Of a stretch of DNA of 64,000 nucleotides, positions 1 to 64,000 are shown piece by piece (the stretch's first letter is position 1; the number at the start of each line of letters is the position of its first letter). Source of the DNA: Selenomonas sp. TAMA-11512. GTDB taxonomy: Bacteria; Bacillota; Negativicutes; Selenomonadales; Selenomonadaceae. The DNA lies in contig NZ_AP029018.1 in NCBI RefSeq assembly GCF_037076525.1, forward strand, positions 1 to 64,000, in the 5' to 3' direction. The notes under the pieces were generated by a model. It was given only the letters and a program-made list of their open reading frames with translations. It was not told the DNA's origin and did not search any database. The position numbers and the translations under genes were made by a program.

Positions 1-485
1 GTCTTTTTAAAAAATTTATTGCGTCCTTATACTATATGTTGATATTCCTGCGATAAATCGTCAAATGAAAGGAAAAATTAAGTTGCGGCGAACGGCAAAA
101 TTTGCTAAACTTAGACTGCTGTATTCACTATAAAACACAAGGAAATAAGAGAAAATAAACTAAGCTGAGGAAATCGTCGATACCTTATTTTCACGGCCGG
201 ACTTCGAATTCCCCGCGGCATGTATTTGCGAATGCATCGCGGCAGGGATCTTTATCCACATGTATCCACATCCGACTCGATCATGAAAAACGCGTATTCA
301 AACACCCGGATATATTTTTTTTCAATGGGATGGTGTTCGAAATACCGTCCTTTTTTGTCGGTTTATATCCACTTTTCCACAGCCTGTGTACAAACTTGTG
401 GAAAAGTGGAAAATCTATTGTGTATGTATTCGTCTCTCTTCGTCGATACGGCGGAAAGAGAAAGCAGGGAAAGGTTTTTGTTCAC
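1..485. other. oriC: oriC, upstream DnaA-box region (incC-like)
   Basis: This AT-rich non-coding stretch precedes dnaA. A perfect DnaA box TTATCCACA is at 252-260, followed at once by the near-match GTATCCACA (262-270). TTTTCCACA lies at 374-382 and the inverted near-match TGTGGAAAA at 398-406. Paired box clusters on both sides of dnaA are typical of bipartite Firmicute origins, and the second half is in the dnaA-dnaN gap. I see no rpmH or rnpA reading leftward before the window edge and no other gene. The dnaA promoter must lie here but I could not place it. Confidence 0.8.
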
Positions 486-1937
486 ATGTCAAATGCACGG
501 CTCAATGCGATATGGGAAGAGATTCTGTCCACGGTCGTCGCACAGGAATCTCTCACGGAATCAGCCTGTCGTCAATGGCTGCGTCCCGTCCACATCATGG
601 CTTTTGAAAACGGTATACTGACGCTGGGCGCTCCGAGCAGCTTTCACAAGGATTTTGTGGAAAAGCGTTACCTGGGCATCGTCGAGGATGCCGTAGAGGC
701 CGTCCTGAAGGAAAAGGCCGCACTCTACATCAAGGTTGTGGAGGAGGAGAAGCCGGCGGCGGAGCAAAGCATGATTTCCGATCATCCGACGGTCTCCTAT
801 GATACGCCGCAGGGCATGCTGGAGATGGACGCGCCGACGGCGGAGCATTCGATCATCGTCAACCGCATTTCCATTGATGAAGCGGCGGGACCCATCGATC
901 CCGGCGACAACTCGACATTGAATCCGGACTATACATTTGAAAAATTCGTCACGGGCGATTCGAACAGATTCCCGCACGCGGCGGCTTTGGCGATCGCGGA
1001 AGCGCCCGGCACGACGTACAATCCCTTCTTCCTGTACGGAGGCGTCGGACTCGGCAAGACGCATCTCATGCAGGCGATCGGCCATCAGGCGCTGCGGAAG
1101 AATCCGAATCTGCGCGTCCTCTACATCACATCGGAACAGTTCATGAACGAGATGATCAACTCGATTCGCGACAAGAAGACGCAGGCTTTTCGTGAAAAGT
1201 ACCGCACCGTCGACATCCTCATGATCGATGATATCCAGTTCATCGCGGGCCGCGAAGGTACGCAGCAGGAATTTTTCTGGACGTTTGAGGCGCTTAAGAA
1301 CGCCAACAAGCAGATCATCATCTCAAGCGACCGCAAGCCGAGCGAGCTGACCGTCCTCGAGGAGCGGCTGCGCTCCCGCTTCGAGTGGGGATTCATCAGC
1401 GACATGCCCGCACCGAACTTCGAGACGCGCGTCGCCATCCTGCGAAAAAAGGCGGAAAACGAGAACATCGAGATCCCGGATGACGTCATCACGATGATCG
1501 CAAACAACATCGAGAGCAACATTCGTAAGCTCGAAGGCGCCTTCACGCGCGTCATCGCCTTCTCCTCTCTCATGAAGCTGCCGATCACGAAGCAGCTTGC
1601 CGAAGAAGCCCTCAAAAATGTCTTCCCCGATGAAAAGGTCCACGAGATCACGATGGAACTCATCCAGGAGGTCGTATCCTCCTACTTTAAGATCAAAGTC
1701 TCCGATCTGCACGCGAAGAAGCGTACGAAGAACCTCACGGTTCCGCGTCAGATCGCCATGTACCTCTGCCGCGAACTCATCGCCGACCTCTCCCTTCCGC
1801 AGATCGGACAGGGATTCGGCGGACGCGACCACACGACGGTCATCCACGCATGCGAAAAGGTCTCCAAGGAGCGCCGGGAAAACGCGAAGCTGGACGCCTC
1901 CATAGAGCAGCTCATCAGTCAGATTGAGCGCGTCTAG
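486..1937 (+). CDS. dnaA: Chromosomal replication initiator DnaA
   Basis: DnaA is the AAA+ initiator that binds DnaA boxes at oriC and opens the duplex. The protein (483 aa) has an N-terminal DnaB/DnaD-interaction domain, a variable acidic linker, an AAA+ core with Walker A GGVGLGKTH and Walker B LMIDDIQF, and a C-terminal DNA-binding domain ending in the signature DHTTVIHACEKV. The start at 486 (MSNARLNAIWEEIL) follows GGGAAAGG by a normal distance and matches the family N-terminus. The open frame extends upstream to 330 but that stretch encodes origin DNA. It is followed by the second oriC box cluster and dnaN. Confidence 0.97.
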   Translation: MSNARLNAIWEEILSTVVAQESLTESACRQWLRPVHIMAFENGILTLGAPSSFHKDFVEKRYLGIVEDAVEAVLKEKAALYIKVVEEEKPAAEQSMISDHPTVSYDTPQGMLEMDAPTAEHSIIVNRISIDEAAGPIDPGDNSTLNPDYTFEKFVTGDSNRFPHAAALAIAEAPGTTYNPFFLYGGVGLGKTHLMQAIGHQALRKNPNLRVLYITSEQFMNEMINSIRDKKTQAFREKYRTVDILMIDDIQFIAGREGTQQEFFWTFEALKNANKQIIISSDRKPSELTVLEERLRSRFEWGFISDMPAPNFETRVAILRKKAENENIEIPDDVITMIANNIESNIRKLEGAFTRVIAFSSLMKLPITKQLAEEALKNVFPDEKVHEITMELIQEVVSSYFKIKVSDLHAKKRTKNLTVPRQIAMYLCRELIADLSLPQIGQGFGGRDHTTVIHACEKVSKERRENAKLDASIEQLISQIERV

Positions 1938-1974
1938 CATATGTATAACTCTGTTCAAAATCTCTGCATAACAC

Positions 1975-2160
1975 TGTGTATGATTTGTGGAAAATAGGGA
2001 TAACATTTTTTTCTGTGGATTCTGTGGAAAACGGGTACGCACTTATCAACGTTTTTTCCACGCACGCTTTTAAAATTCCATATATATCCGCCGCACTTTT
2101 CCACAAATCCACAGCTCCTACTATTACGACTACTATATTTTTATTATATAATAAGCAGTA
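1975..2160. other. oriC: oriC unwinding region: DnaA boxes, DnaA-trio and AT-rich DUE
   Basis: The dnaA-dnaN gap carries several TGTGGAAAA-type boxes (1986-1994, 2014-2022, 2023-2031), TTATCAAC at 2043-2050, then TTTTCCACA (2097-2105) overlapping AAATCCACA (2105-2113). Immediately after comes a short GC spacer and six consecutive trinucleotides CTA-CTA-TTA-CGA-CTA-CTA (2118-2135), then an almost pure A/T tract (2136-2160). This order of boxes, trio and DUE is the basal unwinding system described in Bacillus subtilis. It points to the strand-opening site and ends just before the dnaN ribosome binding site. Confidence 0.88.
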
Positions 2161-2187
2161 AAAGAAATATGGCAAAGGAGTCTTATC

Positions 2188-3300
2188 ATGAAATTCACCT
2201 GCTCGAAAAGCGCTCTCTCAGCAGCCATCGGCACCGTATCGAAAGCTTTGTCCTCCAACGCGCAGACTCCGCTGCTCTCGGGCATCTACGTCTCCGCGGA
2301 AGATGACGTCATAGAACTTCACGCCACGGACAATGAGCTCGGCATCAAAACGAGTGTCCCGGCGTCGGTAGAGAAAAAGGGAAAGGTTGTCGTGCAGGGA
2401 AGATACTTTCTCGATGTCGTCCGTCACCTTCCGTCCGATATGCTCACGTTTTCCTATGATGCGGAGACGAACCGCGTCAGGATCGAGGCCGGTTCCTCCC
2501 GATTTATGCTTCTCTCCATGGACGCGGCCGATTATCCGACCGTTCACGAGCTGACGAGCGGCATGAAGATCCACATCAAAGATACGATTTTTTCGGAAAT
2601 GATCAAAAAGACGGCATTTGCCTGCTCGCAGGACGAATCGCGGCCTGCGTTTACAGGATGCCTGTTTGATGTCAAGCCGGATACCATAACGATGGCCGCA
2701 ACCAATACGCATCGGCTTTCCGTAAAGCGCGAGCACATCAACGGTATCGAGGGAGAACGGCAGATCATCATCCCGGCAAAGGTGCTCAACGAGCTCACGC
2801 GCATCCTTGTCTCCGATATTTCCGCCGATATAGAGATCACGTGCGCGGACAGTCAGATCAGTTTCCGTCTCGATTCTCTCTTTTTGACGTCGCGTCTCAT
2901 CGAGGGACGATTCCCGGACTACCAGCGCGTTATTCCTCCATCCTTTGCCACGACGGTCAGGCTGAAGACGGGTGATTTCATGTCGGCTGTCGAGCGCGTA
3001 TCGCTCATCAGCCGCGGTGCGGATTACAACATCATTCGCTTTGAGTTCGAGGACGGCACCGTGCGCATTTCCTCGACGAGCCAGGAGGTCGGAAACGCGG
3101 AGGAGACGATTCCCGTCGAGATGGAGGGACCGGCTGTCAACATCGCCTTCAATGCGCGCTACATCATGGATGTACTCAAAGCGATTCACAGTGAAGAGAC
3201 ATGGATCTGCCTGAACGAGACGCTGAAGCCCGCCGCCGTCAAGGAGGACGGGACGGAGGACTTTACCTATATCGTCACGCCGGTACGAACGGCGCAGTGA
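2188..3300 (+). CDS. dnaN: DNA polymerase III beta subunit (sliding clamp)
   Basis: The sliding clamp is a ring-shaped dimer that tethers the replicative polymerase to DNA. The 370-aa length is typical. The N-terminus MKFTCSKSALSAAIGTVSKA and the C-terminal end YIVTPVRT are characteristic of the family, with three repeated clamp domains between. The ATG is preceded by AAAGGAG at 2173-2180. It lies directly downstream of the DUE and ten bases before recF, so dnaN and recF are probably cotranscribed. Confidence 0.97.
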   Translation: MKFTCSKSALSAAIGTVSKALSSNAQTPLLSGIYVSAEDDVIELHATDNELGIKTSVPASVEKKGKVVVQGRYFLDVVRHLPSDMLTFSYDAETNRVRIEAGSSRFMLLSMDAADYPTVHELTSGMKIHIKDTIFSEMIKKTAFACSQDESRPAFTGCLFDVKPDTITMAATNTHRLSVKREHINGIEGERQIIIPAKVLNELTRILVSDISADIEITCADSQISFRLDSLFLTSRLIEGRFPDYQRVIPPSFATTVRLKTGDFMSAVERVSLISRGADYNIIRFEFEDGTVRISSTSQEVGNAEETIPVEMEGPAVNIAFNARYIMDVLKAIHSEETWICLNETLKPAAVKEDGTEDFTYIVTPVRTAQ

Positions 3301-3309
3301 TGCAGCGAT

Positions 3310-4452
3310 ATGAAGTTTGAATGCATTGCATTGCGGAGCTTCCGAAACTATGAGGAGCTCCGTCTCTCCTTTTCTCCCGGGATCAATGTGTTTCTGGGAG
3401 AAAACGCGCAGGGCAAGACGAATATCATTGAGGCCGTGCAGTACGCCTCGCTCGGGAGATCGCACCGCACCCGCGACGACAATGACCTCGTACGATGGGA
3501 GGAAAAGGAGGCACGCGTATCTCTTTCCTTTTCAAGGCGTGACGTCTCCCATCAGCTGGAGTTTCTCTTCGCGCGGAAGAAACGGCGCAGGATCTTCCAC
3601 AACGGCGCGGAAATCAAGACGGGTGCGCTCGTCGGCGTCGCCCCGTCCGTGCTTTTTTCCCCGGAGGATCTCTTCCTCATCAAGGGAGCTCCGCAGCTTC
3701 GCCGTCACTATCTCGATGCGGAGCTGTCGTCGGCATCGCCCGTCTATTATCGCGAGCTGCTCAACTATCATCATCTCCTGACGCAGCGGAACGCGCTCTT
3801 AAAAGAGCTGCGTGATCATGAGGGAGACGAATCTCTCTTGGAGTTCTGGGACATGCAGATATCATCCTCGGCGGCGAAGATTGTCGAGAGACGCATACAG
3901 GCCGTCGCGAAGCTTTCCGACATCGCGGGACGCGTGCAGCGGGAGATATCGACGCAGAGAGAAGCACTGGAGATCCGCTATGAACTCCACGGCAGACGCG
4001 ATGAAAAGGACGTCGATCGGATACATAGAGGCGAGGTCTTGAGCGATTCCATTGCTTTGTGGTATAATAAGAGGCTTGCAGAGCGCAGGTCACTTGACAT
4101 ACTTCGCGGATTCACATCCGTCGGACCGCAGAGAGACGATATCGATATGCGGATCAACGGCGTCTCCATGAAGTCCTTCGGATCACAGGGACAGCAGAGG
4201 ACGGGAGCTCTTTCACTCAAGCTCTCAGAGCTCGTATTCTTAAAGGAGGAGACGGGAGAGTATCCAGTGCTGCTGCTCGACGACGTCATGAGCGAACTCG
4301 ACGCGGGAAGACGTACCGCTCTGCTCGATTACATCCGCCGCGAGTCCGTGCAGACCCTCATCACGGCGACCGACGCCGCCTATTTTGCCGATCTCGATCC
4401 GCATAAGGTATTCTGTGTGAAAGCCGGAAGAGTGATGGAAGAACATGCATAG
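3310..4452 (+). CDS. recF: DNA replication/repair protein RecF
   Basis: RecF is an SMC-like ATPase that helps load RecA at single-strand gaps. The 380-aa protein has Walker A GENAQGKTN near residue 35, an ABC-type signature region around GSQGQQRTGALSLKL, and Walker B PVLLLDDVMSELD followed by the usual D-loop. Its ribosome binding site is weak, which fits translational coupling from dnaN, only nine bases upstream. The S4-like yaaA gene often found between dnaN and recF is absent. The 3' end overlaps the next gene by eight bases. Confidence 0.96.
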   Translation: MKFECIALRSFRNYEELRLSFSPGINVFLGENAQGKTNIIEAVQYASLGRSHRTRDDNDLVRWEEKEARVSLSFSRRDVSHQLEFLFARKKRRRIFHNGAEIKTGALVGVAPSVLFSPEDLFLIKGAPQLRRHYLDAELSSASPVYYRELLNYHHLLTQRNALLKELRDHEGDESLLEFWDMQISSSAAKIVERRIQAVAKLSDIAGRVQREISTQREALEIRYELHGRRDEKDVDRIHRGEVLSDSIALWYNKRLAERRSLDILRGFTSVGPQRDDIDMRINGVSMKSFGSQGQQRTGALSLKLSELVFLKEETGEYPVLLLDDVMSELDAGRRTALLDYIRRESVQTLITATDAAYFADLDPHKVFCVKAGRVMEEHA

Positions 4453-5359
4453 GAAAAAATCGATGCCGCGCATGTCGCGCATGGAAAAAGTCGATTTTGT
4501 CATTCCGAAGGGCATGCACGCCTTCGGACCCGTCATTGAGGCGAAGTATCAGGAAATGTACGTCCTCTGCGCATGGGAGCGCATCGTGGGCAGGGACATC
4601 GCGAAGAACGTGCATCCCGTCGCCATCCGCGGCACGGAGCTTCTGCTCTCGTCCAAATACGGCACATGGCGCACGCAGATCACCTACATGCAGGACATGA
4701 TCCTCCAGAGCGTGAACCGCATGGCGGGGAGAGAACTCGTGAAGTCCGTCCGATTCGCGCGTGAGCGCAAAGACCGCGGCACCGCATACGACGCCTGCCG
4801 CAGAACAGAGGAGAGAAAGCTCGCTGAGCAAGGCTTTCGCCGCAAGGTAAAGGTGCTGGAGCAGGATAAAGCCGCCGCACGGGAAAGGGTCGCCTGCGTC
4901 GAGGATAAAGACCTGCGCCTGCAGCTCTCCGGGCTGCTCGCGAAAGAAAAGAGCGAACAGCGGCGAAAGGCAAGCGCCGGAAAGACTTGCGAGGACTGCG
5001 GCATCTATGTCGAGGAGGGGGATCATCTCTGCACGGCTTGCATGCGAAAGCGAAAAGAGAGGAAAAGAGAAGAGCTCACGCGCTATCTCATGGATATACC
5101 GTGGGCAACGCTTGCCGATATAAGAAAAGAGCTCGACGTCACGGGCGATGAAGTCGCGGGCGCGAGGGCACGCCTCGTGCAGCAGCTTGCGAGGCGCGTA
5201 AAAGACGGCGATGCGACGAGCGTCGACGCGAAAATTCTCGTCATGCTCTATCGCATGGTGACGCCGGATCAGCTGACTGAAGAGCTCATGGAGAAATCTC
5301 TCAGGCGCCTTCGCTATGAGCTCGCCAATCCGTTCGGGAAGAAGAGAGAAAATAAGTAG
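4445..5359 (+). CDS. DUF721/DciA-like protein with zinc ribbon
   Basis: Residues about 20-110 look like a DUF721 domain (VIEAKYQEMYVLCAWERIVG, then a LLLSSKYGTWRTQITYMQ segment). DciA, a DUF721 protein, is the ancestral helicase-loader/operator. The 304-aa product is longer than simple DUF721 proteins: a charged helical linker is followed by a possible zinc ribbon, CEDCG then CTAC around residues 180-197, and a helical C-terminus. It overlaps the end of recF by eight bases, so the two are translationally coupled. Position between recF and remB/gyrB supports a replication role. Function beyond the DUF721 relationship is inference. Confidence 0.8.
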   Translation: MHRKKSMPRMSRMEKVDFVIPKGMHAFGPVIEAKYQEMYVLCAWERIVGRDIAKNVHPVAIRGTELLLSSKYGTWRTQITYMQDMILQSVNRMAGRELVKSVRFARERKDRGTAYDACRRTEERKLAEQGFRRKVKVLEQDKAAARERVACVEDKDLRLQLSGLLAKEKSEQRRKASAGKTCEDCGIYVEEGDHLCTACMRKRKERKREELTRYLMDIPWATLADIRKELDVTGDEVAGARARLVQQLARRVKDGDATSVDAKILVMLYRMVTPDQLTEELMEKSLRRLRYELANPFGKKRENK

Positions 5360-5411
5360 AAGGAGGGCGACATACGGGTGTTTTCATCCCAATCGGGGGA
5401 ATATGCCGCGT

Positions 5412-7755
<2,344 letters not shown>

Positions 7756-7776
7756 TGACAGCAAAGGAGATATACT

Positions 7777-8070
7777 ATGGATGATATGAAAGAGTTTTCG
7801 GAGGGCGGGAATGATTCGAGCAGACCTCAGACGATCATTATAAAGTCGACGAAAAATGTGGGGCTTGCAGCCGGACTCGGCTTCTTCCTCGGGCCCTTGG
7901 GGCTTTGCTATTCGACATTTACGGGCGCCATTGTCATGTTCATCGTCAATGGAATCATCGGCTTTATCACGTTCGGCTTCGGCTTGTTTCTGACATGGCC
8001 TGTCTGCGCCATATGGGGATACATCGCGGCGAAGAGGTACAACGATGCGCTGTACGAGAGCGTTAGATAG
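7777..8070 (+). CDS. Small two-helix membrane protein
   Basis: A 97-aa protein with a hydrophilic N-terminus of about 28 residues, then two Gly-rich hydrophobic segments (about 31-50 and 52-84) separated by a short turn, and a basic tail AAKRYND. No named family is recognised with confidence; it resembles TM2-like small membrane proteins in layout. The ATG follows AAAGGAG at a good distance and lies 21 bases after gyrB, so it may be read through from gyrB. The reading frame is well supported by its ribosome binding site and hydrophobic pattern. Confidence 0.75.
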   Translation: MDDMKEFSEGGNDSSRPQTIIIKSTKNVGLAAGLGFFLGPLGLCYSTFTGAIVMFIVNGIIGFITFGFGLFLTWPVCAIWGYIAAKRYNDALYESVR

Positions 8071-8133
8071 TGCATTCGCAGGTGTATATATTCTTCAATA
8101 ACATTTGGAAAAATTAAATTTTTCTTATTTTTA

Positions 8134-8162
8134 TTGACATATTTTTTTATCTATGCTATGAT
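8134..8162 (+). promoter_or_regulatory. Sigma-A promoter of the terC-htpX riboswitch operon
   Basis: A perfect -35 TTGACA (8134-8139) and TATGAT -10 (8157-8162) are separated by exactly 17 bases in an AT-rich stretch. Transcription would begin a few bases downstream, just before the riboswitch aptamer at 8175. Confidence 0.88.
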
Positions 8163-8174
8163 ACAGGTGTAGAA

Positions 8175-8281
8175 GCTCCAAGGGGAGTAGCTGAACGCCC
8201 ATATCGTCAGTACGGAGAGATTTGATGGATTTCTCCCGGTGTGGACGGCACAACGTGAAGAAGTGCAAGCGAGACCTTGTC
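8175..8281 (+). ncRNA. yybP-ykoY manganese riboswitch aptamer
   Basis: The 5' conserved part AAGGGGAGTAGC (8180-8191), a CGTC element, and the 3' conserved part GCAAGCGAGACCTT (8265-8278) are the hallmarks of the yybP-ykoY class, which binds Mn2+ in the pocket between the two conserved loops. The closing helix P1 pairs CAAGG (8179-8183) with CCTTG (8275-8279). It sits between a sigma-A promoter and terC, the gene most often controlled by this class. Confidence 0.93.
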
Positions 8282-8335
8282 CATATCTCTTGTTTCCTAT
8301 GCACAGGGATATGGGCAGGGTCTCTTTCTCTGTAA
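8272..8335 (+). terminator. Riboswitch expression platform: intrinsic terminator
   Basis: AGACCTTGTCCATATC (8272-8287) can pair with GATATGGGCAGGGTCT (8308-8323), with two G-U pairs, and is followed by a pyrimidine-rich tail. The left arm includes the 3' strand of aptamer helix P1 (8275-8279), so P1 and the terminator are mutually exclusive. Ligand-stabilised P1 would therefore block termination, giving an ON switch with manganese. Confidence 0.85.
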
Positions 8336-8359
8336 ATATACATATAAGGAGTTTGATAT

Positions 8360-9046
8360 ATGGAAGGAATGTTTACTGTCCAATGGCTGAGCGCCCTTTC
8401 GGGCATCATACTGCTGGACCTGATTCTTTCGGGGGACAATGCCATCATCATTGCCCTCGCCTGTAAGAATCTCCCCGAGCATCAGAAGCGCAAGGGGATT
8501 ATCATCGGCGGCATGGGCGCCGTCGTCATCCGCGTCGTCTGTACACTTCTTATGACGTACCTCTTGGCGATTCCGTACCTGCAATTTATGGGGGGTGTGG
8601 CGCTTCTCTACATCGCGGCGCATCTTTTGAAGCCGGAAGAGAAGGGAGACGACGGCAAAGAGCAGCCGACGTCTCTGAGTGCGGCTGTCCGCACGATACT
8701 CATCGCGGACTTCGTCATGAGTGTTGATAATATCCTCTCTCTCGCAGGAGTCGCGAATACGGTCAGCGACGGCAAGTGGAGCCTCATCATCGTCGGTCTG
8801 CTCGTCTCCGTGACCATCGTGCTCTTCGGCGCGCAGTTTTTCCTCCTGCTCTTGAAGAAGGTCCCCGCCCTTATCTATGTCGGCTCGGCAATCGTCGCGT
8901 ACGCGTCGGCGGAGCTCATCGCGGGCGATAAGGCGATCGGCCACATCTTCGAGCCGTATCAATTATCGATGGAAATCGGATTTGTCGTCTTTGTACTGGC
9001 CTATGGATATTGGGCGAAAAAAAAATCGAAAGGAAGATCTGTATGA
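8360..9046 (+). CDS. TerC-family membrane protein (YjbE-like)
   Basis: TerC/Alx/YkoY-type proteins are polytopic membrane proteins linked to manganese export and to metal loading of secreted enzymes. The 228-aa protein shows the paired family motifs LDLILSGDNAIIIALA (near residue 20) and ADFVMSVDNILSLAGVAN (near 115), each with conserved acidic residues in a membrane helix. About seven hydrophobic segments are visible. Translation starts at ATG 8360 after AAGGAG. It follows a manganese riboswitch, so expression should rise with Mn2+. Its stop overlaps the htpX start in ATGA. Confidence 0.93.
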   Translation: MEGMFTVQWLSALSGIILLDLILSGDNAIIIALACKNLPEHQKRKGIIIGGMGAVVIRVVCTLLMTYLLAIPYLQFMGGVALLYIAAHLLKPEEKGDDGKEQPTSLSAAVRTILIADFVMSVDNILSLAGVANTVSDGKWSLIIVGLLVSVTIVLFGAQFFLLLLKKVPALIYVGSAIVAYASAELIAGDKAIGHIFEPYQLSMEIGFVVFVLAYGYWAKKKSKGRSV

Positions 9047-9924
9047 ATTACTTTAAGACAACTGTTTTGATGGCGCTCCTCATCGGCGTCATGGTAGCCG
9101 TCGGCGGCGCTTTCGGCGGTCAGCACGGTGCCGCGATCATGCTCGTCATTTCGCTCGGCATGAGCTTCTTCTCCTACTGGTTCTCGGATACGATGGTTTT
9201 GAAGGCATACCATGCCATCGTCATCGAGCCGGACAATCCGGATCCGAATGCGCAGCAGCTCTACAGGATGGTGAATAATCTCGCGGCGAACGCCGATCTT
9301 CCCATGCCGAAGGTCGCGATCATTCAGGACAGCACGCCGAATGCCTTCGCTACGGGCCGCAACCCGGATCACGGCGTCGTCGCCGTCACGACGGGCATTA
9401 TGCAGGCGCTCAACTATGATGAGCTCAGCGGGGTCATCGCCCATGAGCTGTCGCATATCAAGAACCGCGATACGCTCATTTCAACGATTGTCGCGGCCGT
9501 TGCCGGTGCGATTTCCATGATCGCACAGATGGCGCAGTGGGCAGCCATCTTCGGCGCCGGTCGTTCGGATGACGACGACAACGGCGGCATCATCGGCCTG
9601 TTGGCTACGATCATCATTGCGCCGCTCGCGGCCATGATCATTCAGATGGCGATTTCCCGTACGCGTGAATACGCGGCGGACAAGTCGGGCGGAGAGATCT
9701 GCGGCAATCCGCTGTTCCTCGCCTCCGCACTTGAGAAGATCGATTACTTCGCGAAACATGCCCGTCCCATGCAGGACGCGACGCCGGCGACAAGCCACAT
9801 GTTCATCGTCAACCCTCTCTCCGGCACGAGGAAAGCGATGATGAGCCTCTTTTCGACGCATCCGGCGACTGAAGATCGTATTGCGCGTCTTCGCGAGCAG
9901 GCGGCGGAATCCGGAAAGATGTAA
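9043..9924 (+). CDS. htpX: Membrane zinc metalloprotease HtpX
   Basis: HtpX is an M48 membrane protease that degrades misfolded membrane proteins. The 293-aa protein has two N-terminal helices, the zinc motif HELSH at residues 134-138, further hydrophobic segments at about 143-165 and 185-205, and the third-ligand region TREYAADKSG. The chosen start overlaps the terC stop by four bases (ATGA) and has AAAGGAAG upstream. The pair therefore forms a translationally coupled operon under the manganese riboswitch, an unusual setting for htpX. A strong terminator follows. Confidence 0.95.
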   Translation: MNYFKTTVLMALLIGVMVAVGGAFGGQHGAAIMLVISLGMSFFSYWFSDTMVLKAYHAIVIEPDNPDPNAQQLYRMVNNLAANADLPMPKVAIIQDSTPNAFATGRNPDHGVVAVTTGIMQALNYDELSGVIAHELSHIKNRDTLISTIVAAVAGAISMIAQMAQWAAIFGAGRSDDDDNGGIIGLLATIIIAPLAAMIIQMAISRTREYAADKSGGEICGNPLFLASALEKIDYFAKHARPMQDATPATSHMFIVNPLSGTRKAMMSLFSTHPATEDRIARLREQAAESGKM

Positions 9925-9942
9925 TATCCGCTTATCCGCAGG

Positions 9943-9971
9943 AAAAGCCGGCCCGATCGGGCCGGCTTTTT
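9943..9971 (+). terminator. Intrinsic terminator after htpX
   Basis: AAAAGCCGGCCCG and CGGGCCGGCTTTT form a long GC-rich hairpin ending in five T. With flanking A and T runs it could work on both strands, also ending the leftward kinase gene at 10058. Confidence 0.92.
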
Positions 9972-10057
9972 GTCATGTATGGAGAGATAAGGAATCGATG
10001 CACGGATCCTCGCGCCTTTACTTATGCACAAGATTATCCACCGATTCGCATGTGTAC

Positions 10058-10633
10058 CTACAGTTTTTCGGCGAGCTCCTCACCCTCCAGAAGCTTTGTG
10101 AGTCCCATGATGGAGGCGAGCTGCAGGACACATTCGTCAACGCTTCCGCTGTTTTTAAAGGCGTAGTCACAGAGTTGGAAGTTGTCAAACTCGCCGTTGT
10201 TCTGCGCGTATTCGAGATGATAGCGCATCTCGTCTTTCGTGTGCCCGAGGCGCAGGAGCCGCTCGACGAGCGTCGAGAAGTCCGTGATGAAAAAGATGGT
10301 CGACAGCTTGTTTTTCAATACGCGCTGCATCTGCTTCAGGGAGTTGCGCTCCAAGAGGCAGATGGAGACCTTGTGATGCGTGAGCGCGTCGAGGACATCC
10401 TGCTTCAGGATGCCGTAGTATTCGCCCTTGTAAGTGACCTGCGAGATGTATTCGTGCTTGAAAAAGGAGTCCCGGTCGATGATTTTGAAAAAATATGGAT
10501 CGTTTCGGATTTGTCTGCTCGTTTCCGTCGTATATGCAGGTATACAGTGTACGCCGAGATCGATGAGACGGTGCGCAAGAGTAGATTTTCCGGATCCATG
10601 CGGTCCTATGAGACCGAATATCCTGTTATTCAT
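10058..10633 (-). CDS. P-loop kinase, guanylate-kinase-like
   Basis: A 191-aa protein starting MNNRIFGLIGPHGSGKSTLA with a clear Walker A (GPHGSGKST). The following YTTETSRQIRNDPYFFKIID and YKGEYYGILKQDVLDAL segments resemble guanylate kinases (substrate-binding TTRxxR and GEYYG motifs). It is not the housekeeping Gmk by sequence feel and is monocistronic, so a nucleotide or ribose-bisphosphate kinase role is possible. The start follows an AGGAT-like ribosome binding site. Substrate is unassigned. Confidence 0.7.
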   Translation of the reverse strand: MNNRIFGLIGPHGSGKSTLAHRLIDLGVHCIPAYTTETSRQIRNDPYFFKIIDRDSFFKHEYISQVTYKGEYYGILKQDVLDALTHHKVSICLLERNSLKQMQRVLKNKLSTIFFITDFSTLVERLLRLGHTKDEMRYHLEYAQNNGEFDNFQLCDYAFKNSGSVDECVLQLASIMGLTKLLEGEELAEKL

Positions 10634-10951
10634 GTGATCCTTATCCTCTCTTTATCGTTTTTCTGATGAAACATGATCGTAAAATTAACCTCTTTATTTC
10701 TGATTTATAGTAAAAAAATCCTAATTATCTATATACATAATAGGATACATTATTTTTTTTAATTTTACAAGGTACTAACGGGTTATTAATTGGATTTTAA
10801 TTCAGCATGGATAAATTCAGTCCGATCATCCCGGCGCATCTTTTCCGTATTTCCCCTTCGCTCTTTTCACGGACACAGGCAGGATAAAAGCGGATGGAGG
10901 CGAATTATTTCAGTAGTGTTGATATGAGTGTGCACACGGAGGCGATGGTAT
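10634..10951. other. AT-rich intergenic region with an element fragment
   Basis: No gene is visible between the divergent kinase and threonine-synthase-like gene. The stretch is very A/T-rich up to about 10800 and probably holds both promoters, which I could not assign confidently. A fragment of the dispersed small element is at 10803-10846. Confidence 0.6.
10803..10846. repeat. MITE-like element, left-end fragment
   Basis: GGATAAATTCAG followed by CCGATCATCCCGGCGCATCTTTTCC matches the left part of the copy at 22686-22850 with few differences. The rest of the element is missing, and the terminal inverted repeat is degraded. Confidence 0.65.
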
Positions 10952-11947
10952 ATGTATTTCTACTGTGAAAAGTGCAAAAAGAATTACCCTATCAGTTCAC
11001 ATGCTTTTCTCTGTGAATGCGGCGGGCTGTTTCGCCTGAATATCGCGCCGAACGAGGAAAAGGCTTCCGGCATCACAATCGGCAACATGCATACGGATCT
11101 CCTGCCGATCAAGGTCAACGGCATCGAGTATCTCCTGAAGACGGAAAATCTGCTGCCTACGGGTTCTTTCAAGGACCGCGGTTCCTATACGCTCATCAAT
11201 GAGCTGCACGCGCTCGGCATCCGGAAGATTGCCATCGACTCGTCGGGAAATGCCGGCGCTTCGGTCGCGGCGTACGCGGCGGCCGCGGGCATGGAATGTA
11301 CGGTCTTTGTGCCGAAGGGGACGAGTCCGGATAAGATTCGCCAGATCAAGGCGTACGGTGCCCATATCATAGAAGCGGAAGGCGGCCGCACAGGCGCATG
11401 CAAGGCGGCGAAGGAAAACCTCGGCGACGCTTATTACGCGTCACATGTCTACAATCCGCTCTTCGCCGAGGGCATGAAGGCGATGGCGTACGAAATCTAC
11501 GAGCAGCTCGGTCAATCCGTGCCGGAGTATATCTTCATCCCGGTCGGCAACGGAACGATGCTCTTGGGTCTCTATTACGGCTTTGTGGAGATCGGACGTT
11601 TGCCTCGGTTCGTTGCGGTGCAGAGCAGAAACTGTGCGCCGCTCTATGAGGCGTTCAACAATCTCGCGCCGGAGCCCAAGACGGAAACGATTGCCGAATC
11701 CATCCGCATTGAAGATCCGAAGCGCAAGGAGCAGATGATCGAGGCCATCAAAAACAGCGGCGGCGATGTGCTCATCGTTGAGGATTCGGATATTGAGGCG
11801 GCAAAGGATCTCTTGGGTCATCGGGGCATCTATGTCGAGACGACATCGGCGGCGGCGCTTGCCGGCGCGATGATGATCTTCGGGGAAGCGAAGCCGGACA
11901 ACTACAGGGTCATTGTGCCTCTGACGGGTTCCGGGCTCAAGGGATAG
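10952..11947 (+). CDS. thrC: Threonine synthase-like PLP enzyme
   Basis: A 331-aa PLP-dependent fold-type II enzyme. It opens with a short zinc-finger-like segment (CEKCKKNYP, then CECGG), typical of some threonine synthases. The PLP lysine is in PTGSFKDRG, and the phosphate-binding loop appears as SSGNAGASVAAYAA and PVGNGTM. Threonine synthase converts O-phosphohomoserine to threonine. The start at 10952 follows GGAGG by nine bases; an upstream in-frame start at 10928 lacks a good site. No thrA or thrB lies nearby, so a related beta-replacing activity is possible. Confidence 0.82.
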   Translation: MYFYCEKCKKNYPISSHAFLCECGGLFRLNIAPNEEKASGITIGNMHTDLLPIKVNGIEYLLKTENLLPTGSFKDRGSYTLINELHALGIRKIAIDSSGNAGASVAAYAAAAGMECTVFVPKGTSPDKIRQIKAYGAHIIEAEGGRTGACKAAKENLGDAYYASHVYNPLFAEGMKAMAYEIYEQLGQSVPEYIFIPVGNGTMLLGLYYGFVEIGRLPRFVAVQSRNCAPLYEAFNNLAPEPKTETIAESIRIEDPKRKEQMIEAIKNSGGDVLIVEDSDIEAAKDLLGHRGIYVETTSAAALAGAMMIFGEAKPDNYRVIVPLTGSGLKG

Positions 11948-12007
11948 TAACCGGCTGTCCGCATCTGACGTATCCGCCGCGAAATATCTGCAGAAAGGAA
12001 GCCTGCG

Positions 12008-12901
12008 ATGATCTATGCCATGATCGATATCGGCTCGAATACGGTCCGTCTCGCTGTCTATCACATCGACGGCACGCACATCGAGCAGGTCATGAAGAAG
12101 AAGGATACGACGGTCGCTCTTGCCTCCTTTGTCAAGGACAATGTCATGGAGCGCAGGGGAATTGAGCGTCTCATCTACACGCTGAAGGAGTACCTTCGCT
12201 TTCTGCGTATCTTCTGTATCGATCACTATTCCGCGTTCGCTACGGGCTCTCTTAGAAATTGTGTCAATCGGGAGGAGGCCATCGAGGCGATCCGGCGGGA
12301 GACGGGCATCGAGATACGCATCATCACGGGCGACGAGGAAGCGGGACTTGACTTTGTCGGGGCGACGCACGATCTTGAGGAGACGGAAGGTTTGCTCGTC
12401 GATATCGGCGGCGCGTCTACGGAGATCGTTCACTATGAGAGCGGAGCGATCGAGAAGAAGATCTCGCTCCCGATCGGCTCTCTTTTTCTGGCTTCGTCCT
12501 GTGTCGAGGGGATTCTTCCCGTGCCGGCGGAGGTGGAGAGCATGCGTAAAAAAGCGCGGGACATCATCTCCACGGCTGTCTTCGAAGGCGCGCAGGGGCT
12601 TCCCGTCTGCGGCATCGGCGGCACGTATAAGGGCGCCTGCGCCATGCACGCCGCGCTCGGCAGGACCGGCCCCATGACGCGGGAGGATATCGACGGACTC
12701 ATTGCGCGGTTCGGCGCGGGGAGGAAGCTCTCCGAAGCGGATACGATCCTTCTCATGCGTTCTGTACCCGACCGTATGCACACGGTCATTCCGGGGCTCG
12801 TCATAGCGAGCGAAATCTGCGGGAAGTTTGCGTCGGAGATCGTGCGCTACAGTGACAGCGGCGTAAGAGAAGGTTTTTTATACAGCGAGGTAATAGGATA
12901 A
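12008..12901 (+). CDS. Ppx/GppA family phosphatase
   Basis: This family hydrolyses inorganic polyphosphate and/or pppGpp. The 297-aa protein shows the ASKHA nucleotide-binding motifs: MIDIGSNTVRLAVY at the N-terminus, FATGSLRNCVN, the second phosphate motif LLVDIGGASTEIVHY, and GIGGTYKG. It is shorter than E. coli Ppx and lacks the C-terminal HD-like domain. The ATG follows GAAAGGAAG. The gene ends 11 bases before the first DUF805 gene and may form an operon with it. Confidence 0.9.
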   Translation: MIYAMIDIGSNTVRLAVYHIDGTHIEQVMKKKDTTVALASFVKDNVMERRGIERLIYTLKEYLRFLRIFCIDHYSAFATGSLRNCVNREEAIEAIRRETGIEIRIITGDEEAGLDFVGATHDLEETEGLLVDIGGASTEIVHYESGAIEKKISLPIGSLFLASSCVEGILPVPAEVESMRKKARDIISTAVFEGAQGLPVCGIGGTYKGACAMHAALGRTGPMTREDIDGLIARFGAGRKLSEADTILLMRSVPDRMHTVIPGLVIASEICGKFASEIVRYSDSGVREGFLYSEVIG

Positions 12902-12912
12902 ATAGGAGAAAT

Positions 12913-14076
12913 ATGGATCAGCATACAGTGGAAACATCATCCGATTCTATGAATTCCTCTTTGCAGAGCACGCGGCACGCGAAGGATGTGCGAGGCTTTC
13001 GACGCCGGTTTTTTGAAGACTGGCTGACGCCGGAGGGACGCCTGAGCCGCAGGCTCTATGCTTTTCACATACTTGGCTTCGTACTTGTCTTTATTTTGCT
13101 TATATTTATTGTGGCGGCGTTTTTTGCGGGTCTCTTCGCGAGTCTCTATGAGGGACGGGCTCTTCCGGACGAGACGACGGCGTTTATGGTCGCCGTCATC
13201 GCCCTGCTTGCCTTTTGGTGCCCCATGTTCCTTTCCCTTCATGTTCTCTTCCGCGCGATGCTGCGGCGGTGGCACGATGCGGGCTATGGTGATAAGGCTT
13301 TTCTGGTGTGCGTCTGCTATCCGATGCTGACAGTCCTGCTGATCGGCTTCGGATACTACTTCCGGCAGGGCATGCGCTACGGCTTCCTGGAAATGCCGCT
13401 GCACGCCCCCGCCTGTGCCGTGCTTCTGGACGTGTGCATATTGCTTGCCGTCGCCGTCTTTCTTCTCTTCAGGGACAGCGAGGGCAGGGATAATGCTTTC
13501 GGCGCGCTTGAGAGCCGCGATTGGCTCGCGCCCGATATATCGGAGCGGCCGCGAGCGGAGAAGCCGATGCTCTCTTCCATTTTCCGTTATCGCGGACGTC
13601 TCAACAGAAAGCGGTTCATCCTGCGTATGCTGCTCATCAACATCCCCTTTATCCTCTTTTCATTTGTAGCGGCGTTCATCCCCTGGGACAGGGTGACGGC
13701 TCTGTCGGGCTTTCCGACGGGCGGAATCGAGCTCATGCTGCCGGGAAATATTCACCCGATCATCTATCTGGAGACAGCGGTCGGATTTTTATACTCCGTC
13801 CTGCTGTTGTACGTCCTGCTCGGGCTCTTCGTCCATCGTCTGCACGACCTCGGGATGTCGGGGTGGTGGGCGGTCATACCGTCTCTTGCCAAGGCGGTGA
13901 TGGACGGCTGGCTTGTGCTGAACATGTGGACGATGACGGAGCAGCAGGCAATCGTCTACACGGCCTGCTGCTTCGTGTACGCCACCTATCAGTCATTTTT
14001 GACGGGATATCTCATCTTTGTCAAGGGGGACGACGCCGTCAATGCTTACGGCGAGAATCCGCTGCATACGGTGTAG
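12913..14076 (+). CDS. Double DUF805 membrane protein, copy 1
   Basis: A 387-aa integral membrane protein made of two DUF805-like halves. Each half opens with a GRLSRRLY or GRLNRKRF motif, has several hydrophobic helices, and contains the RWHDAGYGDKA or RLHDLGMSGWWA signature. An N-terminal soluble segment of about 45 residues is charged. The function of DUF805 is not established. It starts at ATG 12913 after AGGAG, 11 bases from the phosphatase gene, and is a paralogue of the protein at 14201. Confidence 0.85.
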   Translation: MDQHTVETSSDSMNSSLQSTRHAKDVRGFRRRFFEDWLTPEGRLSRRLYAFHILGFVLVFILLIFIVAAFFAGLFASLYEGRALPDETTAFMVAVIALLAFWCPMFLSLHVLFRAMLRRWHDAGYGDKAFLVCVCYPMLTVLLIGFGYYFRQGMRYGFLEMPLHAPACAVLLDVCILLAVAVFLLFRDSEGRDNAFGALESRDWLAPDISERPRAEKPMLSSIFRYRGRLNRKRFILRMLLINIPFILFSFVAAFIPWDRVTALSGFPTGGIELMLPGNIHPIIYLETAVGFLYSVLLLYVLLGLFVHRLHDLGMSGWWAVIPSLAKAVMDGWLVLNMWTMTEQQAIVYTACCFVYATYQSFLTGYLIFVKGDDAVNAYGENPLHTV

Positions 14077-14122
14077 GAAGAACAGGCGTCATCGTTTGGG
14101 CGTAGCTTTGTATTTCATTAAA

Positions 14123-14155
14123 GCGGCAGTCTCGATTTGAGATTGCCGCCTTTTT
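14123..14155 (+). terminator. Intrinsic terminator after first DUF805 gene
   Basis: GCGGCAGTCTC (14123-14133) pairs with GAGATTGCCGC (14139-14149) across a five-base loop and is followed by a T run. This separates the two DUF805 genes into different transcription units. Confidence 0.88.
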
Positions 14156-14200
14156 GTGGTATAACATAAAAGATATGATTTAATATGAAAAGGAGACTGT

Positions 14201-15325
14201 ATGAATCGAGAAACGCTGAACAAGCTTTACGAGCGATGGCTCTGCCCGGAGGGGCGCATGAAGCGCAGCCTCTTCCTGTGCAATTTCTTCGGCACGCTCG
14301 GCGCAGCGGCTGTCGCGCAGGGGATAGGAATCGCCGTCCTCATGCTGCTCATGGTATTCCTGGGCGTGGAGGATGTGCAGGATGCGTCGGACTATGTGGA
14401 CGGACTCGACAGCGTATTGTACGTCGTTTTCATCCTGCTCGGCGTGATCTGCGTGCTTCCGACGATCCTGGGGTTCTACTCGCTCGTACGCACATGTATG
14501 CGCCGCTGGCACGACATCGGTCACGGGGATAAGAGCTTTCTCTGCTTCTTCGTCTATATTCCCGTGCTGCTCTTCATGGTTCTGTGCGTCCTTTCTTTCA
14601 TGATCCTCATAGTCGCTGCGATATCGGCTGCCGCTATACAGATGTTCGGAGAGGATAGGAACCTTACGATTGCGGCCATGACCGCGCTCATCCTCCTCGG
14701 CGGTCTCGGATGCTATCACGCGGCGCTCCTCCTCTATCTCTGCGTCCGAAAGAGCGAGATGCGGGACAATGCCTACGGCACGCTGGAAAGCCGCGGCAGG
14801 ATGATGCCGGAAATCCGGACGAGGCCCGCGGAGAGCATATCCCTTATACGGGCTTTCCTACGCGTCAAGGGGCGTCTGAATCGAAAGCGCTTCGTCTTCG
14901 GCATTCTGCTCGCAGGCTTCCTCGGGCTTCCCGTGCAGCTTATCCTGATGGGCTTCCATGTGGATGAGACGGGATGGGGAGCGGCGGTGACGATGATCCT
15001 GGCCATGCTTCTGCCGATAGGTCTCTACATGCAGAGACTGCAGGATGTCGGAAAATCGCCTCTCTGGTGGGCTGTCCCGACGGGCATCGCCTGCGTCGTA
15101 TGGGTTGCGTTCGCGGGGATGGACATCTTCATGCTCCTTGCTCTGGAGGAAGCCCCGGAGCCTTCATGGGCGGAGGTCTTGTGCGTCGCGTACATGATCT
15201 TCTACTATCTGTATGACACCTTTCTGGGGACGTATCTCTATTTTGCCCCGGGCGACGAGGGGGAGAACGCGTACGGCGCGGATCCCCTGGTGCGGGTCTC
15301 GGATGAAGCGTGCATCGATGGATGA
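14201..15325 (+). CDS. Double DUF805 membrane protein, copy 2
   Basis: A 374-aa paralogue of the preceding membrane protein with the same two-half plan: WLCPEGRMKRSLFL and RWHDIGHGDKSFL in the first half, then GRLNRKRFVFG and RLQDVGKSPLWWAV in the second. Hydrophobic segments fill each half. The start follows AAAAGGAG after a terminator, so it has its own promoter (not resolved). It ends nine bases before the secreted protein gene at 15335 and probably forms an operon with it. Function unknown. Confidence 0.85.
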   Translation: MNRETLNKLYERWLCPEGRMKRSLFLCNFFGTLGAAAVAQGIGIAVLMLLMVFLGVEDVQDASDYVDGLDSVLYVVFILLGVICVLPTILGFYSLVRTCMRRWHDIGHGDKSFLCFFVYIPVLLFMVLCVLSFMILIVAAISAAAIQMFGEDRNLTIAAMTALILLGGLGCYHAALLLYLCVRKSEMRDNAYGTLESRGRMMPEIRTRPAESISLIRAFLRVKGRLNRKRFVFGILLAGFLGLPVQLILMGFHVDETGWGAAVTMILAMLLPIGLYMQRLQDVGKSPLWWAVPTGIACVVWVAFAGMDIFMLLALEEAPEPSWAEVLCVAYMIFYYLYDTFLGTYLYFAPGDEGENAYGADPLVRVSDEACIDG

Positions 15326-15334
15326 AGGGATGGA

Positions 15335-16309
15335 ATGCGATTGAAAAGAGAAAAATGCGCGGTGAAAAGAGCGCTCTCTGCCGTGCTGTCCGCCGTTTTC
15401 GCGGCATTCCTGCTGGCAGGGCTCATGGGTGGGAAGGCGGCTGCCGCGCCTGAGCCGAAGGCCGCGGTGAGGAAGCAGATCGTCTGCACCGATGCGGGGA
15501 TCGTGTCCGAGCCGACGGGAGCAGAGGCAAAAGAGCTGCAGCGACGGCTCCGTGCGGCTGACGAGGAGATGATGAAGCACGTCGACAGCATCTACATGCC
15601 GCCGAAGCGCATGGGGGATATGTCCTTTTTCTTCCCGAAGGAGGTGCGGGAAGCGCAGAGAGGAAAGGTTTACCGCAATACCTACCACATCGACCTCGAT
15701 GGGGAGGGAAATCCGACCATGATCTACACGTCGACGGACGAGGAGGCGGAAGCGCTGGACGCTCATGTCATGTCGGCGCTGTGGGATACGTCGTACGTGC
15801 CGGCGAGGACGATGTCCGGAAAGACCGTACCGTCGACGCTGTCGCTCGATATGTTCTTCGCGTTCCGGCCGGATGAATCGTCCCTGCAGGTTGAAAAAGA
15901 GGCGTATAAGGCGTTCAAGGATATGCGTCCGGAAGAGTCGGCGAGCCCCGTGCGCTTCTCCGCCGAGTCGATGAAGGGGCTGATGCGGGAATTCTACACG
16001 CGTGCTCCGCGGGAGGACTTCTTCAGCGTATTTCTGCTGCAGGTCGACGACGCGGGCGCCGTCAAGTCGGCGCGGGTCGTCGTAAGAGCGGAGGATGAGG
16101 AGATGATGAAGGTGTTCAACCCGCACATCTTCGACAGGCTCCTCGCGTGGAAATTCGCGCCCGTGCCGGACGCGAAGGGGGATGCGGATATGCGGATGGT
16201 TCCCGTGTACGTATACGTCCCCGCCGCCTCGGAAGAGGAAATGCCCGACATCCTCTGGCTGGAATACTTCTCGCTCTGGGAACAGAAGCATAAGGCTGTG
16301 CGATTCTGA
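15335..16309 (+). CDS. Secreted protein with TonB-C-like repeats
   Basis: A 324-aa protein with a basic N-terminus, a hydrophobic segment (about residues 13-32) and an AAAA cleavage region near 35-39, so probably exported. Two segments, HVMSALWDTSYVPARTMSGK near residue 145 and LLAWKFAPVPDAKGDADM near 270, resemble the strand pattern of TonB C-terminal domains (A..W.F.P....G). I do not recognise a specific family. It is directly downstream of the second DUF805 gene with a modest AAGGGATGGA ribosome binding site. Confidence 0.65.
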   Translation: MRLKREKCAVKRALSAVLSAVFAAFLLAGLMGGKAAAAPEPKAAVRKQIVCTDAGIVSEPTGAEAKELQRRLRAADEEMMKHVDSIYMPPKRMGDMSFFFPKEVREAQRGKVYRNTYHIDLDGEGNPTMIYTSTDEEAEALDAHVMSALWDTSYVPARTMSGKTVPSTLSLDMFFAFRPDESSLQVEKEAYKAFKDMRPEESASPVRFSAESMKGLMREFYTRAPREDFFSVFLLQVDDAGAVKSARVVVRAEDEEMMKVFNPHIFDRLLAWKFAPVPDAKGDADMRMVPVYVYVPAASEEEMPDILWLEYFSLWEQKHKAVRF

Positions 16310-16443
16310 TCGATCGCGCAGCCGTATTCTTTTGAAAAGCATGGATAAGAGGGAGTGCTTCCGATATATCCGTGCTTTTTATGTGTGCTTTGACATTTGA
16401 GAACGAACTATATTTATGATGTCTCGGCGCATAATCCGTGTGT

Positions 16444-17166
16444 TTATGTGTACGTTGACGCTTCCTTTTTGGCGAGTGCGTCGCAGATTTCGTTATAGCG
16501 GCTGCCCGCGTGCCCCTTGACCCACTGGAAGTCCACGCGCCGCGTCGCCATGAGACGGTCCATCTCCATCCACAGGTCTTGGTTCAGTACGCTCTCGCCG
16601 TCCGCTTTTTTCCAGCCGCGCTTCTTCCAGCTGAATATCCACTTTGTGATGCCGTTCTTGACGTACTGACTGTCGGTGACGACAGTGAGCGAGTCACCCG
16701 GCGATACGGTGCGCAAGGCTTCGATGACGGCGGTCATCTCCATGCGGTTGTTCGTCGTCGACGGCACTCCGCCGGAGACGGTGCGGAAGCCGTTCGCGGC
16801 GCTCTCATCCACGATGCAGACGGCCCATCCTCCGGGGCCCGCGGGATTTCGGAGACACGAGCCGTCGGTGTAGACGAGGTGCCCTTCCGGGACGGCAGGT
16901 GCTGCGGCGCTCTTGCCGAACAGGTCGGAGAGGGATCCGGGCGTGCCTGTTTCCGCGATGTCTCCGGCACGGACGCTCTTCATCGGACGCGCGCTCCTGC
17001 CGTCGCGGGGGTCGTCGCCGAGGAGCCATGCTTCCGCTTCCTCGCGACTCAAAAAGCCCTTGTAGCGGGCTCCCTGAAATCCGTCGATGGACGCCTTGCA
17101 GCTCATCCAATCGGTAAAGATGCCTGTGGTGCGCCCTCTGCGCACGGCGTAGTATTTCTTGGCCAT
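16444..17166 (-). CDS. rnhA: Ribonuclease HI with viroplasmin-like N-terminal domain
   Basis: RNase HI cleaves the RNA strand of RNA-DNA hybrids. The 240-aa protein has an N-terminal caulimovirus-viroplasmin-type domain (KKYYAVRRGRTTGIF through GFLSREEAEAWL, residues about 3-50), which binds hybrids, then a linker and the catalytic domain. The catalytic acids are visible in YTDGSCL, NNRMEMTAVIEAL, VVTDSQYV and ICDALAKK. The start at 17166 follows AAAGGA; the frame open further upstream crosses a tRNA and is not coding. Confidence 0.94.
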   Translation of the reverse strand: MAKKYYAVRRGRTTGIFTDWMSCKASIDGFQGARYKGFLSREEAEAWLLGDDPRDGRSARPMKSVRAGDIAETGTPGSLSDLFGKSAAAPAVPEGHLVYTDGSCLRNPAGPGGWAVCIVDESAANGFRTVSGGVPSTTNNRMEMTAVIEALRTVSPGDSLTVVTDSQYVKNGITKWIFSWKKRGWKKADGESVLNQDLWMEMDRLMATRRVDFQWVKGHAGSRYNEICDALAKKEASTYT

Positions 17167-17285
17167 ATCGTATCCTTTATCCTTCGCGCGAAAACGCGTA
17201 TGCGCACGGGCGTCCGCCCTGCGGACACGGTGCGAAAACCGGCGGAGAGATGCCCGCCTTTCGGCCGCAGCTCTCGAAATCTCAT

Positions 17286-17316
17286 AAAAAAGCCTCGTCC
17301 GGCATCGGGCGAGGCT
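17286..17316 (-). terminator. Intrinsic terminator of tRNA-Val
   Basis: Read leftward, AGCCTCGCCC pairs with GGACGAGGCT around GATGCC and runs into six T. It lies eight bases beyond the tRNA 3' end. Confidence 0.9.
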
Positions 17317-17323
17317 GTGTTTC

Positions 17324-17400
17324 TGGTGCTCATGGAGGGACTCGAACCCCCGACTTCCACCATGTGAGGGTGACACTCTAACCAACTGAGTTACATGAGC
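17324..17400 (-). tRNA. tRNA-Val (anticodon CAC)
   Basis: Read leftward, the 77-nt sequence folds fully: acceptor GCTCATG/CATGAGC, D arm ACTC..GAGT, anticodon stem TCACC/GGTGG with loop CTCACAT giving anticodon CAC, and T stem GGGGG/CCCTC with loop TTCGAGT. The discriminator A and the CCA end are encoded (17324-17327). Confidence 0.95.
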
Positions 17401-17431
17401 GAAGTGTGCAAGCAAAACTTGGACAGTGGAT

Positions 17432-17460
17432 ATTATACACCATAACATGCCGCTTGGCTA
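17432..17460 (-). promoter_or_regulatory. Probable promoter of tRNA-Val
   Basis: Read leftward, a perfect TATAAT (17437-17432) lies about 32 bases ahead of the tRNA, with TAGCCA (17460-17455) 17 bases upstream as a weak -35. The DnaA-box cluster begins ten bases further upstream. Confidence 0.6.
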
Positions 17461-17469
17461 GTGTTATTT

Positions 17470-17606
17470 TGTGGACTTTTCCACAGGATGCGTGTGGAAA
17501 AGTCCGTATCTCTGTGGATAAACGTCCGGGATTTGCGAAAAAGGGGATATATATGACATAAGTTATCCACTTTCACCTATGGATAAGTTCACCTGCCTGT
17601 GGATAA
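17470..17606. promoter_or_regulatory. Non-oriC cluster of seven DnaA boxes
   Basis: Within 137 bases there are two perfect boxes, TGTGGATAA at 17513-17521 and 17598-17606, and five one- or two-mismatch relatives: TGTGGACTT (17470), TTTTCCACA (17477), TGTGGAAAA (17493), TTATCCACT (17563) and TATGGATAA (17578). The last perfect box is inside the 3' end of panE. No AT-rich unwinding tract follows, so this is not a second origin by appearance. DnaA-box clusters outside oriC in Bacillus and E. coli titrate or recycle DnaA. Confidence 0.85.
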
Positions 17607-18527
17607 GAGGGCGGCGCGCTCCTGCACCTTGTCATACCACGGCGTGGGGACGCCGTACTTTTTGCCGAGCTCGCACACTCTCGTGACGAGACCGGCAAAC
17701 TCGGAGATTCTTCCGGCTTCCACGTCTCTCTGCATGCTGGTAATGGTCGCCGGATTCGACTTGTCGATGAGGAGGAGGGCGCTCTCGACGAGGTCGTGCC
17801 GGAAGGTGAGCCCCATCGCTTCTCCGATCGCCTGTACTTCAGCGACAAGCGCCTTGAATGTCTCGCGCTTTTCGCCTTCCGTCTGGAAGTCGGCGGCCTT
17901 TGCCCCGTAGTACAGACCGGCGGCGCCCATGGGGGAGACGAAGGAGAACTTCTCGAGGGACGCGGCGCGGATGTCGTCGGTGTATGCTGTGCGTATGTCC
18001 GCCTGCGTCAGAATCGCTTCGAGCGCTTTCGCCTTTTCTTCAAGGCGCTTGGGCTGCTCCGGGCGGTACCCGTAGATGACACGGAGGATCTTGTGCTCCT
18101 GGGTGAGGACGCCGGGCTCTTTGATGTGGGCGACAACGTAGATGCAGCCGTCGAGGACGGTGAGCGTCTCGCCGCTCGGGTCGAGCGCGCTCTGTATGAC
18201 TTCGCCTGTGCCGAAGACGTTCAGGATGGGGACGACGAGCGTGTCCTTGGACGCGATGCGCTTGACAAGGGCGATGGCGTCGTCCAGCGCGTAGTACTTG
18301 ACGCAGATGAACAGGATGTCGGGGGTGTCGGTGTAGTCTTCCGCCGCCACGGCTCGAACGGGTACGGTGAGGACGCCGAGGTGCGGCGTCTCCAGGGTGA
18401 TGCCGCGCGCCTGTATGGCGGCAAGATGCTTTCCTCTGGCGAGCAGGGTGACGTCATTGCCGGCTTTGGCGAGGTACGCGGCGAGGATGCCGCCGGTGCC
18501 GCCGGCGCCGAAGATGGCGATGTTCAT
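17589..18527 (-). CDS. panE: 2-dehydropantoate 2-reductase
   Basis: PanE (ketopantoate reductase) makes pantoate with NADPH for coenzyme A synthesis. The 312-aa protein has the N-terminal Rossmann motif MNIAIFGAGGTGGILAAYLA, the family segment ICVKYYALDDAI, LNVFGTGEVI (a variant of the usual NG motif), and the C-terminal substrate region SLEKFSFVSPMGAAG with the catalytic-Lys position. Start ATG follows AAAGGAGG. No panB or panC is nearby; members of this superfamily can act on other 2-keto acids, so the assignment is by family. Its last codons contain a DnaA box. Confidence 0.82.
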   Translation of the reverse strand: MNIAIFGAGGTGGILAAYLAKAGNDVTLLARGKHLAAIQARGITLETPHLGVLTVPVRAVAAEDYTDTPDILFICVKYYALDDAIALVKRIASKDTLVVPILNVFGTGEVIQSALDPSGETLTVLDGCIYVVAHIKEPGVLTQEHKILRVIYGYRPEQPKRLEEKAKALEAILTQADIRTAYTDDIRAASLEKFSFVSPMGAAGLYYGAKAADFQTEGEKRETFKALVAEVQAIGEAMGLTFRHDLVESALLLIDKSNPATITSMQRDVEAGRISEFAGLVTRVCELGKKYGVPTPWYDKVQERAALLSTGR

Positions 18528-18694
18528 GTTCGTGCCTCCTTTGCATGTATCAGTGCTTCCCTTACTTTCATACGGATATTATACCACAGATGATGAAGGT
18601 ATAAACCGGTCATGGGGATTGTCCGTCCGCGGGTCCTGACGCCATCCGTTGCGTGCATGCTGCCGATCATAGCGCTCTTTCCGGGAATTCACAG

Positions 18695-18726
18695 CAAAAA
18701 ACAGATTACCTCAATCGGTAATCTGT
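18695..18726 (-). terminator. Intrinsic terminator of Ala-rich protein gene
   Basis: Read leftward, ACAGATTACC pairs with GGTAATCTGT around a six-base loop and runs into six T, 17 bases past the stop codon at 18743. Confidence 0.9.
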
Positions 18727-18742
18727 CTTTGAATTTCGTATG

Positions 18743-19432
18743 TTATGCCTGTCCGGCGGATGCCGTATCGGGTTTCTTCTGGAGGAGATCGTCGAAGCGC
18801 TTCATGATGTGCGTATGCGTCTCGTCGGTGATGGCGGGCATCTTGTCGGTACCGAAGGCGGACTTGAATGCAACGCCTGCCTGCTCGAAGCCCTTTTCGA
18901 CGGCGCCGCGCATCTTCTCGAGCATCGCCGGGTCGCTGCCCGCGATGGCTACGGCGAGATTCATGATGCGGTCCGATACCGCCTCGACGGACCAGTCACC
19001 GCCGGGGGCGATGGCTTTCGCGGCCTCTTCCGGCGTCGTGGCGACAGCGGGAAGCGCGAACATGGCGGTCGAGACCTTGCGGCCGTTCTCGCCGACGAGC
19101 CAGCCGATGCCCTGATCCTGATAGCCCTGCAGCTTCGCGTTGAGCTCGCTCATGGTCTGAATCATGAGGCTGTAGCTCCTGTCGAGGTCGGACTGCAGCG
19201 CGGATACCTGGTCGTTCGTCAGCCCCTTTGCCTTCGCAGCGCCTGCGGCTTCCGCAGCTTTGCCGGCGTCCTTTGCGGAGGCCGCGCTCTTCGCGTTGGC
19301 GGAGATTTCAACATTGTAGGCGGCATCCGGTTTGGCGGCCGTCTCGACGGCGCCGCTCTTCTGCGCGCCGTTTGTCTTCGAGCTGCTTTGATAGAGAGAG
19401 GCAGCTTGGCTTGCTATTTGTGATACATTCAT
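18743..19432 (-). CDS. Ala-rich hypothetical protein
   Basis: A 229-aa protein without a signal peptide or membrane helix. The N-terminal 85 residues are low-complexity and Ala/Lys/Ser-rich, including NVEISANAKSAAS, which loosely recalls the start of FlgM or flagellar hook-length proteins. The C-terminal part is predicted helical (LTNDQVSALQSDLDRSYSLM and so on). An excellent AAGGAGG precedes the ATG and a terminator follows, so it is a real single-gene unit. No family is recognised. Confidence 0.7.
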   Translation of the reverse strand: MNVSQIASQAASLYQSSSKTNGAQKSGAVETAAKPDAAYNVEISANAKSAASAKDAGKAAEAAGAAKAKGLTNDQVSALQSDLDRSYSLMIQTMSELNAKLQGYQDQGIGWLVGENGRKVSTAMFALPAVATTPEEAAKAIAPGGDWSVEAVSDRIMNLAVAIAGSDPAMLEKMRGAVEKGFEQAGVAFKSAFGTDKMPAITDETHTHIMKRFDDLLQKKPDTASAGQA

Positions 19433-19593
19433 GGGAAGTCCTCCTTGAACACACGCCGGCAGTCCGTTGCCGGCGACGATTGACTATATCTCTATATCGG
19501 CGCTTTTTCTGCGATTCATAAGATGTACGCCGGAAAGGAAAGAAAATAGGTATATAGTCTTATAAAATTGGCACATTTGCACCTGAAGAGCTT

Positions 19594-20370
19594 TCACTGC
19601 AGCAGGAATCCCGCCAGCCACAGCGTGTTTCCCTGCCACAGGAGAACGGCGAAGATGAGCAGGAGGAGCGCGGCGAGCTTCTGCAGGACGGGCATGCAGC
19701 GGTAGAGCCGCTGAAAGTGCATCTCGAGACGGCGGTAGAGGACGGCGAGCAGGAGGAACGGGACGGCGAAGCCGAGCGCGTAAAAGACGAGGAGCAGAGC
19801 GCCTGTCGAGAGGGTCGCGCTTGTGCCGGCGAGCAGCAGGATAAGCGAGAGCATGGGGCCCGTGCACGGCGTCCATCCGATGGAGAAGGCGGCGCCGAAG
19901 AGGAACGCGGAGAGCGTCCCTTTCACCTGGATGCCCAATAGGGGGCGTACTTCTCGGTAGAGGAAGGCGGGCTGCCATACGCCGGACAGGAAGAGGGCGA
20001 AGAGGACGAGGAGCACGGCGGCCGCCTTCTGCAGGATGTCCGCGTACATCATCAGGAAGTCGCCGAGCATCGCCGCGCTTGCGCCGAGCAGGCAAAACAC
20101 GGCGGAGAACCCGAGCAGAAAGGCGAGGACATTCGGGTAAAAGCTCCCGGTCTTTGTGGGCCGCTCACCCGGGAGGTGAATGCGTGAAGGGAAGGAAGAC
20201 GATGCGGAGCCGTTCTTTTGCGTCAGGAGGAGAAAGTATGTCGGCAGCATGGGAAGGACGCAGGGCGAAAAGAAGGACAGTGCCCCCGCGAGGACTGCCG
20301 CGCCGAGAGCAAGTGCGAGAGGAGCGCCGAGAAGAGTATCCGGCGCGGTGAAAAATGTAAAATCTGTCAT
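19594..20370 (-). CDS. ccdA: Cytochrome c biogenesis protein CcdA
   Basis: CcdA moves reducing equivalents across the membrane from thioredoxin to extracytoplasmic thiol proteins. The 258-aa protein has about six hydrophobic helices and the two conserved cysteines in FFSPCVLPMLPTY (near residue 37) and GWTPCTGPML (near 170). A Ser/Pro-rich loop interrupts helices 1 and 2. Its ATG overlaps the tlpA stop in ATGA, so translation is coupled, and TlpA is the expected partner. Confidence 0.94.
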   Translation of the reverse strand: MTDFTFFTAPDTLLGAPLALALGAAVLAGALSFFSPCVLPMLPTYFLLLTQKNGSASSSFPSRIHLPGERPTKTGSFYPNVLAFLLGFSAVFCLLGASAAMLGDFLMMYADILQKAAAVLLVLFALFLSGVWQPAFLYREVRPLLGIQVKGTLSAFLFGAAFSIGWTPCTGPMLSLILLLAGTSATLSTGALLLVFYALGFAVPFLLLAVLYRRLEMHFQRLYRCMPVLQKLAALLLLIFAVLLWQGNTLWLAGFLLQ

Positions 20371-20954
20371 CGTTTATCTTCTTCCTTGAGAGCGTCGAGA
20401 GCCGACTTCAGTTCGGCGGCGGTCGTCATGCCGATCTGGCGATAGGCGAGCTTGCCGTCCGCATCGATGAGGATCGTCGTAGGAATGGACTGGACGGCAT
20501 ATTGACGCGCAGCGGAGTTGTCCTGATTGAGCAGGATGGTGAGGTCGACGAGTCCCGTCTCGACGAGGAATCGATGGACGGTGTCGGGATTGTCGCCCAG
20601 GTTCACCGCGTAAAACGCGACATCGTCACGATTCTTCAGCTCACCGGCGAGGATATCCAGCTCGGGCATTTCAGCGCGGCAGGGCGGGCACCACGTCGCC
20701 CAGAAGTTGATGATGTGGATCTTGCCGTCGCGCTTCGCGTCGAGTGTGACGGGCGCTCCGTCCATTGTCGTCGCCTGAATCGGAGGAGCGTCCACGCGCT
20801 CCGCGGCGGGACGGAGACGTGTCTCGGGCACCGTCTCACTGCGCACGGCAGCTTTATCCTTCACGGCGGCTGCATCGTCGCTGCCCGAGCATCCCGTGAC
20901 GGAGAGGGCGGCGAGAAGCAGGAAGGTCAAAGTCAAAAGTTTGTATGATTTCAT
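20367..20954 (-). CDS. TlpA/ResA-like thioredoxin lipoprotein
   Basis: A 195-aa membrane-anchored thiol-disulfide oxidoreductase. A signal peptide ends in the lipobox VTGC (Cys22), followed by a disordered linker and a thioredoxin fold with the active site WCPPC at residues 88-92 and the cis-proline region VQSIPTTILID. It would reduce disulfides outside the inner membrane with electrons from CcdA, whose gene overlaps its 3' end. The start follows AAGGAG and is divergent from the TauE gene. Confidence 0.93.
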   Translation of the reverse strand: MKSYKLLTLTFLLLAALSVTGCSGSDDAAAVKDKAAVRSETVPETRLRPAAERVDAPPIQATTMDGAPVTLDAKRDGKIHIINFWATWCPPCRAEMPELDILAGELKNRDDVAFYAVNLGDNPDTVHRFLVETGLVDLTILLNQDNSAARQYAVQSIPTTILIDADGKLAYRQIGMTTAAELKSALDALKEEDKR

Positions 20955-20982
20955 GGATATTTTCTCCTTATTCTATATGTGC

Positions 20983-20988
20983 TATAAT
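20983..20988 (+). promoter_or_regulatory. Probable -10 element of the TauE gene
   Basis: A perfect TATAAT lies 22 bases ahead of the start codon in the 56-base divergent gap, overlapping the leader of tlpA. No good -35 is visible at 17 bases, so it may need an activator or be an extended type. Confidence 0.45.
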
Positions 20989-21010
20989 AAAGCGGAATCG
21001 AGGTGTCACT

Positions 21011-21757
21011 ATGGAATCGTATTTGATGGGGCTGCTGCAGCATGCAGGGCCTCTCTGCGTCATATTTTCGGCGGCGTTTTTGCAGGCGGTGACGGGGTTC
21101 GGCATCGTCATCGTGTCGGCGCCCCTTCTGATGTTCTTTTACGAGCCGAAGATGGTCGTGCCGATCATGCTCATGATCGCCAGCTGCGGCAACTTCACGC
21201 AGGGGCTGATGAATTTCAAAAAGGCGAATCTGCCGCTCGTCGGCCGGCTTTTTCTCGGCGCGGTGATCAGTCAGCCGCTGGGCTTCTTCGTCTTCAACCA
21301 CGTCGAGAGCGATGTGCTGAAGCTCTACATCAACGCGTTTCTGCTCTTTGCATTGGCGGCGATGCAGATCACGCATCGGCGCATCCGCGAATGCGGACGG
21401 AACTCCGTCATCACGGGCATGGCGTCCGGGTTCACATCGATTACGACGGGGATGTCGGGGCCGCCGTTTCTCATCTATCTCGCCTATACGGATATGGCGC
21501 CGGCGATGTTCCGCGCGACGTGCTTTGTCTTCTTCTGCACGTCCAATCTCCTGTCGCTCTCGGCGTACGTGATCGGCGGACATGACCTGACGCCTGCCGC
21601 GCGTGAGTTCATCTATCTCGTACCGGCGCTGGCGCTCGGCATATTCGTCGGCAATCGGCTCTTCAAGTACATGTCGGCAAAGCTGTTCAAGAAGATCATC
21701 TTTGTCATTCTGTATCTCGTCTGCGCCTACAACATCGTGAGCGTGTGGATGAAGTAG
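21011..21757 (+). CDS. TauE/SafE-family permease
   Basis: A 248-aa membrane protein with eight or so hydrophobic segments and the family's duplicated motif: AAFLQAVTGFGIVIVSAPLL near the N-terminus and SGFTSITTGMSGPPFLIYLA near residue 145. TauE/SafE proteins are proposed exporters of sulfite, sulfoacetate or other anions. The start at 21011 follows GAGGTG; an in-frame start at 20945 would lie inside the divergent promoter. A strong terminator follows. Confidence 0.88.
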   Translation: MESYLMGLLQHAGPLCVIFSAAFLQAVTGFGIVIVSAPLLMFFYEPKMVVPIMLMIASCGNFTQGLMNFKKANLPLVGRLFLGAVISQPLGFFVFNHVESDVLKLYINAFLLFALAAMQITHRRIRECGRNSVITGMASGFTSITTGMSGPPFLIYLAYTDMAPAMFRATCFVFFCTSNLLSLSAYVIGGHDLTPAAREFIYLVPALALGIFVGNRLFKYMSAKLFKKIIFVILYLVCAYNIVSVWMK

Positions 21758-21783
21758 GCATCACCGGAAATAGGAGTAAAGCA

Positions 21784-21814
21784 AAGCTGCTGCGCATCGT
21801 GCAGCAGCTTTTTC
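21784..21814 (+). terminator. Intrinsic terminator after TauE gene
   Basis: AAAGCTGCTGC and GCAGCAGCTTTTT form a hairpin with a GCATCGT loop and T tail. The A-rich left flank suggests it may also serve the convergent gene at 21822. Confidence 0.9.
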
Positions 21815-21821
21815 ATGTGTG

Positions 21822-22622
21822 TCAGTACCGCTCCATGCAGTGCCGGCCCCTGCCGTGACCGTATCCGTCATAGCATCGGTCTTCATAGCGATGACGGCGA
21901 TCATCCCGATCGTCGCCGTCATCCAAGTCGTCCAAGCTATCCTCATCGAGCCCGAAGAGCTCGGCGACATCGTCCCAGTCGTTCCGGATCGTCTTCTTGT
22001 CGAGGACGGCGCGGATGTCGGCATTCGCCGCGCGGGCGATGCGGGAAGCCGCGTCGATGTCCATGGGGTGATAGCCCTCATCGAGGAGCGTGCGCGCCTG
22101 TCCGGCATCCATGCCGTACCGAGCGGCGATGCCGCGGGCCATGCAGCCGATGTACGTTTCGCGATATTGCTCGTCCGTGAGCTGCAGGCGATCTTCGACG
22201 TCTCTCCAGCGGTTTTCATCGGTCTTCATGCGGAGCACGTCCCGGAAGGATTTGCCGCTAGCCTTCGCGAGAAACGCGGCATGGTCGATCCGGCGATAGG
22301 GGACCTGATCCTCGATCGCCTCCTTGACCTCGGACGCGGATACGCCGTAGAAGTCGGCAATTTCCTTTGCCTGCTCGCTGCTCGAAACATAGCGGTCGCT
22401 CATCACTCGGGAACGATCCGTGTGCATGCCGGGTCCCGGCATGCCGCAGAAGCCGACGGCGGAGCTCATCATCCCCGGACCTCTGCACCATGCTCCGTAC
22501 CCGTCACGGTCACAGCAACGGTCATAGCCTCGCTCCGCCGAGGCCGTGAGCGCGATGCCCGCGCCTCCGGCAACGAGAAAACCCGCCATCAGACCGGCTA
22601 TAAGCTGTTTTTTCGCTTTCAT
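21822..22622 (-). CDS. Secreted repeat protein with Asp/His-rich tail
   Basis: A 266-aa protein with a signal peptide cleaved near TASA-E30. Residues 83-150 and 160-232 are two copies of a helical module: both contain a short helix beginning AxxYG or DFYG, then DIDAASRIARAANADIRAVL or its counterpart RIDHAAFLAKASGKSFRDVL, then a K...N.W.DV motif. The first 40 mature residues are Cys- and Gly-rich, and the tail (residues 232-266) is rich in Asp, His, Cys and Tyr, suggesting metal binding. Family function unknown. Start follows GGAGG. Confidence 0.7.
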   Translation of the reverse strand: MKAKKQLIAGLMAGFLVAGGAGIALTASAERGYDRCCDRDGYGAWCRGPGMMSSAVGFCGMPGPGMHTDRSRVMSDRYVSSSEQAKEIADFYGVSASEVKEAIEDQVPYRRIDHAAFLAKASGKSFRDVLRMKTDENRWRDVEDRLQLTDEQYRETYIGCMARGIAARYGMDAGQARTLLDEGYHPMDIDAASRIARAANADIRAVLDKKTIRNDWDDVAELFGLDEDSLDDLDDGDDRDDRRHRYEDRCYDGYGHGRGRHCMERY

Positions 22623-22685
22623 ACACAGTCCTCCGTGTGTTTATATGTGTTCATGTTATGAGAAAAACATTACCATAAAAGCATA

Positions 22686-22850
22686 AAGGAATCACTGATA
22701 AATTCAGCCCGATCATCTCGGCACATCTTTTTTGCCCGCACTTCGGCGTCAAATTCTCCACAGAGAACCACTCTGCGTCCGGTTTGCCACCTTGTTCGGA
22801 CGAAAAAATCTGCACCAATCCGACAGACTTCATTTTATCAGCGCTTCCTT
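22686..22850. repeat. MITE-like element, full copy A
   Basis: A 165-bp non-coding unit bounded by imperfect inverted ends AAGGAATCACTGATAAA and TTTATCAGCGCTTCCTT. The interior closely matches copy B at 26453-26614, including CCACTCTGCGTCCGGTTT and the block ending GACAGACTTCATTTTATCAG. It lies between two convergently spaced genes and encodes no protein. Confidence 0.88.
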
Positions 22851-22892
22851 AAAAAAACATTAGGGACCACGACAATTGTGATCCCCTGATGT

Positions 22893-23792
22893 TCAGCGCA
22901 AATAGCTGATCGGATTGACGGCTTCTCCGTTGATGCGCACCTCATAGTGCAGGTGCGGCCCCGTGGAGAAGCCGGTGCTGCCCATGTAGGCGATGATCTG
23001 CCCCTTGGCGACCGTCTGGCCGCTCTGTACGGCAAGCGCTTCCGCATGGGCATAGCGGGTCACGATACCCGAAGCGTGCTTGATGTCGACCATATTGCCG
23101 TAGCCGCCGTTCCAGCCGGCGTAGGTGACGACGCCGGCCGCCGTGGCGTGGATGGGCGTGCCGTAGTCGTCGGCAATGTCGATGCCCGGATGAAAGTCGG
23201 TGCCGCCCCAGCGCAGACCGTAAGGGGAGCTGACCTCACCCGTCGACGGCCAGCCGGAGGGATCCGCCGTATTGCCTGTCAGGGTGAAGTTCCCGAGGCC
23301 GGCGATGTAATCGTACAGATTTGTGAGGCTTGCGCGGCGGACAGCGGCGCGGTTGGAAATGTCGTCGAGCGTTGTCGTCAGCATCGCCGCGGTCGGCTTG
23401 ACGCCGGGGCCTCCCTGCCCGTCATGGACGGGCGTTTCCGAGCTCTCGGGCTCCTTTTGCTGCTCCGCGCCCCAGAAGGTGCGAAGCTTTTCCTCCTCGC
23501 GGGAGAGATCCTTCAGCTCCTGCTGCATTGCGTTCGTCTTCTTCGCGAGGGTGCCGAGCTCCTCCTGCTGGAGGGACGTCGTCTGACGCAGGGTCAGGAG
23601 CTCTTCCCGCTCCTGGCTGCTCTGGAAGAAGCTGTGCGCGCCGATGCCGATGGCGGCGACGAAGAGAAGGACGGCTGTGACGCCGCCGGCGATGAGCAGC
23701 CGGACAGCCTTCGCCGTCAGGCGCAGCGTATGTACGGTATCCCCGTTGTCAGGGATACATTTCAGCGTATAGGATGTGTTTTTTTCGCTCAA
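22893..23792 (-). CDS. M23-family peptidase with membrane anchor
   Basis: A murein hydrolase-like protein of about 299 aa. A short cytoplasmic segment, one membrane helix (LLIAGGVTAVLLFVAAIGIG) and a coiled coil rich in Gln/Glu/Leu precede a C-terminal LytM/M23 domain. The zinc ligands appear in FHPGIDIADD and GPHLHYEVR. The start is best read as TTG at 23792 (SEKNTSYTLKC follows), eight bases after GGAGG; the upstream in-frame ATG overlaps that GGAGG. The catalytic domain would act on peptidoglycan outside the inner membrane. Confidence 0.9.
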   Translation of the reverse strand: MSEKNTSYTLKCIPDNGDTVHTLRLTAKAVRLLIAGGVTAVLLFVAAIGIGAHSFFQSSQEREELLTLRQTTSLQQEELGTLAKKTNAMQQELKDLSREEEKLRTFWGAEQQKEPESSETPVHDGQGGPGVKPTAAMLTTTLDDISNRAAVRRASLTNLYDYIAGLGNFTLTGNTADPSGWPSTGEVSSPYGLRWGGTDFHPGIDIADDYGTPIHATAAGVVTYAGWNGGYGNMVDIKHASGIVTRYAHAEALAVQSGQTVAKGQIIAYMGSTGFSTGPHLHYEVRINGEAVNPISYLR

Positions 23793-23943
23793 GGGGTGAA
23801 CCTCCATACACAAAAAGCGGATTGCTGCTATATTATAGCACACAATCCGCCGCAGATATACAGTTTATGAAAATTTAAGGAATCCCTGACGTAATAGTGC
23901 GCAGGTGCCGTATTCCCATACGGGCGCATCGAGATGATGACAA

Positions 23944-24447
23944 TTATGAGTGCAGTGCGATCTTCAGCGCTTCCGCTTCTTCCTCCGTCAGGGCATAATT
24001 CGACTTTCCGCTCTCAATCGGCTTCACGTAGCTTCTTGAATCCTCACGGGCGAAGATGCTCGAAAGCACGACACCGTTGTCATGTGAGTCGATGAGTGCG
24101 ACCGCGTAGGAGAGATCGCCTCCCATATCGGGAAAGGCGCGGAAGCGGATGACGCCGACGCGCGTGATGGCACGCTTCAGGATTGCGTCCTGCCGCTCCG
24201 CCTCCTCGCGCAGCTCCTTCGTACGATTTTTGAGATCCTCAACGGTGGCGATGTGTGCAAGGAGCATCCCTTCGAGATTCTCTTCCTCGACGCCCTGCAT
24301 CATACGGTTGTAACGTTTTCTCGTACCGGAGAGCTTGACGGAAAATACGATTATAAGGATGAGCAGGATGAAAACGAGGACGAGAAGCGCCAGTACGATC
24401 GCGGGGAGATGTTGATTGATAATATCAAACAGGTTCATAATGTTCAA
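23944..24447 (-). CDS. DUF4446 membrane protein
   Basis: A 167-aa protein with one N-terminal membrane helix (LPAIVLALLVLVFILLILII), a coiled coil, and the DUF4446 core (VGVIRFRAFPDMGGDLSYAVALID, then ARSYVKPI-like SRSYVKPIESGKS). Function is unknown but the family is regularly found beside parAB in Firmicutes, as here. The likely start is TTG at 24447, ten bases after GGAGG; an ATG three codons later is an alternative. A parS site lies between it and parB. Confidence 0.9.
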   Translation of the reverse strand: MNIMNLFDIINQHLPAIVLALLVLVFILLILIIVFSVKLSGTRKRYNRMMQGVEEENLEGMLLAHIATVEDLKNRTKELREEAERQDAILKRAITRVGVIRFRAFPDMGGDLSYAVALIDSHDNGVVLSSIFAREDSRSYVKPIESGKSNYALTEEEAEALKIALHS

Positions 24448-24497
24448 CTTGGGTAGGCCTCCATTTATGCTTTCAGTTTCATGCAGGCGATGCAGGA

Positions 24498-24513
24498 TGT
24501 TTCACGTGAAACA
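24498..24513. promoter_or_regulatory. parS: parS site between parB and DUF4446 gene
   Basis: An exact 16-bp TGTTTCACGTGAAACA. The dyad extends on both sides with TGCAGGA and TCCTGCA, making a perfect palindrome of about 30 bp that could also form a hairpin in the parB transcript. Confidence 0.95.
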
Positions 24514-24534
24514 TCCTGCATCATAGCTGCGCAG

Positions 24535-25570
24535 TCATACCGTGAATTTTCCCGTCGCCGAGAAGCTGCGCAGAGCTGCCTTTTTATCCGCAATCGAGGA
24601 GTCATGCTTCTCCAGCATGCTCTCCAGAATGCGGTTGAGATCGCTGTCATCCGTGAAGTCAATCTCGATGGTCTTCTTCTTGCCGTTTTTGATGCGGACT
24701 TGCGTGCCGAAAAATATGCGGAGACGGTCTTCCGCCTCGGAAAGAAATACGGAGACGGGCTGCTTGGCAACCGATTTTTCGGCACTTGATTCTTTCAGGA
24801 AATGCGGATTTTCAAGAAGTTTCTTCGCGAGCTTCTCCGCGGCACGGGCGGACAGCTCGTGATCCATGATGTACTCCGCCGCCTGCTCCTGCAGCGCCGT
24901 ATTCGAAATCATGACAAGCGGCCGCGCCTGACCCATGGAGAGACTTCCGTCGATGATGCGTGTCCGCACACTGTCCGCAAGATTCAACAGGCGCAGCGTG
25001 TTTGTGATGTGCGCGCGGCTGCGTCCGAGCCGCTTGGCGAGATTTTCCTGCGTCAGGGAGAAGCCGTCGATCAGCGCCTTGTAGGCGAGCGCTTCTTCGA
25101 CGGAATTGAGGTCTTCGCGCTGCAGGTTCTCAATGAGGGCGATTTCGGACGTCTCCGCGTCATTCATCGTGCGGACGATGGCGGGGATCGTCGCGTGTCC
25201 GGCGAGCTTTGCCGCGCGGAACCGACGCTCACCGGCAATGATCTCATAGCCGGTCTTGCCGGGGAGCATGCGAACAAGGACGGGCTGCAGGATGCCGTGC
25301 TGCTCAATGGATTCCTTCAGCTCATCCATGGAGCGCTCATCAAAGTCGCGGCGCGGCTGGTAGCGATTTGCCCTGATCTTCTCGACGGGAAGCTGCTGAA
25401 CGATTTCTCCCGCGACGACGACGGCATTGTCCGCCTGTGCGCTCTTTTCCTGACGCACTGCCGATTTTGCGGCAGCGCTTTCCGGTTTCTTCGGCGCGGC
25501 AGAAGTGCCGGATGTCGTCCCGGTGCCAAGGCCGAGAGCGCCCAGTCCTTTGCCTAAAGCTTTCTTCTTT

Positions 25571-25581
<11 letters not shown>
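24535..25581 (-). CDS. parB: Chromosome-partitioning protein ParB/Spo0J
   Basis: ParB is the CTPase that loads at parS and spreads to organise the origin. The 348-aa protein has a basic N-terminal ParA-activating stretch (KKKKALGKGLGALG), the ParB nuclease-like domain with YQPRRDFDE and the CTP-binding AGERRFRAAKLAG, the HTH region LAKRLGRSRAHITNTLRLL, and a C-terminal dimerisation domain. The start is GTG at 25581, nine bases after GGAGG, and overlaps the end of parA by 11 bases. Confidence 0.97.
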
Positions 25582-26332
<751 letters not shown>

Positions 26333-26434
26333 GGTTTCCTCCAAAAGCATATCGTCTGATTTGTTGCGGAAGTGTTCTTTTTCTATTATAGCATAGGAAA
26401 AAGAGATGAAAAGGTTTTTATGAAAAAATGATGA

Positions 26435-26450
26435 TGTTTCACGTGAAACA
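26435..26450. promoter_or_regulatory. parS: parS site upstream of parA
   Basis: An exact TGTTTCACGTGAAACA about 100 bp ahead of the parA start. The small element at 26453 begins just two bases away. Confidence 0.95.
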
Positions 26451-26452
26451 TA

Positions 26453-26614
26453 TGGAAGCACTGATAAATATAGCACAGCCATCTTGGCACATCTTTTCCG
26501 CCCTCTCTGCGTCGGTAAATCCTCCACAGAGCACCACTCTGCGTCCGGTTTACCTCCTTGACAGGACGAAAAAACTGCACCAATCTGACAGACTTCATTT
26601 TATCAGTGCTTCCA
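26453..26614. repeat. MITE-like element, full copy B
   Basis: A 162-bp unit with perfect 16-bp inverted ends TGGAAGCACTGATAAA and TTTATCAGTGCTTCCA, flanked on both sides by TA (26451-26452 and 26615-26616). The TA duplication fits Tc1/mariner or IS630-type transposition. No protein is encoded. This is the best-preserved copy in the window. Confidence 0.92.
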
Positions 26615-26640
26615 TAGATATTATGAACGAAGGATGATAT

Positions 26641-27339
26641 ATGCCGATATACAATACGTCCCTGCTGACCGTTGACACGAAAGAGTGCCGGCGCTATGCG
26701 GGGCTGATGAAAGCGGACTTTGACGAAAGCGTCATTGAAGATGCCTGCATGGAGGCGCAGCTCCTTGCCGCGCCGAAGGGCGTCTACGAAATCTACGACT
26801 ACGATGCAGCGAATCAAACCGTCCTGTGCGAGCCTCCATTCAAGCTTGAAGGGCGGCTGGTCGCGAAGCATCTTCGCGAGGCGGAGAAGGTCATTCTCAT
26901 GGCGGTCACCGTCGGCGACGATATTGAAGACCATGTGACGAAGTACTTCGAGGAGGGCCGCTACGCCTACTCGGTCATTCTGGACGCGGCGGCAACGACG
27001 GCTGTCGAGCAGGTCGCCGACGGACTGGAAAAAGCCGTCGCGCCGAAGATCAAGAAAATGGGGTATAAGACGCGATGGCGTTTCAGTCCGGGCTATGGCG
27101 ACTGGCCCCTGACCTGCCAGCCGGAGATGGTGCGCGTATCGAGCGCGGAGAGCATCGGCGTCCATCTGTCCGATGCGTTGATGCTGATGCCGCGCAAGTC
27201 GGTCACGGCGATCATCGGGCTCGTACCGGAGTCCGCCCCCGACATACCGGCGGCGGAAGCGCCGACGATGGTGCACCCGGCACAGGGATGCGCCGGATGC
27301 AATATGAAGAAGACCTGCGCTTCGAGCAGGGAAAGATAG
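26641..27339 (+). CDS. Cobalamin-dependent methionine synthase activation protein
   Basis: A 232-aa protein equivalent to the C-terminal reactivation domain of MetH, which binds SAM to remethylate inactive cob(II)alamin. The SAM-domain core is visible in GYGDWPLTCQ (compare GYPACPD in MetH), RFSPGYGDW and LMPRKSVTAIIGL. The C-terminus has GCAGCNMKKTC, a Cys motif typical of the stand-alone form. It precedes the gene for the rest of MetH, so the enzyme is split. The ribosome binding site GAAGGATGAT is acceptable. Confidence 0.93.
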   Translation: MPIYNTSLLTVDTKECRRYAGLMKADFDESVIEDACMEAQLLAAPKGVYEIYDYDAANQTVLCEPPFKLEGRLVAKHLREAEKVILMAVTVGDDIEDHVTKYFEEGRYAYSVILDAAATTAVEQVADGLEKAVAPKIKKMGYKTRWRFSPGYGDWPLTCQPEMVRVSSAESIGVHLSDALMLMPRKSVTAIIGLVPESAPDIPAAEAPTMVHPAQGCAGCNMKKTCASSRER

Positions 27340-27390
27340 ATGCGGATTATGAAGGAAAACTGCATGATAATAAGTAAACGATCTGCCGCT

Positions 27391-27466
27391 ACGGAGGACA
27401 AAGAGACTCGCGCCGCGCGGACGCGGTGATGTTGCCGCGCATGCGCGTTTGCAGACTCTTTGCACG
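27391..27466 (+). ncRNA. Possible structured leader of metH
   Basis: The gap before metH can fold with an outer stem CAAAGAG (27399-27405) to CTCTTTG (27456-27462) and an inner stem GCGCGG to CCGCGC. It does not match the SAM-I, SAH or cobalamin riboswitch conserved cores I know. It may be a regulatory leader, an attenuator, or only a GC-rich spacer. Confidence 0.3.
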
Positions 27467-27480
27467 GGAAAGGAACGACT

Positions 27481-29865
27481 ATGCAAGTACAAATTTTTGA
27501 CGGCGGCTTCGGCACGATGCTGCAGGAGAGCGGCCTCGAAGCGGGCGCGTCGCCGGAGCTCATGAACATCGAGCATCCGGAGATCGTGCAGAGGATTCAT
27601 GCCGCCTACATAGAAGCGGGCTCGACGATCATCGAGACGAATACGTTCGGCGCGTCGCGCATCAAGCTTGAGGACTACGGACTCGACGCGCGTGTGGAGG
27701 AGATCAACAGAGCCGCGGTGCGCATCGCGAAGGCGGCTGTGCAGGCGAGCGGCAGGGACGTCAAGATTGCCGGCTCCATCGGCCCGATCGGGCGCTTTGT
27801 CGAGCCGCTCGGCGACCTCACGTTCGAGGAGGCGTATGAGACATTCCGCGAGCAGGCGGCCATACTTGCCGACGCCGGCGCCGACATACTGATCTTTGAG
27901 ACGAACATCGACATCCAGGAGCTGCGTGCCGGCCTCCTCGCCGCGAAGGACGCGACGGATATCCCTGTTGTCTGCCAGCTGACCTACAGCGAGGACGGAC
28001 GCACGGTCACGGGCACGGATCCGTACACGGCGGCTGTCACACTTGAGGCGATGGGCGCGGACGTGATCGGGGTCAACTGCTCGCTCGGCCCCGCCGAGCT
28101 CATCGATGTCGTGAAGAAGCTCCACGAGGCGACGTATCTCCCCATCAGCGTCCAGCCGAATGCCGGCATGCCCTGCCTCGTGGACGGCCATACGCACTTC
28201 CCAATGGGCGCGGAGGAGTTCTCATCTTACGCGAAGGCGCTCGTCGAAGCGGGCGCTTCCTACATCGGCGGCTGCTGCGGAACGACGCCCGCGCACATCA
28301 AAAAGATCCGCGAGGCGCTCACAGGCGTCGAGGCGCCCGAGCCGACGGCGAAGGATAATCGCCTCCGCCTCACGTCCCGCTCGCGCACCGTCGTCATCGA
28401 CAAAGACCTCCCCACCGTCCTCATCGGCGAGCGCATCAATCCGACGGGACGCAAGGTGCTTGCCGCCGAGATACGGGACGGCTCCTTCCTCTCCGTCAAG
28501 AAAGAGGCGGTCAATCAGGTCAAGGCGGGCGCGAGGGTGCTCGACGTCAATATGGGCGTCGCCGGCATCGATCAGGCGGAAGCCATGTGGAAGGCCGTCC
28601 GCGAGGTCTCCCAGATCACCGACGCCCCGCTCGTCATCGACACGAGCGACCGGGACACCCTGGAGAAAGGTCTCCGCGCCTATCCGGGGCGTGCGCTCAT
28701 CAACTCCGTCAGCGCCGAGACGGAGCGCATCGAGAGCTTCCTGCCCCTCGCGAAGAAGTACGGCGCCGCCATCCTCTGCCTCCCCGTCACCGACGAGGGC
28801 ATTCCGAAGACGATCGAAGAAAAGATCGAGGCTGTGCGCCGCATCATCGGCGAGGCGAAAAAGGCGGGACTGGCGGACGGAGACTTCCTCCTGGACGCGC
28901 TCGTCATGACCGTTTCCGCCGACGCCGAAGCGGCGATCAAGGTCTTTGATACGCTGAAGAGATACAGGAAGGAGTTCGGCTATCCGGCGACGATGGGGCT
29001 GTCGAATGTCTCCTTCGGACTCCCGAACCGGCCGCTCATCAACAGCACCTTCTTCGCCATGTGCCTGGCGGCGGGGCTTGACGCGCCGATCATGAATCCC
29101 TACGACGAACGGATGCAGGAGGCGCTCATCGCGTCCGCCGCACTCATCGGCAAGGACCCGACAGGCATCGCCTACAGCAAAAATCCAAAAAATCTCGAGA
29201 CGGTCTCCAAGCCGGCGGAGGCGAAGCCGGTCGCCGGCGATGTCATCGACGCGATCCGGATTGCCGTCATCGACGGCGATGTCGAGGGCATCGTCCCGCT
29301 CGTCGAGCAGGCCGTCCGCGCGGGACACGAGTCGAGCGAGATTACGGAGCGCGCGCTGACCGCCGCCATGGAAGATATCGGCGTGGACTTCGGCGCGGGC
29401 CGCATGTTCCTCCCGCAAGTGCTCCTCTCCGCGGAGGCGATGAAAGCCGCCTTTGACAAGATCAAGGAGCTCATCCCCGCCGCCGTGAACGCGGACAAGG
29501 GCACCGTCGTCATCGCCACCGTCAAGGGCGATGTGCACGACCTCGGCAAGAACATCGTCTCCGCGCTGCTCTCCAACAACGGCTTCAAGATGATCGACCT
29601 CGGCAAGGACGTTGACAGCGTGGATATCGTGCGCGCCGCCATCGAGCACGATGCCGATATCGTCGGGCTCTGCGCGCTCATGACAACGACCATGATTCAG
29701 ATCGACAAGGTCATCGAGGAGCTGAAGGCAGCCGGCTCGCACGCAAAGGTCATGTGCGGCGGTGCGGCCGTCACGAAGGATTACGCGGACGCGGCCGGAG
29801 CCGACGCCTATGTCCGCGACGGCGTGGAGGCGGTCAACATCGCCAAGGGCTTTATGGGCGAGTAA
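27481..29865 (+). CDS. metH: Cobalamin-dependent methionine synthase, three-domain form
   Basis: MetH transfers a methyl group from methyltetrahydrofolate through cobalamin to homocysteine. The 794-aa protein has the homocysteine domain (DGGFGTMLQ at the start; zinc cysteines in GVNCSLGP and GGCCGTTPAH), the pterin-binding barrel (GERINPTGRK through ALINSVSAE), a helical cap, and the cobalamin domain with DVHDLGKNI and the axial His. The reactivation domain is missing and supplied by the gene just upstream. The ATG at 27481 follows AAAGGA. A strong terminator follows. Confidence 0.96.
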   Translation: MQVQIFDGGFGTMLQESGLEAGASPELMNIEHPEIVQRIHAAYIEAGSTIIETNTFGASRIKLEDYGLDARVEEINRAAVRIAKAAVQASGRDVKIAGSIGPIGRFVEPLGDLTFEEAYETFREQAAILADAGADILIFETNIDIQELRAGLLAAKDATDIPVVCQLTYSEDGRTVTGTDPYTAAVTLEAMGADVIGVNCSLGPAELIDVVKKLHEATYLPISVQPNAGMPCLVDGHTHFPMGAEEFSSYAKALVEAGASYIGGCCGTTPAHIKKIREALTGVEAPEPTAKDNRLRLTSRSRTVVIDKDLPTVLIGERINPTGRKVLAAEIRDGSFLSVKKEAVNQVKAGARVLDVNMGVAGIDQAEAMWKAVREVSQITDAPLVIDTSDRDTLEKGLRAYPGRALINSVSAETERIESFLPLAKKYGAAILCLPVTDEGIPKTIEEKIEAVRRIIGEAKKAGLADGDFLLDALVMTVSADAEAAIKVFDTLKRYRKEFGYPATMGLSNVSFGLPNRPLINSTFFAMCLAAGLDAPIMNPYDERMQEALIASAALIGKDPTGIAYSKNPKNLETVSKPAEAKPVAGDVIDAIRIAVIDGDVEGIVPLVEQAVRAGHESSEITERALTAAMEDIGVDFGAGRMFLPQVLLSAEAMKAAFDKIKELIPAAVNADKGTVVIATVKGDVHDLGKNIVSALLSNNGFKMIDLGKDVDSVDIVRAAIEHDADIVGLCALMTTTMIQIDKVIEELKAAGSHAKVMCGGAAVTKDYADAAGADAYVRDGVEAVNIAKGFMGE

Positions 29866-29875
29866 TCGCATACGG

Positions 29876-29926
29876 AAAAAGAGCGGAACCGTACGCAGAC
29901 AAGCAAGTACGGTTCCGCTCTTTCTT
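29876..29926. terminator. Intrinsic terminator between metH and deacetylase gene
   Basis: GAGCGGAACCGTAC pairs with GTACGGTTCCGCTC (29881-29920), flanked by A run and T run. The two convergent genes on either side suggest it works on both strands. Confidence 0.93.
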
Positions 29927-29947
29927 ATATGGACATGAGATGCAAAG

Positions 29948-30724
29948 TTAGATCCCGAGATACGTAAAGACGTCCGCCCTCAGGAGACGGAGCCGGAATG
30001 TGAACAGTCCGAAGGGAGACGGTGAGATGACGACGCGTTTCAGGGTATAGGGATTCATGTCGAGCGTGTTCTTCCCTGCATCGCCCGTGACGGCCGTGTA
30101 GTAGTCTTCCTCCCGCAGCATATCAAAGAGCTCCGGCGTGTACTTTCCGTTGGGGTAGGAGAAGCTGTGAATGGAATGCTTGAGGGCGTTCCACTCGATG
30201 AGCAGCTTTGAGAGGCGTATCTCATCGAGCTGCGCCTCGGCGGAGAGATCCGTCAGAGGCAAGTGGTTGGCGGTGTGACTGCCGATTTCAATGCCCGAAG
30301 CATCCAAATCGGCAATCTCTTTCCAAGTCATGTATTTTTCCTTATTGGCATAGTTGGCAACGACGTAGACGACGCCCGTCATGCCGCGCTCCTTGAGGCG
30401 CGGAATTGCCTCGGTATAGACGTTGTCGTAGCCGTCGTCAAACGTCAGGACGACGCACTTTGCGGGCAGCTCTTTCATGCCTTTCATCGCCTTGGCGTAG
30501 TCGTGCATCGTGATGGTCTCATAGCCTTCACTCTGCAGGTAGTCGAGCTGGTCGCTGAACTCCTTTGTCGAGATGGTATAGAGGTCGGCGCCAGGGCGCG
30601 GATGGTCCGTGATCTGGTGGTACTCGAGGATGAGTACGCCGTCCGCCGGATGCGAGGCGATGTAGAGGAGAGGAACGGAGAGGAGAAAAAAAAGAGCGAG
30701 AAAAAAGTATATGATTTTTTTCAA
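29948..30724 (-). CDS. Polysaccharide deacetylase
   Basis: A carbohydrate esterase 4 (NodB-like) enzyme of 258 aa that removes acetyl groups from an N-acetylated glycan. An N-terminal membrane anchor or signal (KKIIYFFLALFFLLSVPLLY) precedes the catalytic domain, with TFDDGYD at residues 94-100, the metal-binding HTANH at 150-154 and SYPNGKY near 205. The start is best read as TTG at 30724, ten bases after AGGAG; the frame runs open to 30850. Substrate, peptidoglycan or surface polysaccharide, is not evident. Confidence 0.9.
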   Translation of the reverse strand: MKKIIYFFLALFFLLSVPLLYIASHPADGVLILEYHQITDHPRPGADLYTISTKEFSDQLDYLQSEGYETITMHDYAKAMKGMKELPAKCVVLTFDDGYDNVYTEAIPRLKERGMTGVVYVVANYANKEKYMTWKEIADLDASGIEIGSHTANHLPLTDLSAEAQLDEIRLSKLLIEWNALKHSIHSFSYPNGKYTPELFDMLREEDYYTAVTGDAGKNTLDMNPYTLKRVVISPSPFGLFTFRLRLLRADVFTYLGI

Positions 30725-30828
30725 GATGAATATGCTCCTGTCGTTTATATTATTGTTTGCACGGAAGAGACGGCTTTTGGCGGTCGTCTCTTCCGTTTCG
30801 AAACGGATGCCGCGCCTGCAGCAAAGAC

Positions 30829-30867
30829 AAAAAAGAGGAAACTGCCGCACGCGTTTGCATGCGGCAG
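30829..30867 (-). terminator. Intrinsic terminator of pfkA
   Basis: Read leftward, CTGCCGCA (30867-30860) pairs with TGCGGCAG (30849-30842) and runs into a pyrimidine- and T-rich tail. Confidence 0.8.
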
Positions 30868-30882
30868 TCGTGCTTTTGTAAG

Positions 30883-31845
30883 TTATGCCAGAACTTTGGC
30901 GAGACGGAAGAGCTCTTTGTCGAGGATCTTCTTGTTCGTGACGGCATCGTGCAGATTGATGCTGACGACGCTGCCCTTGTGGAAGCCGAAGACGAGGTCG
31001 GTGAGGCCGGAGATGAGGGCTAGGGCAGCCTTTTCGCCGAGCTGCGACGCCTTGACGCGGTCGATGATCGTCGGCGTGCCGCCGCGCTGGATGTGACCGA
31101 GGACGGTGACGCGGGTATCGATCTCCGTCTTCTCATGGATCGTCTTGCCGATCTCGACAGCAGAGCCTGCGCCCTCGGCGACGACGACGAGGATGTAGCG
31201 CTTGCCCTTCTTATAGGCTTCGGAGATTTCGGAGCTGATCTGATCGAGATCGAATTCCTCCTCGGGGACGAGGATGTACTCCGCGCCGCCGGAGATGCCC
31301 GCCGTGAGCGCAAGCCAGCCGCATTTGCGGCCCATGACTTCGACGACGACGACGCGGCGATGCGCCGATGCCGTGTCGCGGAGCTTGTTGATAGCGTCGA
31401 TGATGGTATTCGCCGCCGTATCGCAGCCGATCGTGTAGTCCGAGCCCCAGACGTCGTTGTCAATGGTGCCGGGAATACCGACAATCGGAATATGCTGCTC
31501 GGCGGACAGGAGCGAAGCGCCGCGCAGGCTGCCGTCACCGCCGATGACGCAGAGCCCTTCGATGCCCTTTTCTTTGAGCTTCGCGGCGGCTTCCGCGCGT
31601 CCTTCCGGTGTCATGAATCGGCGGCAGCGGGCCGTACCGAGGAAAGTGCCGCCGCGCTGGATGATGTCCGATACATCCTTGCGCTCCATCTTGAACATCT
31701 CATCATCGAGGATGCCCCGATAGCCGTTCTGGATGCCCCAGACCTCGATGCCTTCGAAGAGGGCCGTGCGCACGACTGCGCGAGCCGCAGCATTCATGCC
31801 CGGACTGTCGCCGCCGCTCGTGATGACTCCGATACAATTTAACAT
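30883..31845 (-). CDS. pfkA: ATP-dependent 6-phosphofructokinase
   Basis: PfkA phosphorylates fructose 6-phosphate in glycolysis. The 320-aa length is standard. Motifs are ITSGGDSPGMNAA at the N-terminus, the ATP-site GGDGSLRGA, and the catalytic PGTIDNDV; Gly in both the GGDG and PGTIDND positions indicates the ATP rather than PPi type. The substrate region VEVMGRKCGWLA is present. The ATG at 31845 follows GAGGAGG. It may cooperate with the aldolase gene at 32048 and the sorbitol pathway in this window. Confidence 0.97.
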   Translation of the reverse strand: MLNCIGVITSGGDSPGMNAAARAVVRTALFEGIEVWGIQNGYRGILDDEMFKMERKDVSDIIQRGGTFLGTARCRRFMTPEGRAEAAAKLKEKGIEGLCVIGGDGSLRGASLLSAEQHIPIVGIPGTIDNDVWGSDYTIGCDTAANTIIDAINKLRDTASAHRRVVVVEVMGRKCGWLALTAGISGGAEYILVPEEEFDLDQISSEISEAYKKGKRYILVVVAEGAGSAVEIGKTIHEKTEIDTRVTVLGHIQRGGTPTIIDRVKASQLGEKAALALISGLTDLVFGFHKGSVVSINLHDAVTNKKILDKELFRLAKVLA

Positions 31846-32047
31846 GGAAAAGCCTCCTCGACATACATGTAAGCGATACACGCGCGCAAACGCCCGCTTT
31901 GCGGAGATTGCGGCGCCCTTTCGGAAGACAGGCCGTCAGCCTGCGCCGCCGGCTTGAATGTTTGTGTAGTTAAAACAAAAACGAAATCGATATCATCATA
32001 GCACACTTGACGGGAAAATAAAATACGTAATTGTGGAAAAGCGCCGA

Positions 32048-32722
32048 TCAAATGTCCGCCATGCTCCTGCCCTCGCCCGCGAGAGAGTGGAAGTCGTCGA
32101 CAAAGGCCTGAACGGCGAGCGTGACCGAGTCGTTTTTGAGCATCTGATGAAGGACGTCGGGGGACACCGTCGCGGCGGCGCAGCCGTAGGCGGCGAGCGC
32201 CTGCACCTGCTGGACGTTCTTGAAGCTGGCGCCGAGGATCTTCGTCATGAAGCCGTGGTTTTCGAGGATGTCCTGCATGGTCTGGACGGACGCGATGCCG
32301 TTGCCGCTCAGGTTGTCGATGCGGTTGACGTAGGGCGCGGCGTAATCCGCGCCCGCCTTCGCCGCCCAGAAGAGCTGCATCGGCGTATAGATGGCGGTCG
32401 CCGTGACCCTGCCGCCGGCGTTTTTGATGGCGCGCATGACCTGCAGACCCTCGGGCGTCGTCGGTACCTTGATGAACGTATAGGAGCCGAGCTCTTTGTG
32501 GATGCGGGCGGCTTCCTGCAGCATGATGTCCGGCGTATCGCCGACGACCTGCACGTGGAGATCGTTGTAGCCGATGAACGCGCGAATCTCCTTGAGAACC
32601 TCATAGGGAGGGCGGCCCGCTTTCTTGAGAATCGTGGGGTTTGTCGTGACGCCGTCTACGGGGTATACGGCGTAGAGCTCCTTGATGCTTTCGATGTTTG
32701 CGTCGTCAATCAGGATTTTCAT
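32048..32722 (-). CDS. Transaldolase-like fructose-6-phosphate aldolase
   Basis: A 224-aa TIM-barrel class I aldolase of the short transaldolase/FSA family. The Schiff-base lysine is in YTFIKVPTTPEG, preceded by HVQVVGDT, and the family signature TATAIYTPMQLFWAAKAGAD and PYVNRIDN follows. Such enzymes act either as transaldolase in the pentose phosphate pathway or as fructose-6-phosphate aldolase. The ATG at 32722 follows AAAGGA. Sequence alone does not separate the two activities. Confidence 0.92.
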   Translation of the reverse strand: MKILIDDANIESIKELYAVYPVDGVTTNPTILKKAGRPPYEVLKEIRAFIGYNDLHVQVVGDTPDIMLQEAARIHKELGSYTFIKVPTTPEGLQVMRAIKNAGGRVTATAIYTPMQLFWAAKAGADYAAPYVNRIDNLSGNGIASVQTMQDILENHGFMTKILGASFKNVQQVQALAAYGCAAATVSPDVLHQMLKNDSVTLAVQAFVDDFHSLAGEGRSMADI

Positions 32723-32979
32723 GGGAATTCCTTCTTTCTTCTTTTTTAGGGGACAGCATCGAAATGCGCAGAGGGGCGGCGCGTCCGCCGCCGCGGCATC
32801 CGGCCGACGCGCCGTACGGCGCAGATTCCATGCGGCTGCACATCCGGCTGAGGGAAGACGCGTAAGGTCTTTTCTCCTATATGTGTTATCGTATATTTTG
32901 AGAGACGCATAAAGGCGTAAGAAGGGAATTTCTTTTCGCGGGGAGAATACAGGAAATAATACTTGTGAGGTGATGGCGG

Positions 32980-33333
32980 ATGTACGGCTTGACGAGCGCG
33001 GAGTGGAGAGAATTGTATCGGATTTTGGACGCGCATCGAAACGGGATTCGAAAGGCAATCCTCTTCGGATCTCGCGCAAGGGGCGATCATCAAAGGACAT
33101 CGGATGTGGATCTGGCGATTCGGGGAGACGCGGGAACGCGGAACGCGCTTCTTCATGATTTGGAGGAGAGCGGTCTGCCGTACACGTTTGACATCATTGC
33201 TTATGATGAGGGACTGCATGAGGGGCTGAAAGAGCAGATCGATCGGTATGGAAAGCTCCTTTTTTCCAACGAGGAGGGGAGAAGCGCAATGACAGAGGAA
33301 CAGGTTCGGCTCAAGCTGCTGAGGTCGCGATAG
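32980..33333 (+). CDS. Minimal nucleotidyltransferase (MNT type)
   Basis: A 117-aa protein with the Pol-beta-like signature GSRARGDHQRTSDVDLAI (GSxRxG and DxD) and the later FDIIAYDEG segment. MNT proteins commonly pair with HEPN proteins as toxin-antitoxin modules. No HEPN partner follows: an ATG at 33289 with AGGGGAG ahead would suit a partner start but is in the same frame and stops at 33333. The 3' end abuts the truncated metallo-hydrolase remnant, so a deletion or insertion seems to have removed the partner. RBS GAGGTG precedes the start. Confidence 0.75.
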   Translation: MYGLTSAEWRELYRILDAHRNGIRKAILFGSRARGDHQRTSDVDLAIRGDAGTRNALLHDLEESGLPYTFDIIAYDEGLHEGLKEQIDRYGKLLFSNEEGRSAMTEEQVRLKLLRSR

Positions 33334-33335
33334 GG

Positions 33336-33893
33336 CGCGTCCCACGTGTGGCGCGCGAGCGCGAACTTGCCGCTGTGCGCGGGCAGTACGGCGCGCGCAC
33401 CGACGTCTTCGGATGCCTGCGCCGTCTCCCCGGGCAGCATGTGGATGCGATGCCACTGCTTGTTATACTGCCCGTTTTCCATGACGGCGAGGTCGAAGCC
33501 GCCGAACATTTCGCCGATCCTCTTGAAATGCGAACCGTAGCCGCCGTCGCCGCTGAAGAAGACCTTGCGTGTGGGCGTCACGAGCGCGAAGCTCGCCCAC
33601 TGCGTCTGGTTCTGCTGCAGGAAGCGCCCCGAGAAGTGCTGTGCGGGCAGGCGGCTTTCCCCGTCCTCGCTCTCCTCCATGATGTCTTCAATCGGGTCCG
33701 GGCATTGGAACTTGCCGTCGTAGTAGTTCGGCGAGGCGAGTATGCGCTCGCGCCGAGACCCCTCGGGCAGGCGCCCGAACTGCGGGCGATGGATGAACCG
33801 GAGGGCGCCGCCCGCCAAAAGACCGGCAGCGGCAAGTCCGCCGAAGATGAAGGATCGTCTTTCTATGATGTTCACCGCTTTCTGACAGAACAT
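33336..33893 (-). pseudogene. Decayed MBL-fold hydrolase (NAPE-PLD/UlaG-like)
   Basis: The translated remnant has a membrane-anchor N-terminus (FGGLAAAGLLAGG), then NYYDGKFQCPDPIEDIMEES, and resumes at RLPAQHFSGRFLQQNQTQWA and KVFFSGDGGYGSHFKRIGE through ALARHTWDAPYRDLS. The middle portion that should carry the HxHxDH zinc motif (roughly 130-150 residues) is missing in frame, and the C-terminus runs into antisense of the nucleotidyltransferase gene. Both losses remove essential parts, so it is unlikely to be an active hydrolase. Confidence 0.8.
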
Positions 33894-33945
33894 TATTTTG
33901 ATATATCTTTTTATTATCATTTCACTCCTGCCGCAAGTCAAGTGG

Positions 33946-33969
33946 ACAAAAGAATTGTTTTGCGCGGGC
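33946..33969. repeat. 24-bp direct repeat, copy 1
   Basis: ACAAAAGAATTGTTTTGCGC followed by GGGC is repeated exactly at 36618-36641. The two copies bracket the autotransporter gene and the adjacent MITE copy. Confidence 0.85.
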
Positions 33970-33995
33970 GTTGTAGGCGTTCATAACCGTTTTTA

Positions 33996-34023
33996 TTGAC
34001 TTTTCGCAAAAATATTATAAAAT
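33996..34023 (+). promoter_or_regulatory. Probable promoter of the autotransporter gene
   Basis: TTGACT (33996-34001) and TAAAAT (34018-34023) are 16 bases apart in an AT-rich leader about 60 bases ahead of the start codon. Confidence 0.55.
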
Positions 34024-34087
34024 TATAAAAAGAGATTTGATCATGGTAAATGTATGACAGAAATCCACTTGCAAGGAGCCTGGTATC

Positions 34088-36280
34088 ATGAAATGTCAAT
34101 TTCACCGTAAGAATCTGAAAAGGCAGGATCGCATGGCGCAGCTGGATGAGGGGGATGTAAAGGAGGGGCAGAACGTCCGTGCAGTGGACGTCTATGCGTG
34201 CAGTTTGCGCAGTGAACTGTCCCCCCCCCCGCGGACACTTGTCCCGCGCATTCTTGCCGTACTGACCGCAGGTGCGGTCACACTCGGCGCATACCCCTGC
34301 GCCCATGCCGATCCCATCGTCCGCTCCTCCGTCACGGAGGATATCGATGCGCCCGAGGGCGTTGCGGGCAGCATCGACGGCAGCGCCGCGACCATCACGA
34401 TCGGCACGGAGGGCGGCGGCACATCGCCCGAGATCAAACACGGCAGCGGGTTTACGTCTGTCTACGGCTCGCGCTACAGGGGTGCTGCGCCGTCATTTAC
34501 GCTGCAGGGCGGAAGGGCTGTCATCCGCAGCGGCAGAATGCGGCAGGTCTATGGCGGTAATGCCAGAGTCCGGACGAGAGATTATGCGGATGCCTCCGTG
34601 CAGGTCACGGGGAGCAGCGTCACGCTCGCGGGCGGTAATACCGGAGATGTGATCGGAGGATACGCTTCTGCAGAGACTGATTGGGGCGCGGCATACGCTG
34701 CAGCACGCGGGAATGTTGTGCATCTGCAGGGGGGAACTCATGCGAATGTCTACGGCGGCGTAGCTGAGACTCGGTCGCACGCGGTAAGCAGCACCGCCAT
34801 CGCCGAGGGCAATACGGTCTATATCAGCGGCGGCACTTATCTCGGGAGTGAAATCACGGCAGGCTGGGCAAAAAGACCTGACCCAGGCACCAGCATCGCT
34901 CGCAACAACACGATCGAGATCACGGGTGCGCCCGGGCCGCTGCCGAGCCTGATCGGAGGGCGTGGCGGTGTAGGCAGCGGCAGAAATATTTTAGAGAACA
35001 ATGCGCTGATCGTACGCTATACGAAGGGCATCACGGCAGCCTCTGCGGAAGGTTTCCAGAGATTCGTCTTCTACGCGCCTGCAGATCTTGCCGCCGGGGA
35101 ACCGATGCTCTCGCTCACTTTCGCGGCGCAAGATGTCAAACTTGAAGGCGCTGCCGTCGAGGCGTATATGCCCGGCAGCAGCACGGCACATGAGCTGACG
35201 CTCCTCCGGACAGCCGCCCACATTACCACGGACGCAGCGACCAAGATGACGGTCTACGAGGGCATCTCGGGCACGCTGGCGAATGCGATGTATGTGGACA
35301 GTACGGGCAAGAAGCTCCTCGTCCGACGTGACGGCGCGTTCCAGCTGAACGAGGACAACGCGAAGTCTCTCGCTGAGACAATGGCAGGGTCGGCGGCATT
35401 CCTCGGCACGGGCGCGAATCTCTTCACGGACAGAGGGCTTGCGAGCGCGTCCGCCGAGGCGGCAGGCGCGTCGGGATTTGCCCCCTTTGCGGCACTTGGC
35501 GGCTCCTCCATGCGCCATGAGACGGGCTCCCATGTCGAGATGAAGGGCACGAACCTCGCCGTCGGCTTCTCGCGTGAGCTGAAGCGCGGGAGCGATCGCC
35601 TGCTCTTCGGTCCGCTCGTCGAGTACGGGCACGGCAGCTATGACAGCTACGTCAACGCGGTGCACGGCGACGGCACGGTGCGGTATATCGGCGCGGGCGG
35701 ATTCCTGCGCAAAGAACAGGCGAACGGCATGTTCTATGAGGGCAGCCTACGCTTCGGGCGGTCGGACATGGACTACGCCGCCGACATGCCCGTGGGTTCC
35801 ACTACGATACACACCTCCTACGATACGGATGCGAACTACATCGGAGCACATCTGGGGATCGGACAGCAGGTCACCGCAAAGAGCGGAACAAATCGAGAGA
35901 TTTATCTCCGCTATTTCTACACCCGGCAGAACGAAGCGAGCGCAACGCTCTCCACGGGCGACCGCTACGACTTCGCCGCCGTGGACAGCCATCGCCTGCG
36001 GACGGGTGTGCGCTGGACGATACCGCAGAAGGACGGCTCTCTTATCCTCGGCACATCGGTGCAGTATGAGTTCGGCGGCGACACGAGTGCAACCTACCAC
36101 CGCCCGGGCGGGCTGTCCTACACATCGCCGTCCCCGTCTCTCAAGGGCTTCTCGGGCAGCCTTGAGGTCGGCTGGAAAGCTGCGATGAGCGAGAACGCCA
36201 CCGCCAATGTTGCCATCGAGGGATGGATGGGCAAGCAGCGCGGCGTATCCCTCAAGGCAGGATTCGAGTGGAAGTTCTGA
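34088..36280 (+). CDS. Autotransporter with N-terminal poly-C tract
   Basis: A 730-aa type V secreted protein. After a long charged N-terminal stretch, the signal peptide core ILAVLTAGAVTLGAYP ends at AHA near residue 74. The passenger (about 75-400) is rich in Gly, Ser and Thr with repeated VYGG and GNTVYISGGTY-like strands, suggesting a beta-helix. The last ~280 residues form a beta-barrel ending GFEWKF, the classical outer-membrane C-terminus. A run of ten C at 34221-34230 encodes the prolines at residues 46-48, upstream of the signal peptide, so slippage would switch the protein off. RBS AAGGAG precedes the start. Confidence 0.88.
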   Translation: MKCQFHRKNLKRQDRMAQLDEGDVKEGQNVRAVDVYACSLRSELSPPPRTLVPRILAVLTAGAVTLGAYPCAHADPIVRSSVTEDIDAPEGVAGSIDGSAATITIGTEGGGTSPEIKHGSGFTSVYGSRYRGAAPSFTLQGGRAVIRSGRMRQVYGGNARVRTRDYADASVQVTGSSVTLAGGNTGDVIGGYASAETDWGAAYAAARGNVVHLQGGTHANVYGGVAETRSHAVSSTAIAEGNTVYISGGTYLGSEITAGWAKRPDPGTSIARNNTIEITGAPGPLPSLIGGRGGVGSGRNILENNALIVRYTKGITAASAEGFQRFVFYAPADLAAGEPMLSLTFAAQDVKLEGAAVEAYMPGSSTAHELTLLRTAAHITTDAATKMTVYEGISGTLANAMYVDSTGKKLLVRRDGAFQLNEDNAKSLAETMAGSAAFLGTGANLFTDRGLASASAEAAGASGFAPFAALGGSSMRHETGSHVEMKGTNLAVGFSRELKRGSDRLLFGPLVEYGHGSYDSYVNAVHGDGTVRYIGAGGFLRKEQANGMFYEGSLRFGRSDMDYAADMPVGSTTIHTSYDTDANYIGAHLGIGQQVTAKSGTNREIYLRYFYTRQNEASATLSTGDRYDFAAVDSHRLRTGVRWTIPQKDGSLILGTSVQYEFGGDTSATYHRPGGLSYTSPSPSLKGFSGSLEVGWKAAMSENATANVAIEGWMGKQRGVSLKAGFEWKF
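34221..34230 (+). repeat. Homopolymeric C(10) tract in autotransporter gene
   Basis: Ten consecutive C in the coding strand between the start codon and the signal peptide. Tracts of this type and position cause slipped-strand phase variation in other diderm bacteria. With ten C the frame is open. Confidence 0.9.
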
Positions 36281-36334
36281 TACGGCTTTTTCGCGCGTTT
36301 TACCAATATTTTTGGTGAAACGGATAATTCCTTA

Positions 36335-36481
36335 TGGTATCGCTGATAAAATAGACCCTTCGATTGGCTGCCCTGCCAAGGGGAAGATCCAACGTATCAA
36401 GCAGGGGCTATGTGGAGGACTCCAAGGTGCGATCGAAAAAGATGCGCCAGGAGACGCAAGCTGAATGTATCAATGATTCCA
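36335..36481. repeat. MITE-like element, diverged full copy C (inverted)
   Basis: Read against copy B in reverse, the left end TGGTATCGCTGATAAAAT and right end TATCAATGATTCCA are recognisable, as are GTGGAGGA and AAAAAGATGCGCCA inside. TA flanks both ends (36333-36334 and 36482-36483). It sits just downstream of the autotransporter and accounts for most of that otherwise unexplained gap. Confidence 0.72.
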
Positions 36482-36569
36482 TATATGCGGTTTCTGTGTT
36501 TCAGCAGAATATCGAGGAAATTGATTGGGCTGCATGTATAATTCCTTCGGATGCAGAATAAAGGATAAC

Positions 36570-36612
36570 AGAGATTCCAATTGCTCTACACGGCGGTTGG
36601 AATCTCTTTTTC
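36570..36612 (+). terminator. Intrinsic terminator downstream of autotransporter
   Basis: AGAGATTCCAA (36570-36580) pairs with TTGGAATCTCT (36597-36607), followed by TTTTTCTT. Confidence 0.85.
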
Positions 36613-36617
36613 TTGCA

Positions 36618-36641
36618 ACAAAAGAATTGTTTTGCGCGGGC
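36618..36641. repeat. 24-bp direct repeat, copy 2
   Basis: Exact copy of 33946-33969 in the same orientation, beginning just after the terminator. Confidence 0.85.
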
Positions 36642-36692
36642 ACGCCCGGCTGCAATACATCGCTGAAGCGGATATCTCGCGCGCCGCATGAG

Positions 36693-36722
36693 AAAAGCGC
36701 AGGAAATTTCTTTCCCGCGCTT
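36693..36722 (-). terminator. Probable terminator of the sorbitol operon
   Basis: Read leftward, AAGCGCGGG and TCCTGCGCTT form an imperfect hairpin and run into TTTTC, about 65 bases past the last gene. Confidence 0.6.
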
Positions 36723-36787
36723 CCTTATCACTATTTTTTCACAGGTATGTTTCGAGAAGTGTTATCGAACAGCTCCGTTTATCCGCT

Positions 36788-37603
36788 TTATCCTCTCGTC
36801 TTGCCGCCGGCGACGTTCAATGTGACGCCGTGTATGTAGGAGGCGCGCTTGGACGCGAGGAAGACGGCCGCGTCGCCGACCTCAAAGAGGTGGCCGGATC
36901 GACCGAGCGGCGTGGTCTTTGTGCTCTCATAGCCCTTGCGGAGATCGTCGACCGTGATGCCGCGCGTATAGGCGAGCGCCTCTTCATAGGCGAGGGTACG
37001 GAGGCCTGTCGCTTCCATGATGCCGGGAGCTATGCCGACCACGCGGACGCCGGACTTGCCGAGCTCTTTCGCCCACGACCGGGTAAAGGAGTTGACGGCG
37101 TTCTTTGTAGCGGCGTAGATGCTCTGCCCTTCGGAGCCCTCGAGACCGCTTTCGGACGACATATTGATGATGACGCCGGAGCCTTGCTCGACCATGATGC
37201 GCCCGGCTGCCTGCGCGCAGAGGACGACGCCCTTGAGGTTGACGTTGACGACTTTATCGTAGATACTTTCGGAGAGCTCGTACTTGCCTTTCGGATCGTT
37301 CGGGTCGACGAGAAGGCACGGAAGGTTTATGCCCGCGTTGTTGACCATGCAGTCGATGCGGCCGAATCTCTCTTTGGCTTTTGCCGTCATGTCTTCGACG
37401 CTTGCGCGGTCGGTGACGTCCGTCTTGATGTACAGCACTTCACCGCAGCCCTCGCCCTTTTTGAACTCGGGTGGATTCGGGCTCATATCGGCGACGACAA
37501 CATTCGCGCCGTTTTCCAGGAAGCTCTCGGCGACGGCCTTGCCGATGCCGGAGGCGGCCCCGGTAACGATAACGGTCTTTCCTTCTAATCCTAACCAGCT
37601 CAT
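36788..37603 (-). CDS. srlD: Sorbitol-6-phosphate 2-dehydrogenase (SDR)
   Basis: A 271-aa short-chain dehydrogenase with the NAD-binding TGAASGIGKAV, the NNAG motif (VNNAGIN), and the catalytic Tyr-Lys pair in YAATK with the upstream Ser in NMSSESG. In this operon it should oxidise sorbitol 6-phosphate, delivered by the PTS, to fructose 6-phosphate, the PfkA substrate. It is the last gene of the leftward operon, 148 bases after the IIA gene. Start ATG follows AAAGAGG-type site. Confidence 0.9.
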   Translation of the reverse strand: MSWLGLEGKTVIVTGAASGIGKAVAESFLENGANVVVADMSPNPPEFKKGEGCGEVLYIKTDVTDRASVEDMTAKAKERFGRIDCMVNNAGINLPCLLVDPNDPKGKYELSESIYDKVVNVNLKGVVLCAQAAGRIMVEQGSGVIINMSSESGLEGSEGQSIYAATKNAVNSFTRSWAKELGKSGVRVVGIAPGIMEATGLRTLAYEEALAYTRGITVDDLRKGYESTKTTPLGRSGHLFEVGDAAVFLASKRASYIHGVTLNVAGGKTRG

Positions 37604-37751
37604 ATATGCGGTACCTCTTTTCTTTATATTAGACTGCTTCTCTTCGCCGTAATTACAGCTTGTCAGCGCTCACATGCAAGACGTGCGTTTCATGCGCTGC
37701 TTTTTCCGCGTTCGGATTACGGCGAAGGCTTTTCAGCCATTCTCTATTGTA

Positions 37752-38117
37752 TTATTTGTAAATCTCGACGGTGTCTCCGACTTGGATGGAGGGAATCGGC
37801 TTATCCTCGACATACAGGCTGCCCTCCAGCGATTCTCCGTCCGCGTTGCCGTTGAAGCGCAGCGTGATGTGACCGAGGTCTTTGAGGTTCTTCTGCACTT
37901 CGCTGCCGACGAAGACGATCTTGAAATCCTCGCCCGCATAGCGGAGGGTATCGCCCGCGGCGACGATATCGGTGAGATTTCCGTCCCGGTGCAGGACGCA
38001 GTAGTCGCGAAGCTCCGCGGGGGCGTTTTCGTTGAAGAGGATGACCATCTTCTCACCCATGAAGTCGGTGACGAGCGGGCCGAGCTCGACGACGTTGGTG
38101 GAATATATCTTCTGCAT
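37752..38117 (-). CDS. srlB: PTS glucitol/sorbitol EIIA component
   Basis: A 121-aa cytoplasmic phosphocarrier of the Gut family. The segment LVTDFMGEKMVILFNENAPAEL followed by RDYCVLH matches the phospho-histidine region of EIIA-Gut, and KNLKDLGHITLRFNG is typical. It takes phosphate from HPr and passes it to EIIB. Start ATG follows AAGGAG, 12 bases after the IIBC gene. Confidence 0.94.
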   Translation of the reverse strand: MQKIYSTNVVELGPLVTDFMGEKMVILFNENAPAELRDYCVLHRDGNLTDIVAAGDTLRYAGEDFKIVFVGSEVQKNLKDLGHITLRFNGNADGESLEGSLYVEDKPIPSIQVGDTVEIYK

Positions 38118-38129
38118 GTGCTTTTCTCC

Positions 38130-39131
38130 TTATGCTTCATAGAGTCCAAAGCTGGCGAGCCAGGCGAGGACGACGGCAATGGGGCCGGTGATAAAGCGCG
38201 AGTAGAGGACGGACGGGACGCCGACTTCGACGGTTTCCGCCTCGGCCTCCGCAAGGCCCAGTCCGACGGGAATGAAGTCGCAGGCGCCCTGTGCGTTGAT
38301 CGCGAAGAGCGCGGGGAGAGCGAGGGAAGGCGGGATGTTGCCGCGGCCGATTTCCACGCCGATCAGGACGCCGATGACCTGTGCAATGACAGCGCCCGGA
38401 CCGAGGAACGGGGACAGGAACGGGAAGGAGCAGATCAGGGATATGGCGACGAGACCGAATACGGAGCCGGCAAGCGGCGTCAAAACCTGCGCGACAATAT
38501 CGCCGATGCCGGATTCGAGGACGACGCCGATGAGCATGGAGACGAATACCATGAAGGGGAGAATGGTGCGGATCATCGTGTCGATGGTATCGCGGCCTGC
38601 CTGGTAGAGGGTCGCGGTGATGCTGCCCATGAACTGGCCGATGCTCGCCATGATGCCCTTTTCGCTCTGCCAAATCTTTTTGGAGGTATCGTAGCGCCCC
38701 GTAGAGGTATCGCTTTCCGGAGCCGTCTCGACAATTTCGGCGGGGGCGGCTTCGGTGCCGTCGGCAAAGGCGATGTCTTCGACCTTGACGGAGGAGACGT
38801 AGATATCCGCCTGGATGTGCTTGGCAAGAGGACCGGAAGGCCCGGTCGGATTGAGATTGATGGTGTTGATGCGCTTTTGCGGGTAGATGCCGCAGCGGAG
38901 CGTGCCGCCGCAGTCGATGACGACGGCGAGGATTTCCTCATCGGGGACGCTGGTCTTGAAGCCGTCGATCGTCTCGCAGCCCGTCATTTCGCCGAGGCGG
39001 ACAGCGACGGGGCTCATGACGCCGCCGGTGATGTTGACGATGTATTTTTTTCGCTCGTCCGGCGTGAGGGTCAGAGGACCGCCCCAACCGCCTTTTCCGG
39101 CGGAGACGATGACGCTTTTATATTCGGACAT
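38130..39131 (-). CDS. srlE: PTS glucitol/sorbitol EIIBC component
   Basis: A 333-aa protein with an N-terminal EIIB domain ([16 protein letters not shown]; the phosphorylated Cys is probably in [14 protein letters not shown]) and a C-terminal membrane EIIC half with repeated hydrophobic segments ([37 protein letters not shown]). It works with the separate EIIC gene upstream to transport and phosphorylate sorbitol. Start follows AAAGGAGG. Confidence 0.94.
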
Positions 39132-39212
39132 GATCGTTTTCCTCCTTTGACGGCGCGTTGATTTCGCCGCCTCTCATGAAATGCGTTTGCAGCTTGTATG
39201 AGCTTCCTCCCG

Positions 39213-39770
39213 TTACTTTTCGGCGGCGCTGTGCATCGTGCGGGAGAGTCGGATGCCCTGCTGTTTTTCGACATACAGCGTCGTGAGGTCGGTCACCCAG
39301 CCGCGGATGAAGTTGATGACAATGCCGATGAGAAAGTAGCGCAGCGCGAGATCGACGGTGGGAAGACCGAGCTGCGTGATGCCGCTGGCGATGCCTAAGA
39401 AGACGAAGAGTTCGCCCGGGTTGACGTGGGGGAAGAGGCCGTTCAGCGTGTGGTTGCTCATCGTAGCGGAGGCGTAGTAGCCGGGCTTGTAGAATTCGGG
39501 CATGAATTTGCCCATGGAAAGCGACATGGGGTTGCAGAGGAAGAAGACGGCAATGACGGGGAGGACGGCGTAGCGTGTGACGACATTGGCGGCGCAGAGC
39601 CGAGCGAAGGAGTTGATCTTCTCCTCACCGACAAACCGTATGAGGGCGTTCATCGCGACCAGCAGGCAGCAGAGTGTGGGGATGATGCCGGTGATGAAGC
39701 CGACGAGGACTTCGCCTCCATGGTTGAACATGGCGATAAAGCCCTGTGCGAACCAGACTAGTGTATCCAT
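39213..39770 (-). CDS. srlA: PTS glucitol/sorbitol EIIC component
   Basis: A 185-aa membrane component. Recognisable Gut-family segments are FNHGGEVLVGFITGIIPTL, NPMSLSMGKFMPEFYKPGYY and SNHTLNGLFPHVNPGELFVF. Four to five hydrophobic helices are visible. It complements the EIIBC gene, the usual split in the glucitol system. Start follows AAAGGAG, just after the gutM-like gene. Confidence 0.94.
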   Translation of the reverse strand: MDTLVWFAQGFIAMFNHGGEVLVGFITGIIPTLCCLLVAMNALIRFVGEEKINSFARLCAANVVTRYAVLPVIAVFFLCNPMSLSMGKFMPEFYKPGYYASATMSNHTLNGLFPHVNPGELFVFLGIASGITQLGLPTVDLALRYFLIGIVINFIRGWVTDLTTLYVEKQQGIRLSRTMHSAAEK

Positions 39771-39782
39771 GATGTTCTCCTT

Positions 39783-40175
39783 TCAGGCTTTAATGGATTC
39801 TTGACTCTTTAGATATTCGGTCAAATCTTCTTTTGCGGAGAGTGCGGCGATACGGTGCTGCTTGGGCAGCGAGGCGAGTTCTTCTTCGCTTAAATCCAGA
39901 AGATTCAATGTGTTCAGGCAATCATATCTCCGGAAGCGGGTGAAGACGGTAACTCCCTCGAGTATTTCGCCATATGTGATGCTGTAGTTTTCGTCGATGG
40001 CGAGGAGTAAGATGCAGCCTGCATGAAGCCCGCCTTTCGCCTTGCCGATGGCGACTCTGCCGCAGCGTGCTCTCAGCTCTTTGACGCGGCGCGTAAAGCG
40101 CCGCATCTGAAAGAGACCGAGAAGGAGCTGGACAATCCATGCGGCGGCAGCGACGGCGATAAAGGTCCAAAGCAT
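39783..40175 (-). CDS. gutM: GutM-like glucitol operon activator
   Basis: A 130-aa protein with an N-terminal membrane helix (WTFIAVAAAAWIVQLLLGLFQ) and a GRVAIGKAKGGLHAG motif matching the GutM/SrlM family, which activates glucitol operons in enterics. Its gene is second in the operon, between the SorC regulator and the PTS genes. How a membrane-anchored GutM works here is unknown. Confidence 0.85.
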   Translation of the reverse strand: MLWTFIAVAAAAWIVQLLLGLFQMRRFTRRVKELRARCGRVAIGKAKGGLHAGCILLLAIDENYSITYGEILEGVTVFTRFRRYDCLNTLNLLDLSEEELASLPKQHRIAALSAKEDLTEYLKSQESIKA

Positions 40176-40186
40176 ATCCGTCCCCC

Positions 40187-41125
40187 TTACTCGTTCAGCA
40201 ATATCTTTGCCGTCGTCTCATCCGTGATGAGTACGTTCACGTATTCTCCTTTGAGGGCTCCCATGATGGCGGGGACCTTTTCTCTGCCTGCCGCCATGCC
40301 GATGGAGTACGGCAGCGATTTCAAGATATCGAGCGGGACAGCGATGGTGCGATCGGTGAATTCGGTGTGGATGACGCGGCCATGCTTATCGTAGAAGACG
40401 GAGCAGATTTCGCCGACGGCGCCTGCGCGTCCGAGAGAGTAGATGCTCTCGGTGCCGAAGTCACCCATCCAGACGAGGTTCGAACTCTTGACAGGCGCGC
40501 CGATCCCGACGACGGCGAGGGTCAGGTGCTGCCAGAAGTTGGAGATTTTCTCATAGTTGACGTCGGAAAGAATGGCATCGCGGATCTCCGGCGTTCGCGT
40601 GATGGCGGGAGCGTAGATGTAGTGAGAGCGGCAGTCCATCGTTTGACTGAGGCGATAGCAGAGGGTATTGACGTGATACTCGCTCGACTGGTCGAAGGGG
40701 CCGCCGTCAATGGGGACGATATCGGCGTCGATGCGGGGCATCTGCGCCGCCTCTGCCGCGATGACGAGCTCTTTGATCGTCGTTCCCCACGCCATGCCGA
40801 TGACTTCGCCGTCGCCAACCGTGCGCCGGAGAAGCGAAAGTCCCGCCTTTGCCATGTGCTGCTTGACCTCCTGAAGATCATAGCTCGTATTGACGACGTA
40901 GGCTTCTTTGAGGTGAAACCGTCTCTCGAGAGCCGCTTCGAGCTCTTCGTGGCTGTCCTGTTTGATGCGGATTTCGACAATGCCGGCCTGCAGGGCACGC
41001 TTTAAGTACTTGGAGACCGTCGAACGGTTGATGCCCATGCGCCGGGCGATTTCATCCTGCTTGAGCTGCTCGATGTAGTACATGTGGGCGGCCTTGATCA
41101 GACTCCGCTTTTCCGTTGGCTGCAT
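40187..41125 (-). CDS. SorC-family transcriptional regulator
   Basis: A 312-aa regulator with an N-terminal HTH (QDEIARRMGINRSTVSKYLKRA) and a C-terminal sugar-phosphate-binding domain of the SorC/DeoR type (GMAWGTTIKELV, VGIGAP, SLGRAGAVGEICSVFYD). It is first in the sorbitol operon and should sense a sorbitol- or fructose-phosphate ligand. Tandem palindromes upstream of the operon promoter are candidate operators. Start ATG is preceded by GAGGAG. Confidence 0.92.
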   Translation of the reverse strand: MQPTEKRSLIKAAHMYYIEQLKQDEIARRMGINRSTVSKYLKRALQAGIVEIRIKQDSHEELEAALERRFHLKEAYVVNTSYDLQEVKQHMAKAGLSLLRRTVGDGEVIGMAWGTTIKELVIAAEAAQMPRIDADIVPIDGGPFDQSSEYHVNTLCYRLSQTMDCRSHYIYAPAITRTPEIRDAILSDVNYEKISNFWQHLTLAVVGIGAPVKSSNLVWMGDFGTESIYSLGRAGAVGEICSVFYDKHGRVIHTEFTDRTIAVPLDILKSLPYSIGMAAGREKVPAIMGALKGEYVNVLITDETTAKILLNE

Positions 41126-41201
41126 ATCATCTCCTCCTCGGGGTGAATACGTCTATTCTCTTTCCCGTTTGATTTTCGCATCGGATCCTTTGCTTGAGAC
41201 C

Positions 41202-41230
41202 AGCATAGTCGTTCCCGGAAAGAAGTGCAA
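41202..41230 (-). promoter_or_regulatory. Probable promoter of the sorbitol operon
   Basis: Read leftward, TTGCAC (41230-41225) and TATGCT (41207-41202) are separated by exactly 17 bases, about 77 bases ahead of the regulator start codon. Confidence 0.7.
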
Positions 41231-41290
41231 GGGAAAGAGCGCAAAAAAGCTTGAAAAAGCTCGTATTTTCTTGATTTCTAACGATTATCG

Positions 41291-41322
41291 TCACAAATGT
41301 GAAATATTAAGCACGAATGTGA
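41291..41322 (-). promoter_or_regulatory. Candidate SorC operators (tandem sites)
   Basis: TCACAAATGTGA (41291-41302) and GCACGAATGTGA (41311-41322) are two near-identical dyads spaced exactly 20 bases, or two helical turns. They lie 60-90 bases upstream of the sorbitol operon -35, a position that suits an activator. Confidence 0.5.
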
Positions 41323-41564
41323 TGATGGACTGTGCTGCATGTATCAAAGCATCCTTTACTGAAGCGACAGAAAAAGAGGGAAGGTGAAACGGAAGCTCTC
41401 CTTCTGCAGAAGGGTGAGCGAAGGATTTTGCCGCGCAAAAAAAAAAGGATTTTGCCGCGCGCAAAAAAAGCACAGCGGCTGGTTGCCTCTGTGCTTGCGC
41501 TGATCGCTATGATGTTCTGAACATATCGTTTTTCACTCGTGAAAAGCTGTCGTCTGCGCGCCGT
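41323..41564. other. Intergenic region with element remnant and terminator
   Basis: No gene is visible. A likely MITE end remnant (TGTGCTGCATGTATCAAAGC then ATCC, 41332-41353) is followed by a doubled GGATTTTGCCGCGC motif separated by poly-A (41416-41460) and the uspA terminator. Confidence 0.5.
41463..41496 (-). terminator. Intrinsic terminator of uspA
   Basis: Read leftward, AAGCACAG (41496-41489) pairs with CTGTGCTT (41475-41468) and runs into seven T. Confidence 0.82.
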
Positions 41565-41996
41565 TCACTTGACGAGCAGGACGGAGCACTCGGCTTCTTC
41601 CATGACCTTCTGGCTGACGCTGCCGAGGAGGAATCCTTCGACAGCCGATGCGCCCTTGCTGCCGATGACGATGAAGTCGCATGCGTTCTCCTTCGCGAAT
41701 TGAAGAATATGGGGCGCGGGCATGCCGGAAAGCGTATGGCACGTGACAGGTACTCCCTGCGGGACGGCCTCCTTTGCCTGCGCGAAGACTTCGTCCGGCG
41801 ACTGCATGCCGGCGACGAGGACATTGACGGGGATGAACCGCTCTTCCCCGGTCTTTTTTCCGTCTTCGAGAGTCGTGACGAACAGGAGCCGGATGAAAGA
41901 ATCCGTCGCGGCGGCAAGCGCGCCCGCGAGAGCCGCGGCGTGGTTGGCATGAATCGAACCGTCGACAGGAACGAGAATATTCATATGATCCTTCAT
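41565..41996 (-). CDS. Universal stress protein (UspA family)
   Basis: A 143-aa single-domain Usp protein. It begins MKDHMNILVPVDGS and has the ATP-binding signature GSKGASAVEGFLLGSVS (G2xG9xGS type) near the C-terminus, so it probably binds ATP. Role is generally stress protection; no specific partner is suggested by the neighbours. Start ATG follows AGGAG. It is a single-gene leftward unit divergent from murA. Confidence 0.93.
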   Translation of the reverse strand: MKDHMNILVPVDGSIHANHAAALAGALAAATDSFIRLLFVTTLEDGKKTGEERFIPVNVLVAGMQSPDEVFAQAKEAVPQGVPVTCHTLSGMPAPHILQFAKENACDFIVIGSKGASAVEGFLLGSVSQKVMEEAECSVLLVK

Positions 41997-42423
41997 AAAT
42001 AAGCACTCCTTTTTGGTTCTGCGCGTGGAAATACGATTTTTCTGCAGGAAAGTCCCGTTGTAAGATGGATTCGATGTTTCCGCAGCCGCCGCGCCGGGAT
42101 GGCTCCATCCTCGGCAATGGCGGGAAACCTCGTCTCATACGAGCGCATACAACCGAAAAGGCTGTCCTCTGTAAATCTTCTACGCTCAACGAACTCAACA
42201 AATAATATACTTTTATTTTACTATGAAACACCGAGAAGTCAAGTAGAAGCGAAAGCGAATCCGACAATTTCCGGAAGGGCGCAAAAGGGCTTCGGGTAGG
42301 CGTCCGCACAGCGTTTCAGCGGCTGCCTGCAAGCGGGAAATCATAGACGCGCTTTTATGCGGGCAGGAAAAGGGACACGAAAAGGGCGTCTCTTTCCCTC
42401 TTGCCTGGAGCGCCATTGCATGC
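41997..42423. other. Non-coding gap between uspA and the murA promoter
   Basis: About 430 bases with no supportable gene. It presumably carries the leftward uspA promoter near 42010-42240, where it is AT-rich, and then a GC-rich segment of unknown role. Confidence 0.5.
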
Positions 42424-42429
42424 TATATT
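42401..42429 (+). promoter_or_regulatory. Probable murA promoter
   Basis: TTGCCT (42401-42406) and TATATT (42424-42429) are 17 bases apart, about 85 bases ahead of the murA start. Confidence 0.65.
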
Positions 42430-42514
42430 ATAGAATGAATTCGTCTGAAACAGTCACAGAGAATCGCATACAGATCGTCATATACAGAAGATAATCGGGG
42501 GGAAACGGCTTTAC

Positions 42515-43780
42515 ATGGAAAAGCTCATCATCGAGGGCGGTAGAAGGCTCGAAGGCAGAGTAAAGATCAGCGGCGCGAAGAACGCGGTGCTGCCCATCAT
42601 AGCGGCGACGCTGCTGGGCGAGGGCGCGGTGAGCCGACTCGAGGAGGTGCCGGCGCTGGACGATGTCCGCACGATCTCCGAGGTGCTGCGCTCGCTCGGC
42701 GCGAAAGCGGAATATGAAAAAGACGCGGAGGCGCTCGTCGTCGACGCGCGCGATATCACGGCGACGGAGGCTCCCTATGAGCTCGTGCGCAAGATGCGCG
42801 CTTCGTTCCTCATCATGGGGCCGCTCCTCGCCCGTCTCGGCCGCGCGAAGATATCGCTGCCGGGCGGCTGCGCGATCGGCACGCGCCCCATCGATCTCCA
42901 CCTCAAGGGCTTTGAGGCGCTCGGCGCGGCGATCGACATCGGTCACGGCTACATCGAGGCGTCCGCTCCCAAGGGGCTCAAGGGTGCGCGTATATATCTC
43001 GACTTCCCGTCGGTCGGAGCGACGGAAAACATCCTGATGGCGGCATCCCTCGCGGAAGGAGAGACCGTTCTTGAAAATCCGGCGCAGGAGCCGGAGATTG
43101 TCGATCTCGCGAACTATCTGAACGTCATGGGCGCGAAGATTCGCGGAGCGGGCACGAATGTCATCAAGATCAAGGGCGTGCCGGAGCTGCGGGGGCATAA
43201 CTACACGATCATCCCCGACCGCATCGAGGCGGGCACGTACATGGTTGCCGCGGCGATGACGCAGGGGGATGTCTACATCGAGAACGCGATCTCCGAGCAC
43301 TTGAAGCCTGTCATCGCGAAGCTCACGGAGGCGGGCGTCGTCATCGAGGAGGACGTCGAGGGCGTCCGCGTCATCGGGACAAAGCGGCCGAAGGCGGTCG
43401 ATATCAAGACGATGCCGTATCCGGGATTTCCGACGGACATGCAGGCGCAGTTCATGGCGATGCTCACGATTGCGGACGGCACGGCGGAGGTCACGGAGAC
43501 GGTCTTTGAGAACCGATTCATGCACGTCGATGAGCTGAAGCGCATGGGGGCTGCCATCCGCGTCGACGGCCGCACCTCGCTCATTGAAGGCGTCGATCGG
43601 CTTTCGGGCTGCCAGGTCAAGGCGACGGATCTGCGCGCCGGCGCGGCGATGGTGCTTGCCGGACTTGTCGCGGACGGCGAGACGCAGGTGGGATACATTC
43701 ACCACATCGACCGCGGCTACGATAATCTGGTGGAAAAGCTCATCGGGCTCGGCGCTGAAATCCGGAGAGTGGATGAGTGA
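42515..43780 (+). CDS. murA: UDP-GlcNAc 1-carboxyvinyltransferase
   Basis: MurA adds enolpyruvate from PEP to UDP-GlcNAc, the first committed step of peptidoglycan synthesis. The 421-aa protein has [16 protein letters not shown] near the N-terminus (catalytic Lys in the KNA motif), the loop Cys in [17 protein letters not shown] (the fosfomycin target), and [13 protein letters not shown] near the C-terminus. The ribosome binding site is GGGGGGAAA. It is followed by the GT39-like gene with a short gap. Confidence 0.96.
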
Positions 43781-43849
43781 AGCTGTCTTTCCGCCGTCTT
43801 CGCAGGCGGGGATTTTTCTATAGAATCGCTGACCGTATAGAGAGGGATT

Positions 43850-45328
43850 ATGATAAAAGAAAAGCAAAGCGAAAAAAAGATAGCGGCAATCATTGCCGCT
43901 TTTTTTCTACTGTACCTCTTCGGAAACGCCGATATCGCGATCACCGATCCCGTTGAATCCAACTACACGGAAGCCGCGATTGAGATGCTCGCGGCGGGAG
44001 ACTGGATATCGCCGCGCATCTACGGCAACTACTGGTTTGACAAGCCGTCGCTCTTCCTCTGGGAGCTCCTGGCGGCGTATTCCGTATTCGGCGTGAGCGA
44101 TTTCGCCGCGCGCTTCTTTTCCGCCGTCTTCGCCGCGGCGTCGCTCGGCCTGACTTACTTCTTTGCCCGCCGTATCTACGATGCGAGGACAGGGTTCTAT
44201 GCCGTCGGCATCCTCGGCACGTCCTTTCTCTTTTGGCTCATCTCGAAGACGGTCATCACGGATATGACGCTCTTCTTCTTCTTCAACGGCGTGCTGGCGG
44301 CCTTCTATCTCGCCTATCGCGAGCGAAAGAGAGGATTCTATGTCGCGGGCTTCGCCTGTGCCGCGCTCGCCGTCCTGACGAAGGGGCCGATCGGATTCCT
44401 CCTGCCGGGGCTCGTGATGACGCTGTTCATCCTCTACAGGCGGGACTGGGCGGAGATACCTCGTATGCAGTGGGGCAAGGGCCTCGTCCTCTTCGCCCTC
44501 ATTGCGGGCTCCTGGTACACGGCGATGATCGCCATCCACGGAGAGACCTTCATCAACTTGTTCCTCGGCGTGCACAACGTCCTCCGGGCGACCGTATCGG
44601 AGCATCCCCGCTGGGATGTTCCGTACTACTACGCGGTGATCTTCCTCCTCGGATTCTTTCCGTGGAGCATCGCGGCGATCGGCGCGCTCATAGGCGTAAT
44701 CAGGGAAAAGGGAAAACGGCTTCTCCGAGATCTTGACGAGCGCACGGTCTACCTCCTGCTCTGGTTCTTCTCCGTCAACGTGTTCTACCAGCTGATGGCG
44801 ACGAAGTACACGACGTACACGCTGCCCGCGATGCTCCCGATCGCCGTCCTTACGGCGCGCTATATGCTGCATCATGCGCGCATATTCCACATCGCGGTGC
44901 CCCTCCTCTTTGTCGGCTATGCCGCGCTGACACAGCTCGTCGTCATCCCCTACACGAGCAATGGAGGCTTTTCCGGAAAGCCCTTTGCGCAGGCGGTCGA
45001 GGGGCGGCTGCAGGACGATGATCTCCTCGTCTCCTACGGTGTCTACAGCGCCTCGATGGTCTACTATACAGGCCATCCGATGTGGAATCTCGAGACGCGC
45101 GAGAAGCTCATCGAGATTATGGCGGACGACTCGAGCTGGCAGGCAGTCTACGTCATGCCGGTCATGGCGATCGAGGATCTGCCGCGCGATCACGATACGT
45201 ATCTCATGCTCAAGAAGAAGCTGAAGAATCCGCTCTTCCCGCCGGGACTCGACGAGAGCGAGTGGGAGCTCTTAAGGGCCGTGCCGGATGAGAAGGGGAT
45301 GCTGCTCTACTACAGAAAGGGGAAATAG
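43850..45328 (+). CDS. GT39/ArnT-like membrane glycosyltransferase
   Basis: A 492-aa polytopic protein of the dolichyl-phosphate-mannose/ArnT superfamily. The acidic motif DPVESNYTEAAIEML in the first periplasmic loop, WDVPYYYAVIFLLGFFPW and some 11-12 hydrophobic helices fit lipid-linked sugar transfer. In a diderm it could modify lipid A or a cell-surface glycan with an undecaprenyl-phosphate sugar; the acceptor is not evident. Start ATG follows AGAGGG. Confidence 0.88.
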   Translation: MIKEKQSEKKIAAIIAAFFLLYLFGNADIAITDPVESNYTEAAIEMLAAGDWISPRIYGNYWFDKPSLFLWELLAAYSVFGVSDFAARFFSAVFAAASLGLTYFFARRIYDARTGFYAVGILGTSFLFWLISKTVITDMTLFFFFNGVLAAFYLAYRERKRGFYVAGFACAALAVLTKGPIGFLLPGLVMTLFILYRRDWAEIPRMQWGKGLVLFALIAGSWYTAMIAIHGETFINLFLGVHNVLRATVSEHPRWDVPYYYAVIFLLGFFPWSIAAIGALIGVIREKGKRLLRDLDERTVYLLLWFFSVNVFYQLMATKYTTYTLPAMLPIAVLTARYMLHHARIFHIAVPLLFVGYAALTQLVVIPYTSNGGFSGKPFAQAVEGRLQDDDLLVSYGVYSASMVYYTGHPMWNLETREKLIEIMADDSSWQAVYVMPVMAIEDLPRDHDTYLMLKKKLKNPLFPPGLDESEWELLRAVPDEKGMLLYYRKGK

Positions 45329-45369
45329 CCGACCGCGGGAATTATGCGTACATTTGCGGATGCATGCGG

Positions 45370-45440
45370 AACAACGATCTTGGCGCATGCGGGACAAGCA
45401 TGATACACCAATTCGACAGCCTTCATTTTATCAGTGATTT
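45370..45440. repeat. MITE-like element, degraded fragment D
   Basis: GATCTTGGCGCATG recalls the left interior of copy B, and GACAGCCTTCATTTTATCAG then TGATTT matches its right end. The middle is deleted. Confidence 0.65.
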
Positions 45441-45459
45441 TTAGGAAAGGAATTATTCT

Positions 45460-45475
45460 TATGTCACGTGAAACA
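45460..45475. promoter_or_regulatory. Possible degenerate parS at start of NSS gene
   Basis: TATGTCACGTGAAACA matches 14 of 16 positions of parS and overlaps the ATG codon. The match could arise from the codons for MSRET. Confidence 0.35.
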
Positions 45476-46816
45476 CTCGGAAGCCGGCTCGGCTTCATCC
45501 TCATCTCCGCCGGCTGTGCCATCGGCATCGGCAATGTGTGGAAGTTCCCGTACATGGTCGGGGAGAACGGCGGCGGCGCCTTCGTTCTCATCTATCTGCT
45601 TTTCCTGATCATCCTCGGGGTGCCCGTCATGACGATGGAGTTCGCGATGGGCCGCGCAGCGGCGAAGAGCCCTGTCCGCATCTACCAGAAGCTCGTCCCG
45701 GACAAGGAGATCTGGCATTGGCACGGACTCGTCATGATGGCGGGCAACTATCTGCTCATGATGTTCTATACGACCGTCTCCGGATGGATGCTCCTCTACT
45801 TCTTTAAGACGGCGACGGGAAGCTTTGCAGGACTTGAGCCGAAAGGCGTCGCCGACGCATTCACGGGTATGCTCGCCGATCCCGTACTGCAGGTCGTGCC
45901 AATGACGCTCATCGTAGTCACCGGCTTTTTCATCGTCTCCCGGGGGCTGCAGTCGGGGCTGGAGCGCATCACAAAAGTCATGATGCTCCTCCTGTTCGTC
46001 ATCATGGTTATCCTTGCGGTCAACAGCGTATTCCTTCCGGGCGCGGAGGAGGGCATCCGATTCTACCTCACGCCCGATTTTGCGAAGATGCAGGAGCACG
46101 GCATCGTGAACGTCGCCGTCGGCGCGATGAATCAGGCGTTCTTCACGCTCTCCCTCGGTATCGGCGCGCTCGCCATCTTCGGCAGCTACATCTCCAAGGA
46201 CCGCTCTCTCTTCGGCGAGGCGCTGAACGTTGCCGCGCTCGATACATTCGTCGCGTTCGTCTCCGGTCTCATCGTCATCCCCGCCTGCTTTGCCTACGGC
46301 GTCGAGCCGGGAGCGGGCCCGGGGCTCATCTTCATCACCCTGCCGAACATATTCAACCACATGCCGGGCGGCGAGGTGTGGGGCAGCCTCTTCTTCATAT
46401 TCATGACGTTCGCGGCGTTCTCCACCGTTCTCGCCGTCTTTGAGAACATCATCGCCTGTACGATGGATATCTTTTACTGCTCGAGGAAGAAAGCCGCCTA
46501 CGTCAATATGGCGCTGATCTTCCTCCTCTCGCTGCCGTGCGCGCTCGGCTTCAACGTCCTCTCCGATCTCTCCTTCCTGCCCGAGGGCAAGACGTTCCTC
46601 GATCTGGAGGACTTCCTCGTCAGCAATATCCTGCTGCCGGGCGGCGCGCTTCTCTACGTGCTCTTCTGCATGCACCGCTACGGATGGGGCGCGGAGAACT
46701 TCTACCATGAGGCGAACATGGGCAAGGGAGCGAAGCTGCCCGGCTGGGCACGCCCGTACTTCACCTTCATCCTGCCTCTGATCGTCGGATCGATCCTCGT
46801 CATGGGCCTCCTGTGA
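45461..46816 (+). CDS. Sodium-dependent transporter, NSS/SNF family
   Basis: A 451-aa LeuT-fold symporter. The N-terminal SRLGFILISAGCAIGIGNVW then KFPYMVGENGGGAFVLIYLL is the family hallmark with the unwound helix 1 (sodium and substrate site). About 11 to 12 helices follow. Likely substrates are amino acids. The ATG at 45461 follows GGAAAGGA; an in-frame start at 45434 lies within the repeat fragment. Confidence 0.94.
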   Translation: MSRETLGSRLGFILISAGCAIGIGNVWKFPYMVGENGGGAFVLIYLLFLIILGVPVMTMEFAMGRAAAKSPVRIYQKLVPDKEIWHWHGLVMMAGNYLLMMFYTTVSGWMLLYFFKTATGSFAGLEPKGVADAFTGMLADPVLQVVPMTLIVVTGFFIVSRGLQSGLERITKVMMLLLFVIMVILAVNSVFLPGAEEGIRFYLTPDFAKMQEHGIVNVAVGAMNQAFFTLSLGIGALAIFGSYISKDRSLFGEALNVAALDTFVAFVSGLIVIPACFAYGVEPGAGPGLIFITLPNIFNHMPGGEVWGSLFFIFMTFAAFSTVLAVFENIIACTMDIFYCSRKKAAYVNMALIFLLSLPCALGFNVLSDLSFLPEGKTFLDLEDFLVSNILLPGGALLYVLFCMHRYGWGAENFYHEANMGKGAKLPGWARPYFTFILPLIVGSILVMGLL

Positions 46817-46901
46817 CGGAGGATGATGCCGTTTTACGATATATGCCGTATGACAGCAGGGTCTGTGCGGTGTAAAGGCGCATTGTTTCGGAGGTGAAAA
46901 C

Positions 46902-47705
46902 ATGTTTTCTTCCCCTGTTGTCTGGCAGGGCCTTTTGATACCGTTCCTCGGCACCACGCTTGGCGCTGCCTGCAGTTTCTTCCTGCGGGGAAACCTCCCG
47001 CGAGGCGTGGAAAAGGCGCTCACGGGATTTGCCGCGGGCGTCATGGTCGCGGCCTCCGTGTGGAGTCTGCTCATTCCCGCCATGGAGGAAAGCGCGGCGG
47101 CGGGCGACCTCGCTTTTGTACCCGCAGTCGCCGGCTTTTGGCTGGGGACGCTCTTTCTCCTCCTGTTGGATCGCATCATCCCGCATCTTCATCAGCATGC
47201 AAAGGAATCGGAGGGACCGAAGAGCTCCCTCTCGAAGAGTGCGATGCTCGTCCTCGCCGTGACGCTTCACAACATCCCCGAGGGCATGGCGGTCGGCGTC
47301 GTCCTTGTCGGCTTCCTGTCGGGAGAGCCGACGATTACTGTGGGGGCTGTGCTCGCGCTCTCCATCGGTATCGCCATACAGAATTTCCCCGAAGGGGCGA
47401 TCATCTCAATGCCGCTCCGCGCAAACGGGATGTCCCGCGGCCGATCCTTTCTTGCGGGGACGGCTTCCGGCATCGTCGAGCCGATCGGGGGTGCGGTCAC
47501 CATCCTGCTCGCCTCTCTTGTCGTACCGGTCCTGCCGTATCTGCTCTCTTTTGCCGCCGGAGCGATGATGTACGTCGTTGTCGAAGAGCTCATTCCGGAG
47601 ATGAGCGAGGGGAAGCACTCCGATATAGGCGTCCTTTCCTTCGCGCTCGGCTTCACGCTCATGATGGCGCTCGATACGGCGCTGGGATACGTCATTGTCG
47701 AATAG
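46902..47705 (+). CDS. ZIP-family metal transporter
   Basis: A 267-aa membrane protein with eight hydrophobic segments. The metal-binding helices carry HNIPEGMAVGV and NFPEGAIISMP, with HLHQH in the cytoplasmic loop. ZIP proteins import zinc or other divalent metals; the GufA-like subgroup is the closest by feel. The start follows GGAGG, 85 bases after the symporter gene. Confidence 0.93.
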   Translation: MFSSPVVWQGLLIPFLGTTLGAACSFFLRGNLPRGVEKALTGFAAGVMVAASVWSLLIPAMEESAAAGDLAFVPAVAGFWLGTLFLLLLDRIIPHLHQHAKESEGPKSSLSKSAMLVLAVTLHNIPEGMAVGVVLVGFLSGEPTITVGAVLALSIGIAIQNFPEGAIISMPLRANGMSRGRSFLAGTASGIVEPIGGAVTILLASLVVPVLPYLLSFAAGAMMYVVVEELIPEMSEGKHSDIGVLSFALGFTLMMALDTALGYVIVE

Positions 47706-47729
47706 CTCATCTTTATTGCACGCATGAAC

Positions 47730-47766
47730 ATCGCCTGTCGGACACGGTTTCCCGCAGGCGATTTTT
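47730..47766 (+). terminator. Intrinsic terminator after ZIP gene
   Basis: ATCGCCTG (47730-47737) pairs with CAGGCGAT (47755-47762) and runs into TTTTTGTTTT. Confidence 0.82.
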
Positions 47767-47864
47767 GTTTTGCGCGATGCCGATTTGTGCTATAATGCAG
47801 GCATAAGAAACGGATTATAAGAAAACACGGATAAAAACGGAGAAAGGGAAGCAGAAGAATCGGT

Positions 47865-49748
47865 ATGACACAGCATTCGGATACACATTATGATATCATC
47901 GTCGTGGGCGCCGGGCACGCGGGCGTCGAGGCGGGACTCGCGGCAGCGCGCATGGGGAAGCGCGTGCTCCTCGCGACGATCTCCTTGGACAACGTCGCCT
48001 TTATGCCGTGCAACCCGTCGATCGGCGGTCCCGCGAAGAGCCATCTCGTCAAGGAGATTGACGCGCTGGGCGGCGAGATGGGTATCGCTGCGGATCTCGC
48101 GGCGATCCAGGCGCGCCTCCTCAACACGGGCAAGGGCCCTGCCGTCCACGCGCTGCGGCAGCAGGCGGACAAGCGCCTCTATCAGGAGATCATGAAGGAG
48201 ACGGTGGAGAACACGGCGGGGCTCGACCTCCGGCAGCTGCTGATCGAAGAGCTCATCATCGAGGACGGCGCGGTGCGGGGCGTTGTCACGGAGCTCGGCG
48301 AGACGTTCTATGCGCCGGTCGTCATCCTCGCGACGGGGACGTATCTGCAGGGGCGCATCATCATCGGGGAGAAGAGCTACTCGAGCGGACCCAACGGGAT
48401 GCGTCCCGCGCTCGCCCTGACCGAGTCGCTCGCGAAGGCGGGGCTGAAGGTCATGCGCTTCAAGACGGGCACGCCGGCGCGCGTGGACGCGCGCACGCTC
48501 GACTACAGCGTCATGCAGCTCCAGGAGGGCGACGAGACGCCGTCCGCGTTTTCCTTCATGCATGCGCCGAAGGCGCACAGGGAAGTCTCCTGCTATCTGA
48601 CGTACACGAACGAGGAGACGCATCAAATCCTCCGCGACAACATGGAGCGCGCGCCCATGGCGAACGGTCTCATCGAGGGCACGGGGCCGCGCTACTGTCC
48701 CGCCATCGAGACGAAGATCCTGCGCTTCCCCGACAAGGACAAGCACCAGCTCTTCCTTGAGCCCGAGGGACTGCACACGCGGGAGATCTACGTGCAGGGC
48801 ATGTCGACGTCGATGCCCATGGATGTGCAGGAGGCGTTCCTCCACACGATACGCGGCATGGAGGCGTGCCGCATCATGCGGCCGGGCTATGCCATCGAGT
48901 ACGACTGTCTCGACCCGCTGGAGCTGCAGCCGTCCTTGGAGACGAAGAAGGTCCGGGGACTCTTCTCCGCCGGGCAGGCAAACGGCACGTCCGGCTATGA
49001 AGAGGCGGCGGCGCAGGGACTCATCGCCGGCATCAACGCGGTCCGGAAGCTCGACGGAGCAGAACCCGTCGTCCTCGGCCGCGCCGACGGATACATCGGC
49101 GTCCTCATCGACGATCTTGTGACCAAGGGGACGACAGAGCCGTATCGCATGATGACGAGCCGCGCGGAATGGCGGCTTCTCCTGCGGCAGGACAACGCCG
49201 ATCTGCGGCTCACACCGCTCGGACGCGAGATCGGTCTTGTGTCGGATGTTCGCTGGGTGCGATTTTGTCGGAAGAAGGCGGAGATCGACGCGGCGAGAGC
49301 GGCGCTTGCGCAGACGATTACGCCCGATACGCAGACGCTTGAGCGTCTGGAGGCAGCGGGATTTGACGTCATACGACAGGCGATTCCGCTCGGAGAACTC
49401 CTGCGCCGCGAGGGCGTGACGTATGGCGACCTGTTCCGTGCCTTCGGACTCCCGGAAATCAGTCCCGAAGCCGCGGAGGAAGTCGAGATCGAGCACCGCT
49501 ACGCGGGCTACATCGAGAAGCAAAAAGAGCAGGTCGAGAAGCAGCGGCGGCTCGAGGCGAAGCGCCTCTCCGAGACCATCGACTACCGATCGATAGCGAG
49601 CCTCCGCGACGAGGCGAAGGAAAAGCTCGCGACGATACGCCCGCGCTCCGTCGGACAGGCGTCGCGCATATCGGGCGTCAGCCCCGCCGACATATCGGTG
49701 CTGCTCGTATACCTCGAGCAGCAGAGTCGAGATAAGAGGAATGCATGA
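47865..49748 (+). CDS. mnmG: tRNA wobble-uridine modification enzyme MnmG (GidA)
   Basis: MnmG works with MnmE to form carboxymethylaminomethyl groups at U34 of certain tRNAs, using FAD. The 627-aa length is standard. The FAD-binding motif is DIIVVGAGHAGVEAGLAAARMG, with the family signatures CNPSIGGPAKSHLVKEIDALGG and GLFSAGQANGTSGYEEAAAQG. The stop overlaps the rsmG start (ATGA). No mnmE is present in the window. Confidence 0.97.
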   Translation: MTQHSDTHYDIIVVGAGHAGVEAGLAAARMGKRVLLATISLDNVAFMPCNPSIGGPAKSHLVKEIDALGGEMGIAADLAAIQARLLNTGKGPAVHALRQQADKRLYQEIMKETVENTAGLDLRQLLIEELIIEDGAVRGVVTELGETFYAPVVILATGTYLQGRIIIGEKSYSSGPNGMRPALALTESLAKAGLKVMRFKTGTPARVDARTLDYSVMQLQEGDETPSAFSFMHAPKAHREVSCYLTYTNEETHQILRDNMERAPMANGLIEGTGPRYCPAIETKILRFPDKDKHQLFLEPEGLHTREIYVQGMSTSMPMDVQEAFLHTIRGMEACRIMRPGYAIEYDCLDPLELQPSLETKKVRGLFSAGQANGTSGYEEAAAQGLIAGINAVRKLDGAEPVVLGRADGYIGVLIDDLVTKGTTEPYRMMTSRAEWRLLLRQDNADLRLTPLGREIGLVSDVRWVRFCRKKAEIDAARAALAQTITPDTQTLERLEAAGFDVIRQAIPLGELLRREGVTYGDLFRAFGLPEISPEAAEEVEIEHRYAGYIEKQKEQVEKQRRLEAKRLSETIDYRSIASLRDEAKEKLATIRPRSVGQASRISGVSPADISVLLVYLEQQSRDKRNA

Positions 49749-50470
49749 TGACAGAACGGTTCACCGATATCCTGCGCGTGTGCGCGGAGGCGCTGCACAT
49801 CGATCTTACGGACAGAGAGCTCGCGCGTTTCACGAAGTACGCCGATCTTCTCGTCGAGTGGAACGCAAAGATCAACCTCACCGCCATCACGGAAGATGAG
49901 GACATTGCGAAAAAGCACATCCTCGACTCGCTGACCGTTCTCGAAGCGGGGATCAAAGAGGACGCGGCCGTCATCGATGTCGGCACGGGGGCGGGCTTTC
50001 CGGGACTGCCGCTCGCGATACACAGAGAGGATGTCGAAGTCACCCTGCTCGATTCCCTGAACAAGCGCGTGAATTTCCTGCAGGCCGTGATCGACACGCT
50101 GGAGCTTCCGAATGTCCGAGCCGTCCACGCCCGCGCGGAGGAAGCCGCGAGAGACGGCGCTCATCGGGAGCGATACGATGTCGCCGTGGCCAGAGCCGTC
50201 GCGAGAGCTCCCGTCGTCTTTGAATACCTGCTGCCCTTCGCGAAGGTCGGCGGCAAGGCAGTCGCTATGAAGGGAAAGAGCGCTGACGAGGAGCGCGAGG
50301 AGGCGGCAAAGGTTGTCCGTACGCTCGGCGGCGCGCCGATTCGAGCCGTGCCCGTACGCATCCCGACACTTGACGATGCCCGCACCCTCCTCATCGCGGA
50401 AAAGACGTCAAAGACGCCGAAGACATACCCGCGTAAGGCGGGCACCGCGAGCAGGAGCCCGATCGTGTAG
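49745..50470 (+). CDS. rsmG: 16S rRNA m7G527 methyltransferase RsmG (GidB)
   Basis: A 241-aa SAM-dependent methyltransferase that modifies G527 of 16S rRNA. The SAM-binding region is VIDVGTGAGFPGLPLAI, with ARAVARAPVVFEYLLPFAKVGG later. It overlaps mnmG by four bases, the standard coupling. Two adjacent ATG codons (49745 and 49748) are both possible starts. Confidence 0.96.
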   Translation: MMTERFTDILRVCAEALHIDLTDRELARFTKYADLLVEWNAKINLTAITEDEDIAKKHILDSLTVLEAGIKEDAAVIDVGTGAGFPGLPLAIHREDVEVTLLDSLNKRVNFLQAVIDTLELPNVRAVHARAEEAARDGAHRERYDVAVARAVARAPVVFEYLLPFAKVGGKAVAMKGKSADEEREEAAKVVRTLGGAPIRAVPVRIPTLDDARTLLIAEKTSKTPKTYPRKAGTASRSPIV

Positions 50471-50617
50471 GGCGGAGGGGACAATCTCGCGGTGATACCG
50501 TTCGATAAGATCGACAGCTTCTTCCGGATGTATTTGAAGTAAATATAACAAAAAGAAAAGTGCGGATCATCTCTCTATGGAGATGGGCCGCGTTTGTGCG
50601 AATTGAAAAATTCATAT
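50471..50617. other. Gap with possible C-terminal gene remnant
   Basis: The + strand at 50480-50542 reads DNLAVIPFDKIDSFFRMYLK then stop, with no start, which looks like the tail of a lost gene. I cannot name it. Confidence 0.35.
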
Positions 50618-50863
50618 TCAGAGTCCGGATAAATCAATCGGTGCGGAAACTTTTCCCGCCTTAAGATTGCGGATCGACTCATCCATCATTTGCAGCGTAC
50701 GCTTCGACAGCTTTGACGGCCGCACCAGCTCGCGAGGCTCTAACAGGATGACGCCGTTATCGTATACCTGTACTTCATAGTACTCATACTCAGCACCGCG
50801 CAGTGTCAAGCGTTTCTTTGCGTCCAAATGGGCTTGATAGCGACCTTTGATTACAGCTTGCAT
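50618..50863 (-). CDS. AbrB-like antitoxin-type protein
   Basis: An 81-aa protein whose first half (KGRYQAHLDAKKRLTLRG through VILLEPREL) has the strand pattern of a SpoVT/AbrB-type swapped-hairpin DNA-binding domain, and whose second half is helical and Lys-rich, as in small antitoxins. Start ATG follows GGAGG. No toxin gene is next to it, so it may be an orphan. Function by analogy only. Confidence 0.6.
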   Translation of the reverse strand: MQAVIKGRYQAHLDAKKRLTLRGAEYEYYEVQVYDNGVILLEPRELVRPSKLSKRTLQMMDESIRNLKAGKVSAPIDLSGL

Positions 50864-50958
50864 ATGTGTGCCTCCATTCCGAGAAAGTGGGATTTCCCAC
50901 GGCCGATATATTCAGTATAAGCTAAATTTGAATATTGTGCAAGAGGAGATATCAGCTG

Positions 50959-51252
50959 TCACATTGCCATGCCGTCATAGGCGTAACTGTGCTTGTAAAC
51001 ATATTCCGGAGCAATGTCGATTTCCCCGTTGTTCCATGTAATCACGCCGTGAAAGAGCACGGGATGAAGAAAGATTTCGTCGTTGGCAAGCGGCCGGAAT
51101 GCTTCACCTTCCAGCAGTGTTGTGTCGAATAACCGCTTTTCGCCTGTGGAAAACGTGACAAGCATCATGCCGCCGCGCAGAGGCTTTGCCTCCGTTACTT
51201 TGATGCCGTCCTGCAATTCGCCGGCATAGCATATATCGTCTTTGATATACAT
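50959..51252 (-). CDS. DUF2442 protein
   Basis: A 97-aa protein starting MYIKDDICYAGELQ with LRGGMMLVTFSTGEKRLFDT and VLFHGVITWNNGEIDIAPE, matching DUF2442. These proteins are commonly encoded directly next to DUF4160 proteins in what look like toxin-antitoxin-type pairs, as here. The ATG at 51252 follows GAGGTG, whose bases overlap the end of the upstream gene; a GTG three codons earlier is possible. Confidence 0.82.
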   Translation of the reverse strand: MYIKDDICYAGELQDGIKVTEAKPLRGGMMLVTFSTGEKRLFDTTLLEGEAFRPLANDEIFLHPVLFHGVITWNNGEIDIAPEYVYKHSYAYDGMAM

Positions 51253-51262
51253 GCAATTCACC

Positions 51263-51529
51263 TCACTTCATCGGGGGGATTTTATCAAAATGCTCGCCTT
51301 GTACGGCAAGATTCCATGCTTTATAGGCTTCGTCCTCATGAAAGGAAAGCCAGCCCGTGATCATCTTTAATTGCTTTCGAGGCAGAGACCCTGCCAGCAG
51401 CTCACCGTCAACAGCAATCACAGCTTCATGCTCACCATAATAAACATGGACATGAGGCTTCTGATGCTGCCCTATATCGCGAAAGAACATATATATAATC
51501 ATTCCGGCAAAACGGCTTAGTTCGGGCAT
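51263..51529 (-). CDS. DUF4160 protein
   Basis: An 88-aa protein with FRDIGQHQKPHVHVYYGEHEAVIAVDGE, the DUF4160 signature with conserved His pair, and a Trp-containing tail. It forms a two-gene unit with the DUF2442 gene, two bases or less apart. DUF4160 has been proposed as a toxin-like partner, but the activity is not established. Start follows GGAGGAG. Confidence 0.85.
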   Translation of the reverse strand: MPELSRFAGMIIYMFFRDIGQHQKPHVHVYYGEHEAVIAVDGELLAGSLPRKQLKMITGWLSFHEDEAYKAWNLAVQGEHFDKIPPMK

Positions 51530-51609
51530 AGATACTCCTCCCTTTTCAAATCCAGCATATCATAATATATGACATACATCAATGAAATTCGCATATCTGT
51601 TATCGTGTG

Positions 51610-51775
51610 TTATTGTGTCCGCAGCTCCTCTAAAAACGCGCGGGCGGCGCGGGAAAAGACGGGATAGCGCTTCCAGACGATGTGGAGGCGGTCGGAGAGG
51701 GGCGGGGATAGCGGGACGAAGGTGAGCGGGCTGTCCGCCGTGTTGATGATGCTGCACCGGTTGGACAGTCATCAC
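51610..51775 (-). pseudogene. LysR-type regulator, C-terminal remnant
   Basis: Read leftward, one frame ends FVPLSPPLSDRLHIVWKRYP then VFSRAARAFLEELRTQ and stop, the typical end of a LysR substrate-binding domain. About 55 residues are recognisable. Upstream, in-frame stops and lack of a HTH show that the rest is gone. Confidence 0.6.
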
Positions 51776-51864
51776 GATTTGCGCCCATCGGATGACGAAA
51801 GACCCGCATCCCTCGGAAAGCCTTTCTTTCAGCCGAGGCGCATAGAGTGGCTCATATTTTTTCT

Positions 51865-51885
51865 AAATGAGAAAATTTCTCATTT
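51865..51885. promoter_or_regulatory. Fur-family-type 7-1-7 operator
   Basis: AAATGAGAAA and TTTCTCATTT form a perfect 10-bp inverted repeat around one A. The core TGAGAAA-A-TTTCTCA has the 7-1-7 layout used by Fur, Zur, PerR and Mur. It overlaps the -35 of the Mn-type ABC operon. Confidence 0.6.
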
Positions 51886-51911
51886 ACAAGACAAAGCTTT
51901 TATGATATTCT
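51883..51911 (+). promoter_or_regulatory. Probable promoter of metal ABC operon
   Basis: TTTACA (51883-51888) and TATTCT (51906-51911) are 17 bases apart, 30 bases ahead of the first gene. Confidence 0.55.
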
Positions 51912-51941
51912 TATGCCAAAAGAAAGGACGGTGTAAATATT

Positions 51942-52892
51942 ATGAACCTGAAAAAAACTTTCCCGCGTCTCCTGCTCACCCTTGCACTCGCCCTGACGGC
52001 ACTTGCCGCGGTCGGCTGCGGCGGAGGCGGGAATAATGATGATAAGGCGGCGGACGCGAAGAAGACCGTGACGGTCACGACTTCGTTCCTGCAGGATATG
52101 ACGAAGCAGCTCGCGGGCGACTATGTGAACATAGAGCTCATCATTCCGGCGGGCGAGGACCCGCATCTCTATGTCGCACAGCCGGCCGACCTCGATAAGA
52201 TCAAGAAGGCGGATCTCCTCCTCTACCACGGTCTGCACTTCGAGGGAAAGATGGCGGAGGTACTTGAGAAGAAGGGCGTCGCGGTCACGAAGAATTTCGC
52301 GGACGCAAATATCAACTATATGGAAGAGGAGGGCAAGAAGATCGTCGACCCGCATTTCTGGTTCGATATCTCCCTCTACAAGCAGGCAACGGAGGCTGCT
52401 GCCGACGAGCTGGTGAAGCTTGTCCCCGCACACGAGAAGGAAATTCAGGAAAATCTGAAGAAGTACCTCGCCGATCTCGACGCGCTCGATGCGGAGATCA
52501 AGGAAAAGATTGCGCAGCTCCCCGAGGGACAGCGCAATCTCGTCACCCCGCATGACGCGTTCAACTACTTCTCGCACCGCTACCATGTGAATGTCATCGC
52601 GCCGCAGGGCGTCAGCACGGACTCCGAGGTGGCGAACGCCGACATCGAGAAGACGGCGAACTACATCGTCGAGCACAAGGTCAAGGCGGTATTCGCCGAG
52701 AGCACGACGAATCCCGAGCGCATGAAGAAGCTGCAGGAGGTCTGCAGGACGAAGGGCTTCGATGTGCAGATCGTCGGCGGCGAGGGGAACGAGCTCTTCT
52801 CGGACTCGCTCGCACCCGAGGGGCAGAAGGGCGATACCTATATCACAATGTACCGCAGTAATGTCGATCTCATCGTTTCACACTTGAAGTAA
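51942..52892 (+). CDS. Manganese-type ABC substrate-binding lipoprotein
   Basis: A 316-aa cluster A-I metal-binding protein. Signal peptide ends in the lipobox AAVGC (Cys26). Metal ligands can be placed by family alignment: His in GEDPHLY, His in DPHFWFD, Glu in FAESTTN and Asp in LFSDSLAP. The 2His-Glu-Asp set and the lack of a His-rich loop resemble Mn-binding PsaA/MntA more than ZnuA. It opens the importer operon behind a Fur-type palindrome. Confidence 0.93.
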   Translation: MNLKKTFPRLLLTLALALTALAAVGCGGGGNNDDKAADAKKTVTVTTSFLQDMTKQLAGDYVNIELIIPAGEDPHLYVAQPADLDKIKKADLLLYHGLHFEGKMAEVLEKKGVAVTKNFADANINYMEEEGKKIVDPHFWFDISLYKQATEAAADELVKLVPAHEKEIQENLKKYLADLDALDAEIKEKIAQLPEGQRNLVTPHDAFNYFSHRYHVNVIAPQGVSTDSEVANADIEKTANYIVEHKVKAVFAESTTNPERMKKLQEVCRTKGFDVQIVGGEGNELFSDSLAPEGQKGDTYITMYRSNVDLIVSHLK

Positions 52893-52958
52893 AGAATCCA
52901 TCCGCTGCGGGAAATACGGGCTGTGTATTTCCCGCATTTGTTTTAAGAAGGGAGCAGA

Positions 52959-53681
52959 ATGGAAGTAACGAACAGCGTCATACACGTTGAAGATTTAACG
53001 ATGGCATACCGTGAGACGCCCGTGCTCTGGGACATCGACCTCGATATCCCGGCACGCGTGCGCTGCGCGATCGTCGGGCCGAACGGCGCGGGCAAGTCCA
53101 CGCTCCTCAAGGGCATCCTGGGACTCTTAAAGCCCGTCTCCGGCGCGGTACGTCTCTGGGGCAAGCCTCTTTCCGCCGTACACAAACAAATTGCATACGT
53201 GCCGCAGCGCGGTTCCGTGCATTGGGACTTCCCGACGACGGTCTTCGATGTCGTGCTCATGGGGCGCTATGCCCATCTCGGACTGATACGGCGGCCGGGG
53301 AAGGAGGACCGCGCGCTGGCGATGGAAGCCCTCGAAAAGATGAAAATGGCGGACTTCGCCGACCGGCAGATCTCGGAGCTCTCGGGCGGACAGAAGCAGC
53401 GTGTCTTTATTGCGCGCGCGCTTGCGCAGGATGCGCAGCTCTACATCATGGACGAGCCGCTCGCGGGCGTCGACGAGACGACGGAGCGCATTATCATGGA
53501 CAAGTTCATGGATTTGCAGAGGGAAAACCGCACGGTGATTGCCGTGCATCATGATCTCAGCACACTCGATTCCTATTTTGACTATCTCGTCGTGCTCAAC
53601 CGCACGGCAAAGGCGTGCGACTATCTCAGGAATCTCGACAAGGAGGCGGCGCTTGCGCTCGCCTACCGTCTCAAGGAGTGA
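52959..53681 (+). CDS. Metal ABC transporter ATPase
   Basis: A 240-aa ATPase with Walker A VGPNGAGKSTLLKG, Q-loop VPQRG, signature LSGGQKQRVFIARAL, Walker B LYIMDEPLAGVD and the switch His in VHHDLS. It pairs with two ABC-3 permeases downstream. The start follows GGGAGC. The next gene starts five bases after its stop. Confidence 0.95.
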   Translation: MEVTNSVIHVEDLTMAYRETPVLWDIDLDIPARVRCAIVGPNGAGKSTLLKGILGLLKPVSGAVRLWGKPLSAVHKQIAYVPQRGSVHWDFPTTVFDVVLMGRYAHLGLIRRPGKEDRALAMEALEKMKMADFADRQISELSGGQKQRVFIARALAQDAQLYIMDEPLAGVDETTERIIMDKFMDLQRENRTVIAVHHDLSTLDSYFDYLVVLNRTAKACDYLRNLDKEAALALAYRLKE

Positions 53682-53686
53682 CGACG

Positions 53687-54562
53687 ATGGACATTCTGAC
53701 AAACTACACCTTTCAGATCGTCGCGCTCGGCAGCGTCGTCCTCGCCGTCGCCGCCGCACCCGTCGGCGCGTTCAGCGTCTACAAGGGGCAGAGCCTCATC
53801 GGCGATGCCATCGGACACTCGACGTTTCCCGGCATCATCCTCGCCTACATGGCATTCGCGACACGCAGCCCCGTCGTCCTCCTTGTGGGCGCGATTCTGG
53901 CGGGCGCGGCAAGCTATGCGCTCATCCAGCTCGCACACAGGGACAAGCGCCTCGGACTCGACGCGAATCTCGCCATCTTTCTCTCGGGCTTTTTCGGTCT
54001 CGGCATGGCGCTCAAGAGCTTTATCCAGGGAAATCCGGACTATGCCGGCGCTTCGCAGGCGGGACTCGGTACGTACATCTTCGGTCAGGCGGCGTATATG
54101 CTCGAGGCGGACGTCCTCCTGATCTGCATTGTCTCCGCGGTCGTGCTCTTCCTCCTCCTGCTCTTTTACAAGGAGCTGAAGCTCTTCGTCTTTGACGCGG
54201 AATACGCGGAGGTGGTCGGACTTCCCTGCCGCATGCTGAACATCCTGCTGCTCGTCATGACGATTGCCGTCATCGGCATCGGCATCAAGGCGGTCGGCGC
54301 GATCCTCATCAGCTCCTTCCTCATCATCCCGTGCGTCGCCGCAAACCAGTGGTCCAACAGTCTCTCCCGCGTGCTCCTCCTGAGCAGCTTGATCGGCGCG
54401 GTCTCCGCGCTCGTCGGCACATACATCAGTACGCTCGAGCAGGGCATGTCGACGGGGCCGTCCATCATCCTCGTCGCCTCCGTGATCGCCTTTTTCTCGA
54501 TTCTTTTCGGGACAAAGGGAATCCTGGGCAGAGTGCTGAAACGGAGGCGGGAGAATGGATGA
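53687..54562 (+). CDS. Metal ABC permease 1
   Basis: A 291-aa ABC-3 family permease with eight or nine hydrophobic segments. Family segments GQSLIGDAIGHSTFPGIILAY, DAEYAEVVGLP and IKAVGAILISSFLIIPCVAA are clear. The ATG follows AAGGAG that spans the stop of the ATPase gene. It overlaps the second permease gene by eight bases. Confidence 0.93.
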   Translation: MDILTNYTFQIVALGSVVLAVAAAPVGAFSVYKGQSLIGDAIGHSTFPGIILAYMAFATRSPVVLLVGAILAGAASYALIQLAHRDKRLGLDANLAIFLSGFFGLGMALKSFIQGNPDYAGASQAGLGTYIFGQAAYMLEADVLLICIVSAVVLFLLLLFYKELKLFVFDAEYAEVVGLPCRMLNILLLVMTIAVIGIGIKAVGAILISSFLIIPCVAANQWSNSLSRVLLLSSLIGAVSALVGTYISTLEQGMSTGPSIILVASVIAFFSILFGTKGILGRVLKRRRENG

Positions 54563-55655
54563 CGCACTGCTCGTACTTCTCCTGACGGCGGCGGCATGCG
54601 CGCCGCTCGGCGTCTTTCTGATCCTGCGCCGCCTCTCCATGATGGCGGACGCGATCAGTCATACGGTGCTGCTCGGCATCGTGCTCGCGTTCTTCCTCAC
54701 GCACGATCTCGGCTCGCCGTGGCTGCTCTTCGGCGCGGCGCTCATGGGCGTCATCACCGTCTCTCTCGTGGAGCTCCTCGGCAAGACGAATCTCGTCAAG
54801 TACGATGACGCGATCGGCGTCATCTTTCCTCTGCTCTTTGCGCTTGCCGTCATACTGATCAGCAAATACGCGGGGAACGCCCACCTCGATACCGATATGG
54901 TGCTCATGGGCGAGGTCATCTACGCGGGGCTGAATACGGTGGAGATCGGCGGTGCGGAGATTGCCGCCTCCGCTCTCAAGATGGGCGGACTCATCCTCGT
55001 CATCGCCGCGTTTATCACCGTGTTTTACAAGGAGCTGAAGGTATCCACGTTCGACGGCGAGTACGCGCGCCTCATCGGCGTGCCGACGGGCATCTTCTTC
55101 TATGCCTTTATGTCGCTCACCTCGCTGACGACAGTTGCCGCGTTCGACGCGGTGGGCGCGATCCTCGTGATCTCCTTCTTCATCGCGCCCGGGGCGACCG
55201 CGCTGCTCTTTACGAAGCACCTGTCGCACACGATCCTGCTCGCGCTCCTCGTCGGCATTGTGAACTCCGTCGTCGGCTATGTGATTGCCGTGCATACAAA
55301 TGCGTCCATCGCGGGACTCTGCGCGGTCATCAATATGCTTGTCTATGCAGTCGCCCTGCTCACAAGCCCGAAGGGCATGATCACGACCTACGTCCGCCGC
55401 CTGCAGAGCGTGCGGCAGATGCAGCGCGATCTCTTCCTCCTGCACATCGGCAGACACACCGCCGAGCGCATGAAGAGTGCGGAGAACCACACGGACCGGA
55501 TCGGCGACCATCTGAAATGGGACGAGACAAAGGTGCAGCGCGTCAGCCGCGAGCTGATCGAGCGCCGTCTGCTCACGCGCGAGGGCAGCTACTATCTGCT
55601 GACCGATGCGGGCTCGGCGGCATATACCGCGCTTTGCAGGAGATATTATATCTGA
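54555..55655 (+). CDS. Metal ABC permease 2 fused to a winged helix
   Basis: A 366-aa protein. Residues 1-270 are an ABC-3 permease (SMMADAISHTVLLGIVLAFF, FDGEYARLIGVPTG, DAVGAILVISFFIAPGATA). Residues about 288-366 add a soluble domain with LFLLHIGRHTAERMKSAENH, DHLKWDETKVQRVSRELIER and RLLTREGSYYLLTDAG, the pattern of a winged helix with recognition helix and wing, as in DtxR/MntR-type repressors. No separate metal-binding domain is present. The Chlamydia YtgCR permease-repressor fusion is a precedent. A terminator follows. Confidence 0.85.
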   Translation: MDDALLVLLLTAAACAPLGVFLILRRLSMMADAISHTVLLGIVLAFFLTHDLGSPWLLFGAALMGVITVSLVELLGKTNLVKYDDAIGVIFPLLFALAVILISKYAGNAHLDTDMVLMGEVIYAGLNTVEIGGAEIAASALKMGGLILVIAAFITVFYKELKVSTFDGEYARLIGVPTGIFFYAFMSLTSLTTVAAFDAVGAILVISFFIAPGATALLFTKHLSHTILLALLVGIVNSVVGYVIAVHTNASIAGLCAVINMLVYAVALLTSPKGMITTYVRRLQSVRQMQRDLFLLHIGRHTAERMKSAENHTDRIGDHLKWDETKVQRVSRELIERRLLTREGSYYLLTDAGSAAYTALCRRYYI

Positions 55656-55677
55656 CTTGACAACCGATTGCGTTCGA

Positions 55678-55728
55678 CAGGAAACGGAGTGCCGTGACAG
55701 ACACTCCGTTTCCTGTTATTTTTTCTGT
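55678..55728 (+). terminator. Intrinsic terminator after metal ABC operon
   Basis: CAGGAAACGGAGTG pairs with CACTCCGTTTCCTG (55678-55715) and runs into a T-rich tail. Confidence 0.93.
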
Positions 55729-55776
55729 GTTTTTCTTCTATATTTTTGGTGCCGGCTGCTCGGCTTGTCGGTCGAT

Positions 55777-55812
55777 ATCTTGGTCGGTATCTTGGTCGCT
55801 GTCTTGGTCGGT
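55777..55812. repeat. 12-bp tandem repeat
   Basis: Three units, ATCTTGGTCGGT, ATCTTGGTCGCT and GTCTTGGTCGGT, follow a partial related unit at 55764. On the minus strand they read as a DQD-containing tetrapeptide repeat, but no gene start supports a coding role. Confidence 0.75.
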
Positions 55813-55948
55813 GCTGCGGCCGACGACATGAATTTCACGCAGGAATGCGGCTCCATAGAAAAGGGACGGGATGGGAATTTGCAATTTATAGAGCATAATA
55901 CTATACTCATCTTGGATGGGAAGCACTGACAGGAAAAGGAGAGAGGAC

Positions 55949-56602
55949 ATGAGAAGAGGCGTTTTCTTCCATATATTGCTCTGCATCGCGCTGCTGCCCC
56001 TTGCGCTCGGCGTCTCATCAGGCCGCGCGTCGGCGGAGGAGACCGCCATGGCAGCCCCGTATGCGATTCGCGTTCCGAAAACGACAGACGAAGATTTTGC
56101 GGAGCATCGGATGGCGGCGTATGTCGATGCGACATTCATGATCCCTTTCTACGCTTATCCCGCGGCGGATAAGGCGTATATATACTGCACGGACGAAGGC
56201 GACAGATATTATGCCGACTGTTTTTTTGAAGTCAACGGCAAGATTGTCAAAAAGGATCAGCTGAACGCGTACAGGCGAAAGGATGATCCGAGGATCTATG
56301 ACACCTCGGCGGAGCAGCAGGCGGCCCTTCTGAAAAGCATAGCCGAGGGCATGCAGTCCGTTCAGAGCTTCTATGATTACTATAGAGAGCCTGTCCCGAC
56401 CGAGATCAGGATCATTTACGATATCAAAGGAGGGAGCCTCGAAGCCGAGCACAGCTATACGGAGATCGGGCGGCAGACGAAACATCCCGCGCTCCTGTTC
56501 GTCAACTGGATGCATGACATCCGAAGGGAGCACGCGTCCACCGAGTACCGCCGACAGGCAAGCGCGCGAAGGAAAGGCGCGAATGTGCTCAGACTGCCGT
56601 AA
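55949..56602 (+). CDS. Secreted hypothetical protein
   Basis: A 217-aa protein with a signal peptide (RRGVFFHILLCIALLPLALG, cleavage near ASA-E). The mature part is mixed alpha/beta with several Tyr residues and a basic C-terminus (EYRRQASARRKG). No family is recognised. The ATG at 55949 follows AAAGGAG; an in-frame start at 55916 has no site. Confidence 0.65.
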   Translation: MRRGVFFHILLCIALLPLALGVSSGRASAEETAMAAPYAIRVPKTTDEDFAEHRMAAYVDATFMIPFYAYPAADKAYIYCTDEGDRYYADCFFEVNGKIVKKDQLNAYRRKDDPRIYDTSAEQQAALLKSIAEGMQSVQSFYDYYREPVPTEIRIIYDIKGGSLEAEHSYTEIGRQTKHPALLFVNWMHDIRREHASTEYRRQASARRKGANVLRLP

Positions 56603-56679
56603 TATCGCGTTGAAACTCGCACGATGAATTCTCCTGCCTGTCTGCCCGGATTTCCTTCCACATCATTTCAATCAAACCG

Positions 56680-57690
56680 TCAGGACTGCGCTTCCTGCGG
56701 CGCGTCGCAGCCGAATGCGATGCCGGCGGATTTTCTCGCGTTCTCCGCCGTATCGAGGACAGCGACGGAGATGTCGAGACCGGCCTTCATGGCGTCATAG
56801 TCCCGTGCCGCGTAGATGGCCGCGAAGTCCAGGAACTCATGCACCATGCGATGCGCATAGCGATTCAGCTCATAGCGCGTGACACTCCCCTCGCCGTGCA
56901 GGGAAATCTCAAAGGAGGTCAGCACGTTCGGCGCCCCGAGGGTGCGCAGCCACCCCTTCTCGCCCTGTATCAGGAGGAAGCACGGACTCTCGGAGTCCTT
57001 CGCGCCCAAGGCGACCGCCGTGAAATCGCGGTATTTCATCCGCAGCGTGCCGGACGTATCGATGCCGTTGAAGCCGATATTCGCGTCATAGACGACGTTG
57101 TCAGGGGCGCCGAACAGAGCGATGATGACGTTCAGATTGTAGATGTTGATATCGTAGAGCGCGCCGCCGGATTTCTCAGGATCAAAGGCGGGCAGCACCT
57201 CGCCCTTCAGATACCTGTCATAGCGGCTGGAATACTGGGAGTAGTTCGCCATGACGGCGCGGATCCTGCCCAGCTTCGGCAGGTGCTCCCGGATTGCGCG
57301 GAAGTTGGGGAAGTGCAGCGAGGTCACCGCTTCAAACATATAGAGATGATTGGCAAGCGCCAGCTCCTTCAGCTCGCGCACCTCGGCCGCCGTGGAGGAA
57401 AAGGGCTTTTCCATGATGACGTGCTTGCCCGCCAGCAGGGCCTTCTTCGCGTATTCATAGTGGACGCTGTTCGTAAGGCCGATGTAGACGAACTCCACAT
57501 CATCGCTTGCCAGCAGCGCGTCATAGTCGGTATGCACCGTCGGGATGCCGTACTGTGCGGCGAGCTGCTCCGCTGTGGCGCGGCTTTTCGGGCGGGCAAA
57601 AATCGCCGTGACCTCGATATCGGGGACTTCGGTCAGCGCCGGCAGAGCCGTTTTCACAATCAATCCGGTTCCTAAAATGGCGAGTTTCAT
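56680..57690 (-). CDS. Gfo/Idh/MocA-family oxidoreductase
   Basis: A 336-aa NAD(P)-dependent sugar or cyclitol oxidoreductase. The Rossmann motif is AILGTGLIVKTALPAL (GTGxI variant), followed by VYIGLTNSVHYEYAKKALLAGKHVIMEKP with the conserved EKP lysine, and the substrate-domain GGALYDINIYNLN. Substrate unknown. Start ATG follows GGAGG by eight bases. It is monocistronic and leftward. Confidence 0.9.
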   Translation of the reverse strand: MKLAILGTGLIVKTALPALTEVPDIEVTAIFARPKSRATAEQLAAQYGIPTVHTDYDALLASDDVEFVYIGLTNSVHYEYAKKALLAGKHVIMEKPFSSTAAEVRELKELALANHLYMFEAVTSLHFPNFRAIREHLPKLGRIRAVMANYSQYSSRYDRYLKGEVLPAFDPEKSGGALYDINIYNLNVIIALFGAPDNVVYDANIGFNGIDTSGTLRMKYRDFTAVALGAKDSESPCFLLIQGEKGWLRTLGAPNVLTSFEISLHGEGSVTRYELNRYAHRMVHEFLDFAAIYAARDYDAMKAGLDISVAVLDTAENARKSAGIAFGCDAPQEAQS

Positions 57691-57787
57691 GGTGTTTTCC
57701 TCCATATTCTTTGCCTTATGCCGGCAGTCTCGAATGAACGGTGTTTCTGCCGGGGAGAGATGACTCGGCGCACGACTTTCTTCGGCT

Positions 57788-58681
57788 TCAGCAGTTCCCG
57801 CGATGGACGTGATGCAGATGCCGCGCGGCAATCGCGGTGAGGCGATCGACGGTTTCGATCGGTGTCGGCGGCGTGCTGAGGCGGTGGCGCGGGAAGTAGC
57901 GGCTGATGTGCAGCGGGAGATCGGGAGAGAGGGAGGCGAGCCAGCGCGCTTCCTCGTCCATATCCTCCGTGCCGTCGTTCATCCCGGGAACGATGAGCGT
58001 CGTCACCTCGACGTGACACATCTCCGCGGCGCGGGCGATGGTCGCCTTGACGGTCTCCAGATTGCCGCCGAGACGGCGGTAGTGCTCCTCTCGCCAGCCC
58101 TTGAGGTCGATGTTCATCGCGTCGACGTGTGGCAGGAGGCGCGCGAGCGGTTCATCCGAGATCATGCCGTTCGTGACGAGCACGACCCGCATCCCCGCCG
58201 CGTGCAGGAGGGGCGCCGTGTCCAGGATGTACTCGAAGCCGACAAGCGGCTCGTTGTAGGTGAAGGCGACGCCGAGGTTGCCGGGAGCGCGGCGCCGCAG
58301 ATCCGCGGCAAGGGCGGCAAGGCGCTCGGGCGATACATCCTCCGTCTCGATGGAATCGTCCGCCATCGCGATGGCCGCGTTCTGACAGAAGGGACAGGCG
58401 AGATTGCAGCCGAAGCTGCCGACGGATAGAATGAAGCTGCCGGGATGAAAGTGATACAGCGGCTTCTTCTCAATCGGGTCGAGCGCGAGCGCCGTCAGGC
58501 GTCCGTAGTTCTTCGCGCGGATGACGCCGCCGACGTTTTCGCGCGCGCGGCAGAAGCCGGTCTCCCCTGCGCGCAGACGGCAGGCATGGGGACAGAGTGT
58601 GCAGGTGACGCGCTCGTCCGCGTCCGCCTGCGCAGGGAGAGCCGTTTCGCGCGTATGCCCTCGATCATACGCATCCGCCAT
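57788..58681 (-). CDS. AmmeMemoRadiSam-type radical SAM enzyme
   Basis: A 297-aa radical SAM protein related to pyruvate formate-lyase activating enzymes. The N-terminal Cys motif CTLCPHACRLRAGETGFCRA precedes the radical SAM cluster GCNLACPFCQNA (CxxxCxxC), then VAFTYNEPLVGFEY and DAMNIDLKGW. This domain order matches the AmmeMemoRadiSam system enzyme; its usual AMMECR1/Memo partner genes are not visible here. Start follows AAAGGAGG. Confidence 0.9.
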   Translation of the reverse strand: MADAYDRGHTRETALPAQADADERVTCTLCPHACRLRAGETGFCRARENVGGVIRAKNYGRLTALALDPIEKKPLYHFHPGSFILSVGSFGCNLACPFCQNAAIAMADDSIETEDVSPERLAALAADLRRRAPGNLGVAFTYNEPLVGFEYILDTAPLLHAAGMRVVLVTNGMISDEPLARLLPHVDAMNIDLKGWREEHYRRLGGNLETVKATIARAAEMCHVEVTTLIVPGMNDGTEDMDEEARWLASLSPDLPLHISRYFPRHRLSTPPTPIETVDRLTAIAARHLHHVHRGNC

Positions 58682-58730
58682 CGTGGGACGCCTCCTTTCG
58701 ATACTTGTATTCTTTATTCGATATCCCCGC

Positions 58731-58849
58731 GTGAAAGACCTCCATATTTCGATTGATTCCGCAAGAATACCACGGTATACTAGGCGTAGGATGAAAACTG
58801 TACGGAGGGTGAAGAGGATGACAAAGAGAATTGCCGCGCTGCTCGCTGT
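58731..58849 (+). repeat. Duplicated promoter/leader/signal segment, copy 1
   Basis: About 119 bases matching 59687-59805 with no indels and a handful of substitutions. It covers promoter, leader and the first ten codons of two neighbouring secreted-protein genes. Confidence 0.85.
58753..58781 (+). promoter_or_regulatory. Promoter of BamE/OmlA-like gene 1
   Basis: TTGATT (58753-58758), 17-base spacer and TATACT (58776-58781). The same arrangement is duplicated at 59709. Confidence 0.75.
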
Positions 58850-59336
58850 GTGTATGCTTGCACTCTCGGGAGCAGCGATGGCGGAGGGCGTCAATCCGGT
58901 AGAATCGGAAGGTGTCATTGACATTGCGGAGATGTCACTCAGCGGTGTGCACATCGGGATGTCGCGCGCAGAGGTCGAGGAGATCTTGGGGGAGCCGACC
59001 TTACGGACGAAGCCATATTATGCGCCGGCGCATGATACATGGAGGGATTCCTATAACTACGAGTGGTCGCTCAACGTCGATTTTGATGGGGACTCTGTTA
59101 TGAGCCTCGGTACGAACAAGCGCAATGGCATTGCGACACCTGCGGGGCTCGAGGTGGGCGACACGGTGGAGAAGATGCAGCGCATCTATGGAAAGGGGTA
59201 TCACTACTTTTTTTTCGATCAGGAGACCTTCGAATACCACAACAACGGTGCAGGTGACTACGCATTTTACGACATGAAGATCACCGCGTCAAACGGCATC
59301 ATCACGGAGATCGACATTACGAGCAGGGAGTCTTGA
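58818..59336 (+). CDS. BamE/OmlA-like secreted protein 1
   Basis: A 172-aa exported protein: signal peptide KRIAALLAVCMLALSGAAMA, then a domain with SLSGVHIGMSRAEVEEILGE, the signature of SmpA/OmlA/BamE-type folds (GMSxxEVxxxLGxP), repeated more weakly as GLEVGDTVEKMQRIYGKGYH. It lacks a lipobox Cys, so it is probably periplasmic. The ATG at 58818 is placed by GGAGG nine bases upstream; 58791 is a less likely start. A terminator follows at 59345-59375. Confidence 0.75.
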   Translation: MTKRIAALLAVCMLALSGAAMAEGVNPVESEGVIDIAEMSLSGVHIGMSRAEVEEILGEPTLRTKPYYAPAHDTWRDSYNYEWSLNVDFDGDSVMSLGTNKRNGIATPAGLEVGDTVEKMQRIYGKGYHYFFFDQETFEYHNNGAGDYAFYDMKITASNGIITEIDITSRES

Positions 59337-59344
59337 GGCAAATG

Positions 59345-59380
59345 GGGCAGCCGCGCAAAGCAGCTGCCCTGTTTCTATTT
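59345..59380 (+). terminator. Intrinsic terminator after BamE-like gene 1
   Basis: GGGCAGC (59345-59351) pairs with GCTGCCC (59363-59369), followed by a T-rich stretch. Confidence 0.78.
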
Positions 59381-59686
59381 ATTCCCGCACATCGCCAAAG
59401 ATAAGATCGACGATGTGATATGCGTTATCCGCCCCCACCCCTGTCCGCGCGCGAGGCGACATGGGTACGGATGCGTCGGCTCATCTCCGGGAACTGCGCC
59501 GTGAAGACACAGCGCACAATCCGGTACTTCATCGAAAAGCATTCCCCTCAATACAATACACAGCTCCAATTATAGCAGAGATCGGTGAGGGCGGATTGTG
59601 CGGACAGTGCGCCGCATGGATTCGCGCCCCGCAGGAGAATCCTGTCGATACGTGCCGTATCTGCCCGATGAGGGGCGCTTTTCGGT
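59381..59686. other. Gap with a possible gene remnant
   Basis: Read leftward the stretch 59540-59385 contains a plausible C-terminal protein end (NAYHIVDLIFGDVRE then stop) joined to the segment RIVRCVFTAQFPEMSRRIRT only through a one-base frameshift near a G run. It looks like debris of a lost gene of unknown type. Confidence 0.35.
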
Positions 59687-59805
59687 GTGAAAGACCTTTA
59701 TATTTCGATTGATTCTGCAAGAATACCACGGTATACTATGCGTAGGATGAAATATGTACGGAGGGTGAAGAGGATGACAAAGAGAATTGCCGCGCTGCTC
59801 ACTGT
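59687..59805 (+). repeat. Duplicated promoter/leader/signal segment, copy 2
   Basis: Direct repeat of 58731-58849, offset by 956 bases, ending where the two signal peptides diverge. Confidence 0.85.
59709..59737 (+). promoter_or_regulatory. Promoter of BamE/OmlA-like gene 2
   Basis: TTGATT (59709-59714), 17-base spacer and TATACT (59732-59737), identical in elements to copy 1. Confidence 0.75.
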
Positions 59806-60298
59806 CCTGATGATTGCATGGTCGATGGACTGCATGGCTGCGAACATCGACCGGATCAATTCGGACGATCATGTCCTGGAGAGATCCGAAATCGCGCTGG
59901 GCGGCATCATGGTGGGCATGACACGGGCGCAGGCAGAGGGCATCTGCGGCAAGCCCACCGCGCGAAGGATAGTCGTGATCAAGGGCACCTCGCGCGACTA
60001 TGGGAAATTGTATATGTACGTCTACGGCACATCGCTTCAAGTGACTTACAATAAGGATGTAGTCATGCTCATGTACCTCGACGCGTCCGAGAGCAGCGGG
60101 GTAGCGACGCCGGCAGGGGTGACCGTCGGAGACCCGGAGGACAAGGTCACGCAGATATACGGCACGCCGTGGTGCTATACGAAGGATGACCGCGGGGAAG
60201 AGAATTTCGTTTACCGCGATAAAGGCGGCGATACCAAGCTGATTTTCGGCGTGGAGAACGGCAGAGTCATCTATATCGGTATCATCGGAGAGGAATGA
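59774..60298 (+). CDS. BamE/OmlA-like secreted protein 2
   Basis: A 174-aa paralogue of protein 1. The signal peptide (KRIAALLTVLMIAWSMDCMA) is nearly the same in its first ten residues, and the domain shows IALGGIMVGMTRAQAEGICG, then GVTVGDPEDKVTQIYGTPW. The mature sequences have diverged strongly although the promoter and leader are almost identical. The start at 59774 follows GGAGG at nine bases. Confidence 0.75.
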   Translation: MTKRIAALLTVLMIAWSMDCMAANIDRINSDDHVLERSEIALGGIMVGMTRAQAEGICGKPTARRIVVIKGTSRDYGKLYMYVYGTSLQVTYNKDVVMLMYLDASESSGVATPAGVTVGDPEDKVTQIYGTPWCYTKDDRGEENFVYRDKGGDTKLIFGVENGRVIYIGIIGEE

Positions 60299-60428
60299 GC
60301 TCGGACGGTGATGAACGATATCTTTCAAGCGGGGCGGCGCAGGATGAGCGGTTCATGAAGACGCTCCACGGGCATGGCGATGCCCTCGAGACCATGGTGA
60401 TTCTCAGGGATTGGAATGACGCATAGCA

Positions 60429-60468
60429 ATATGAAATATAAAAAATGCCGGTTTTTTATATTTCATAT
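60429..60468. promoter_or_regulatory. Perfect 17-bp inverted repeat upstream of fic
   Basis: ATATGAAATATAAAAAA (60429-60445) and TTTTTTATATTTCATAT (60452-60468) surround TGCCGG. A related GAAGTATAAAAAAGG follows at 60473. It may be an operator of the Fic gene or a terminator for the upstream gene; the T run inside the arm allows both. Confidence 0.6.
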
Positions 60469-60513
60469 TTTTGAAGTATAAAAAAGGATGCTTTTGAGGG
60501 AGGTGTGCAGGGG

Positions 60514-61725
60514 ATGGCGTATGAGAGTCTCTTCCTTCTCTATCGGCGGGATGAAGCGCGATGGGAAGAGGAATATCGGCAGCGGAGCAAGGGCCCGATG
60601 ACGCGGCAGCTGCACATCGAGCTGCAGGAATACGGACGCGCGGAGCCGTATCCGGCGTTCTATTGCTATGCGGAGGAGCTCGTCCTCCTGCAGGAGGAGA
60701 TCCGACGGGATCTTACGGAGCTTTTGGGGTTGATCGCGCATATTCCGAAAGCGGGAATTGAGCAATTTCTGCATACCTGCATGGTGCAGGAGATCCTGGC
60801 GACGAACGAGATCGAGGGTGTACACAGCACGAAACGCGAGATTCGCGCGGCGATGGAGACGCCTCCGGCAGAGCGTCTGCGCATGCGCATGGGCGGAGTG
60901 GTCAACAAATATGCACGGATTTTACAGGGCGAGGAGATTCCTCTTGCCTCCGCCGAGGATGTGCGATCTCTCTTCGACAGCTTTCTTGCCGAGGAGATTC
61001 GCCGTGCCGACCCGAACAATCTGCCGGATGGCCGACTGTTTCGGAAGAGCTCCGTCGACATCGTATCCCCGGCGCAAAAGGTCATTCATCGAGGCGCTTA
61101 TCCCGAGGACAGGATCATTCGTGAGATGGAATGTGCGCTTGGACTCCTGCATGAGGAGAGCATCCCGTTTCTTTTCCGCGTTGCCGTGTTTCACTATCTC
61201 TTCGGATACATTCATCCGTTTTATGACGGAAACGGGCGGATGTCGCGCTTCATCACGACCTATCTGCTGGCGCGTGAGCTGCATCCGACGGCCGCGCTCC
61301 AGCTGTCGCTGCTCATCAAGCGGCGCAGGAAGGGATACTATAAGCTGTTCGCGGAGACTACATCCGCGTTTAATCGGGGCGATGTGACGCCGTTTATCAT
61401 CGGCATGCTCCGATTCATATACGAGGCGGTCCGCTGCACGGAGGACGCGCTGGAGGATCGGCTCATGCGCTATCGGATGTATCATGACCGCGTGATGGAT
61501 ACCGTGCACGATAAGAAGATGCGCAATGTGTACGACGTTCTCCTGCAGGCGGCTGTGTTCTCGGATATCGGCACAACGGTCGCCGAGCTTGCGGGCACGC
61601 TCGAGCAGACGGAGACGACGATCTATGCAAAGCTGCGGGCGATTCCCGAGGAACACCTGGTGCAGAACAGGAGTAGCCGCCCATATCATTACATGCTGCG
61701 GCTTGAATCGTTTCGTGGGGATTGA
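60514..61725 (+). CDS. Fic-domain protein (class II, N-terminal inhibitory helix)
   Basis: A 403-aa Fic/DOC protein, usually an AMP transferase acting on a target hydroxyl. The active-site loop HPFYDGNGRMSR is at residues 234-245 with catalytic His. The inhibitory-helix motif TNEIEG (S/TxxxEG) is at 97-102, which in class II proteins blocks ATP. A C-terminal winged-helix-like region (VAELAGTLEQTETTIYAKLR) may bind DNA. The ATG at 60514 suits the GGGAGG site; a GTG at 60505 is too close. A remnant of a second fic-like gene follows. Confidence 0.93.
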   Translation: MAYESLFLLYRRDEARWEEEYRQRSKGPMTRQLHIELQEYGRAEPYPAFYCYAEELVLLQEEIRRDLTELLGLIAHIPKAGIEQFLHTCMVQEILATNEIEGVHSTKREIRAAMETPPAERLRMRMGGVVNKYARILQGEEIPLASAEDVRSLFDSFLAEEIRRADPNNLPDGRLFRKSSVDIVSPAQKVIHRGAYPEDRIIREMECALGLLHEESIPFLFRVAVFHYLFGYIHPFYDGNGRMSRFITTYLLARELHPTAALQLSLLIKRRRKGYYKLFAETTSAFNRGDVTPFIIGMLRFIYEAVRCTEDALEDRLMRYRMYHDRVMDTVHDKKMRNVYDVLLQAAVFSDIGTTVAELAGTLEQTETTIYAKLRAIPEEHLVQNRSSRPYHYMLRLESFRGD

Positions 61726-61785
61726 CTGCACATCGACCTGCAGGAATACGGACGATCGCAGGCGAATCCGGCGTTTTGCCGCTAT
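61726..61785 (+). pseudogene. Fragment of a second fic-like gene
   Basis: Sixty bases match 60610-60669 inside fic at 50 positions without indels. Translation gives LHIDLQEYGRSQANPAFCRY against LHIELQEYGRAEPYPAFYCY, so it looks like a remnant of a paralogue. Confidence 0.7.
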
Positions 61786-61800
61786 ATAATAGGAATATGA

Positions 61801-61830
61801 CAACAGCCTCCCTTTGCCGGGAGGCTGTTT
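61801..61830. terminator. Intrinsic terminator between fic and DUF554 genes
   Basis: CAACAGCCTCCC pairs with GGGAGGCTGTTTG around TTTGCC. With convergent genes on both sides it may act bidirectionally, though the T tract is short. Confidence 0.75.
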
Positions 61831-61851
61831 GACGTTTGGGGGCTCGCAATG

Positions 61852-62568
61852 TCAGAGCATCTGCCACAGGACGGCGATGACGAGCGCGGGCAGAAAGTTT
61901 GCGACGCGGATATACGGAAGGCCGAGGAGATTCGTGCCGATGCAGAAGATGAGGATGCTGCCGATGTAGCTGAGATTGCCGAGCGCGGCGTCCGTCATGA
62001 GCGGCTCGATCGCGCCCGCCGCGAGAAAGACGGCGCCCTGAAAGAGCCCGACCGAGACGGCGGAGAAGATGCAGCCCTTTCCGAGCGCTGCCGTGAACAG
62101 CATGATGACGACGGCATCGAGCACGCTCTTTGCGAAGAGGACAGACGGGTCGCCGAGCAGGCGGTCATTGATCGAGCCGATGACGGCCATCGCGCCGACG
62201 CAGACCGTCAGCGAGGCGGTGACAAAGCCGTCGATGAAATGCGTGTCGCCCGTACTGCCCGATACGCGTTTCAGCCATGCGCCGAACGACGCCATGCGGT
62301 CCTCGATGTTGATGAGCTCGCCGATAAGCGCGCCGCCGATGAGCGCGGTGAGCAGCATATTCGCGCCGACGAACGTGAGCTGCCCGTACTGCCCGATGCG
62401 GAGCATTTCGCGCAGCGCCCCGCCCATGCCGAGAAAGATGACCGCGAGCGCGCAGGCGCGCATGAGCGTTTCCTGAAACCGCTCCGAGATGAAGCGGCCG
62501 AACCCGAGCCCCAATATGCCGCCGAGCACGATGGCGCCGACATTTGCGATGATTCCGACTCCCGGCAT
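61852..62568 (-). CDS. DUF554 membrane protein
   Basis: A 238-aa integral membrane protein with six or seven helices. The pattern GIIANVGAIVLGGILGLGFG, FLGMGGALREM and FIDGFVTASLTVCVGAMAVIG is typical of DUF554 (YdfK-like) proteins, whose function is not established. Start ATG follows AAGGGGG. It is monocistronic and leftward. Confidence 0.9.
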   Translation of the reverse strand: MPGVGIIANVGAIVLGGILGLGFGRFISERFQETLMRACALAVIFLGMGGALREMLRIGQYGQLTFVGANMLLTALIGGALIGELINIEDRMASFGAWLKRVSGSTGDTHFIDGFVTASLTVCVGAMAVIGSINDRLLGDPSVLFAKSVLDAVVIMLFTAALGKGCIFSAVSVGLFQGAVFLAAGAIEPLMTDAALGNLSYIGSILIFCIGTNLLGLPYIRVANFLPALVIAVLWQML

Positions 62569-62727
62569 GATCTATTCCCCCTTGCATTTATCTGATGGTT
62601 CATTGTACTCCATTTTGCGATGCATGTAAAATGAAAGCGCGGCCCGCGAAATCGTTTCATTTTATTTATACATGGACAGACGGGGGATAACGTGGTAGAA
62701 TACGTGCGTATTTTCATTTTCAAAATA

Positions 62728-62771
62728 GGGAAGCACGGAGAGACAGATTTCATTTTATCAGCGGTTCTTTA
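62728..62771. repeat. MITE-like element, internally deleted fragment E
   Basis: GGAAGCAC of the left inverted end is joined almost directly to GACAGATTTCATTTTATCAG of the right end, ending GGTTCTTTA. The interior is missing. Confidence 0.65.
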
Positions 62772-62807
62772 GGAAAATGAATGCGAATTTTTTAGGGGGT
62801 ATAGACA

Positions 62808-64000
62808 TTGGAATCATTTCTTCCCATGCTGAACGCCATTGACTCATTTCTCTGGGGCGTTCCGCTCATCACACTGCTCGTGGGGACGGGCATCCTGCTG
62901 ACCGTGCGCCTTTCGCTCATACAGGTCGTGCAATTGCCTCTCGCGCTCGGCCTCATCCTGCGTGCAAAGAATCAAGGCAAGGGAGACATCTCGAGCTTCA
63001 AGGCGCTCTGCGTCGCGCTTGCGGCGACCATCGGCACCGGCAACATCGTCGGCGTTGCGACGGCGGTCAAAGTCGGCGGTCCCGGCGCCATCTTCTGGAT
63101 GTGGATGGCGGCGTTCTTCGGCATGGCGACGAAATACGCCGAGGGACTGCTCGCGGTGAAATACCGCACGACAGACGAGCGCGGTGAGATCGCGGGCGGG
63201 CCGATGTACTACATTCAGCGCGGCATGGGTGAGAAATATCGTCCGCTGGCGACCTTCTTTGCGGCGGCGACCGTGCTCGTCGCGTTCTTCGGTATCGGCA
63301 CATTCCCGCAGGTCAATGCCATTGTCGATTCCGTGGAACTCTCCTTCGGCGTGCCGCGCATCGCCACCGACATTGTGCTCACGGCGCTCATCGCGGCGAT
63401 CACCATCGGCGGCCTTCGCAGCATCGCAAAGGTCGCGTCCCGCATCATTCCGTTTATGGCGGTGCTCTACGTCGCCATCAGCATGGGTATCATCCTCATG
63501 CACATCGGCGAAGTGCCGGCGGCGCTCGCCCTCATCCTCGACAGCGCGTTCACGGGGACGGCGGCGGCGGGCGGCTTTGCCGGATCGACCGTCATGATGG
63601 CGATGCAGAACGGTATCGCGCGTGGCGTCTTCTCGAACGAGTCCGGTCTCGGCTCCGCGCCGATCGCGGCAGCCGCCGCAAAGACGAAAGAGCCTGCCGA
63701 GCAGGGACTCATCTCCATGACAGGCACGTTCATCGACACCATCATCATCTGCTCCATGACCGGCCTTGTGCTTGTGCTGACAGGCGCGTGGAATGGGGAC
63801 ACGGCCGGCGCGGCGATGACAGGCGCGGCCTTCTCGAGCCTCTACGGCACCGCCGGCGGCATGCTTCTCACCGTCTCGCTCGCGCTCTTCGCGTTCACCA
63901 CCATCCTCGGATGGAACTACTACGGCGAGCGCGCCGTGCTCTACCTTGCGGGCGTGCGCGCGATCCTGCCGTACCGCCTCGTATTCATCGCGCTCATCGC
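62808..64000 (+). CDS. Alanine/glycine:cation symporter (AGCS), partial
   Basis: The gene runs off the window. The visible ~397 residues show the AGCS signatures: FKALCVALAATIGTGNIVGV, GPGAIFWMWMAAFFGMATKY, GGPMYYIQRGMG, and SNESGLGSAPIAAAAAKTKE. These proteins import alanine or glycine with Na+ or H+. The start is best read as TTG at 62808 (ESFLPMLNAIDSFLWG follows), eight bases after AGGGGG; ATG at 62826 is an alternative. Confidence 0.93.
   Translation, partial: MESFLPMLNAIDSFLWGVPLITLLVGTGILLTVRLSLIQVVQLPLALGLILRAKNQGKGDISSFKALCVALAATIGTGNIVGVATAVKVGGPGAIFWMWMAAFFGMATKYAEGLLAVKYRTTDERGEIAGGPMYYIQRGMGEKYRPLATFFAAATVLVAFFGIGTFPQVNAIVDSVELSFGVPRIATDIVLTALIAAITIGGLRSIAKVASRIIPFMAVLYVAISMGIILMHIGEVPAALALILDSAFTGTAAAGGFAGSTVMMAMQNGIARGVFSNESGLGSAPIAAAAAKTKEPAEQGLISMTGTFIDTIIICSMTGLVLVLTGAWNGDTAGAAMTGAAFSSLYGTAGGMLLTVSLALFAFTTILGWNYYGERAVLYLAGVRAILPYRLVFIALI

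Follow-up and report, generated by a model that had tools for sequence, protein, structure and literature searches.

Why is a dense group of candidate DnaA boxes found beside a tRNA gene in Selenomonas sp. TAMA-11512, outside oriC? The question was raised by a preliminary description of a 64,000-nucleotide stretch of this genome (NZ_AP029018.1, positions 1 to 64,000; the window), in which the group was likened to DnaA-titration or recycling sites such as datA, DARS and the Bacillus DnaA-box clusters. What is known of how Gram-positive bacteria limit initiation by DnaA sites away from oriC comes mostly from Bacillus subtilis, with an effect that needs several clusters to be removed, and a literature search returned no paper joining Selenomonas and the DnaA box. 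A related genus shares the arrangement, and roughly half of the genera examined have something similar; at the level of sequence, this suggests a DnaA-control site.

The box cluster and its surroundings

The cluster occupies 17477-17606 (130 bp) and comprises seven candidate DnaA boxes, of which four match TTWTNCACA exactly and the other three differ from it at one base. The two perfect and five near-perfect boxes first counted were thus recovered (two TTATCCACA, two TTTTCCACA and the three one-mismatch boxes), with a shorter span than the original 17470-17606, because the start at 17470 only adds a half-site. Box 1 (TTTTCCACA, 17477-17485, plus strand) and box 2 (TTTTCCACA, 17493-17501, minus) are exact to TTWTNCACA, converge, and are contained in a perfect 13-bp inverted repeat with a 7-bp loop (GGACTTTTCCACA / TGTGGAAAAGTCC, 17473-17505). 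They are followed by the perfect box 3 (TTATCCACA, 17513-17521, minus), by a weak box-like site with one mismatch (TTTTTCGCA, 17534-17542, minus), by two further one-mismatch boxes (TTATCCACT, 17563-17571, plus; TTATCCATA, 17578-17586, minus) and by a second perfect box (TTATCCACA, 17598-17606, minus). Away from the tRNA the order is + (16) - (20) -, then + (15) - (20) -, the weak extra site falling between the two modules. Boxes 1 to 3 make up a tripartite module of 45 bp (17477-17521), which on the minus strand has two boxes 20 bp apart and an opposed one 16 bp further on (measured between starts); 17563-17606 is an imperfect second copy on the same strand, with spacings of 20 and 15 bp by box coordinates.

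Such density exceeds chance. In 60 dinucleotide shuffles of the window, any 130 bp held at most three boxes and at most one exact box, against the seven observed, and the window as a whole contains 73 boxes at one mismatch or fewer (shuffle mean 38.9). Exact TTWTCCACA occurs 87 times in the single-contig genome of 2,593,422 bp, compared with 31 times for the reversed pattern. Nowhere but in the tRNA-Val cluster do four of them fall into 200 bp, and runs of three are found in both arrays around dnaA and in places near 421 kb and 2490 kb. The motif is also strand-biased in this genome, the minus strand having 41 of the 53 copies in the first chromosome half and the plus strand 27 of the 34 in the second.

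The neighbouring tRNA-Val(CAC) gene (17324-17400, minus) was identified by ARAGORN and Rfam RF00005. Its predicted promoter (17432-17460, minus) combines a -35 TAGCCA (17460-17455) and a -10 TATAAT (17437-17432) across 17 bp, with 10 of 12 consensus matches. The TTATACACC at 17433 resembles a box but is this -10 itself and is not to be counted. On one side of this unit lies ribonuclease H1 with an N-terminal Cauli_VI domain (16444-17166, minus; Pfam), and on the other panE, encoding ketopantoate reductase (17589-18527, minus; Pfam ApbA and ApbA_C). The cluster does lie between tRNA-Val and panE, as first described, except for the box at 17598-17606, which is inside the last codons at the panE 3' end. 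The tRNA is solitary here, and many relatives have it beside tRNA-Val(GAC).

The window starts with dnaA (Pfam Bac_DnaA), flanked by two box arrays that serve for comparison: six boxes in 162 bp upstream of the gene (252-413) and eight in 166 bp directly after it (1940-2105), with a DnaA-trio of the dnaA-dnaN region (TAATAGTAG, minus strand, at 2126) nearby. With seven boxes in 130 bp the tRNA-Val cluster is indeed denser, and its distance from oriC, given earlier as 15 kb, is 15.4 kb from the last dnaA-dnaN box. A box density at least equal to that of the dnaA-flanking arrays would suit a second or relic replication origin. However, the unwinding element with a DnaA-trio that accompanies the boxes of an origin was not found at the cluster: no run of at least three TA[A/G] trios occurs there, and the highest AT content per 40 bp is 72.5%, compared with 87.5% at dnaA-dnaN. 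The earlier remark that no unwinding tract follows the boxes is therefore borne out, and the cluster, lacking a DnaA-trio, is not origin-like. Having neither trio nor comparable AT tract, it was rejected as an origin, a reading that now has almost no probability.

Conservation in a related genus

Two species of the genus g30, G029 (2,568,361 bp) and G175, carry an identical 77-base tRNA-Val with a box cluster directly upstream. The genus is called related because of this tRNA and the best panE match, although by DnaA, G029 is not clearly nearest to the genome of the window (G000). As both species belong to one genus, they provide one independent comparison. Measured from the tRNA 5' end in G000 and g30, five boxes in equal order and orientation lie at 77 and 79 bp (box 1), 93 and 94 bp (box 2), 113 and 115 bp (box 3), 163 and 153 bp (TTATCCACT), and 178 and 179 bp (TTATCCATA, with TTCTCCACA as its counterpart). 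Four are thus kept to within 1-2 bp and the fifth is shifted by 10 bp; the remaining two, at 17534 (134 bp from the tRNA) and 17598 (198 bp), lack a counterpart in g30. When G000 and G029 were aligned with gaps, whose placement was left free to the aligner, 45 of 54 box bases were identical (83%) as against 58 of 144 spacer bases (40%). The promoter hexamers share 11 of 12 bases with G029, and the boxes lie directly upstream of the predicted promoter in both genera, as the preliminary description had noted for the window. That description had also proposed to look for the boxes in relatives and held their absence, along with a lack of DnaA binding in vivo, against the reading; since the boxes are conserved, that half of the objection fails. 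The tRNA-Val(CAC) of this genome and g30 has just 76-87% identity to the tRNAs of other genera among the matches listed.

The neighbourhood in G029 is the same block, with panE, RNase H, DUF805-like and Ppx-like proteins at 28-58% identity, but at a different chromosomal place, and tRNA and cluster are inverted as a unit relative to RNase H and panE. In this genome dnaA is at base 71 and the block at around 692 kb; in G175 the tRNA at 1.632 Mb and dnaA at 2.262 Mb are 630 kb apart. Proximity to oriC is therefore not the conserved part. The preliminary description was right about the distance of 15 kb, but the weight it gave to this distance, and with it the idea that a fixed distance from oriC matters, is weakened by g30. 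The inversion, which places panE on the opposite side of the tRNA, also disfavours a tie between cluster and panE, as do 30 surveyed panE loci, each taken with some 1.5 kb of flanking DNA, where a loose cluster (weight 6 or more) was found only in L001, L002 and L021.

Linkage to tRNA-Val in other genera

For a wider survey, a strict cluster was defined as at least three boxes at one mismatch or fewer, at least two of them exact, within 150 bp. The survey covered 31 tRNA-Val(CAC) loci from 21 of 30 genera, leaving out 18 loci of genus g13, none with a cluster, and L113, from the genome of L077. A strict cluster was found within 1 kb of the tRNA in 11 of 31 genomes and 10 of 21 genera, and was absent in the other 11 genera; within g27, only one of three species has it. 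Among the 31 loci, eight clusters lie downstream within 1 kb, three upstream within 1 kb (G000, G029 and G175) and one elsewhere, so that eight genera other than those of the window and g30 have the cluster downstream of tRNA-Val(CAC). A set of 54 named loci fetched by tRNA pattern, which overlaps with the first, gave seven clusters downstream within 1 kb (47,967 bp), none upstream (49,114 bp) and two elsewhere (312,584 bp). The neighbouring genes vary: a flavin reductase gene lies beyond the cluster in G021, a SIR2 protein gene adjoins it in G009, and a thioesterase gene stands between tRNA and cluster in G163 and G211, further neighbours having been assigned by reading of translations. Because these genes differ among genera, tRNA-Val is the common neighbour. 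The clusters of other genera are possible, not proven, orthologues of that of the window.

Of 189 family genomes, 24 contain the tripartite pattern, and 7 of 30 genera are represented among them; each of the 24 has a single copy apart from G163, which has two, and the reversed pattern was found in none of the 189. A spacing test yielded 48 three-box matches: seven tripartite (gaps 11-12 and 6-7), 17 oriC-like, and others. The tripartite class covers 4 of 961 possible gap pairs, and its seven matches represent about five independent loci. These 48 matches come from 84 rows, of which 28 were dropped because their genomes had been chosen for the module, three as outside the first 31 genomes and four as long forms, and one was omitted. 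As a mark of tRNA-Val the module was rejected: it also lies beside an nrdG-like gene (G018 and one of the G163 sites), a peptidase-like or flavin-reductase-like gene (g21) and others (g17), assigned by Pfam for the G018 gene alone and otherwise by reading of translations. Since the module also occurs beside other genes, it is a preferred arrangement and not a mark of the tRNA-Val locus.

Distance from dnaA across genomes

Of 70 paired-box sites outside oriC, 16 are at a distance of 3-50 kb from dnaA, where at most 2.5 were expected, an enrichment that is optimistic because sites shared by descent are not fully independent. The test used 22 of 31 genomes, nine having been dropped for want of the place of dnaA or a full site list, and it leaves out the window's own cluster, which has no exact TTATCCACA pair. 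The 3-50 kb sites are spread over 11 of the 22 genomes; the other 11 are without one, including drafts in which some may be cut off. For the near-dnaA site of G029 the gap is about 8 kb, or 9.7 kb when measured from the end of dnaA.

The distance from dnaA to the cluster at tRNA-Val varies from about 12 kb (G211) and 15.4 kb (the genome of the window) through 42 kb (G014) and 121 kb (G009) to 630-692 kb (g30). The g30 genomes have another cluster about 8 kb from dnaA, a contrast that amounts to one case. In the genome of the window, rsmG (49.8-50.5 kb) has no dense cluster and the CYTH cluster lies at 421 kb, so that, among the stretches read (window and L088), no dense cluster is closer to oriC than that of tRNA-Val. 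This looks like a turnover of oriC-proximal clusters, seen in few cases.

Comparison with known systems

Okumura et al. reportedly described the DnaA-box clusters (DBCs) of B. subtilis in 2012. The Selenomonas cluster resembles them as a dense group of boxes outside oriC, more numerous than expected by chance, with several such groups per genome, some of them near oriC, although for the cluster at tRNA-Val this nearness differs between genera, as given above. The differences are the link to tRNA-Val and the 45-bp tripartite spacing; in the excerpts cited below, no Bacillus DBC is described as adjoining a tRNA gene. YabA, a Bacillus DnaA regulator, is a further difference: no homologue (PF06156) was found in this genome by a search whose control recovered YabA of Bacillus subtilis and Lactococcus lactis. 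In B. subtilis, removal of six DBCs leads to early initiation (excerpts of PMC5295017 and PMC13220808). A strong effect requires the loss of all six, and the review that says so (PMC5295017, in part) also calls the clusters not significant for initiation.

The datA locus of E. coli is likewise a box cluster adjoining a tRNA operon, downstream of glyV-X-Y (excerpt of PMC10950094), and eight Selenomonadaceae genera have their cluster downstream of a tRNA, here tRNA-Val. In the window, however, the boxes are upstream of the tRNA and not immediately downstream of a tRNA operon, and tRNA, phylum and box layout (datA L120: 1178+, 1245+, 1407+, 1419-) all differ. The datA parallel is a resemblance of layout only.

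DARS1 was located by its place between bioD and uvrB and by its box order. DARS2 boxes were located through a primer quoted in part of PMC4585315. In the K-12 sequence both sites read +14-12-, and the Selenomonas modules share with them three boxes in the order + - - with a close convergent pair. The convergent spacing is similar (14 bp as against 15-16 bp), but the tandem one is not (12 bp as against 20-21 bp). The window has +16-20- and +15-20- in place of the core of DARS boxes I-III, and membership in DARS, which the preliminary description had brought into play, was rejected on this spacing. What holds of that interpretation is a real, conserved and non-origin-like cluster, for which the Bacillus type is the best fit.

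Interpretation

The cluster is probably a chromosomal DBC outside oriC, serving as a DnaA sink of the B. subtilis kind, with binding, sink effect and timing being putative. A small DnaA oligomer would form on the boxes, convergent and tandem, and be retained there, drawn away from oriC; the locus, 15 kb from oriC, would double soon after initiation and so help to delay re-initiation. In a possible second layer, tRNA transcription and DnaA occupancy may influence each other. A sink timed by dosage is weakened by the g30 unit, located 630-692 kb from dnaA.

Alternatively, DnaA bound upstream of the tRNA-Val(CAC) promoter might act on an operator and activate or repress the tRNA with the replication cycle. 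The first full box begins 16 bp upstream of the predicted -35, tRNA, promoter and boxes are kept as a unit in g30, and B. subtilis DnaA is a known activator of sda and an apparent repressor of several operons (excerpt of PMC4447404). Yet eight other genera have the cluster on the downstream side of the tRNA, the first box is 44 bp from the -10 in one of the two genera and 53 bp in the other, and so many boxes would hardly be needed for one tRNA promoter; on these grounds such an operator seems rather unlikely. By analogy with E. coli, the convergent pair and tandem third box might instead switch the DnaA nucleotide, through ADP release (DARS-like) or through ATP hydrolysis of the IHF-dependent kind that characterises datA. 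The + - - order, with 15-16 bp between the convergent boxes, is similar to that of DARS1 and DARS2 (+14-12-), in which the opposed boxes I and II drive ADP release (excerpts of PMC8682772 and PMC5742627), and datA also adjoins a tRNA operon (PMC10950094, in part). Against this stand the second spacing of 20-21 bp instead of 12 and the reported absence of datA, DARS1 and DARS2 from B. subtilis (a passage of PMC13220808), which leave a nucleotide switch quite improbable. A cluster without function, retained by descent or made by local duplication, would explain why the two modules look like mutual copies, but boxes and spacings were retained across two genera while the spacer sequence diverged, and this explanation is very doubtful.

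A bolder version, unlikely as it stands, is that the Selenomonadaceae evolved their own datA counterpart: a locus tethered to tRNA-Val, whose 45-bp array (20-21 and 15-16 bp) would alter the nucleotide state or availability of DnaA and would be coupled to growth rate by tRNA transcription. If true, the Bacillota would have a DnaA switch that acts on the nucleotide or is coupled to growth, of which none is known in their model B. subtilis. A family where such a cluster has remained beside a single tRNA gene after being inverted and moved, with relatives that carry other clusters close to oriC, offers a comparative test of function. The same comparison tests whether the tRNA link, present also at E. 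coli datA, exceeds accident.

Other recurrent clusters

Clusters also recur at other genes. One is associated with CYTH and/or MgtC genes in L084 (5920-6046; 421 kb in G000), L083 (19704-19826; G029), L038, L188, L189, L191-L193, L195 and L199, assigned by Pfam for L084 and L192, by tblastn for L083 and L038, and for the rest by reading of translations. Its distance from dnaA is about 3-35 kb in those other genera for which it was determined, 421 kb here and about 169 kb in G029. A second, at an AICARFT-like gene, is found in L082 (11848-12036; G029), L202 (G175), L196 (G019) and L197 (G005), about 8-9 kb from dnaA, with rsmG nearby in G029 and G175. In B. subtilis, too, DnaA binds a region close to oriC, located between jag and trmE (excerpt of PMC4447404).

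A further cluster is located directly upstream of nrdD, encoding anaerobic ribonucleotide reductase (Pfam NRDD), in L085 (4021-4196; 772 kb in G000) and L083 (5938-6045; 2386 kb in G029). Two genomes have a tripartite module upstream of an nrdG-like gene: G018 (L208), where Pfam gives radical SAM, and G163 (L210), where the gene was assigned by reading of the translation. Judging from these placements, DnaA may control dNTP supply in these genera; DnaA control of dNTP supply in E. coli is the subject of a title cited in PMC5742627 (in part).
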